IMG/VR virus record: IMGVR_UViG_3300028397_000007
Location: 1-33,425 of that record
Reading direction: 5' to 3' (one strand)
From: a virus
DNA length: 33,425 nucleotides
This document shows, one piece after another, positions 1 through 33,425 of this stretch. Position numbers and translations under genes: made by a program. The notes beneath the pieces are model-generated. The model was not told where the DNA came from. It saw nothing but the letters and a program-made list of their open reading frames with translations, and did not search any database. Every line of letters starts with the position of its first letter. The first letter of the stretch is position 1.

Positions 1-1
1 T

Positions 2-505
2 CGTACTGTACGAGGTGATAATAAAGATCCCCTTACACAGTTTATGATTGACAATGGTGTACCTAATGAGCCATGTGTGTTTAAGAGCGACAGTACAACT
101 GTGTTTAGCTTTCCTGTAAAAGCACCAGAGAGAGCAACGACACGCAACGACATGACTGCTATTGAACAGCTAGAGACTTGGCTTACTTACCAACGCCATT
201 GGTGTGAGCATAAGCCCTCAGTTACAATATCAGTACGTGATGATGAATGGCTTGAGGTAGGAGCCTTTGTCTATAAACACTTTGATGAAATGTCAGGTGT
301 ATCTTTCCTACCACACTCAGACCATACCTATCAGCAAGCTCCATATCAAGATTGCACCAAGGAAGAGTACAAAGAATTACTCAAGACCATGCCGAAAAAG
401 ATTGACTGGACTAAGCTTTCAGAGTATGAACAAGAAGACAACACGAAGTCGAGTCAAACATTTGCTTGCTCTGGTGACGTGTGTGAAGTAGTAGATATAA
501 CATAA
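2..505 (+). CDS. nrdJ: Ribonucleotide reductase, class II (B12-dependent) type, C-terminal part
   Basis: The frame is open to the left edge, so this is the 3' end of a longer gene and its start lies outside the window. The visible 167 residues match the C-terminal part of monomeric adenosylcobalamin-dependent ribonucleotide reductases: FPVKAPE, then a WLTYQRHWCEHKPSVTISV stretch, SGVSFLP, and QAPYQ. It ends with a CSGDVC pair (Cys-x4-Cys) near the C terminus, the swinging redox cysteines that re-reduce the active site. The enzyme makes deoxyribonucleotides for phage DNA synthesis in the host cytoplasm. Class I NrdA also ends in Cys-x4-Cys, so the class II call rests on the other motifs. It is the first of five closely spaced + strand genes. 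Confidence 0.85.
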   Translation, partial: RTVRGDNKDPLTQFMIDNGVPNEPCVFKSDSTTVFSFPVKAPERATTRNDMTAIEQLETWLTYQRHWCEHKPSVTISVRDDEWLEVGAFVYKHFDEMSGVSFLPHSDHTYQQAPYQDCTKEEYKELLKTMPKKIDWTKLSEYEQEDNTKSSQTFACSGDVCEVVDIT

Positions 506-515
506 GGAATAAAAT

Positions 516-632
516 ATGGAAGTAGTAGCAACAGCAATAATAGTTTTCTTTGCGACATTCAGTGTAACAGAGAAGTATCTTGAACCGTGGGTCAACGATA
601 AAGTTGATCAATATTATCAAGCAAAGGAGTAG
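516..632 (+). CDS. 38-aa putative membrane miniprotein
   Basis: A short ORF fills the gap between nrdJ and the next gene. An AAGGA ribosome binding site lies 7 bases before the ATG. The product is 38 residues: a hydrophobic N-terminal segment (about residues 3-17, VVATAIIVFFATFSV) and a polar tail ending YYQAKE. It could be a single-pass membrane peptide. No family is recognised and no function can be given. The support is its fit in the operon, its ribosome binding site, and the next gene's AAGGAG site lying across its stop codon. Confidence 0.5.
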   Translation: MEVVATAIIVFFATFSVTEKYLEPWVNDKVDQYYQAKE

Positions 633-635
633 TGT

Positions 636-833
636 ATGGCTTGGGTATTAGTAGCACTCTTTATATTTGATGGAGAGCCATTGATTATGAGCGACAATAT
701 TTTATACCAAAGTAGAGAAAAATGTAATGTGGCTGTAGCTGCACGTAGCAATTACTTAGAGGCTACTAGACCTGAGTCTATGTGGGAAGCAGACTATTGG
801 GTATGGTGTACTCAAGTACCAAAGGAAGTATAA
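636..833 (+). CDS. Hypothetical 65-aa protein
   Basis: The product has 65 residues, starts 3 bases after the previous stop and has a strong AAGGAG site 7 bases upstream. The first dozen residues are hydrophobic (MAWVLVALFIF), like a weak signal or membrane anchor. The rest is polar with two Cys and several Trp near the end (WEADYWVWCTQVP). Small proteins of this shape are common in phage early operons. I do not recognise the family. The next gene starts 2 bases after its stop. Confidence 0.55.
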   Translation: MAWVLVALFIFDGEPLIMSDNILYQSREKCNVAVAARSNYLEATRPESMWEADYWVWCTQVPKEV

Positions 834-835
834 AA

Positions 836-1375
836 ATGCAAAAAAGAAAAGTAGGACAACAAAGAACAGGTATTAATCCAAAAACAGGAAAGAAATATTA
901 CTACAAAGATAACCCAAAAAGAATACGTGAAAGGATGAAGAAGTGGAGTCCAATACATAACGCTCTTCAGATGTATGTGAATGGTAAATATATACCACGA
1001 GCGCATCCATTACATAAACCTGGACGATACAAAAGTTTTAATGATGCGGCCTTTGCTTCTCTACAAAAAGGAGGAGAAATAAAAGAAGGATATGTCTACG
1101 CTATTACTAATCCTGCTTGGCCTGAGTGGGTTAAGATAGGCATGGCTGTAGATGCTGATGATAGATGTCTTGGTTATCAAACTGGTAGTCCTTTAAGAGA
1201 CTACAAAGTAGAGCATATAGTATCGACTAACAACAAACGTAAGTCAGAATCAGAAGCACATAAAGTTGCTACTAAAGTGGCAAAAGAAAAAAGGGGGGAG
1301 TGGTTTAATTTAAATATAGAGCAGGTTAAGAGTATATTAAATGAAATAACAGTGGACTTTAAAGAGACAGGATAA
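836..1375 (+). CDS. GIY-YIG/T5orf172-like nuclease-domain protein
   Basis: The product has 179 residues. I use the ATG at 836 because AAAGGAAG lies just upstream and the longer frame would overlap the previous gene. Residues 1-65 are strongly basic (KRK, KKYYYK, KRIRERMKK) and suit nucleic-acid binding. Residues 85-170 resemble the T5orf172/MUG113 branch of the GIY-YIG superfamily: GYVYAI (85-90), VKIG (99-102), a candidate catalytic Arg (R110) and Glu (E138/E140), and GEWFNL (154-159). GIY-YIG proteins cut DNA using a metal ion. Here it could be a free-standing homing endonuclease, a DNA-processing enzyme, or a binding-only relative. Its stop overlaps the next start (TAATG). Confidence 0.7.
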   Translation: MQKRKVGQQRTGINPKTGKKYYYKDNPKRIRERMKKWSPIHNALQMYVNGKYIPRAHPLHKPGRYKSFNDAAFASLQKGGEIKEGYVYAITNPAWPEWVKIGMAVDADDRCLGYQTGSPLRDYKVEHIVSTNNKRKSESEAHKVATKVAKEKRGEWFNLNIEQVKSILNEITVDFKETG

Positions 1376-1566
1376 TGAAATTAGAGCGTGAAGCTACAAA
1401 CTATATGGAGGCAAAGCGTGAGCAATTTAAAAGAGACTTAAATAATACTATAAGAATAGTAGATAAGTTTCTACTAGATAATCTTGAGGATAATCCTGAA
1501 CGCAAGCAAGCTAGAGATAAACTTCTTGAGTGTAAGATGTGGGCAGGACAAAGCTATACAAAATGA
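1375..1566 (+). CDS. Hypothetical 63-aa charged protein
   Basis: A 63-residue ORF whose ATG overlaps the nuclease gene's stop (TAATG), which suggests coupled translation. It is highly charged and predicted helical (KLEREATNYMEAKREQFKR), with no hydrophobic segment and a single Cys near the C terminus. It is the last + strand gene and ends 2 bases before the hairpin between the converging operons. No family is recognised. A small accessory partner of the preceding nuclease is possible but rests only on the overlap. Confidence 0.6.
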   Translation: MKLEREATNYMEAKREQFKRDLNNTIRIVDKFLLDNLEDNPERKQARDKLLECKMWAGQSYTK

Positions 1567-1568
1567 AA

Positions 1569-1587
1569 GGGCCGCTTTGTGCGGCCC
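1569..1587. terminator. Bidirectional hairpin between convergent operons
   Basis: A perfect 7-bp GC-only stem, GGGCCGC / GCGGCCC, around a TTTGT loop sits exactly between two facing stop codons (1566 on +, 1593 on -). On the - strand it is followed by TTTCATTTTG and on the + strand by CTCTCTTATAT. Neither is a clean U-run, so termination is plausible but may be leaky or need a factor. Confidence 0.75.
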
Positions 1588-1592
1588 CTCTC

Positions 1593-4500
1593 TTATATAC
1601 TCCCTACTTCTTTTTGTATTCCATCTACATAGTCTGCATAAGTCATAAACATTTCTAGTTCTTTGTAATTTAGATCTTCTATAGTACCTGTTATACCCAT
1701 CTGATCTTTCATTAACTTTAAGGCTTCTCTTGTAGTTTCTTTGCTATACCTTTGTGTAGCCTTTGCTGCTCTACGTAATATCATATTATTAGAGCCGCCA
1801 TAGCCACTCTCCATTCTCTTTCTTACTATCTTTTTAACTTCAGATAATCTTTTCTTTAACATACCACGCTTTCCTGCTAGGTTTGCTTTCTCAAACGCAG
1901 GATCATTTAATAAATCTTGAGTATATACCTCTAAGAAGGGGGCAATCATTCCATTAAAAGCTTTATCATAAGCAGGTATCTTAGTTCTTTCGTTAGCTCT
2001 CCAAGGATGCATCTCTGCCATAGAGTATGCTTTTTCTGTAGCTGTTCTTCCAGGTTTTATTGTTAAACCAAAGATACGTGCAAAAGGATTAGCATCATAT
2101 ATCTCACCTGATCTAGTAGCTACTTCTAATTCCTCACCTGTTATGGCATCAGTCTTATCTATGAAAGCCTCTATGATATTGTCTACATACTTTGTAGCAG
2201 ACTGAGTGAATACGTTTACACCTTCTGCTTGACGTACATCTTTAGCTGTGTCTGTACCCATAGCAAAACCTACAGCTTTGTTGAGTGCATCTAGAGGACG
2301 TGTAAAACCTGAGATAAAGTTACCACCCACTTTGTAGAAACCATCTACACTTGCTTCCCTTGCACCATCATCAACATTAGTAATAACATCTAGTAGATTG
2401 TTTATGTCGTTAGCAAACTGTGCGTCACGTGCAAGCTGACCCACGACTAGCTGTGTGCCTAGCTCTTGCTGTAGCTCTGGTGGTACTTGCTCACCATTTC
2501 TTCTTAGGTTTAGTACTCTACCTGCAGCTAACCATAGAGAGAAAGGGAACGTGTTCTTAGCATCTATGATAGTTCCACCGCCCACATCTACCTCATATAC
2601 ACCTAGACCTTTATCTCTTCTCTCATTGTCATAGTCCATAGATAAACGTAAAGCAGTACTACCTACAACCATACGAGCAAAAGCATCCCTATCTGTCACT
2701 TCTGGTTCTTTCTTTACCAGATTTCTACCAAACTTAATAAACTGTTGAGGTGCTGCTAGTGGTGACCATTGGTATGCTGTAGCTACAACGTTGTTGAAGA
2801 ACCTACCAAACGGTAGAAGTGTACCCAAACCTGGAGTGTTAGAAAATGTCTCAGCAAACTTAGCTGCTGATCTTAGTAACTCAGGCTGCTCCGCTGTTGT
2901 GTAGTCCTTTGCAAATACAGACTTGAGTGTACCATCCAACGCACCCTGAATTATTTCTTCATCAATAAAGTCATCTCCTTTATTAAATGCTTCCTTGAGG
3001 GTAACTCCTTTGTTTACTCTAAGGTACTTATCCATCTCAGTCATAAACATCTGAGACTTAGTGAAGCTGTCCTGTATACGCACACCTGTTACCTGACTTG
3101 CTGCTGTAGCGAATGCTTCTAAATTCTTAAACAATTTACTGTCAGGGTCTATGTTGTATCTTTCTGCTGTAGCCTCGACACCACCAGCCATAGTTTCAAA
3201 CAAAGTCTTACGTGCCTCTTCGTTATTATCCAAGAACCTCAAATATGCATCATGTGTAGTGTAAGGATCTAACAAGTTACGCATCTTCTGTGCCTGTATA
3301 GCAGTCAATGCACGTGCCTGTCTCATAGTTTCTCTAGCTGCAGCAGGACTATACGACATCTGTGCCATAGCTTTCATACCCAGCATACCAGAGTTAAAGA
3401 AGTCAACCATAGTTTGACCTACGTAGTACTGAGAGAAACCAGCTACGTTAATTGCTGTAGTAGCAGGGGATGAAACAAGTAAACGTTTCCACACAGACTG
3501 TCCATACTTTAGTGGCTCTGATTTCTTGAGTATTTCTACTTGGCCTAAAGCTTCTTCCATCTCTTCTTCAATAGACTTTTTATTCTTACCACCAGCAGCA
3601 ACAATACCTGTGTTTACTAATCGTTTTGCATGAGAGAATACAGCTAGTGACTTACCTGCTTCACTTGCTTCTTTAGCTATCAAGTCTCTGAGGTTAAGTT
3701 TACCATCCTGAGTAAGCTCTCCTAATTGTATATCTGTGTACTTACCCATAGCTTTGTTTATTTCAACAAGATCTTCATCAGGTATAAATCTAGCTACGTT
3801 AGATATTAGGTCAGCTACTTTCTTTTTGCTGTGTATTCTTTCACCCTTATCATGTAGTAATTTAGCTAGGCCACTCTTGCCATCCTGTCCAAGCACTATA
3901 GTTTTTACTAAGTCTGCTGGCATATTGGCAGGGTTTAAGTCTTTACCACGCTCTACCTTTTCATTCCAAGATAGTATGTCTTCTTTCATTTTCTTGGCTA
4001 CAGCTTTAGAATCTTTCTTGCTTAACTTAGCTGTGTTGTTCTCTATAACAGTATTAGCTATACCCTCTAGTGTTTCTCCTGTGTCTTCAAACCCTGAAGC
4101 CCCACGAAACTTACCAAAGCCTAGCTGTGCTGCTCCTGCTACGCCACCTAGAAGTGAGGAGAAAGCTGTTTGAGTTTTACTAAACTCTTCCTGTGCGCCA
4201 GCTTCTATGTATGTCTGCTGTGCTAAAACATCTTGCAACATAGAAGCACCTGCATCTATTGCTGTTGTTTGTTTTACTGCTCTCTTACCTGATATATCGA
4301 ACAGTTCTGATTGCTTCTGTCGCATTGCATTTCTTGCTAAAGATCTTCGCCCCTCTTTTTGTACCTCATTGGCTACACTATCTGCTACTGCATCTGCGTT
4401 CTTCTTTGATACACCAGACTTGATAGCTCTCTGTGCAGCTTGCGCTCCTGCTCTTACTGCTGCCTCTGAAGCTGCAGTTTTAGTAGCACCATCCCTTAAT

Positions 4501-4964
4501 GCAGTTTTACCTGCCTCACGAACAGCAGCCCTTACCATTTGCTTACCTGTCAGAGACACACCACCTGAAATCGCACGTCCAATACCACCTGTAGCTATAC
4601 CTATATAGTTAGTAGGGTCTTTAGCAGCAGCAAAAATGTAATCCTTTATACCATCAACAGCACCCATAGCTCCATCATTTTGAAAGACGTTACCTAGTTG
4701 ATCATATAACTCATAAGCTTGCCTAGCAGTTTCTTTCATTTTATCGTCTGCTTTATTTATCCACCTTAGTTCACCTGTAGTACTAACAGTGTTGGCATTG
4801 AAGTATCGCAAGTGCTGTACATAGTCATCAACCATTTCATCAGGATCTTTATCCCTATAGTCAACTCCTTTACGTCCTATCATATAGTTACGTATCTTGT
4901 TTAGGTTTTCGTACTTCTTTAGATCATCCTTCTTTAAAGGATTGTTATCTTCAAAATAATCCAT
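1593..4964 (-). CDS. Large internal virion (ejection) protein, 1123 aa
   Basis: This is the last gene of the late operon. The product is 1123 residues, mostly helical and polar. A long Ala/Arg-rich stretch (about residues 130-215) is predicted coiled coil. A central segment at about 485-520 (SPATTAINVAGFSQYYVG and onward) is moderately hydrophobic and resembles the SPxTxxxN segment found in very large phage ejection/polyvalent proteins. The C terminus (about 1010-1075) is basic and helical. Length, position next to other internal proteins and composition fit a T7 gp16-like protein ejected with the DNA to form a channel. No lytic transglycosylase motif is obvious. The start is the ATG at 4964, 5 bases after the previous stop, with an AAGG upstream at loose spacing. 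Confidence 0.65.
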   Translation of the reverse strand: MDYFEDNNPLKKDDLKKYENLNKIRNYMIGRKGVDYRDKDPDEMVDDYVQHLRYFNANTVSTTGELRWINKADDKMKETARQAYELYDQLGNVFQNDGAMGAVDGIKDYIFAAAKDPTNYIGIATGGIGRAISGGVSLTGKQMVRAAVREAGKTALRDGATKTAASEAAVRAGAQAAQRAIKSGVSKKNADAVADSVANEVQKEGRRSLARNAMRQKQSELFDISGKRAVKQTTAIDAGASMLQDVLAQQTYIEAGAQEEFSKTQTAFSSLLGGVAGAAQLGFGKFRGASGFEDTGETLEGIANTVIENNTAKLSKKDSKAVAKKMKEDILSWNEKVERGKDLNPANMPADLVKTIVLGQDGKSGLAKLLHDKGERIHSKKKVADLISNVARFIPDEDLVEINKAMGKYTDIQLGELTQDGKLNLRDLIAKEASEAGKSLAVFSHAKRLVNTGIVAAGGKNKKSIEEEMEEALGQVEILKKSEPLKYGQSVWKRLLVSSPATTAINVAGFSQYYVGQTMVDFFNSGMLGMKAMAQMSYSPAAARETMRQARALTAIQAQKMRNLLDPYTTHDAYLRFLDNNEEARKTLFETMAGGVEATAERYNIDPDSKLFKNLEAFATAASQVTGVRIQDSFTKSQMFMTEMDKYLRVNKGVTLKEAFNKGDDFIDEEIIQGALDGTLKSVFAKDYTTAEQPELLRSAAKFAETFSNTPGLGTLLPFGRFFNNVVATAYQWSPLAAPQQFIKFGRNLVKKEPEVTDRDAFARMVVGSTALRLSMDYDNERRDKGLGVYEVDVGGGTIIDAKNTFPFSLWLAAGRVLNLRRNGEQVPPELQQELGTQLVVGQLARDAQFANDINNLLDVITNVDDGAREASVDGFYKVGGNFISGFTRPLDALNKAVGFAMGTDTAKDVRQAEGVNVFTQSATKYVDNIIEAFIDKTDAITGEELEVATRSGEIYDANPFARIFGLTIKPGRTATEKAYSMAEMHPWRANERTKIPAYDKAFNGMIAPFLEVYTQDLLNDPAFEKANLAGKRGMLKKRLSEVKKIVRKRMESGYGGSNNMILRRAAKATQRYSKETTREALKLMKDQMGITGTIEDLNYKELEMFMTYADYVDGIQKEVGSI

Positions 4965-4969
4965 GCTGA

Positions 4970-6394
4970 TTATAAACCTTTTGGTATGCCGTTAACGTCA
5001 TGGGTTTTTCCGTATGTAATATCCCACCATTCAGCCTCAGTAACTTTTCTTTTAATACTAGGAATTCTTACTCCAAACTGATTTCTAGCTACTACTTCTC
5101 TTGTCTTTTCTCCACCTGCAGGAGGTTTTGGTGGTGCAATAATAACCTTTCCTGTTTCAGGATTTACCTTACCTTCATACTTTCTATCCCATTCTCCCTT
5201 GCCACTCAGACCACGTTTACTCTTTCTTTTTGGGAAAGTTTTAGCAAGTAACGCTTCTTTTTGAGCTTCTGTATTGGGCGCTTCCGCTTCGGAACTTTCT
5301 TGGAACTGACTGTCTTCGATTCTGTCTGCTGGTTTAGATCTTCGTTCAAACTCTTCCATTCCAAGTTGTATTGATTGTTCTTCTTGCGTTGGGACAATAG
5401 GTTCTCCTTCTGATTGTTCATCATCGTCATCTTTAAATATAGATCTTTGCTCTGCTAGAAAATCTTTTCCTAATATCTTTTCAACTAAATCTGTAGAAAC
5501 TTTACTATCAAAGAAACCTCCTCTACCATATTTACCAATAGCTCCTATTACTAGCGGAGTTACAGCATCTTTTGCCACCCTTCTTCTGGCTTCTCTTTCT
5601 ACTTGTGCTAGGATTTCTGGAGAAAGTTCTTTACCGTCTGCTGCGTCAATGGCTGCATTCTTTGCAATTTGTACTATATCATCTGCTGCTCTGTTACCTG
5701 CTTGAGAAGTAGCTGCTGCATCAGTAAAGTCTTTTATAAACTCACTCGTGTCTTCAGGTCCATAAAACTCTACATCAAGTAAAGACATACCTAGCTCTGG
5801 AAATATAGACGTGTACTCAGACTGTGCTGCTAGATCGTTTATATCTGCTATACTCAAGTCACCCATATACTGTTCTTGTCTTAGTCTATTCCTAGCTTTC
5901 TTCATATCGTTTACACGGAATAGATTTCCTAAACTAAAGCTACTACCTGTGTCTTCCATTTGGGAAGCACTAGCAGGATCAACACCATATGTTCTATTAG
6001 CAAACTCTTGTAAGCTGTAGTCTACATAGCTGTCATTAATCTTAGGCATTGTACTAGGTAGGTTTATCAAACCTTCAATATCATCATTACTTAAAGTTCT
6101 TACGCCTCTTTCATTAGCCGCTTCTTTTAGTTGATTATAAAAATCTTCAATGCCTCTATATCCAGATGACATAGCAGCCTCTACCTGATAACGTTTAGCT
6201 CCTAAACCCATAGCTTGGTTTGCTAAAGTGTAGGCATTGTTGGCGTTTTTCATTCTTGATCTAAACAAAGGAGCGTTACGTGCAGCCATTTCTCTTCTGC
6301 GCTCTTCGTAGTCTTCCGCTTTCTTTTGTCTTTCATCAATGCCCTCGCCTAGACCATCTAGGAAGCTAGACCCGAATGATTGTAAAAATGACAT
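4970..6394 (-). CDS. Putative internal virion protein, 474 aa
   Basis: The product has 474 residues and begins MSFLQSFGSSFLDGLGEGI, a glycine/serine amphipathic N terminus common in phage internal proteins. A charged helical region follows (KKAEDYEERRREMAARN). The middle (about 140-280) is acidic and Ala-rich. The C-terminal third is low-complexity and basic/Pro-rich (PKRKSKRG, then PPKPPAGGEK). No enzymatic motif is seen. It starts 4 bases after the upstream stop with AAGGG ahead of the ATG, and ends 5 bases before the 1123-aa gene. Its place suggests an ejected core component, but the family is not recognised with certainty. Confidence 0.6.
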   Translation of the reverse strand: MSFLQSFGSSFLDGLGEGIDERQKKAEDYEERRREMAARNAPLFRSRMKNANNAYTLANQAMGLGAKRYQVEAAMSSGYRGIEDFYNQLKEAANERGVRTLSNDDIEGLINLPSTMPKINDSYVDYSLQEFANRTYGVDPASASQMEDTGSSFSLGNLFRVNDMKKARNRLRQEQYMGDLSIADINDLAAQSEYTSIFPELGMSLLDVEFYGPEDTSEFIKDFTDAAATSQAGNRAADDIVQIAKNAAIDAADGKELSPEILAQVEREARRRVAKDAVTPLVIGAIGKYGRGGFFDSKVSTDLVEKILGKDFLAEQRSIFKDDDDEQSEGEPIVPTQEEQSIQLGMEEFERRSKPADRIEDSQFQESSEAEAPNTEAQKEALLAKTFPKRKSKRGLSGKGEWDRKYEGKVNPETGKVIIAPPKPPAGGEKTREVVARNQFGVRIPSIKRKVTEAEWWDITYGKTHDVNGIPKGL

Positions 6395-6398
6395 AGCT

Positions 6399-6926
6399 CT
6401 ACCCTTTCGCCATTAAGCCCATAGGCTTTTCTTCTGGTGTCTCTTCTTCCTCTGGCTGATCTTCAACCAACTCACTTAACAATTCTTTTCCTGGATCTTT
6501 CATATCAACGTTTCCGTTTAACATTTGTCCAGCTACCACTTTAAAGCGATCTAACTCTTTCTGATCCGCTTCTTTTTCGTAGTCTATACTGTCGTCTTTA
6601 GACTCTATACCCATAGCTTCCAAAGCTTTCTTAATAAACTGGTGTATTACAGGTGCTACCAGCATACCTGAGTCTACGCTGTGTATCCCTCTCATGTTGC
6701 CAGAAGTTATAAGGCTCTGTACCACAGGCTGTATAGATATTCCTGCTTGCATCAAAGCGCCAATATCATCCATAGTATCATCGTTAGCCAATCTCTTTAC
6801 ATAGTATGCAGTAATTTCTCCCAAGTCAGACATTTCTGCAGGGTTCTCCCAAGGATTGTTCTTAGGTTCGCCTGTTAAAGACTGCCCTGGAATGGGCCTA
6901 TCAAATTTAGATATTTCTATTTCCAT
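6399..6926 (-). CDS. Conserved 175-aa phage protein (FDRPIPGQSLT family)
   Basis: The N terminus carries FDRPIPGQSLTGEPKNNPWE, a signature I associate with a small conserved protein in the internal-protein region of marine phages. A helical part follows with GISIQPVVQSLI and SVDSGMLVAPVIHQFI, then an acidic tail (EDQPEEEETPEEKP). No enzymatic residues are apparent. An AGGAAAG ribosome site precedes the ATG. It lies between the holin-like gene and the 474-aa internal protein, so an internal core or assembly role is inferred. Confidence 0.6.
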   Translation of the reverse strand: MEIEISKFDRPIPGQSLTGEPKNNPWENPAEMSDLGEITAYYVKRLANDDTMDDIGALMQAGISIQPVVQSLITSGNMRGIHSVDSGMLVAPVIHQFIKKALEAMGIESKDDSIDYEKEADQKELDRFKVVAGQMLNGNVDMKDPGKELLSELVEDQPEEEETPEEKPMGLMAKG

Positions 6927-6935
6927 TGTGCTTTC

Positions 6936-7358
6936 CTATTTAGTGAATCCTGCACCAAAGTATAAGCCTACTATAGCAGATACTATGTGCGTGTCTAGTG
7001 GTGTGATAACGAAACCTCGTGCAGCTTGCCATTGCACTGTACCGTCACCACCAAATAGCCAGTTAAATAAACCGCCATGTACTTCTGTGTAACCTACGAT
7101 AACACTTACGTCAGGATACCATACAGCTACCATCTTTGGCAAGACAATAATAGCAAAGACTGCAGATAAAGCTATGATCCTACGTGTCCATGCAAAGTGT
7201 ATATCTTTACTACCATGCTCTCTGGCTTCGTTGACTGCACCTATTAAAGCCTTTTGTTGTTCAGCTTTATTCTTAGCATTCTGTCCTATTAAAGACATAA
7301 CTCCACCTAGTACTGTAGAGAAAAGCATTGTTATTAGTTCTAGTGGTAGTCCAAACAT
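6936..7358 (-). CDS. Holin-like membrane protein (3 hydrophobic segments)
   Basis: The 140-residue protein has hydrophobic stretches at about 3-24 (LPLELITMLFSTVLGGVMS), 61-82 (IIALSAVFAIIVLP), and 117-137 (ITPLDTHIVSAIVGLYFG). A charged helix (NAKNKAEQQKALIGAVNEA) lies between the first two. This fits the three-TM holin-like proteins seen beside lysozymes in marine podoviruses, which permeabilise the inner membrane so lysozyme can reach the wall. Its ATG overlaps the stop of the LysM-lysozyme gene (TAATG at 7358), which ties the two functionally. A structural membrane protein is the alternative. Confidence 0.65.
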   Translation of the reverse strand: MFGLPLELITMLFSTVLGGVMSLIGQNAKNKAEQQKALIGAVNEAREHGSKDIHFAWTRRIIALSAVFAIIVLPKMVAVWYPDVSVIVGYTEVHGGLFNWLFGGDGTVQWQAARGFVITPLDTHIVSAIVGLYFGAGFTK

Positions 7359-9118
7359 TACCAGTTACCTTCTGCGTCTTTTTCTATTGTTGTCGCAGTA
7401 CTAGCATATTTGCTAGGCGCACGACTTGTGGTTTCTGTGTGTACTAGATTTCCTGCAACATCATAGTAGTTAAACTTTGTTTTAGTTCCTGTATTGTCTG
7501 CAACAATCTTAGTTATTTCTACTCCTCCATGCTCATCACGTGCTGCATTCCAAGCATTTGCTCGTGCTTTAGATACGCCTATAGAAGCGCCTGACCCTGA
7601 TACTGTAGAGTAGTTTAGCATACCTTCAGCTACAGTATCTAAGTCTTTAGTTTCTTTTGCCATTTCTTTATATAAGGCTTTAGATGTATTATAGTTTGCC
7701 CATCTTGTTCCATTATTCCAAGATAATTTAACCATTGCTTTTTTAGCACCGTCAGACAAATCATCATAATCGTCTCCAGCACCAGCAGCTACTACATCTT
7801 CAAAAACTTTTAAAACAGCCTTGGTAAAGTCTTTATCTGTAGCATAGTCAGTACGTTTAACAGTTTTGTATTTATCCTTTCCACTAGCATCTTTTCCTAC
7901 ATATATTTTTTTAGTGGCCTTAGATGAGTCTAACTTAGATGCGTCAAAGCTTGAAGATGTATAACCTGTATTACTTGTTACCTTTTCTCCATCATAAGAA
8001 AGGTTATCAGCTACCACACCACCCATAAGAGTTATAGCACCTTCTTGTCCTACATGCGCTGTACTACCTTCTTCTTCATTATCAACAAAGTCTGTATATG
8101 TACTATCTACTGTAGTAGAAAAAGTTGGTCCACTTGCTGTTCCGAAGCGTAGACTTTCATCTTCAGTATCTATCATTTCTTCTTGTGTCTGTGGGTTATT
8201 TACATTAGCTGTATCAGATAGTTTTATTTCTTGGCCTACATCTATTACATCTTTATCTTCTATGTCGTTTAATCTTACAAGCTCTTCAACAGTAGTTCCA
8301 TTAGCTTGTGCAATCTCAGATAAAGTGTCACCCTTTTTAACTTTGTGCTTTTCTTTCTTTGATCCCAGCCCTTCTGTAAGAACCTGTGGTACTTCGTCAT
8401 ACCCTAGCTCTGGTTCAAATATTCTCTGATCCATAGGTACATTAGACTGATAAAACTGTCTTGCAGGATCATTAGCAGCGTAGAGTTGTGCTATTGTAGC
8501 GTTAATAGATTCTGCCATTTTCTTTTGATTACGCTCATCAGCGCCCCTTTGTTTTGTTATCTCATCGTAAGTACCACCAGCAGGTAAGTATGCCATAGGC
8601 ACTCTGTTTTCAAAGTCTAGTGCAGCATCTATCCTTCTGTTTTGTGCGTTCAAATCAATAGGGTCATCAGACCTAGCTCTAAACGCAGCAGTACTATAGA
8701 TTTTATCTGGTGTGTATGCTGCTTTTTTTGGTTTCTTAGGTTTGCCTAGACCCATCATTTCTGACACACTATCAAGGGTACTTTTTATTCTCTCTATAGG
8801 TGATTGGTCTTTGTCATCATCTGATTTGTCGGGAGATCCTAATCCTTTTTTAATTCCTTTATCTACTTCTGCTTCAGTAGGTAAGGCTATTTCATCATAG
8901 GTACTACCACTATCTTTTTGTGTTTCTCTTCTAAAATTATCTTGAATCTTTTTTGCAGCAGTTGTAGTAGGCTTACCACCAAGGCCACCTATACCTGCAG
9001 AACCCATTGATTTAGCAGCCTGTTGGTTAGCATTCTTAGGTTTACTCTTAGGTGGAGAGCTATATATACTCCCACGTCCAGCCTCATAATTAAAATATGA
9101 ATTAGGATTATATGCCAT
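7358..9118 (-). CDS. LysM and GH24-like lysozyme domain protein, 586 aa
   Basis: The N-terminal 240 residues are low-complexity and polar, with three TYDE-type motifs (Y74, Y184, Y240). A LysM peptidoglycan-binding domain follows at about 258-302 (KKGDTLSEIA then DVIDVGQEIKL). Residues 340-520 resemble a GH24/pesticin-type lysozyme: FVDNEEEG (E348-E350, candidate catalytic Glu), then GQEGAITLMGG where family members have an ITIGYG-like strand, and a C-terminal LSDGAKKAMVKLSWNNG, NYSTVSG and KARANAWNA. The length and N-terminal region suggest a virion-associated wall hydrolase used at infection, though the adjacent holin-like gene also allows a lysis role. The TIGYG match is imperfect, so activity is not certain. 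Confidence 0.7.
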   Translation of the reverse strand: MAYNPNSYFNYEAGRGSIYSSPPKSKPKNANQQAAKSMGSAGIGGLGGKPTTTAAKKIQDNFRRETQKDSGSTYDEIALPTEAEVDKGIKKGLGSPDKSDDDKDQSPIERIKSTLDSVSEMMGLGKPKKPKKAAYTPDKIYSTAAFRARSDDPIDLNAQNRRIDAALDFENRVPMAYLPAGGTYDEITKQRGADERNQKKMAESINATIAQLYAANDPARQFYQSNVPMDQRIFEPELGYDEVPQVLTEGLGSKKEKHKVKKGDTLSEIAQANGTTVEELVRLNDIEDKDVIDVGQEIKLSDTANVNNPQTQEEMIDTEDESLRFGTASGPTFSTTVDSTYTDFVDNEEEGSTAHVGQEGAITLMGGVVADNLSYDGEKVTSNTGYTSSSFDASKLDSSKATKKIYVGKDASGKDKYKTVKRTDYATDKDFTKAVLKVFEDVVAAGAGDDYDDLSDGAKKAMVKLSWNNGTRWANYNTSKALYKEMAKETKDLDTVAEGMLNYSTVSGSGASIGVSKARANAWNAARDEHGGVEITKIVADNTGTKTKFNYYDVAGNLVHTETTSRAPSKYASTATTIEKDAEGNW

Positions 9119-9130
9119 TATAAATCTTTC

Positions 9131-11341
9131 TTAGTCAAAGGGGTTTATTGCGTCTACAATATCTGGTACAAAAGAATCAATAGCTGAGTTTACTATCTTT
9201 GATAATAAGCTACCTGCTGAATCCGCTATCAAGTTACCTGAAGATTCACCATCAGTAGCTTCAATAGTTGCTACAGCAATGGCTTTATCTCTTTCTTTCT
9301 GATTCTGTCCTGCTTCCCATGCCCATGCTAATATGTCACGCTCACGTTGTACAGCGTTGTTGTATCCTGTCATGGTTAAATTATTTGATGCTATAGCTGC
9401 GTCACGATTAGCTTGATTGACTGCTGCATTCTCTGCTGTGGTAATGTTCTGCGCCCACTGAGCATTAGCCTGTGCAATCACAAGATGGTTCTGTGCGTTG
9501 AACTGTTCACGTGCATTGTTCTGTGCTGTGTTAAACTGAGCTAATGCATTTGTTTCACCAGCATTGAAACGTTTTATAGCATTGCTTTGTTCTGCATTAA
9601 ACTGTGATACCTGTGATCCAAGTGACGCAAAGAACTGATCTGTTTGGTTTTGAGAAGATGCATTAAATTGTCTTGCTGCATTCATGGCAGCAGTGTCACT
9701 AAGTATTGAGTTGGCAGTCTCTTGTCCTTTAAACATAGTCATTTGTTGTGTGTTGTCTAAGTTTGCCATGTCCATCTGCAAGAAAGCCTGTGCATTCTGT
9801 ACTGCTGCTTGTTGTCTGTTATCTAAATTAGCCATATCCATTTGTGTCATGGTAGCTGCATCAGCCATAACTTTAGCTTGTCTGTTTGACAGGTTAGCTA
9901 GATCTACTGTCTGAGCCATACGAGCATTCTCTAGTGCGATGGTTTGTTCTGCACTAAAGTTTATGTTTGCTATCTCTGATATACGTGCAGCATTCTTAAC
10001 TTTAGTTTGAAAGTTTTGATCAAACTCCATGCCCATAAACTTAGCACGTTGTTCTGCTTTCATCATAGCCATTTGTTGTTTGTTAGATGCATCCATCTGT
10101 GCAATAGGTAGTGCTGCTTCCATGCTTGCCTGTACAATAGCCATCCCTGCCATACTAGAGGCAGATAGACCACGTGCCGCCATAGCTTGATTAGCTGCTC
10201 TCATAGCTCCTGCTGCCCACACAGGTGTTTTACCACCCTGAAAGTCTTGCATTAAACTAGCCATCTCATCTTGTACAAGAGCAGCTTCAGCTTTTGCTAG
10301 GGTAGCATCTACCTGTCCTTGATTTACAGCAGATCCGTCTATAAGTTGATCTTGTGTAACCTGTAAAGGGTTAGGAGCTTGTACTGTTTGTGCTTGTCCC
10401 AGTTGTGCTGCTTGTAGCTGTAGAGATGCAGCAGTATTAGGGTCCATCTGTGCAGCATTCATTAATGAATCAGCACTTACCTGACCCTGTGCGCCAGTCA
10501 TACCTGCCAAGGCGTTTTGCATTGTAGTTTGTGATTGTGCTGCTGTCATTGTATTAGCTGGTGTTGTGACAGGGGTAGCTGCTTGTGTTGCTGTTCCTGC
10601 TGTAGTTACACCAGCTTGTGTAGCTGTTCCTGCCTGTCCTGTATTCTCAGCTATATTAGCTGCATCGTTATCGTTAGCTTGTACAGCAGCTACAGTTGTA
10701 GGGCCAGTAGGATCTTTCGCTATTTGAGCAGTCATGTCACCACCACTTGGCATACCCTGTGCGGCTGTATTATTAAATGTTCCTTCTTTAGTAGCAGGAC
10801 CAGCTATAAGTGTTTGAGGACTACCGTCAGGGGCAGTACCATCAAAACCTTGAGGATTAACTACAGGAGATGCTTGTACAGCAGGTGCTGATTCTCCACT
10901 ACCCCCTGAATTAATACCCCTAATAAAATCATTCTGTGTATATTGTGTTGCTAACATGTCAGGCGTTTTGTTTGGGTCAGCACGATCTGCTGCCTGTCTT
11001 TCCATAACAGCCCTTCTTTGAGCTATGTTACCCTCTTCCATAGTTTTTTTATCTGCTTGTCTTTGCGATGCTGCTTTTGCTGTCTTTGCTGTCAGGTCTT
11101 TATATTCCTGTGTACCAAATTTAGGTCCACCAAACAATCCTCCAAAAACAGCATTAACACGTTTACCCTCAACCATCTGCCTAGCTGCCATAGTGTATTT
11201 GCCCATCTTGGCTGCTGCTGCAGGGCTAGCTGCAAGAAACTTATTTATGGAATCTCTATCCATTGCCCCTGTGTAGCCCAGTGATGGGAGTATCTTCTTT
11301 TCCATTGACTCATTAGTGAATCCTGCGAATTTATTAGCCAT
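9131..11341 (-). CDS. Gln/Ala-rich repeat internal virion protein, 736 aa
   Basis: The product is almost devoid of Cys and very rich in Ala, Gln, Asn, Met and Thr. After a globular start (about 1-110) comes a Thr/Ala/Pro-rich linker (about 130-300). A long helical part (about 330-690) follows with degenerate repeats: MDMANLDNRQQ and MDMANLDNTQQ at about 497-535, and several copies of a QFNA/RFNA-x-[QE]xNA unit at about 570-630. These look like coiled-coil heptad or 11-residue repeats. Comparable proteins in marine podoviruses are assigned to the internal core ejected with the genome. It starts 3 bases after the upstream stop with only a weak GGGA site. Confidence 0.6.
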   Translation of the reverse strand: MANKFAGFTNESMEKKILPSLGYTGAMDRDSINKFLAASPAAAAKMGKYTMAARQMVEGKRVNAVFGGLFGGPKFGTQEYKDLTAKTAKAASQRQADKKTMEEGNIAQRRAVMERQAADRADPNKTPDMLATQYTQNDFIRGINSGGSGESAPAVQASPVVNPQGFDGTAPDGSPQTLIAGPATKEGTFNNTAAQGMPSGGDMTAQIAKDPTGPTTVAAVQANDNDAANIAENTGQAGTATQAGVTTAGTATQAATPVTTPANTMTAAQSQTTMQNALAGMTGAQGQVSADSLMNAAQMDPNTAASLQLQAAQLGQAQTVQAPNPLQVTQDQLIDGSAVNQGQVDATLAKAEAALVQDEMASLMQDFQGGKTPVWAAGAMRAANQAMAARGLSASSMAGMAIVQASMEAALPIAQMDASNKQQMAMMKAEQRAKFMGMEFDQNFQTKVKNAARISEIANINFSAEQTIALENARMAQTVDLANLSNRQAKVMADAATMTQMDMANLDNRQQAAVQNAQAFLQMDMANLDNTQQMTMFKGQETANSILSDTAAMNAARQFNASSQNQTDQFFASLGSQVSQFNAEQSNAIKRFNAGETNALAQFNTAQNNAREQFNAQNHLVIAQANAQWAQNITTAENAAVNQANRDAAIASNNLTMTGYNNAVQRERDILAWAWEAGQNQKERDKAIAVATIEATDGESSGNLIADSAGSLLSKIVNSAIDSFVPDIVDAINPFD

Positions 11342-11344
11342 ATC

Positions 11345-11593
11345 TTATTTCCCTATTTGCATCCAAAGTGATGCGGCAATGAATGTTATTACTGCTACTG
11401 TTGACATCTTAACCATAGTTGACCACACACCTTTACGTGTATCACGCCATGCTTCTAGTAAGTTACGCATTTCTGTTATGTCTTTACGAGCATCGTCATC
11501 ATGCAGTCCTACTTCACGCAATGCCATCTTAGCACCACGCTTTGCTGCGCGATCTAGCATGGCTTCTAATTCTTCTGGTGTAATATTAGACAT
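11345..11593 (-). CDS. Small C-terminally anchored protein (DUF6127-like)
   Basis: The 82 residues consist of a charged amphipathic helix (EELEAMLDRAAKRGAKMAL), an LHDDDARKDITEMRNLL segment, an EAWRDTRKG segment and a C-terminal membrane span (about 62-80, STVAVITFIAASLWM). It resembles the small phage family annotated as DUF6127, often found among late genes and sometimes near lysis genes. It could be a holin-like or virion membrane peptide. It overlaps the 3' end of the upstream gene by 8 bases. Confidence 0.6.
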   Translation of the reverse strand: MSNITPEELEAMLDRAAKRGAKMALREVGLHDDDARKDITEMRNLLEAWRDTRKGVWSTMVKMSTVAVITFIAASLWMQIGK

Positions 11594-11993
11594 AACCAGA
11601 CATATCCTCGTTTGTTATAGGTATTGCTTTTTCCTTATCATAATAGTTATTTACCTCTAACCATCTAGCATAAGAAGTTTTAATATTACTAACTATAATA
11701 CCAGCTTCAGCGCGTGATAAGTTTGTATGATTGTCACCATCATGTACTGCATACACATTATATCTTGTGTCAGAATCATCTAAAGATAAAATTTGTGTAT
11801 CATTTAATGCGTCACCATACTCATGGGCAACAATAGTTTCGCCATCAATAACTAATGTTGTTTGTTTTATAGAAGGTTTAACAACACACCATTTTGTTGG
11901 AAGAGTATCTAATTCTACTTTTATTTTTGAGGCAGCATTAGCAACCTCTGTTTCTGTTTCGTAATATTTTTGTGCATAAAGAAATTTAGTCAT
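11586..11993 (-). CDS. Hypothetical 135-aa protein beside glycine-rich adhesin
   Basis: The 135 residues include an N-terminal helix region, a beta segment (VKPSIKQTTLVIDGETIVAHEY) and a helical end. No signal peptide, membrane span or enzymatic motif is seen. Its ATG overlaps the adhesin's stop (TAATG at 11993), and it overlaps the next gene by 8 bases. Small genes directly after adhesins are often assembly chaperones or adhesin partners. That role is inferred from position only, and the family is not recognised. Confidence 0.55.
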   Translation of the reverse strand: MTKFLYAQKYYETETEVANAASKIKVELDTLPTKWCVVKPSIKQTTLVIDGETIVAHEYGDALNDTQILSLDDSDTRYNVYAVHDGDNHTNLSRAEAGIIVSNIKTSYARWLEVNNYYDKEKAIPITNEDMSGYV

Positions 11994-13018
11994 TATGTTG
12001 ATCCGTAAATTGTACCATTATTTACAAGTGTTCTTGATGTTCCTGTTATAGCTGCTCCACCTGAACCAAGAAAGTATCCACCTTGACCAGCCCCACCAGA
12101 TGCTCCCCATCCACCGCCACCGCCACTAACATTAGTTACACCACCACCAACACCATTACCTGCTGCTCCTGCAGATCCACCGTTTGCAGTTGTTCCGCTT
12201 AGTCCATTACCACCGCCAACTCCTGGAAGGATTTTGCCGCCACCTCCACCGCCAACGCCCCCATTGTTGTTTGCATAATTCAAGATGCTATCACCGCCAC
12301 CGCCAGCGCCTCCACCTAGACCACCCACTGCGTCAGAACCATTACCAGTACCATTGCCCCCAGTTCCATTTACATTTCCTGCAGAACCACCACCAACACC
12401 AGTTGCGCCACCACGACCACCTAGACCGCCCCCAGCACCGCCACCTCCTCCTGCGTTTACGTAGTGAGCAGATCCGTGAGTTCCTGAGTTATCATAGCCA
12501 ACAGCACCACCACCACCGCCACCTGCAATAAAGCCAGAACTTTGATTTATTATTGTAACACCGCTTGAAGTTACATTAATAGCTGTTTCACCATTGCCCC
12601 CACTAGAAGGATTCATAAAAGAGGGGTATCCATACGATCCACCCTTACCACCTTTTCCAATTATACGACCTTCATTAATTATAGTACATGGTATATCTAT
12701 TATTAAAGCGTTGCCACTACTACCACCTTGTATATATGTATCGGACGGTATTCTAAGAGTCATACCTGAACTAAAGCCAGAAATAGAAGAAACAGTTATA
12801 TTTGCTTGGTATTTATATCCATTCTGTGGACCAAAAGCTGCAGCAAAAACAAGTTCGTTAGCCTTACCATGAAAGTTTGACAACGATATAGCACCAGAAG
12901 ATACTCCTGCCAAAGATCTCATATCAGAGTCATTCATTGAAACTGCAGAGCCACTTGAAGCTCCTAATTCTATGTGACATTGGTTTAGTGATATAGTACC
13001 ACTAGCTGGTAGTGCCAT
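11993..13018 (-). CDS. Polyglycine-rich tail adhesin, 341 aa
   Basis: The first 55 residues are a module shared with the 13502-14296 gene: a short beta strand, HIELG, SSG, MNDSDMRSL and SSGAISLSNFHGK. Residues about 60-115 form a beta domain. From about 120 to 335 the protein is dominated by glycine runs (GGGGGG, GGAGGGG, GGVGGGGGG) separated by short loops. This pattern resembles the stacked polyglycine II helices of T-even gp38 receptor-binding adhesins, where the loops between glycine runs contact the receptor. A receptor-binding role is therefore likely but inferred. The gene overlaps both neighbours by one base (TAATG). Confidence 0.75.
   Translation of the reverse strand: MALPASGTISLNQCHIELGASSGSAVSMNDSDMRSLAGVSSGAISLSNFHGKANELVFAAAFGPQNGYKYQANITVSSISGFSSGMTLRIPSDTYIQGGSSGNALIIDIPCTIINEGRIIGKGGKGGSYGYPSFMNPSSGGNGETAINVTSSGVTIINQSSGFIAGGGGGGAVGYDNSGTHGSAHYVNAGGGGGAGGGLGGRGGATGVGGGSAGNVNGTGGNGTGNGSDAVGGLGGGAGGGGDSILNYANNNGGVGGGGGGKILPGVGGGNGLSGTTANGGSAGAAGNGVGGGVTNVSGGGGGWGASGGAGQGGYFLGSGGAAITGTSRTLVNNGTIYGST
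12040..12600 (-). repeat. Glycine-codon repeat tract in adhesin gene
   Basis: On the + strand this stretch is packed with CCACCG, CCGCCA and CCACCA units, the complement of GGN glycine codons. The repeats are imperfect and interrupted by short unique segments encoding the loops. Such tracts can change by slippage or recombination, which would swap adhesin loops. Confidence 0.7.
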
Positions 13019-13488
13019 TATCTACTCTCATTGTATGTTTTGTTAGGGTCTAGTGTTTTACTAAGCTTGCCGTAAACACTATTAAATTCTGGGTTAGATG
13101 TACTGAGTTTGAATCTTTCATTTAACTCACAACGAGCATCCCATAGAGGTTGAAAACTAGCTTGTACCATAGGGTTTTTAGAACCTACAACAGCAGTCTC
13201 ATTATTGTGGTATCTTTCATAGACTAAATCCCATTGCCACTCTACCCAGTTCATAGGAATCAAATCACCATGCATAGTAAAGAATAGTAGGTTAGCGTCA
13301 CGTTCTCTATTTTGTGCTTGAACTATTTCTGTGTAACCTATATTACCATGTGGGTTTCTTACGTCATAGATAGCTTCATCGTTGTTATTAATTGTAGGAA
13401 TTATCTTTAAACCTCTAGGGATAGGTCTGCCAAAAGAATCATACTGTTGTAAGTTCTCTCGCTTAACCTTTTCGATATCCCATTCCAT
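13018..13488 (-). CDS. Hypothetical 156-aa protein between two adhesins
   Basis: The product is soluble-looking, rich in Asn, Tyr and Trp, with SFGRPIPRGL near the start and a Trp-rich stretch (MNWVEWQWDLVYERYH) in the middle. No membrane span or signal is seen. An AGAGGA site precedes the ATG, and its stop overlaps the polyglycine adhesin's start (TAATG). Because it sits between two adhesin genes, a fibre-assembly or adhesin-maturation role is possible, but nothing in the sequence identifies one. Confidence 0.55.
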   Translation of the reverse strand: MEWDIEKVKRENLQQYDSFGRPIPRGLKIIPTINNNDEAIYDVRNPHGNIGYTEIVQAQNRERDANLLFFTMHGDLIPMNWVEWQWDLVYERYHNNETAVVGSKNPMVQASFQPLWDARCELNERFKLSTSNPEFNSVYGKLSKTLDPNKTYNESR

Positions 13489-13501
13489 TACTTATTATCC
13501 T

Positions 13502-14296
13502 CTAGTGAATATAGTAAGCTGCTGTACCTGCTGCATTCCCACCAATAAACTTCAGCGTTAGACTTGAAGGATATAAGCTAGATGGCTTGTCTCCTGGGTC
13601 AAGATAACATCCCCAAAGTTTAGTTCCGTAGGAGTTACTAGCCCAATTAGCACCAATACCACTACCTGGGAAGTTGTTTTCAAAACGTGCATAACCATTG
13701 TAGTTATGGTCTGCTGTACATCTGTGAGCTGTGTTTGTGTTTGAATAATGACAAAACAACCTAATGCCCAAGCCAGTATCAACATGTGTAGTAAAGCCCC
13801 CACCTGGAAGATTCGTGATGTTAAAACTACCAGATGGTTTACCTGTTCCACCATCAGAAAAACCCCAACCACCAATGTCATACAAATAGCGTTGTCCACC
13901 ATAAGTGACATCGACTATGTTAGCGGCATTCTTAACATAATAAGTTGTGTGCGTATGGGTATGTCCACCATAATCGGTAAGGGCTGCTCTTGAAGTGTGT
14001 GTGCCATACGTAGTTCCAGAAGTGCCAATGTAGTTATTAAGGTTACTTATATGATTTCCTGTGTAGGACTGCCAAAGTATTTCAGAACCTGATGCTGAAC
14101 CAAAGGAAGTAATTGTAGTTGTAGGATCTGCACTAGCACCGTACCATTCATTAAACGACATACTAGCTCCCGAAGATTTTCCTAACAAGTCACGAATATC
14201 TGCGTCATTAAGGCTACAAGTAGTGCCTGAACTACCACCTGCTTCTATGTGAATTTCGTTTAAGCTTAATGAAGACGGACTAGTTGGCAGAGTCAT
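13502..14296 (-). CDS. Tail adhesin/fibre tip with HxHxH motif, 264 aa
   Basis: The N-terminal 50 residues (SLNEIHIEAGGSSG, LNDADIRDLLGKSSG, NEWYGA) are the same module as in the polyglycine adhesin at 11993-13018. The remainder is Gly/Ser/Thr/Tyr-rich and predicted beta, with GGHTHTHTTYYV (H112, H114, H116), a pattern like the HxH sites that bind iron along trimeric fibre tips such as T4 gp37. Several Trp and aromatic residues near the C terminus suit glycan contact. Its start lies inside the 3' end of the S74 fibre gene (17-base overlap), with only a weak AAAG site, so translation is probably coupled. Confidence 0.65.
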   Translation of the reverse strand: MTLPTSPSSLSLNEIHIEAGGSSGTTCSLNDADIRDLLGKSSGASMSFNEWYGASADPTTTITSFGSASGSEILWQSYTGNHISNLNNYIGTSGTTYGTHTSRAALTDYGGHTHTHTTYYVKNAANIVDVTYGGQRYLYDIGGWGFSDGGTGKPSGSFNITNLPGGGFTTHVDTGLGIRLFCHYSNTNTAHRCTADHNYNGYARFENNFPGSGIGANWASNSYGTKLWGCYLDPGDKPSSLYPSSLTLKFIGGNAAGTAAYYIH

Positions 14297-15155
14297 TCTT
14301 TAGACTTTCAACTTCAGCTTTTAATTCTTTTACAGCTTCAATTAATACACCTACTAAGTTACCGTATGCTACAGATAGATACTCACCCTCTTCCACAACC
14401 TCTGACATAACTTGTTGCATCTCTTGAGCTATAACACCTGTGCCACGATGTCCGTCTTTGTCATACATAACACCACGCATCTGTGATACTTTGTCTAGCG
14501 CACCTTCAATAGTTTCTACGTTTTCTTTTAGTCTTTCATCTGAGTAAGCTGTGACGTTACCTGATGCGGTAAAGTTTCCAGTGAAGGAGCCTGACATAGC
14601 AAAAGTTGTTCCTGATAGTGATAGACCATTACCAGCACCGTATGTTGTATTAGTATCCGTTGGAACAGCCCATGTAAATGTACCATCCCCATCTGAACGT
14701 AAGAACTGTGTATTAGAACCATTTCCACTAACATTAAGTTCACTAGCACCCACAGCATTAGCTGCTATCTCGCTTGCCCCAACTGCATCAGCTGCTATTT
14801 GAGATGCAGTTACTGAATTTGCAGATAGTGGTATAGATGCGGCCCCTGACACATTTAAATCTCCTGTTAGTGTCAAATCCCCTTGGATGAAAGCATTTTT
14901 AAATTTTAATGCACTTGTACCTAAGTCTACAGTATTATTAGTTTTAGGTCTAAGTACAGATGCTGTCACAACTATATCCTGCGATGGCCCTATCTTTTCA
15001 ATAGGAGCGCCCTCTGCTGCAGTACCATCATGGGTATGACCAGTACTAGCGTTGAATGCTGATTGTACCTGATTGTACTCATCGTTAAAATCATCAGCGT
15101 CAATAACACTTCCTGTAGTAATATTACCTGCTGCCTGTCTTGTATAACCTGCCAT
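14280..15155 (-). CDS. Tail fibre with S74 self-cleaving chaperone domain, 291 aa
   Basis: Residues 1-50 (GYTRQAAGNITTGSVIDADDF, then NASTGHTHDGTAAEG) are a typical virion-anchoring or proximal fibre module. A central beta/repeat section includes two near-identical units (QIAADAVGASE and EIAANAVGASE). The C terminus is a peptidase S74 intramolecular chaperone: YSDERLKEN with the catalytic pair S205/K210, then GVIAQEMQQV, the NLVGVLIEAVKEL helix and a coiled-coil end. S74 domains trimerise the fibre and then cut themselves off just before the Ser. It ends inside the next adhesin gene and follows the nozzle gene with 2 bases between. Confidence 0.85.
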   Translation of the reverse strand: MAGYTRQAAGNITTGSVIDADDFNDEYNQVQSAFNASTGHTHDGTAAEGAPIEKIGPSQDIVVTASVLRPKTNNTVDLGTSALKFKNAFIQGDLTLTGDLNVSGAASIPLSANSVTASQIAADAVGASEIAANAVGASELNVSGNGSNTQFLRSDGDGTFTWAVPTDTNTTYGAGNGLSLSGTTFAMSGSFTGNFTASGNVTAYSDERLKENVETIEGALDKVSQMRGVMYDKDGHRGTGVIAQEMQQVMSEVVEEGEYLSVAYGNLVGVLIEAVKELKAEVESLKNDSAN

Positions 15156-15157
15156 TG

Positions 15158-18100
15158 TTACTGCCTATCATTTTGTCTGTACTCAAGAACTGCTGTGTCA
15201 AGAGTGAAGGTTGGATTTATTGAGTTATCTGTAATACGCATTGAGAATGTCTTAAAAGAACCAATAACATTTTCTTTATATATCTGATCTAGTACACCAC
15301 CATAAGTAACACTTGAACTACCATATACTGAAGAAGATGAACCAAATAAACTTATACTACCTGAACTAGTTGAAGTAACTGGTATAACTGCTGGTTGAAC
15401 AATTCCTGGATCATTTGCAGAGTCAAAGTCTAATTTAATACTAAGTGATAAATTCATTGTTCCTGTAGGTTGTGCATAGAGTGTTAACTTATACATTGTT
15501 TTACGTAGCTGCGGATCTGTAATAGGCATAAAGGGTGACTCGTATATAGACTCAATAGAAGCGCCATCAAAAGAAGTACCTGAGTCCATAACATAACAGA
15601 AACCATCATCATTACCAAACATAATAGTTTCTTGTGCGCCTGAGTATGTACTATCTGCTACGTTTACTTTTAGTCCTTTTGTTGTTGACCATGCTATACC
15701 GCTACCACCTTGAGCAATAAATTTAGTAGCTATTAATCCTGTTGCACTTGCTGACTGTACAGTAGGCACATAAGCAAACAATCTATATTGTGATTTACCT
15801 CTAACCAAAACAGAACAAAATGTGTCTGTTTGTGCTATAAACTCATTAGCGTCTTTATATATTGGATCAGATGCAATGTCAAGAGCGAAGTCACCAATAC
15901 GATCAGTAGCACTGAGTAAACGTATGCCATCAGGGGATAGGTATGCTACGTCACCACCAAATTCCTGTATACTATCTGGGTTGATACAACCTATTCTATC
16001 TGTGATAGGTTCTAGTTTAAAGTCAGATGAAGTATTACCTACTAGCTTCTTGATTGTGTCTGTAGTAAAGATGATAAGCTGTTCACGAAAGCCTATCATA
16101 CCTGTTATATTAAAACCTACATTTATTGTACCAGCACCATTACTTGTAGCAAAATCATCTACTGTGTTGGGTGCTGTAAAGAATATTTTACTACCCTTGG
16201 AGTAAAAAGCATGGTTCTTAAATACTGCTACAATTTCTGCGCCCTGTATGTCTGAACTGTTTGCACCTGATAAATTTACTGTAGTATTACCACTAGCATT
16301 ATATATCATAGGAAAGCTTTTACCGTCAACAAATATAGTTTTATCTTCTTGGGTAAAGTTAAAAGAAGCGTATCTTACTTTATTTGTATTTGTAGATGTA
16401 CTCGTTCCTACTTGAGGCCAAGATAAAACATCACCACTTTGCACACTGCCTGTACCATGAAAATACACAGTCTTGTCAACTTGACTAGAAGAAAACGTAC
16501 CAAAAGTAAGAACAGTATTATTAGCAATACTTTTAGCAGAGGCTAGTGTAATGTTGTTTTGGCTTGTTACTGCAGCTACTTTTACATCACCAGATATACC
16601 TGCACCTGTGACAAACATACCAACTTTTATGTTAGTAATAAAACTAAGTACAGCATTGTCAGCTAAAGATACTACTCTGTCGAGGATAATATTATTTTGG
16701 TTTGTTACTGTTTGTACAGTTACGACACCACTAATACCAGCACCAGTTACTTTCATACCTCTAGTAATAGTACCAAAAGGTGCGCCAGTACCAGCAACAC
16801 TTATGGTTGTTATTGGGCCTTTGTTTACAGCAGTACCTGCAATAGCTGCAGTTGCTACAGTACCAGTTACCACAGGCGTACCTGAAATTGTAGCTCCTGT
16901 TATAACACCACTCCCATCTACTGAAGCTATTGTTATAGTTGCATCATTAGCTGTGGTAGCACCTCCTAATTGTGTACCAACTACTTTAAGTGTTTGACCA
17001 GCTACATAGCCTGATCCTCCAGCAGTAACAGCCACAGTATAAGCAGCAGAAGCTGAACTTGCAGTAGCTATAGTATTTCCCATAGCGTTGCCGTGTACAG
17101 TACAGTAGTATAATGCTGGCATAGTTCCAGAACTAGGAACTGCATAAGTTACTGTTGCTCCTGCTTGTCCTGCTGTTCCGTTTGCAGTTATTCCTGCAGT
17201 TAAGGTATTACCACCAGCATCTTTAAACCTAAATGGGTGTCCACTGTTACTGCTATGACTCACATCAAAAGTGTAAGTAGTGCCTTGAACAAGTGTTAAC
17301 GTTGGGTTTGTTACACCATTAAGTGCATACTTATTACCACCACTATTAACAACAGTTACAGCAAACTGAGTAACTGCGTCAGATCTGGAAACATTAAATG
17401 TAGCACTACTACCAGAACCACCATACGCAGACTGAGTTGGGTTAGTATAAGTTTTAGGGACATTGTTTACACTGTTTACTGTAATGGTTGCATTGTTGGC
17501 AGAGGTAGCACCACCTAAGTTTGCACCAACTACAGTAACAGTATCTCCAACTTTGTAGCCTCCTGAACCTGCATTGACAATAGCCATGCTATAGGATGCA
17601 CCAGTTCTAGTAACATTAAAAGTAAAACCAGTACCCTCAGTTCCATTATAAATATTTGCTGGTGTGGTATGTGTAGTGGGAGCAATACCAGTAACTGTAA
17701 CAGTTGCGTTGTTTGCTGCAGTAGCACCACCTAAACTTGCACCTACTACCGTTACTGTTTCGTTAGGTGCGTATGCTGTACCTGCTGCATTTAATGCTGC
17801 TGTGTATGTACCATTTGTATTTGTAATATTAAAGGTAGCACTTGAACCAGTACCAGATGCTGTTCCTGTTGAACCTGTAAAGGCACGTACTCTGTCCACA
17901 ACTATAGAAGTCTTTGAAGTAATAGCACCATTCACTATGGCTGTAGCTGTGTTGTTATCAAGAGCTACTGCTGTAGCATTAGAAACTGCACCATTTACTG
18001 TAGATGTAGCCGTCTGATATTCTGTTATAGTAGCTGTATCCATCTTCCTAGAGGTTACAACTCTACCAGAAGAAACAACCTTCATAGCAAGAACTTCTCC

Positions 18101-18292
18101 AGTTCCGGGAACTTCTGTTGTACTAAACTTATTATAACCTTGTAATTTACTGTAACCACCTTCTCTATCAGACTCAAAGTTCTGTAAAATAGTAGCGGAA
18201 CCTACAGCGTTAGTACCCTGTTGTAAGGGAGTAAGGTTGGAGATCAACCCACCTTTGAACTCCATAGGAAATGTAGTCCATTGTGTTGCCAT
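15158..18292 (-). CDS. Tail nozzle protein (T7 gp12/P22 gp10-like) with large beta insertions
   Basis: The first 60 residues (FKGGLISNLTPLQQG, then ILQNFESDREGGYSKLQGY) and the last 450 residues (GFREQLIIFTTDTIKKL, ATDRIGDFALDI, DPIYKD) look like a podovirus tail tubular B/packaged-DNA stabilisation protein, the lower tail nozzle. At 1044 residues it is longer than usual. Between about 80 and 610 lie beta-rich repeats: LGGAT-containing units three times, TGAGISG units twice, and a cupredoxin-like block (H352, C397, H400, M404) with YYCTVHGNAMGN. The insertions probably decorate the nozzle surface. The ATG overlaps the stop of the preceding tail-tube gene (TAATG at 18292). Confidence 0.8.
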   Translation of the reverse strand: MATQWTTFPMEFKGGLISNLTPLQQGTNAVGSATILQNFESDREGGYSKLQGYNKFSTTEVPGTGEVLAMKVVSSGRVVTSRKMDTATITEYQTATSTVNGAVSNATAVALDNNTATAIVNGAITSKTSIVVDRVRAFTGSTGTASGTGSSATFNITNTNGTYTAALNAAGTAYAPNETVTVVGASLGGATAANNATVTVTGIAPTTHTTPANIYNGTEGTGFTFNVTRTGASYSMAIVNAGSGGYKVGDTVTVVGANLGGATSANNATITVNSVNNVPKTYTNPTQSAYGGSGSSATFNVSRSDAVTQFAVTVVNSGGNKYALNGVTNPTLTLVQGTTYTFDVSHSSNSGHPFRFKDAGGNTLTAGITANGTAGQAGATVTYAVPSSGTMPALYYCTVHGNAMGNTIATASSASAAYTVAVTAGGSGYVAGQTLKVVGTQLGGATTANDATITIASVDGSGVITGATISGTPVVTGTVATAAIAGTAVNKGPITTISVAGTGAPFGTITRGMKVTGAGISGVVTVQTVTNQNNIILDRVVSLADNAVLSFITNIKVGMFVTGAGISGDVKVAAVTSQNNITLASAKSIANNTVLTFGTFSSSQVDKTVYFHGTGSVQSGDVLSWPQVGTSTSTNTNKVRYASFNFTQEDKTIFVDGKSFPMIYNASGNTTVNLSGANSSDIQGAEIVAVFKNHAFYSKGSKIFFTAPNTVDDFATSNGAGTINVGFNITGMIGFREQLIIFTTDTIKKLVGNTSSDFKLEPITDRIGCINPDSIQEFGGDVAYLSPDGIRLLSATDRIGDFALDIASDPIYKDANEFIAQTDTFCSVLVRGKSQYRLFAYVPTVQSASATGLIATKFIAQGGSGIAWSTTKGLKVNVADSTYSGAQETIMFGNDDGFCYVMDSGTSFDGASIESIYESPFMPITDPQLRKTMYKLTLYAQPTGTMNLSLSIKLDFDSANDPGIVQPAVIPVTSTSSGSISLFGSSSSVYGSSSVTYGGVLDQIYKENVIGSFKTFSMRITDNSINPTFTLDTAVLEYRQNDRQ
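16505..16780 (-). repeat. Two ~43-residue protein repeats in the nozzle gene
   Basis: Two adjacent segments encode GMKVTGAGISGVVTVQ... and GMFVTGAGISGDVKVA..., each followed by a QNNI strand and an ADNAVL/ANNTVL strand. They appear to be a tandem duplication of a beta domain, now clearly diverged in sequence. Confidence 0.7.
16925..17870 (-). repeat. Three LGGAT beta repeats flanking a cupredoxin-like block
   Basis: Three copies of a VVGx(N)LGGATxANxATxT(V/I) unit, at about 17695-17870, 17475-17650 and 16925-17060, lie in the nozzle gene. The cupredoxin-like block (about 17060-17370) is inserted between copies two and three. Each unit is preceded by a Y-x-x-G/N-x-T-(V/L) strand. Confidence 0.7.
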
Positions 18293-18981
18293 TAAAAGTG
18301 TACCCTTGTATCTCTTAAATAAGGTGTTCTATTTATATTTATAGAACGTAAGTATTTTATTTGATCTGTAAACTTCTTCAGAGCTACATCTGCTGCTGGT
18401 GTATCTCCTCTAAATTGAAATGCATAATACATTGCACCATCAACTATCGCAAATCTATACTGCTCTGGTAATGATGGAACATCTAAAGCACTTTCTAAGT
18501 CATAACCAAAAGTGTAATATTCATAAACTATACTATATGCTTGGTCAGGAATAGGGTGACAAATAAGCTCTCTGCCTGGAGTTCTTACAATGTGTGTAGG
18601 CACACCTCTTATACTTGTATCTGAATTAAATTCATCATCAGCATATTTTTCTAACCATTCTTCATATACTAAATTCTTTAGTTTTTCTGTTCCTACATTT
18701 AAAGTATTATCTCTCTTTATACGAAAAGAATTCATATTTATTGTCTTAGCATCTGTTGGATAAAAGTACTTCATATTCCCTGCAGCTACCTGCAATTCTT
18801 CTTGTACATGATTCCAAGGCCATTCATATTCTTCTTGATTAATATGTCTTACTGCTGAGTTTATAGCATCTTTTGCTAAACTATAGTAACCCACAGCAGA
18901 CGCAAAGTTTGCTTCAGTTAATGCTACTTCATTTAGTCTGTTGTTAATATCGTTAACTAAGCCAATAAAATTATAAGCCAT
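18292..18981 (-). CDS. Tail tubular protein A / head-to-tail adaptor, 229 aa
   Basis: The product has the size and pattern of T7 gp11 / P22 gp4-type adaptors, which bind the portal from below and carry the nozzle. It has an N-terminal helix pair (IGLVNDINNRLNEVAL, then AVRHINQEEYEWPWN), a beta core (FRIKRDNTL, RTPGRELICHPIP, YSIVYEYYTFGYDL) and the C-terminal LPEQYRFAIVDGAMYYAF helix. Its direct overlap with the nozzle gene (TAATG) supports the call. It begins immediately after the 105-aa gene's stop. Confidence 0.8.
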   Translation of the reverse strand: MAYNFIGLVNDINNRLNEVALTEANFASAVGYYSLAKDAINSAVRHINQEEYEWPWNHVQEELQVAAGNMKYFYPTDAKTINMNSFRIKRDNTLNVGTEKLKNLVYEEWLEKYADDEFNSDTSIRGVPTHIVRTPGRELICHPIPDQAYSIVYEYYTFGYDLESALDVPSLPEQYRFAIVDGAMYYAFQFRGDTPAADVALKKFTDQIKYLRSININRTPYLRDTRVHF

Positions 18982-19299
18982 TTATCTATTCCTAATTGGT
19001 AATGTCACAGATCTTTCAAATGTCAAACCCTGTGTTGTGTTTATACGACAAGAGACATTGTATCTTAAATTATTTATACCTTGACCAAAACGTGCAGTAG
19101 CTACATTTCCAGCAACAGTAGATGCTAAAAATTGTAGCCCATTAACGACTTGAGCAGTAGATACTTGAGTCTTAGTTCCGCTTGCATCATCAATAAAGAA
19201 TGTTGTAGATACTATTGAATCATCACCTAAAAACCTAGACCAGTCTACACTAAAATCTGCAGTTTCGTCAGGATCTTTTTCAGGCCATTTGTAAGACAT
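18982..19299 (-). CDS. Small beta virion protein, fibre-tail adaptor-like, 105 aa
   Basis: The 105 residues include KWPEKDPDETADFSVDWSRFL, STTFFIDD, YNVSCRIN, and TTQGLTFERSVTLPIRNR. This matches a widespread small phage family with a KDPxE...D(W) start and a TxQGxxxxRxxxLxxR end, likely a single beta sandwich, often annotated as a fibre/tail adaptor. AAGGA lies 7 bases before the ATG. It sits directly ahead of tail tube A, consistent with a head-tail or tail-fibre connection. Confidence 0.6.
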   Translation of the reverse strand: MSYKWPEKDPDETADFSVDWSRFLGDDSIVSTTFFIDDASGTKTQVSTAQVVNGLQFLASTVAGNVATARFGQGINNLRYNVSCRINTTQGLTFERSVTLPIRNR

Positions 19300-19308
19300 G
19301 TCTTATCC

Positions 19309-19995
19309 TTAATTAGTTATATATACTACGTTGTTTCTATTTACTGGAGGTATAACTACAGTTCTATTTTCAGCCCTTACGACAACTGTTCTATTACCTA
19401 CTGGAAAAGGTAATATTACTACAGCCCTACTTCTATCAAAGTTACTTGCGATTTCTGCAAAGTTAAAAGTCTCGCCAGTAACTGTAGGTAATTTTTTAGC
19501 TAATGTAGCATTGACATTACCTAAAGATAATTCTACTGGACATGATATTGTAGGAACTATGTTAGCTATTACAGAAGCAATAGAAGGTATTATTTTATTA
19601 ACTTTTGAACTGGCACTAGTAGTACCAGCAGAAGTATTTGAGACTTGCGTTGTTAAAGTTGTTGTAGCCTTACCTTGTGCTGTAGTGCTGTTAGTACTAA
19701 ATAATCCTGCGACTGAATTAAATGCTAAATCAATCGAAACTGATGCGACTATTGAAGATATGCTTGTGGTGCTAAGTAATCCAGAAAGAGTTGCACTTGC
19801 GCCTCTAGCAGTAGTAGGAGAAGAAACACCTGTTGTAGCAGAGACACTTGCTAAAATAAACGTTCCTAGTGTGGAAAAAACTGGTGGGTTAACAGAGAGA
19901 CTTACACCAATAGAAGCAAGAGTAGTAAAATCTTTTGGACCTTGGAAACCTGTATCCGCTAGAGGTGCGGCTGATATAGGGTGTAAGCCAAACAT
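19309..19995 (-). CDS. Ser/Thr-rich virion protein with C-terminal RTVVV/NRTVVI repeats, 228 aa
   Basis: The start MFGLHPISAAPLAD resembles the N terminus of several marine phage virion proteins. The middle is Ser/Thr/Ala/Val-rich, low-complexity and predicted beta. The C terminus carries repeated strands (RTVVVRAENRTVVIPPVNR) of a type seen at the ends of phage structural proteins. A longer antisense ORF (253 codons) overlaps it, but the sense frame fits the operon and these motifs. The ribosome site is poor (AAGG only 1 base from the ATG), and it follows the chaperone-like gene by 3 bases, so coupling is likely. Function unknown; minor virion or fibre-associated protein. Confidence 0.6.
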   Translation of the reverse strand: MFGLHPISAAPLADTGFQGPKDFTTLASIGVSLSVNPPVFSTLGTFILASVSATTGVSSPTTARGASATLSGLLSTTSISSIVASVSIDLAFNSVAGLFSTNSTTAQGKATTTLTTQVSNTSAGTTSASSKVNKIIPSIASVIANIVPTISCPVELSLGNVNATLAKKLPTVTGETFNFAEIASNFDRSRAVVILPFPVGNRTVVVRAENRTVVIPPVNRNNVVYITN

Positions 19996-19998
19996 ACC

Positions 19999-20442
19999 TT
20001 ATCTTAGCCCATATCCTTCAGGTACAGTAGGCCACGTGACATTTTGTGGAAAACCAGATTGCTTTGTTATGTCTAGCAATGCTTTTCTATAGTCAGTCCA
20101 TTTTGTTTTTTCTGAATCAGCCATATCAGTCCAACGCAAATTGTTTGAAACAATAGGGTCAACGTGCATTTTTAACAACATATCTCTCTGAAACCTTACG
20201 TGTGCTGTTTGCGTTTTAATTATTTCTTCAGAAGTTGGTGGAACATATTGTGCATAACTTGACCCCATCATAGACAACAATTCAGAATTATTAATGCTTC
20301 CATCAGGATCGTCAGGTGTTAAGGTGTAAGGTATCCAACCAAACTCTGGATGTTTAATTTCTAAATCAAAATCAGTATTTTCTTTGTTTAAAGATTTTGC
20401 ATTTCTTATTTCTTCTATGTGCCAAACTTTTGGTGTTGTCAT
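19999..20442 (-). CDS. Tail-fibre assembly chaperone-like protein, 147 aa
   Basis: The C-terminal half has the layout of the phage tail assembly chaperone (APC-type) family: HVRFQRDMLL, a short spacer, then WTDYRKALLDITKQSGFPQ and NVTWPTVPEGY. Members are found just after fibre genes and are thought to help their assembly. The N-terminal half (VWHIEEIRN, then PEFGWIPYTL) is typical of the same genes. AAGGA lies 9 bases before the ATG. It directly follows the three mini-fibres, the likely clients. Confidence 0.7.
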   Translation of the reverse strand: MTTPKVWHIEEIRNAKSLNKENTDFDLEIKHPEFGWIPYTLTPDDPDGSINNSELLSMMGSSYAQYVPPTSEEIIKTQTAHVRFQRDMLLKMHVDPIVSNNLRWTDMADSEKTKWTDYRKALLDITKQSGFPQNVTWPTVPEGYGLR

Positions 20443-20443
20443 T

Positions 20444-20908
20444 TTATGAAATCCTTACGAATAAACTTTGATATTTATTTTGTCTTACTGTAAGCATGTT
20501 TCTATATGTTCCTGAATACCCAGTTGCTCCTGCATGAGCATAATTACTTCCTGAACCTGATCCAGCAGGGTTATAGAGAGTATTATGTGAGGGTTCGTTT
20601 AAACCCTGCCTATAATGTAAAGTAGACGATTCATAAGCACACCCTAATAGGCTTGCTGCAATAGTTCCACCTGCTGCCACAGTAAAATTAGTATCATAGA
20701 CATTTTGCGTAGAACCAGCAGGATGCTTAAGAATACTTGCCCAAGTATAAACCCCTACTTTAGCATATAACAGCGCATCTGCCGGGCCACTATCAGTGAT
20801 ATTACCAGAACCCAAAATGCTGTTTCCGTCCAATGTTTTAAAACTATTTGCATTGTTTTGTATGCCATTAGAATCTAAAACTGTTGTGCCGTTTATCTGA
20901 AACCCCAT
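20444..20908 (-). CDS. Mini-fibre/adhesin paralogue 3, 154 aa
   Basis: This is the third of three tandem small proteins sharing an M[GA]FQ[VI]NG start. After it comes KTLDGNSILGSGNI, a module familiar from phage fibres, then VGVYTWA and a Gly/Ser/Tyr-rich beta body. It ends QSLFVRIS, like its neighbours. No enzymatic motif is seen. AGGA lies 8 bases before the ATG, which overlaps the preceding stop (TAATG). Likely a receptor-binding or fibre-accessory protein, inferred from composition and position. Confidence 0.6.
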   Translation of the reverse strand: MGFQINGTTVLDSNGIQNNANSFKTLDGNSILGSGNITDSGPADALLYAKVGVYTWASILKHPAGSTQNVYDTNFTVAAGGTIAASLLGCAYESSTLHYRQGLNEPSHNTLYNPAGSGSGSNYAHAGATGYSGTYRNMLTVRQNKYQSLFVRIS

Positions 20909-21306
20909 TATGAGATCCTAGCCCAAAGTATATTCATATGTTTACCTGCAGTGGTGTCAAATGCTTGGTGACTAATAGAGCGCCATGTTCCAGATTGAGC
21001 ATAAGAAGTTAAGTCAGAAGTGGCATGACCATATGATGTATCCCAAGAACAATGTCTTCCACTTATTATTAAAACCATCAGTGTTGACCCTGCAGTAGTT
21101 GCTCCTGCATTAAAATTATTGCTGCCTGTTGAAGTAGAACTGTGTTGCATGGTGTAAGTACCAACAGCACCATAAGTTGTAGGTCTGATGTATTTCATAT
21201 CACCAGAACCCACTATGCTAAAACCATTTACTGTTTTAGGAAAAGCACCAGATTGAAAGTTTCTTGAGCCATCTATAACTGCTGTTCCGTTTACTTGAAA
21301 AGCCAT
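20908..21306 (-). CDS. Mini-fibre/adhesin paralogue 2, 132 aa
   Basis: The shortest of the three paralogues. It begins MAFQVNGTAVID, continues with KTVNGFSIVGSGDMK and VGTYT, and ends MNILWARIS. The body differs strongly from its neighbours between these shared ends, as expected for adhesins that exchange or diversify the exposed part. It overlaps the preceding stop by one base (TAATG), with only a weak GAGAG site, so coupled translation is likely. Confidence 0.6.
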   Translation of the reverse strand: MAFQVNGTAVIDGSRNFQSGAFPKTVNGFSIVGSGDMKYIRPTTYGAVGTYTMQHSSTSTGSNNFNAGATTAGSTLMVLIISGRHCSWDTSYGHATSDLTSYAQSGTWRSISHQAFDTTAGKHMNILWARIS

Positions 21307-21815
21307 TATGAAACTCTCATGTATATACTACTAGGAAAATAACTACCTCTGTCCATGTAATTAGCTATGGGTGTCCAACTACCAGAAAAATTGCTAACAT
21401 AATTACTGCCACTCAACTGCGAACTACCAAACCAACCGTTTGATATTCTCCAATTAGATTCACTTAATGGATAAGCGCCATAATTAAATATTTTGATGTA
21501 ATCTCTAATAGAAGAACCCGGCCCAGTGGTGGTGGGTGCAAGACCTGAATACCCTGATTGGGTATTAGTTGGTCCAAGAAATAGTGGCCCAAAACTATTT
21601 GCAGGAGTTGCTGTATAACTGCTTAGACCATCAATAGCGATACCAAATGCGATACTACCTACGGAGTTACGAGTAGTACCAAAAGTTCCAACAGCAGACG
21701 TATTAGTGGTCATCGAGCCTGTACCTGTCATGGCATTGCCTTGTCCAGTTTTTAAACCTTGAGTGAAGTGTCCACTATTGTTTACCCACTCAACACCGTT
21801 AACTTGAAAGCCCAT
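21306..21815 (-). CDS. Mini-fibre/adhesin paralogue 1, 169 aa
   Basis: The first of the three paralogues after the large S74 fibre. It starts MGFQVNGVEWVNN, has GNAMTGTGSM where the others have G(N/F)SI-GSG, and VGTFG in place of VGTYT, and ends SSIYMRVS. The middle is Ser/Gly/Asn/Trp-rich and predicted beta. Its start lies within the last 17 bases of the S74 fibre gene, with AAAGGA 9 bases upstream, so production is tied to that fibre. Confidence 0.6.
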   Translation of the reverse strand: MGFQVNGVEWVNNSGHFTQGLKTGQGNAMTGTGSMTTNTSAVGTFGTTRNSVGSIAFGIAIDGLSSYTATPANSFGPLFLGPTNTQSGYSGLAPTTTGPGSSIRDYIKIFNYGAYPLSESNWRISNGWFGSSQLSGSNYVSNFSGSWTPIANYMDRGSYFPSSIYMRVS

Positions 21816-23553
21816 TCAACCTATCCTTTAGTTTGTTGATTTGGTCTTGTTGGCCTTTGACTGCTTCAATAAGTACACCGACTAGGTTGTTGTAGCTTAC
21901 TGACTTCTTACCTTCTTCATCTGTGTTAACTGCGTTGGGCAGGACTTGTTCTACATCTTGAGCTAATACACCTTCGGCACTACCTTCGTTATTTTTCCAG
22001 TCAAAAGAAACACCTGTTATTTTCTTTAGAATAGATAGTGGGTTTTCTATTGGTGCAATATTTGTTTTTAAAGTTGCGTCTGAAGTAGCGTTAAAAACAC
22101 TAGCTGTACACGTTCCAGTTATAGTCGCACCACTTGATGTAGTCTCAAACTTTTTAGAGTTGTTGTGGTAAAGTTCTACGGCTCCATCTTTATAAAACCT
22201 AGCCATATCTTCGGATAAATCACCTTTTCTTAAAACTATTTCATCCGCAGCTATTAAAAGCCTTCTAGTGCTTACTTGTTCTTGAATAACACTATCTGTT
22301 CCATTGTGGTAAATCTGTAGGTCATGTCCTGTGCCAAAACGTGCTGTTACATTGTCGTTAAAATCAATTCCTGCGGTGGTAAGATGAGAGTCAACGTCAC
22401 TATTTGAATACCCTGCAGGAGGAGTTGCCCAAGTTAAGCCACCTGTATTTCCTGACTGTGCTGAAAGGAAGTATCCGTTAGTAGGTGTATTACTTACTTT
22501 TAGATTAGCCTCATCAACTACATTATCTGCAATAACTGTTGCACCATCAGCAGAGCTTGTAACCTCGCCACTATGGTTAGGGTGAACATAGTTGTTAGCA
22601 CTTGCGGCTATGCCGTCAAGCTTGGCCCCATCAGTAGCCACATCCCTACCATCAAACGTGGAGCTAGTAGTAATAGCACCTGTAAAAGCAGCACCAGTTA
22701 GACTAGCTAAAGGTATCCAAGCACCACCGTGAGCATAGTAAGCTAAACCTGTAGCGTGTACGTGAGCAAACATACCATGATAGGTTGATGCGCTGGGTAA
22801 GTCTGACAGTTGAGCATACAAGTTAGCAAATAAAACTTTGTTTCCGTTGCCATCAATATCACCAGACATTGTACCGCCAGACTTTGGTAAAGCATTACCT
22901 GCCAAAGTACCTTGCGCTGCTGTCGCATAATCGGCTGCATCAAACGCTTTAACATCACTCAAGTTACTGACTTCAGAATCCATTAAGGCTCCTGCAGCAG
23001 CTACATTGGTGGAATCAGTTACATCTGCAGATGCTTCTATTCCATTAAGTTTTGTGTGATCAGCATCAGTAAACACGTTACTATCTGATGCGCTTTCAAC
23101 TAAGGTTCTTATCTCTGCTGCTGTTTGATCTGCTGTTGCACTGGCTTCTATTCCATCGAGCTTAGTTCCATCAGCAGCTAAATCTCTACCATCTACAGTG
23201 CCACCAACAGTTATATTATTTCCTATGGCAACATTATTTGAAGCATCCTCGAACATAGCTTTAGCAGCAGGAAGTGTAACGAAAATGTCTTTTTGACCTG
23301 AACTCCAAGATACTGGATTATTGCTATTTGAACTTGTTAGAATAGTTGTACGTGCAAGTGTAGTACCAGAAGCTGTGTATGTACCAATTCCTACCTCAAA
23401 ATTAGTACCATCAGTGCAAGCATAATATGTTGTATTTCCATTACCAACACCAGCAAAACTAGCAAAACCTGATTTAGCCCCTGCTAGTGTATATGTGCCT
23501 GTGCCAGTAGTGTTTGTCGTTTCTTGAACTCTATCAACAACAATAAGAGCCAT
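21799..23553 (-). CDS. Tail fibre with S74 self-cleaving chaperone domain, 584 aa
   Basis: The N-terminal ~120 residues (VVDRVQETTNTTGTGTYTL, FEVGIGTYT, WSSGQKDIFVTLPA) match a common phage fibre module. Then come helical/beta repeats with three DGR(D)-A-x-DG-x-KLDGI type units and a related KLNGIEASA unit. A carbohydrate-binding-like beta region precedes the C-terminal peptidase S74 domain: SDATLKTNI with S491/K496, GVLAQDVEQVLP, the NLVGVLIEAVK helix and a coiled-coil tail. The S74 domain trimerises the fibre and then releases itself. AGGAG lies 7 bases before the ATG. It precedes three mini-fibres. Confidence 0.85.
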   Translation of the reverse strand: MALIVVDRVQETTNTTGTGTYTLAGAKSGFASFAGVGNGNTTYYACTDGTNFEVGIGTYTASGTTLARTTILTSSNSNNPVSWSSGQKDIFVTLPAAKAMFEDASNNVAIGNNITVGGTVDGRDLAADGTKLDGIEASATADQTAAEIRTLVESASDSNVFTDADHTKLNGIEASADVTDSTNVAAAGALMDSEVSNLSDVKAFDAADYATAAQGTLAGNALPKSGGTMSGDIDGNGNKVLFANLYAQLSDLPSASTYHGMFAHVHATGLAYYAHGGAWIPLASLTGAAFTGAITTSSTFDGRDVATDGAKLDGIAASANNYVHPNHSGEVTSSADGATVIADNVVDEANLKVSNTPTNGYFLSAQSGNTGGLTWATPPAGYSNSDVDSHLTTAGIDFNDNVTARFGTGHDLQIYHNGTDSVIQEQVSTRRLLIAADEIVLRKGDLSEDMARFYKDGAVELYHNNSKKFETTSSGATITGTCTASVFNATSDATLKTNIAPIENPLSILKKITGVSFDWKNNEGSAEGVLAQDVEQVLPNAVNTDEEGKKSVSYNNLVGVLIEAVKGQQDQINKLKDRLNGLSS

Positions 23554-23566
23554 GCTAGTCTCCTAA

Positions 23567-24007
23567 TTATGTTATACGTATTACTGCGTTGGAGGCGTCT
23601 GCTGTGGGAAAAATAACTGTGAAATCACCTGCTGTTGCAGCAACTGTTGCGCCGAATGAGAATACAGCTATAGCTTTATTACTTGCTGAACTGTTGTAGA
23701 GCAAAGCCCCAGCAGCAGACAATGTTAGATTAGCAAATACTTCATCTGCAAAATCTAAAGTAGCTGTATCTCCAGACAAAGCTATTGCAGGGGAGTCTAG
23801 TACATTTCCTCCTGCAGTATAGTTTGTTCCTGTGGCTTCATCTGAACTACCTGTTAACTGAGAGTAGTTAGTTGTAGCTTTATTAAAAGTGCCTGAAGGC
23901 GATGGTTTAATTAACGCTATCTTTAGCGTGTGTGTGTCTAAGTCGTGAACACCCCCAAGTAGCTCTTGCTTGAAGCTGTTGCACATTGCTGTAGTAATAG
24001 TACCCAT
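23567..24007 (-). CDS. Conserved marine-phage virion protein, 146 aa
   Basis: Residues include AMCNSFKQELLGGVHDLD, HTLKIALI, YTAGGNVLD, a LDFAD strand, LSAAGALLYNSS and a C-terminal FTVIFP strand. This pattern recurs in small proteins between the coat and fibre genes of marine phages. It looks all-beta and lacks catalytic motifs. It may decorate the capsid or be a fibre component; the role is unproven. It is the first gene after the capsid hairpin, with AAGGG about 9 bases before the ATG. Confidence 0.6.
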   Translation of the reverse strand: MGTITTAMCNSFKQELLGGVHDLDTHTLKIALIKPSPSGTFNKATTNYSQLTGSSDEATGTNYTAGGNVLDSPAIALSGDTATLDFADEVFANLTLSAAGALLYNSSASNKAIAVFSFGATVAATAGDFTVIFPTADASNAVIRIT

Positions 24008-24034
24008 GAGAATATCCCTTTGTTAAATGCACGA

Positions 24035-24058
24035 AGAGGCCAGCAAAAGCCAGCCTCT
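24035..24058 (-). terminator. Hairpin after the capsid gene, stable only in the late transcript
   Basis: In the - strand transcript, GAGGCTGGC and GCTGGCCTC pair over 9 bp (with two G-U pairs) around a UUUU loop, and one further A-U pair extends the stem. In a + strand transcript the two wobbles become C-A mismatches, so the structure belongs to the late RNA. It is not followed by a run of U, so it may attenuate read-through or protect the capsid mRNA's 3' end rather than terminate fully. Confidence 0.6.
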
Positions 24059-24073
24059 AAGTTTAACTTATAA

Positions 24074-25126
24074 TTATGCTACGTTGTATTTGGCAGAAAC
24101 TAACCCTTGTGGGCGTAGAATCTTGCGACCATATAGGTGCATACCACGTACAATGTCTGCGAACGAGTCAGGATCTCTGTAGTTTTCGACCTTGTTGATC
24201 TGCTCTGCAGTAGCTACCGCATCCATTTGACCTGCAAGGATAACACCAAAGTTAGCGTCTTGGTTTGCTGCACCTGAAGTTCCTCCACCTGTTCCTTTTG
24301 AAGGAAGTGCGTTGGTAACGTACACTTTAAAACCGTGTAGGTTATTTGCAACTAAGCCATTCATTAGCTCACCATTGCCGCCAAAGTCAGCGTTCAATAG
24401 ACGTGAATCTTCGTCTTTTAGCATTTCAACAAAGATTGGATCAACAACTAAGTAACGATCACGTGAGTCAATGTTTGCTACATCCATAGTACGAGCCATA
24501 CGTGCAATAACAGTTAATGGTGTTACTGTCGCTGTTGGCGCAGTTGCTATGCCTGGTAGACGAATAGCCAATGGAATTGAATGGTCACCAGCACTTGATG
24601 TAGTAATGCTTGCGAAGTCACCTTTCTTCAACTGGTGAGTCTTTAAAAATTCACCGTTGATCTCACCTGATACTGGGTGCTGTGCAGTACCAGATACAGA
24701 TGTGGTTACCGCACCTGCTGCTGAGTAACCTGACATGTAAGATAGAACGTCAGCGTCTAGTGAGTCAGCCATTTTGTAAGCTGCTCTGTCTGCAGCTAGG
24801 CTTACGAAGTCAACGTGTGAGAACTGCTCTTCGATGTCATCCATTTTAAAAGCAAAGTAATTAGCTTTGTCAACGGTTAACGAGAAGTCTCCGTCTGCTA
24901 ACTTCTGTACAGTTAAGTTTGTATGACGCTGTAAAGCGTTAACAGTTACGTCTGGTTCTTTTTGGATGCGTACAACGTCACCCTGATTTGCAATCTCTCC
25001 AAAGTAAGAGTTGTTTGTGATTGCGTTAGTCACGGCTGCTCTCCTTAGAGCAATCTGTGCCTGTTTGGAGTACATTATCGGGCTGAAATTGCCTGAAAAG
25101 CCTCCACTTGCTGATGTAATAGCCAT
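24074..25126 (-). CDS. Major capsid protein, 350 aa
   Basis: The length, the position after the scaffold, and sequence blocks such as MYSKQAQIALRRAAVTNAI, GDVVRIQKEPDVTV, DKANYFAFKMDDIEEQ, DRYLVVDPIFVEML and a central NANF/LAGQMDAVATAEQI segment fit an HK97-fold coat protein of podoviruses. Hundreds of copies form the head shell. A perfect AAGGAG site 7 bases before the ATG and a private promoter/leader upstream suit the highest expression in the operon. Codons are normal and no truncation is seen. Confidence 0.85.
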   Translation of the reverse strand: MAITSASGGFSGNFSPIMYSKQAQIALRRAAVTNAITNNSYFGEIANQGDVVRIQKEPDVTVNALQRHTNLTVQKLADGDFSLTVDKANYFAFKMDDIEEQFSHVDFVSLAADRAAYKMADSLDADVLSYMSGYSAAGAVTTSVSGTAQHPVSGEINGEFLKTHQLKKGDFASITTSSAGDHSIPLAIRLPGIATAPTATVTPLTVIARMARTMDVANIDSRDRYLVVDPIFVEMLKDEDSRLLNADFGGNGELMNGLVANNLHGFKVYVTNALPSKGTGGGTSGAANQDANFGVILAGQMDAVATAEQINKVENYRDPDSFADIVRGMHLYGRKILRPQGLVSAKYNVA

Positions 25127-25290
25127 AGTTAAATCTCCTTATAGATATGGCGTGGGTTTAGTACACTACATATCCACCATGAAGAGGCTCTTTGTTTTAG
25201 GGTAGTCAGCTATGCTTTGAGAATGCGCTTTCTCTTTGCGCTGGGCCTATACTTAGAGGTAGTTCTTTTGTGTGGCTAGTGCTTGATTAA

Positions 25291-25320
25291 GCATACACAC
25301 TTTAATTATTGTGTATATGC
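25291..25320 (-). other. Dyad/hairpin at the start of the capsid leader
   Basis: In the - strand transcript GCATATACAC pairs with GTGTGTATGC over 10 bp (one G-U) around an AU-only 10-base loop. In the opposite strand the wobble becomes a mismatch. It sits at the expected start of a transcript from the adjacent promoter and could protect the 5' end, or be an operator dyad. The rest of the 226-bp gap (25127-25352) has a weak 5-bp GAGAA/TTCTC stem at 25219-25234, the capsid ribosome site, and no convincing ORF. Confidence 0.5.
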
Positions 25321-25324
25321 CATA

Positions 25325-25352
25325 GTTGTATCTACGTGAGCAAGAATGTCAA
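25325..25352 (-). promoter_or_regulatory. Sigma70-like promoter for the capsid gene
   Basis: TTGACA (25352-25347) is a perfect -35 box, immediately after the scaffold stop codon. A 16-base spacer leads to TACAAC (25330-25325), a 4/6 match to TATAAT. Transcription would start near 25318 and cross a hairpin before the capsid gene. The -10 box is weak, so a phage factor may be needed. Confidence 0.5.
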
Positions 25353-26318
25353 CTACTTTCTTGATATATCGTAAATAAATCTTCCATTACGTTGAGCGTC
25401 TAGTATTTCTTCTTGTCGCTTTTCGTATTCTTTTAAATTCATTGCTTCTACTTCAGATTCACGAATATGATTAGCCGCCTCATCTGGTTCTGGCGCTGCT
25501 GTACTTTTTGTTTTAACAGAAGATGCTGCTGCTTTTTCTGAAGGTTTAACTTTCTTCTTGTTAGTAATGCCTTTGTCTATTTTATACAGGTCTATTACAC
25601 GTGATACAGATTTTGCATCATCAACATTTTCATATAAAGCATCTTGTACCCACTTAGGTTGGTCCTCTGCCCATGTATGAAATGTATCATCTTGACGTAT
25701 TTCTATAAAGTCAGGATGCATTTTAACAAGTTCTACTTCTGCCTTTTCTTTTGTAGCAGTTACACGTAACTCTTCAAACTCTGCCATACGTGCTTCAAGA
25801 TCTTTTGCTGTAGCTTTAGATTTCTTGTCAGCGATAGCCTCAACGATACCTGCTATATCAGGATACTGTTTAGACCAAGCCTCTAGTTCTTCTTCAGACT
25901 TAGGTAGTACAAGTTCATTGTTTGCTGCTTTATCTAGCTGTGCTTGTAATGCTTCTAGTTTTGAAGTAAACTCTTCTTCTTTCTTCTGAGTATGTCTACG
26001 CAGATCACCATAACGTTTCTTAAAGTTTTTTTCTTCTGGACCTAGTTCAGTGTCATCTTCTTGTGCTTCTGCTTTTGGTTTTTCTTCTTGTTTGGTATCA
26101 CTTTCTGTCTGTACTGGTTCAGCTTTAGACTCTTCGCTACTGGGTTGATCTTCAGTACTTTCTTCATATTCTTCGCCTAACGCTTCTTTTTTCATAGCAA
26201 GAAACTCTTCTTCATCTTTCTTGATACGCTCTTCATTACTCATGTAACCGCCCCTGCCCATTAATACTCTTGGAACATTGGGTTTTACTATTGATTTTGT
26301 AGTTTCGTTTGTAGCCAT
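25353..26318 (-). CDS. Capsid scaffolding protein, 321 aa
   Basis: The protein is very acidic and helical with no Cys. It has an N-terminal MGRGGYMSNEER motif, a Glu/Ser/Gln-rich region (about 45-95), KNFKKRYGDLRRHTQKKEEEF leading into a coiled coil (about 98-135), and a helical C-terminal part ending RFIYDISRK. This is the standard layout of podovirus scaffold proteins, which assemble with the coat protein and leave before DNA packaging. It lies directly upstream of the capsid gene. AAGGA is about 8 bases before the ATG. Confidence 0.8.
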   Translation of the reverse strand: MATNETTKSIVKPNVPRVLMGRGGYMSNEERIKKDEEEFLAMKKEALGEEYEESTEDQPSSEESKAEPVQTESDTKQEEKPKAEAQEDDTELGPEEKNFKKRYGDLRRHTQKKEEEFTSKLEALQAQLDKAANNELVLPKSEEELEAWSKQYPDIAGIVEAIADKKSKATAKDLEARMAEFEELRVTATKEKAEVELVKMHPDFIEIRQDDTFHTWAEDQPKWVQDALYENVDDAKSVSRVIDLYKIDKGITNKKKVKPSEKAAASSVKTKSTAAPEPDEAANHIRESEVEAMNLKEYEKRQEEILDAQRNGRFIYDISRK

Positions 26319-26340
26319 TTGTTTTTTCCTTATGTTGGGG

Positions 26341-26354
26341 TCAGCCGAAGCTGA
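26341..26354 (-). other. UUCG tetraloop hairpin between the 1028-aa gene and scaffold
   Basis: In the - strand transcript, UCAGC-UUCG-GCUGA forms a 5-bp stem closed by the C(UUCG)G tetraloop, the most stable RNA tetraloop. It lies in a 48-base gap, 12 bases past the 1028-aa gene's stop and 22 bases before the scaffold start. It may block 3' exonucleases or mark an mRNA processing site. Confidence 0.6.
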
Positions 26355-26366
26355 GTGGCCTTATAG

Positions 26367-29300
26367 TTATTTGGATTTTTTCTTTTTCTTACTCGCGATT
26401 CCACCTTTTGCTATTCCTGTTATGCCAAATCTGCTATCCAGTCCTCCTCCACCTTTCTTCTCAGTGGTGCTAAGTCCTCTTGTAGCACTTCTTGCCACAT
26501 CTGTTTTTCTACCAGTTGATCCTGTTATATTTTTATTTGATTCCTGTCTGTCTCTTCTACGTTGAGCATCAGCTTCTTTTCTAGAATCCTCTCTTACTGT
26601 AGGTTTATTAACAGTATAACTAGGTTCAGTATCTGATCCTGTTTCTACCTGTGGTACTTCATCGTAAGTAGAACCATCGTAGCCACCCATAGCATCAAAA
26701 GTATCATCATCCCTAGGACGTGGTTCAGACTCCATTTCATCTTGAATACGTTTAATATCAATTTCATCTTGTATTATCTCTGCTGCTGTTTTTGTAGGAT
26801 TAGGAGCCTTGTAAGTACTTGATGTCTGTGTATCAGGAGTATATGCTTCAGTAGGGTCATTGTAATCTACATCAGGTATTTTTGGATCAGGTATCTGACC
26901 TGCTGCTGTTGTTAATGTATTACCTGTAACTTTATCAAGTACTCTTCTTAAAGCACCGGGTTGATCTCTATTAGCTAGTTCAAGTAATTGTTGCAATCTC
27001 ATCTTATCTACTTCAGAGACACTTGGATCATTTATCCTTCTTTCTATTTCTTTTCTTGTTTGACTATGAGAAAACCCAACAGCTAACTTTGTTATAGGAT
27101 TAAGTTTTACTAGTGCCGTACCCATAGAAGACATCTCATCTACTAAATCTTTTAACTCTGCAATAGAAAGTTCTTTATAGTTAAAGTTTTCTGGGCTTGG
27201 AGTATCAGAACTACTATCATTACTGCTGCTACCACCGCCTCCTGATGTTCCTGTTTCAGATGGTGTAGTTCCTGTTTCTTCGCCAGTACCTTCTGTAGGT
27301 TCAGTAGGAGTGTCTTCACCATCTCCTGTATTTACATTAACAGGATCACCTACTTGTACATATCCAGGAGGTATTTCTGATTGAGGTACACCGTCTATAT
27401 AAGTTATGTGTATTCTGTGTCCTTCTGCATTTTCATATGTATATATCTGTACATCAGGAACTCTTGTGGCTGTTCTCATATCAAAGCCACCCTTTTTCTC
27501 ATAGACTTTTCTAGGCTGTTCTTCTTCTTCTTCTACTTCAAGATCACCTTCAACAAGTCCACCCTCATCAAAACCTAAACCTTCTAAAAGTCTTTCAACA
27601 AAACCTTTGTCGTAGTATCTAATGTTTTGTGTTTCATTGTTTGATTGTGTCTGTCTTGCTTTGTATGCACCTGACACATTACCTGCTTTTTTCGTAGGAG
27701 TAGTACCACCATAGTCTCCACCAAAGTTTATTTGTTCAGCTATAGAAGGACCAGCAGCATCATCTGAAGTAGGGGGTTTTTCTTTTAGTGTAGGTCTTTT
27801 AGGTTTTTTCTGATCACTATCATCCCTAAATGCCGCCATCATTTTTTCAACATTAGTTTGATTTTTTGTTTTAGTATCCTTGTCTTTATTTGCAGCGTTT
27901 TTAAATATGTTTCTAACTTTTTGTTTATCTCTTTCTTCTCTTGCTTTTTTGTTAGCATCTCTTATACCTGCAAAAAACTTACCTAAGAAAGCGTCTTCAG
28001 TACCATCATCTTCTACAACATCTAAATCTTCTAATGATATTTCTATACCAATACCACTAGTCGCATCTTCCATAGGCTCACCACCTATACGTCCATCTTG
28101 TGCCATCTCAGAGTAGCCCATCTTAGCTTGCGCTCTTAGGTCTTCAAATAGTTTTACACCCCAATAGTTTACTACATCAGCAGCTATAACAATCTCACCT
28201 TCACTGAGGTTAGCAGGTATATCATCTCGTACATTCTCTGCTGTTGAACCCATTGGTATCTCATTACCTGACACAGGATCTATACCTATTGTATTGTCAG
28301 GTACGTCACCAAAGTTCATTGCCATTTGTTCTTCTATTGCCATACCGCCCTCATTAAAGTTGCCTGTTACGCCTGTTCTTTTATTTGTGAATTGAAACAT
28401 CTCATCATCAGGAGTTGTTTTCTTAATCTTATATGCCATTACAAGTGGTCCTACCTGTAATACTTGTTCAGCAGATACAATAGGCATACCATCTGACTTA
28501 TCATAAAAGTAAGACGCTCTAGTAGGGTTCATACCTATTTGTGTCCAACCTTCTGCTTTACCTTCTAGTATTTCTTTTGTGTAATCATATACTTCATCTG
28601 GTTCAGCATTTACATAGCTACCATTCATTCTAGCTATAGTTGTCTTTGGTTTTCCTGAAGCAATAGCAGAAGCAGCTAAAGGGTTTGTAGTAAACTTAAC
28701 ATCATTTAAAACTGCTGTCTGAGCATATCCTACTGTTGCTCCACTCTTTTCACTACCATCATGCAGTGATACAATCCATGTATCTGTATCGTTGTATGCA
28801 GGAATGTCTAGTCTTGCAGATATAGGTGTTCCATCTGGTATAGTTTTATTTACACCTACAATACCTTTTTCTACTTTGCGTTTATCTGTTGCGTGTAATG
28901 CCTGTATAACATCTTCTTTACTAGGAAATTTTGGCATCTCTTCAATAGTAATGATAGGCTGTAACTGATTTGATAGCGTTCTATATTCTTCTTGACTAAG
29001 CTTACCATCACGAAGTTTTTCTGCAGCTTCCATTAGTTCAGGCTTTGGTGGTATTCTAAATTTATCTTTAGCGTAATTATCTGCTTTCCATGATTCTAGC
29101 TGTTTATCAGTTAGTCCTATTTCTTCTATTGCATTTGAGTCTGCATTCTTTGTAAGATCTTTTACATCAACAACTTCATCTAGTTTTGTAACACCACCTT
29201 TTATTAAGGTTTTAGCAACTGGACCTATTGCAGGTATAGCCGCACCAAGTACATCTCCTGCTGCAATAAGACCTATCTTAGCATAGCTTGGATCTTCTTC

Positions 29301-29453
29301 ACCTAGCTCTTCTGCTATATCAACAGCAGACCCAACAGGGGTCATTGATATTGCTGCATCTGCACCTTTAACACTAACAGGTTTCTTTTTTCTATAGTCT
29401 CCTGTCAGGGGAGAGGTAAGAATATCTAGAAAACTTTTTTGTTCTTCATCCAC
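26367..29453 (-). CDS. Large multi-domain virion protein, 1028 aa
   Basis: It starts at GTG, overlapping the previous gene by 8 bases, with GGGAG upstream. Residues 37-90 (MTPVGSAVDIAEEL, KIGLIAAGDVLGAAIPAIG) are hydrophobic, as in large internal virion proteins. About 155-345 is a beta domain ending GWTQIGMNPTRASYFYDKSD and VVSAEQVLQVGPLV-like strands, shared with large marine phage proteins. About 370-460 holds DPVSGNEIP, NLSEGEIVIAADVV and LFEDLRAQAKMG. The rest is low-complexity, acidic then Gly/Ser/Thr-rich, with GG motifs (FNEGGM, FDEGGL, IAKGGI) and YDEVPQV (930-936), ending in a Lys-rich tail (KKKKKSK). Its place between portal and scaffold suggests a head component carried in the virion. 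Function unknown. Confidence 0.65.
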   Translation of the reverse strand: MDEEQKSFLDILTSPLTGDYRKKKPVSVKGADAAISMTPVGSAVDIAEELGEEDPSYAKIGLIAAGDVLGAAIPAIGPVAKTLIKGGVTKLDEVVDVKDLTKNADSNAIEEIGLTDKQLESWKADNYAKDKFRIPPKPELMEAAEKLRDGKLSQEEYRTLSNQLQPIITIEEMPKFPSKEDVIQALHATDKRKVEKGIVGVNKTIPDGTPISARLDIPAYNDTDTWIVSLHDGSEKSGATVGYAQTAVLNDVKFTTNPLAASAIASGKPKTTIARMNGSYVNAEPDEVYDYTKEILEGKAEGWTQIGMNPTRASYFYDKSDGMPIVSAEQVLQVGPLVMAYKIKKTTPDDEMFQFTNKRTGVTGNFNEGGMAIEEQMAMNFGDVPDNTIGIDPVSGNEIPMGSTAENVRDDIPANLSEGEIVIAADVVNYWGVKLFEDLRAQAKMGYSEMAQDGRIGGEPMEDATSGIGIEISLEDLDVVEDDGTEDAFLGKFFAGIRDANKKAREERDKQKVRNIFKNAANKDKDTKTKNQTNVEKMMAAFRDDSDQKKPKRPTLKEKPPTSDDAAGPSIAEQINFGGDYGGTTPTKKAGNVSGAYKARQTQSNNETQNIRYYDKGFVERLLEGLGFDEGGLVEGDLEVEEEEEQPRKVYEKKGGFDMRTATRVPDVQIYTYENAEGHRIHITYIDGVPQSEIPPGYVQVGDPVNVNTGDGEDTPTEPTEGTGEETGTTPSETGTSGGGGSSSNDSSSDTPSPENFNYKELSIAELKDLVDEMSSMGTALVKLNPITKLAVGFSHSQTRKEIERRINDPSVSEVDKMRLQQLLELANRDQPGALRRVLDKVTGNTLTTAAGQIPDPKIPDVDYNDPTEAYTPDTQTSSTYKAPNPTKTAAEIIQDEIDIKRIQDEMESEPRPRDDDTFDAMGGYDGSTYDEVPQVETGSDTEPSYTVNKPTVREDSRKEADAQRRRDRQESNKNITGSTGRKTDVARSATRGLSTTEKKGGGGLDSRFGITGIAKGGIASKKKKKSK

Positions 29454-29637
29454 TGTTTACTGTCTCCCTCAGTAGCTTTAGCTTTCTTAGTACGTCTATT
29501 GCACCCTGCTGTCTGTGCATAACATGTGATTCATTGGCTGTTTCCAAAGCACGTTGTCTTACATTTATTAAATCATCTATATGTTTCTGAAACTGTTCGT
29601 AGCATTCTTTATCATTAACCAACTGCTTGAGGTGCAT
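29446..29637 (-). CDS. Small helical protein after portal, 63 aa
   Basis: I take the ATG at 29637, which has AAGGA about 9 bases upstream, over the longer frame starting at 29658, which has none. The 63 residues are two predicted helices (LVNDKECYEQFQKHIDDLI and QQGAIDVLRKLKLLRETV) that overlap the end of the portal gene and the start of the next. Small proteins of this helical pattern follow the portal gene in many marine podoviruses; their role is not known. It ends 8 bases inside the GTG start of the 1028-aa gene. Confidence 0.6.
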   Translation of the reverse strand: MHLKQLVNDKECYEQFQKHIDDLINVRQRALETANESHVMHRQQGAIDVLRKLKLLRETVNSG

Positions 29638-31714
29638 TACCTGTAAATCCTTGTTCATCTGGTAATGGCGCTGTACCCATACCTATTTGTGATCCTCCAC
29701 CTCCTGAAGTATCTGCTACGTCCTGTACACCCTGACCTTCTGGACCTGCTGGTTGTGGTGCAGGTGCTTGAAAGCCTTTAAGTATCTCAGCCTGTATAGC
29801 TGCGTCACTCATAGAGTTAGTTACCTTGTCAGGATCTAAGTCCATACTCTTAGCAATCTCACGTATAATATAATCCATTTTAGCAAAAGGTGCAAGTACT
29901 GGATTCTGTGCAACTTGTAAGAACTGCATCAAGCGTTGGCTACGTACTTCGTTAGCCATCAAGCTTTCTGTACCTGATGCATGTACTTCTAAGTCGCCCT
30001 TTATATTATCATCAAAGTCAAACTGCATGTTGAATGCAAAGAATGCTTTACCTAGAGGGCGTATAAGATAATCATCCACATTTTTGACAACAGTACGTAT
30101 GGAACCGTTAGCAGCAGACATAAGCATAGAGATTCCAGAAGCAGTACGCCCCACTCCTTGAACTCCTGTTTGACCATGTGCAAAAGATGGGAATCCAGTA
30201 GACTCATCTGCCAGTACCCTCGCTTTATCAAATAGTTGCATATTCTCTTGTGCTACGTTTGGAAACTTTGTACCAAATATAGCTTGTCCTGGAGCGCCAC
30301 CTTGTCTTCTGAATATCTTTCCGGGATACACAGATAGGTCTTGACCGGGAACTAAGTTAGTCTCATCTACTTCTATAATAAGATTACCAGACATTGCAGC
30401 ATTGTCAATAGCCATTCTCATAAAACCATTCATCAATGTCTGTGTATCATCCATGTTCTCAGCAATACCAACGCCAAAGAAAGAGTATGGGTTATGCTCA
30501 TATGGTACAGCGTAGTATGGAATACGTGTAGGCTTAAATGGGTTTAATACAAATCGTAGAACTTCACCATTACTTATCCATACGTTACAATTAACTTCAT
30601 CTAGATCTTTTAGTTCACTAGGTACATCTACACCATACTCTTCTAATAGCTTAGTATCTACAAAACCCCAGAACTCTAATACTTCCCAACGCTCTGACGT
30701 TGGTTGTGTATCATCATCTTCCATAGTCATTTCCCAGTACTTCTGTGTATAGTCTGGTCCTTTGTCTATAGCTAACTGTATTGAATCGTCCATAAAATAT
30801 GGGCGTGATTTTAATTTACGTAATTGTGTACGTGACATCTTGTGTCTTTGTACAACATACTCTGCTTCTTCCATATCCTTTGCTTCTGGATCAGGATAGA
30901 AATCCCATATAGAAACATGGTCACATTCTGGAACAGTTTTAACAATAGGATCATACTCTCCATCTTCGTTCCAGTTTGGGTATTCTTTATCTACAGCAAA
31001 CGCACCCTTCATAACGCCTGTACCCAGTAGGGCCATCTCAAATGCCATGCTTCTTAAATGTGTAGTAGCTCCTGACTCTTGCAACTGATCATGGATTTTC
31101 TTTTCCATCTTCTTGGCTGCAACCATAGAAGGATGAAACGTAACTGTATTAGCTGTAGTGCCATCCCCCTCAATTATCTTTTCAGATACAGGTGCTAGTT
31201 TTTCTTCCATGCCACCCAATCTTGCTTGTAAGTCTGCAAGTGTCTCACCTGGCTGTAGAGGTGTGTCACCATCTATTAGGTAAGGCTTTGGTGCTGTTGT
31301 AGACATAGCCGCACTAATAGCACTAGCTGCTGCATCTGCATTTGGATCTATGTTTATATGTACAGACTCAGCTACACCATCAGGTAGTATAGATGGATTT
31401 ACAGATAGAGGAAACTTGTTGTTACCAAATAGTACATCTACTATCTGTCCGTATGCTGCTAATGTTTTTGTTTTAGTTACCTTTACAAATATACGAGACT
31501 TTTCTGAGTCTGTAAATTGTACATCACTACTATATAAACCTCTATAGTTTCGATAAGCCTTTAACCACCTCTGTTCATCAGAGTGTCTAGAATCTTCAGA
31601 TCTTTTATATCTATCTTTTACAAAAGTTACGACACTGTTTTTTTCTTTAAAAATAGAATCTAGTGCGTCCTCTGCTGCAACGACATCATCCGTTTCAAAC
31701 ATTTCTTCAGCCAT
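29615..31714 (-). CDS. Portal protein, 699 aa
   Basis: I use the ATG at 31714 (AAAGGA 9 bases upstream), not the TTG 24 bases earlier. The portal sits at one head vertex as a 12-mer and is the DNA entry and exit gate. Supporting blocks include DRYKRSEDSRHSDEQRWL near the start, HVSIWDFYPDPEAKDMEEAEY, YYAVPYEHNPYSFFGVGIAE, TGVQGVGRTASGISMLM, and an acidic Pro/Gly-rich tail (APAPQPAGPEGQG). The length and GVGRTASGISML match large podovirus portals. The start overlaps the zinc-ribbon gene's stop (TAATG), and it follows the terminase as expected. Confidence 0.85.
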   Translation of the reverse strand: MAEEMFETDDVVAAEDALDSIFKEKNSVVTFVKDRYKRSEDSRHSDEQRWLKAYRNYRGLYSSDVQFTDSEKSRIFVKVTKTKTLAAYGQIVDVLFGNNKFPLSVNPSILPDGVAESVHINIDPNADAAASAISAAMSTTAPKPYLIDGDTPLQPGETLADLQARLGGMEEKLAPVSEKIIEGDGTTANTVTFHPSMVAAKKMEKKIHDQLQESGATTHLRSMAFEMALLGTGVMKGAFAVDKEYPNWNEDGEYDPIVKTVPECDHVSIWDFYPDPEAKDMEEAEYVVQRHKMSRTQLRKLKSRPYFMDDSIQLAIDKGPDYTQKYWEMTMEDDDTQPTSERWEVLEFWGFVDTKLLEEYGVDVPSELKDLDEVNCNVWISNGEVLRFVLNPFKPTRIPYYAVPYEHNPYSFFGVGIAENMDDTQTLMNGFMRMAIDNAAMSGNLIIEVDETNLVPGQDLSVYPGKIFRRQGGAPGQAIFGTKFPNVAQENMQLFDKARVLADESTGFPSFAHGQTGVQGVGRTASGISMLMSAANGSIRTVVKNVDDYLIRPLGKAFFAFNMQFDFDDNIKGDLEVHASGTESLMANEVRSQRLMQFLQVAQNPVLAPFAKMDYIIREIAKSMDLDPDKVTNSMSDAAIQAEILKGFQAPAPQPAGPEGQGVQDVADTSGGGGSQIGMGTAPLPDEQGFTGNAPQAVG

Positions 31715-31863
31715 TAGCTGTTGTCCTTTCTTCTCCAAGGTCCATTATTGAAAGCAGCTTGCTCTTCACAGTTAGGACATTTATCATTCCACATGTTTAT
31801 ATTATAAGTTATCTCGCATTTAGGACAAGACTTTACTACATCAGTATCCGAATGTTGAATCAC
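31714..31863 (-). CDS. 49-aa zinc-ribbon protein between terminase and portal
   Basis: This short gene is easily missed. It starts at GTG (31863) with AGGA about 10 bases upstream, inside the last 23 bases of the terminase gene, and ends on the portal's start (TAATG). The product has two CxxC pairs, CPKC (C13, C16) and CPNC (C29, C32), 12 residues apart: a classic zinc ribbon/rubredoxin-like knuckle. The rest is polar with a basic end (WRRKDNS). Such tiny proteins bind DNA or protein; a packaging or regulatory role is inferred from its position. ATG alternatives give no useful frame. Confidence 0.7.
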   Translation of the reverse strand: MIQHSDTDVVKSCPKCEITYNINMWNDKCPNCEEQAAFNNGPWRRKDNS

Positions 31864-33388
31864 TGGCTTGAAATCCTGATCGTTGTTTAGCTGGATTGTA
31901 ATCCCATATGCTGCTTCTTGGTCTTGTCATTATACCATATCTTAATGCATCATACAAGTGATCTTCTGCTTTTGTGTCTACATCTTCTGGATTTCTTTTA
32001 TCCAGTGGTATGCCCGGTAATTGTGCTATTGTATTAGTACAGTTATCCATAAATGCTAACATAGGTTTTTCAGTAAACTCATCTACCTTCAAACGCCTAT
32101 GTATCTCGTTTTTTCCTGCGATACGTGACCCTCTTGAACGATCAGAAGGACGCCAACGGCAACCCTTCATGTTCATCTGTTCAGCTAGTGATGGACCAGT
32201 ATCGCCTCGGTTGTGCCATAAAGAACTATCAAGCACACCGTATCTCATACCACCGTCTCTTGCTTCTACTTCTAGTATCATGTCAGCTAGATCAGAAGCT
32301 GTTACTTTAGATACGTACATTTCTCTGTATACTATAAGCTGCTCATCAGGAGCCACAGTAAACCAAAGAACCCCAGTGTAAGAACCATACCCATAATCAC
32401 ACGCTCTAAAACGTACCCAGTTGTTAGGAATATCAAAGTGTTCGATAACATGGGTAGCTCTGTCAAACTCTGGGAACGCTGCTCCCTCGTTGATATCCCA
32501 GTTTCCTTCAAGTAGTTGCTTTCTCTGATGCTCTGGTAGTGATAGGAGCATGGCCTCATAGTCACCCTCTTCGGCAAGGTATGGGTTATCGAAGAGAGAT
32601 GCAGGTATAAACCTACGCTTGAATAGAGGCTGACCTTCCTTGCTGTGTCCTTTAGGGAAGGTAATTGTTTTTCCAGTTTCAACATCTGTCGCCCAAAAGT
32701 CTTTACCTGCAGGTGCAGGATCTATAAACATCTTCTTTACCCAAGCATGTCCAGCACCACCTGGGTTTGTTGTAGCTCTCATGTATAGACCTAGTTCTCT
32801 ACCGTGTGCGCTACGAAGACGTGATCTCATATAATCCCAAGCGTAAGGTGTAGGCCATTGAGTGAGTTCGTCAAATCCAATCCAGTTAAATGCCTGTCCT
32901 TGATACCTAGTAACGTCTGTATCTTTATCCAGATAAGACATCCACAGTCTTCCACCTCTAGGTGATATCCACTGTGACTTACGCTCTGACCATTTGATTC
33001 CTGGTATGGCACGTGGGTATAACTCCTGTGACTTCTGTATTAGTTCCCTTAGTTCTTCAGTAGTGTGTCGTACAAGGAGTCCAGAGAAGTGTGGATCGTT
33101 TAGGCCGTGTAATGGGTCTGCCAACATAGCATATGATTTACCACCACCTGCTGCCCCTCCATATAGTACTTCTCTTTCAGATGAACTCAAGAAAGATGTT
33201 TGTGGCCCTTCGTTGGGCTTAAATACGACTTCCTGTGCTTCATCTACGTCATACTCAGGTGCTACTACCTGCGCTGGGATAGGTTCGTTCTGGGGGGCTT
33301 CTATCTCCGCTGGCTTCTGAGTATGCTCCGACCCCTTGTGTTTCGAGCTTCTCGATTTGCGAGAGCGTCTCTTGGAGCCACTTGGCAA
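31841..33388 (-). CDS. terL: Terminase large subunit
   Basis: This is the packaging motor and nuclease. Numbering from the TTG at 33388: Walker A GGAAGGGKS (77-85), Walker B WIGFDE (169-174), the ATP-coupling TTN (206-208), and a C-terminal RNase H-like nuclease with D331 (DYGYG), D387 (LDSSLW) and D476/D480 (AEDHLYDAL). FKPNEGPQTSFL and SEREVLYGG before Walker A are typical. The 5' end is uncertain. There is no good ribosome site at the TTG, the frame stays open to the right edge, and another frame overlaps it. The first ~45 residues are basic/Pro-rich and unlike the family, so the true start may be further in or outside the window. It leads the late operon. Confidence 0.85.
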   Translation of the reverse strand: MPSGSKRRSRKSRSSKHKGSEHTQKPAEIEAPQNEPIPAQVVAPEYDVDEAQEVVFKPNEGPQTSFLSSSEREVLYGGAAGGGKSYAMLADPLHGLNDPHFSGLLVRHTTEELRELIQKSQELYPRAIPGIKWSERKSQWISPRGGRLWMSYLDKDTDVTRYQGQAFNWIGFDELTQWPTPYAWDYMRSRLRSAHGRELGLYMRATTNPGGAGHAWVKKMFIDPAPAGKDFWATDVETGKTITFPKGHSKEGQPLFKRRFIPASLFDNPYLAEEGDYEAMLLSLPEHQRKQLLEGNWDINEGAAFPEFDRATHVIEHFDIPNNWVRFRACDYGYGSYTGVLWFTVAPDEQLIVYREMYVSKVTASDLADMILEVEARDGGMRYGVLDSSLWHNRGDTGPSLAEQMNMKGCRWRPSDRSRGSRIAGKNEIHRRLKVDEFTEKPMLAFMDNCTNTIAQLPGIPLDKRNPEDVDTKAEDHLYDALRYGIMTRPRSSIWDYNPAKQRSGFQASDSTFGY

Positions 33389-33425
33389 GCTTACGTTTAA
33401 TTGCAGATGCTTTTCTACGTCTTTG
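33255..33425 (-). other. Possible C-terminal end of an upstream gene overlapping terL
   Basis: In the frame offset from terL, an ORF enters from the right edge and ends at TGA (33255-33257), coding 56 residues. It starts with a basic helix (QRRRKASAIKRKLAKWLQE), followed by a helical TLSQIEKLETQ stretch and then a Ser/Pro-rich end. This could be the C terminus of a small terminase or other upstream gene. The overlap with the proposed terL N terminus is 134 bases, so the two cannot both be ordinary as drawn. No start is visible. Confidence 0.35.

Follow-up and report, generated by a model that had tools for sequence, protein, structure and literature searches.

A gp38-type glycine-rich head on a widespread N-terminal repeat module: a probable fibre-tip adhesin in an HMO-2011-type phage

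It is already known that T-even phages carry a gp38 head and that glycine lattices are found on other anchors. The gp38 of phage S16, according to its structural description (PMC6851490), is a monomer docked on trimeric gp37 by three helices set 120 degrees apart, and its beta-helix bears two glycine-rich turns of 18 and 77 residues. A glycine lattice with a variable tip on a different anchor has been reported for Pam3 gp24 and for TFP_Y of a Klebsiella phage (PMC9608196, PMC12671077). In mycobacteriophages and in phage LSH1, polyglycine 'brush' domains are presented as binding domains, rich in glycine, that a tail protein carries (PMC13243795). Two further sources place glycine-rich adhesins in haloarchaeal viruses (PMC8651126) and Gp38 adhesins among the genes of marine phage islands (PMC3909814).

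The window analysed here, which is the whole stretch of 33,425 nucleotides of IMG/VR record IMGVR_UViG_3300028397_000007, encodes a 341-residue protein that is quite probably a three-part receptor-binding tip adhesin, composed of a fibre-tip anchor, a gp38-type beta-helix, and polyglycine II insertions presenting loops that contact the host. The features discussed below, in window coordinates, are the following:

11345 to 11593, minus strand: DUF6127 protein, conserved border of the cassette
11586 to 11993, minus strand: 135-residue protein immediately downstream of the adhesin
11993 to 13018, minus strand: coding sequence of the probable tip adhesin, 341 residues
11996 to 12061, minus strand: residues 320-341, strands predicted to close the beta-helix
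12062 to 12523, minus strand: second glycine-rich insertion and hypervariable loops, residues 166-319 (approximate borders)
12524 to 12859, minus strand: gp38-type beta-helix, as predicted, residues 54-165, with the first glycine-rich insertion within it
12584 to 12658, minus strand: first glycine-rich insertion, residues 121-145 (approximate borders)
12860 to 13018, minus strand: anchor module, residues 1-53, with an internal repeat (a motif of about 17 residues present three times)
13018 to 13488, minus strand: 156-residue protein between the two tip proteins, without a family match
13502 to 14296, minus strand: second putative tip protein, 264 residues, with the same anchor and a different head that is not glycine-rich
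14280 to 15155, minus strand: tail fibre with a C-terminal S74 chaperone (Peptidase_S74, E 8.3e-15)

The adhesin gene is real. It runs from 13018 to 11993 on the minus strand, the plus-strand frame being full of stops, and the identical protein is encoded by four other viral contigs (L001-L004), which at the DNA level share 99.93-100% identity with the window and show zero differences within the gene. Positions 11993-13018 had been given correctly in the initial annotation, from which the strand was absent. Glycine accounts for 105 of the 341 residues and for 72 of the 150 between residues 160 and 309, and 13 glycine-rich runs, plainly above chance, extend from residue 121 to 321; the approximately 215 glycine-dense residues proposed earlier are close to the approximately 200 counted here (121-320). 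The N-terminal module read as HIELG...SSGAISLSNFHGK is likewise present, as residues 1-53.

The phage belongs to the HMO-2011 type, a group of podoviruses; its portal shares 84% identity with the portal of Roseobacter phage CRP-207 and 65% with that of HMO-2011. A comparison taking in 28-30 kb of each of six isolates (CRP-207, CRP-2, CRP-603, HMO-2011, CRP-9, and CRP-13) found counterparts of the major capsid, portal, and tail proteins in all six, and of the DUF6127 protein, with 65-71% identity, in five. Just the first 92-118 residues of the fibre (15155..14280) are common to the six isolates, and these 28-30 kb stretches contain nothing that corresponds to the four proteins between 11586 and 14296. 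This combination of unshared genes and conserved flanks indicates that the adhesin belongs to a host-recognition cassette that has been exchanged between conserved borders. In CRP-207, the nearest isolated relative, gp54 (L206:17604-20633) is a long protein with a glycine-rich end, 48% identical over 100 residues; it carries no anchor and lies elsewhere in the structural region.

Within the cassette, the stop of the fibre gene overlaps the start of the second tip protein gene (14296..13502) by 17 nt. The glycine-rich adhesin comes third behind the fibre, not immediately next to it. The anchor module occurs twice in the window, the second copy being 45% identical over residues 1-69. No relatives of the second tip head were found in the fetched loci, nor any of the 156-residue protein other than copies from the same phage. 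Relatives of the 135-residue protein lie directly behind the glycine-rich adhesins of L053 (the same contig as L120) and L181, and this protein may help assembly. In Morganella phage vB_Mm5 (L205:172-1768), two tandem genes annotated as receptor-recognizing protein lie behind one fibre gene, an arrangement like that of the window's pair of tip proteins. The window also encodes, at 20444-23553, a second S74-type fibre (23553..21799), behind which, again with a 17-nt overlap, lie three small tandem proteins (21815..21306, 21306..20908, and 20908..20444); these three have in common a different N-terminus, which is MGFQVNG-like and may represent a second type of plug.

Residues 54-341 constitute a head homologous to T-even gp38. 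Taken alone, the window protein matches no Pfam family (PF05268 GP38 is not found up to E 1) and no PDB sequence, so the homology rests on its relatives, which were aligned as a set of nine proteins with 41-56% identity to the window protein (A2) and a set of 32 (A3) gathered from viral contigs. The A3 profile finds, among PDB sequences, S16 gp38 at E 1.7e-5 and PP01 gp38 at E 0.0094; an unrelated fusion protein is placed between them (E 0.00055, over 40 positions), and four further entries follow at E 0.16-0.92. Alignment with hhalign to eight gp38s (A5) gave a probability of 97.3% and E 1.8e-11, rising to 98.9% with 31 relatives. The segment that precedes the first long run of glycines matches gp38 without the remainder (79.7%, E 1.5e-5), and the glycine-rich half taken alone reaches 65%. 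The score of the body against gp38 is 73; 40 column shuffles reached 18.8 at most, and in the same comparison a different type of glycine-rich body gave 3.8%. Moreover, nine of the 32 relatives match PF05268, one of them (L022) above the gathering score (27 versus 25), and 16 match phrog_2056, 'host specificity'. Bodies of this kind are also met without the anchor: one ends a 1033-residue open frame with a subtilase domain (L115:1-3099; Peptidase_S8, E 2.3e-18), and two gp38-like glycine-rich bodies lie on a single contig (L113:2859-3888 and 5071-6031).

The AlphaFold2 model of the full protein, built with 31 sequences (pLDDT 74.5, pTM 0.74), points to the same family. With 0.001 as the E limit, Foldseek returned PP01 and S16 gp38 chains as the sole PDB matches (E 6.2e-8 to 2.3e-4), with TM-scores of 0.39-0.40 on model length, and some of the matches in BFVD bear the name Gp38 or Gp38 domain-containing. 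In VIA-align, which aligned model residues 53/54 to 341 on gp38 with long stretches under pLDDT 60 left out, S16 gp38 (6F45) scored Z 18.9 (2.3 Å over 184 residues) and PP01 gp38 Z 18.3, the next entry standing at Z 9.6. The entry 6F45 was released in August 2018, and the training cut-off of AlphaFold2 precedes that release. Predicted strands flank two glycine-rich stretches of approximately 25 and 154 residues, and the glycine runs may pack as polyglycine II helices. The description of the protein as a gp38-like polyglycine adhesin is supported by profile, hhalign, and fold matches, the packing being putative. The initial annotation also suggested that the protein may have taken up this mode of binding independently, and these matches do not support that view: an independent origin of the glycine head was rejected on the A3 profile, hhalign, and VIA-align results, and, the head being detectably homologous to gp38, the binding idea is shared by descent.

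Among the relatives, the anchor, the beta-helix, and the glycine motifs are conserved, whereas the loops are hypervariable. Mean pairwise identity in A2, with region borders set by hand on the alignment, is 0.69 for the anchor, 0.48 for residues 54-128, 0.75 for residues 143-171, and 0.66 for the C-terminal end, and three glycine motifs keep 0.66-0.85 against 0.07-0.33 for the loops. The pair L022/L023 illustrates this trend, its successive 30-column blocks being 100, 83, 97, 87, 37, 83, 33, 43, 30, 33, 33, 47, 83, and 100% identical; the trend recurs more weakly in L129/L130 and L128/L153. Ten pairs were compared in this way, with a truncated partner in three, and the loops hardly vary in two of them (L054/L062 and L105/L107). 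Between the window and the four contigs that make up its own population with it, the gene is invariant. A comparison of loops among related phages had been suggested at the outset, and its outcome, variable loops on a conserved scaffold with conserved glycine motifs, supports the adhesin; the reverse pattern, named beforehand as speaking against it, was not seen.

Residues 1-53 match PHROG 26746 (E 8.9e-12) and PHROG 26817 (E 1.1e-8), both listed as of unknown function; a set of 87 anchors gave no match in NCBIfam and one stray match in Pfam (E 0.0059). The anchor is not peculiar to the window phage, and is a widespread module: it was found in 32 phage records among those searched and, in viral contigs, in 72 loci in one search and in 80 retained out of 141 in another, among the matches listed. 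Of 238 pattern stretches in bacterial genomes, none was confirmed. As had been noticed initially, this module differs from that of T-even gp38, with no similarity to the gp38 attachment domain. Kinship between the two was considered and, as far as the sequences indicate, appears unlikely, since only the last 8-14 residues align, with a score within that of column shuffles.

Shifted by about 17 residues, the anchor can be aligned to its own sequence, which yields three copies of an SGxISLxx motif. Over the whole module, the repeat score of the 87 anchors is 16.6 and was reached by none of 500 column shuffles (maximum 10.5); 12 anchors from named phages score 20.7, again above all 500 shuffles. 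Four EFG-type anchors also exceed all 500, with two copies aligning only, while nine EFGRGN-type anchors are not significant (101 of 500 shuffles), and neither an S74 control (266 of 500) nor the attachment domain of gp38 itself (141 of 500) shows a repeat. A segment-wise version gave 4, 0, and 4 of 2000 shuffles, for segments that, unlike the whole module, were picked after looking. Modelled by itself with AlphaFold2, the anchor forms three short helices (pLDDT 77.1, pTM 0.56), and in the full model its confidence is low (blocks 49-68). Foldseek found two PDB entries for this model, both at E above 5, and VIA-align none at Z of at least 2 among 12 chains; such poor matches do not demonstrate a new fold. 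The threefold repeat, set beside the S16 gp38 monomer that sits on the gp37 trimer through three helices, suggests a pseudo-threefold plug that would seat one adhesin on a trimeric fibre tip.

Gene order points to the fibre as the partner. The anchor starts genes right behind annotated fibre genes in Vibrio phages PhiImVa-1 and BUCT194, in EniLVp02, in Rhizobium phage Pasto, and in Pseudomonas phage Milchi, and lies behind a protein with an S74-type start in Alteromonas phage AD45-P4, HTVC008M, PSTNGR1, and Cygsa01; in nt-1, ValKK3, and 1.081.O no annotated fibre gene is adjacent. From 183 open reading frames, 136 anchor proteins were left after removal of window-phage copies, anchors above E 1e-3, and near-duplicates, and 119 of them remained once 17 with an unusable upstream frame were set aside. 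Among the matches listed, 94 of these 119 genes overlap the upstream frame or begin at most 4 nt from its stop, and the upstream protein carries S74 in 67, the other 52 having no S74 match at E 1e-3. A fibre-tip motif ahead of the S74 cut fitted 41 of 65 fibres in its first pattern and 63 after the pattern was widened post hoc; the first pattern also fitted 20 of 52 S74-like frames that are not directly upstream, an impure control that includes duplicates of those fibres, others separated by a single gene, and chance matches.

The heads borne by the 136 non-redundant anchor proteins comprise, among the matches listed, 41 of the gp38-type glycine class, 14 that are glycine-rich on another scaffold, and 79 others in 36 clusters, two proteins being cut; these shares are biased, because the set, itself drawn from the matches listed, was partly gathered with glycine-rich queries. 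At least two anchor genes were found in five of 130 loci, many of which are fragments, again among the matches listed. Heads and anchors are exchanged, as seen in L023/L094, where two anchor blocks are 47 and 37% identical and the next two 93% each. In Providencia phage PSTNGR1 (L014:4001-4954), the body of the anchor protein contains, by eye, a Hint/intein-like segment (FTEDCLVLMADGS...). As judged by sequence, the head is from the same family as T-even gp38, and the anchor is a module used by many phages for many heads.

According to the mechanism proposed for the window, the trimer of the upstream-encoded fibre would fold with its S74 chaperone, which would then cut itself off, and the anchor (residues 1-53) would dock on the freed end of the trimeric fibre, one adhesin per fibre by means of its repeats. 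Residues 54-165 and 320-341 would form the gp38-type beta-helix, the insertions at approximately 121-145 and 166-319 would stack as polyglycine II helices, and the hypervariable loops would contact the host surface; the two anchor-bearing tip proteins of the window may share fibres. We infer from the data above the polyglycine II packing, the S74 cleavage, the trimeric fibre, the docking of one adhesin through the repeats, and the recognition of a receptor.

Other accounts of the protein have been weighed. The most plausible of them, though still unlikely, is that the anchor binds elsewhere than on the tip of the upstream-encoded fibre, for example on the tail or on the window's second S74 fibre (23553..21799). 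Attachment is deduced from gene order only, and some anchor genes (nt-1, ValKK3, 1.081.O) lie away from annotated fibre genes. Nevertheless, 94 of 119 anchor genes lie within 4 nt of the preceding gene and S74 precedes 67 of them, among the matches listed, and the second fibre has three small proteins of its own with a different common N-terminus. The module genes occupy the usual position of fibre chaperones, and transient caps are described for Alteromonas phages (PMC10579305), which would suit an assembly chaperone or a cap absent from the mature virion, as with T4 gp38 or the V22/A5 chaperones. We consider this improbable, given a head of the gp38 adhesin type with no chaperone match in Pfam, PDB profile, Foldseek, or VIA-align searches, hypervariable loops on a conserved scaffold that suit receptor contact better, the great diversity of heads, and a fibre that already has its own S74 chaperone.

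It has also been considered that the glycine lattice arose separately and that the likeness to gp38 is one of composition only. The single sequence finds no gp38, and lattices do exist on other scaffolds, such as that of Pam3 gp24 (PMC9608196). However, the beta-helix ahead of the long glycine runs by itself matches gp38 (79.7%, E 1.5e-5), no such match is given by column shuffles or by the other type of glycine-rich body, and PF05268 in nine of 32 relatives is accompanied by a fold match at Z 18.9, so that convergence, already disfavoured, is very improbable.

The reading of the protein as a tip adhesin anchored on the upstream-encoded fibre may be extended to a more general one, to which we give slightly less than an even chance. 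The 53-residue module could be a general plug, in which tandem copies of the motif of about 17 residues (three in most sets) seat a single adhesin on a threefold, S74-processed fibre tip, a second answer to the monomer-on-trimer problem beside gp38's three tryptophans. This plug would serve gp38-type heads, other glycine-rich heads, and dozens of others in unrelated phages. A pair of plug proteins with different heads, such as the window encodes, could share the fibres of one virion and thereby address two receptors. If this is right, the anchor would be a sequence tag by which receptor-binding tip proteins can be recognised in phages that lack a cultured host, abundant marine groups among them; heads and anchors would be seen to have a natural point of exchange, the gp38 head would not be confined to T-even phages, and the 53-residue plug with its fibre tip would offer a small system for studying how one adhesin docks on a trimer. 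In the literature searched, through listings and passages, no description was found of the anchor, its repeat, or its pairing with gp38-type heads.

The window adhesin resembles the gp38 of S16 (PDB 6F45), PP01 (PDB 9V85), and T2 in its homologous head, a beta-helix with two glycine-rich insertions, in its conserved glycine motifs and hypervariable loops, and in a gene located behind an S74-type fibre gene. The insertions measure approximately 25 and 154 residues, compared with the 18 and 77 given for S16 gp38 in PMC6851490. The attachment domain of gp38 is N-terminal, with three helices and three conserved tryptophans, and no such domain was found in the window adhesin; in contrast to gp38, its 53 N-terminal residues have no detectable similarity to that domain and contain no tryptophan. 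Pam3 gp24 and TFP_Y differ by their TNF-like scaffold and helical trimer anchor; the window head has no profile similarity (2.0%) to glycine-rich bodies judged TNF-like by eye, and Pam3 gp24 is absent among the 11 Foldseek entries for the model, an absence that excludes nothing. The 'brush' domains sit on the tail hub, whereas the window adhesin is a separate protein, probably of the fibre tip. The closest counterpart is CPT_Pasto_053 of Rhizobium phage Pasto (L009), annotated as 'hypothetical protein', which has the same anchor and a glycine-rich body, is encoded directly behind the fibre gene, and is one of the 32 rows in the profile that finds gp38. Pasto belongs to a different phage group, the Autographiviridae, and the body of its protein is just about 25% glycine; with CPT_Pasto_053, the combination of this anchor with a glycine-rich head is already in the public record, under no functional name.
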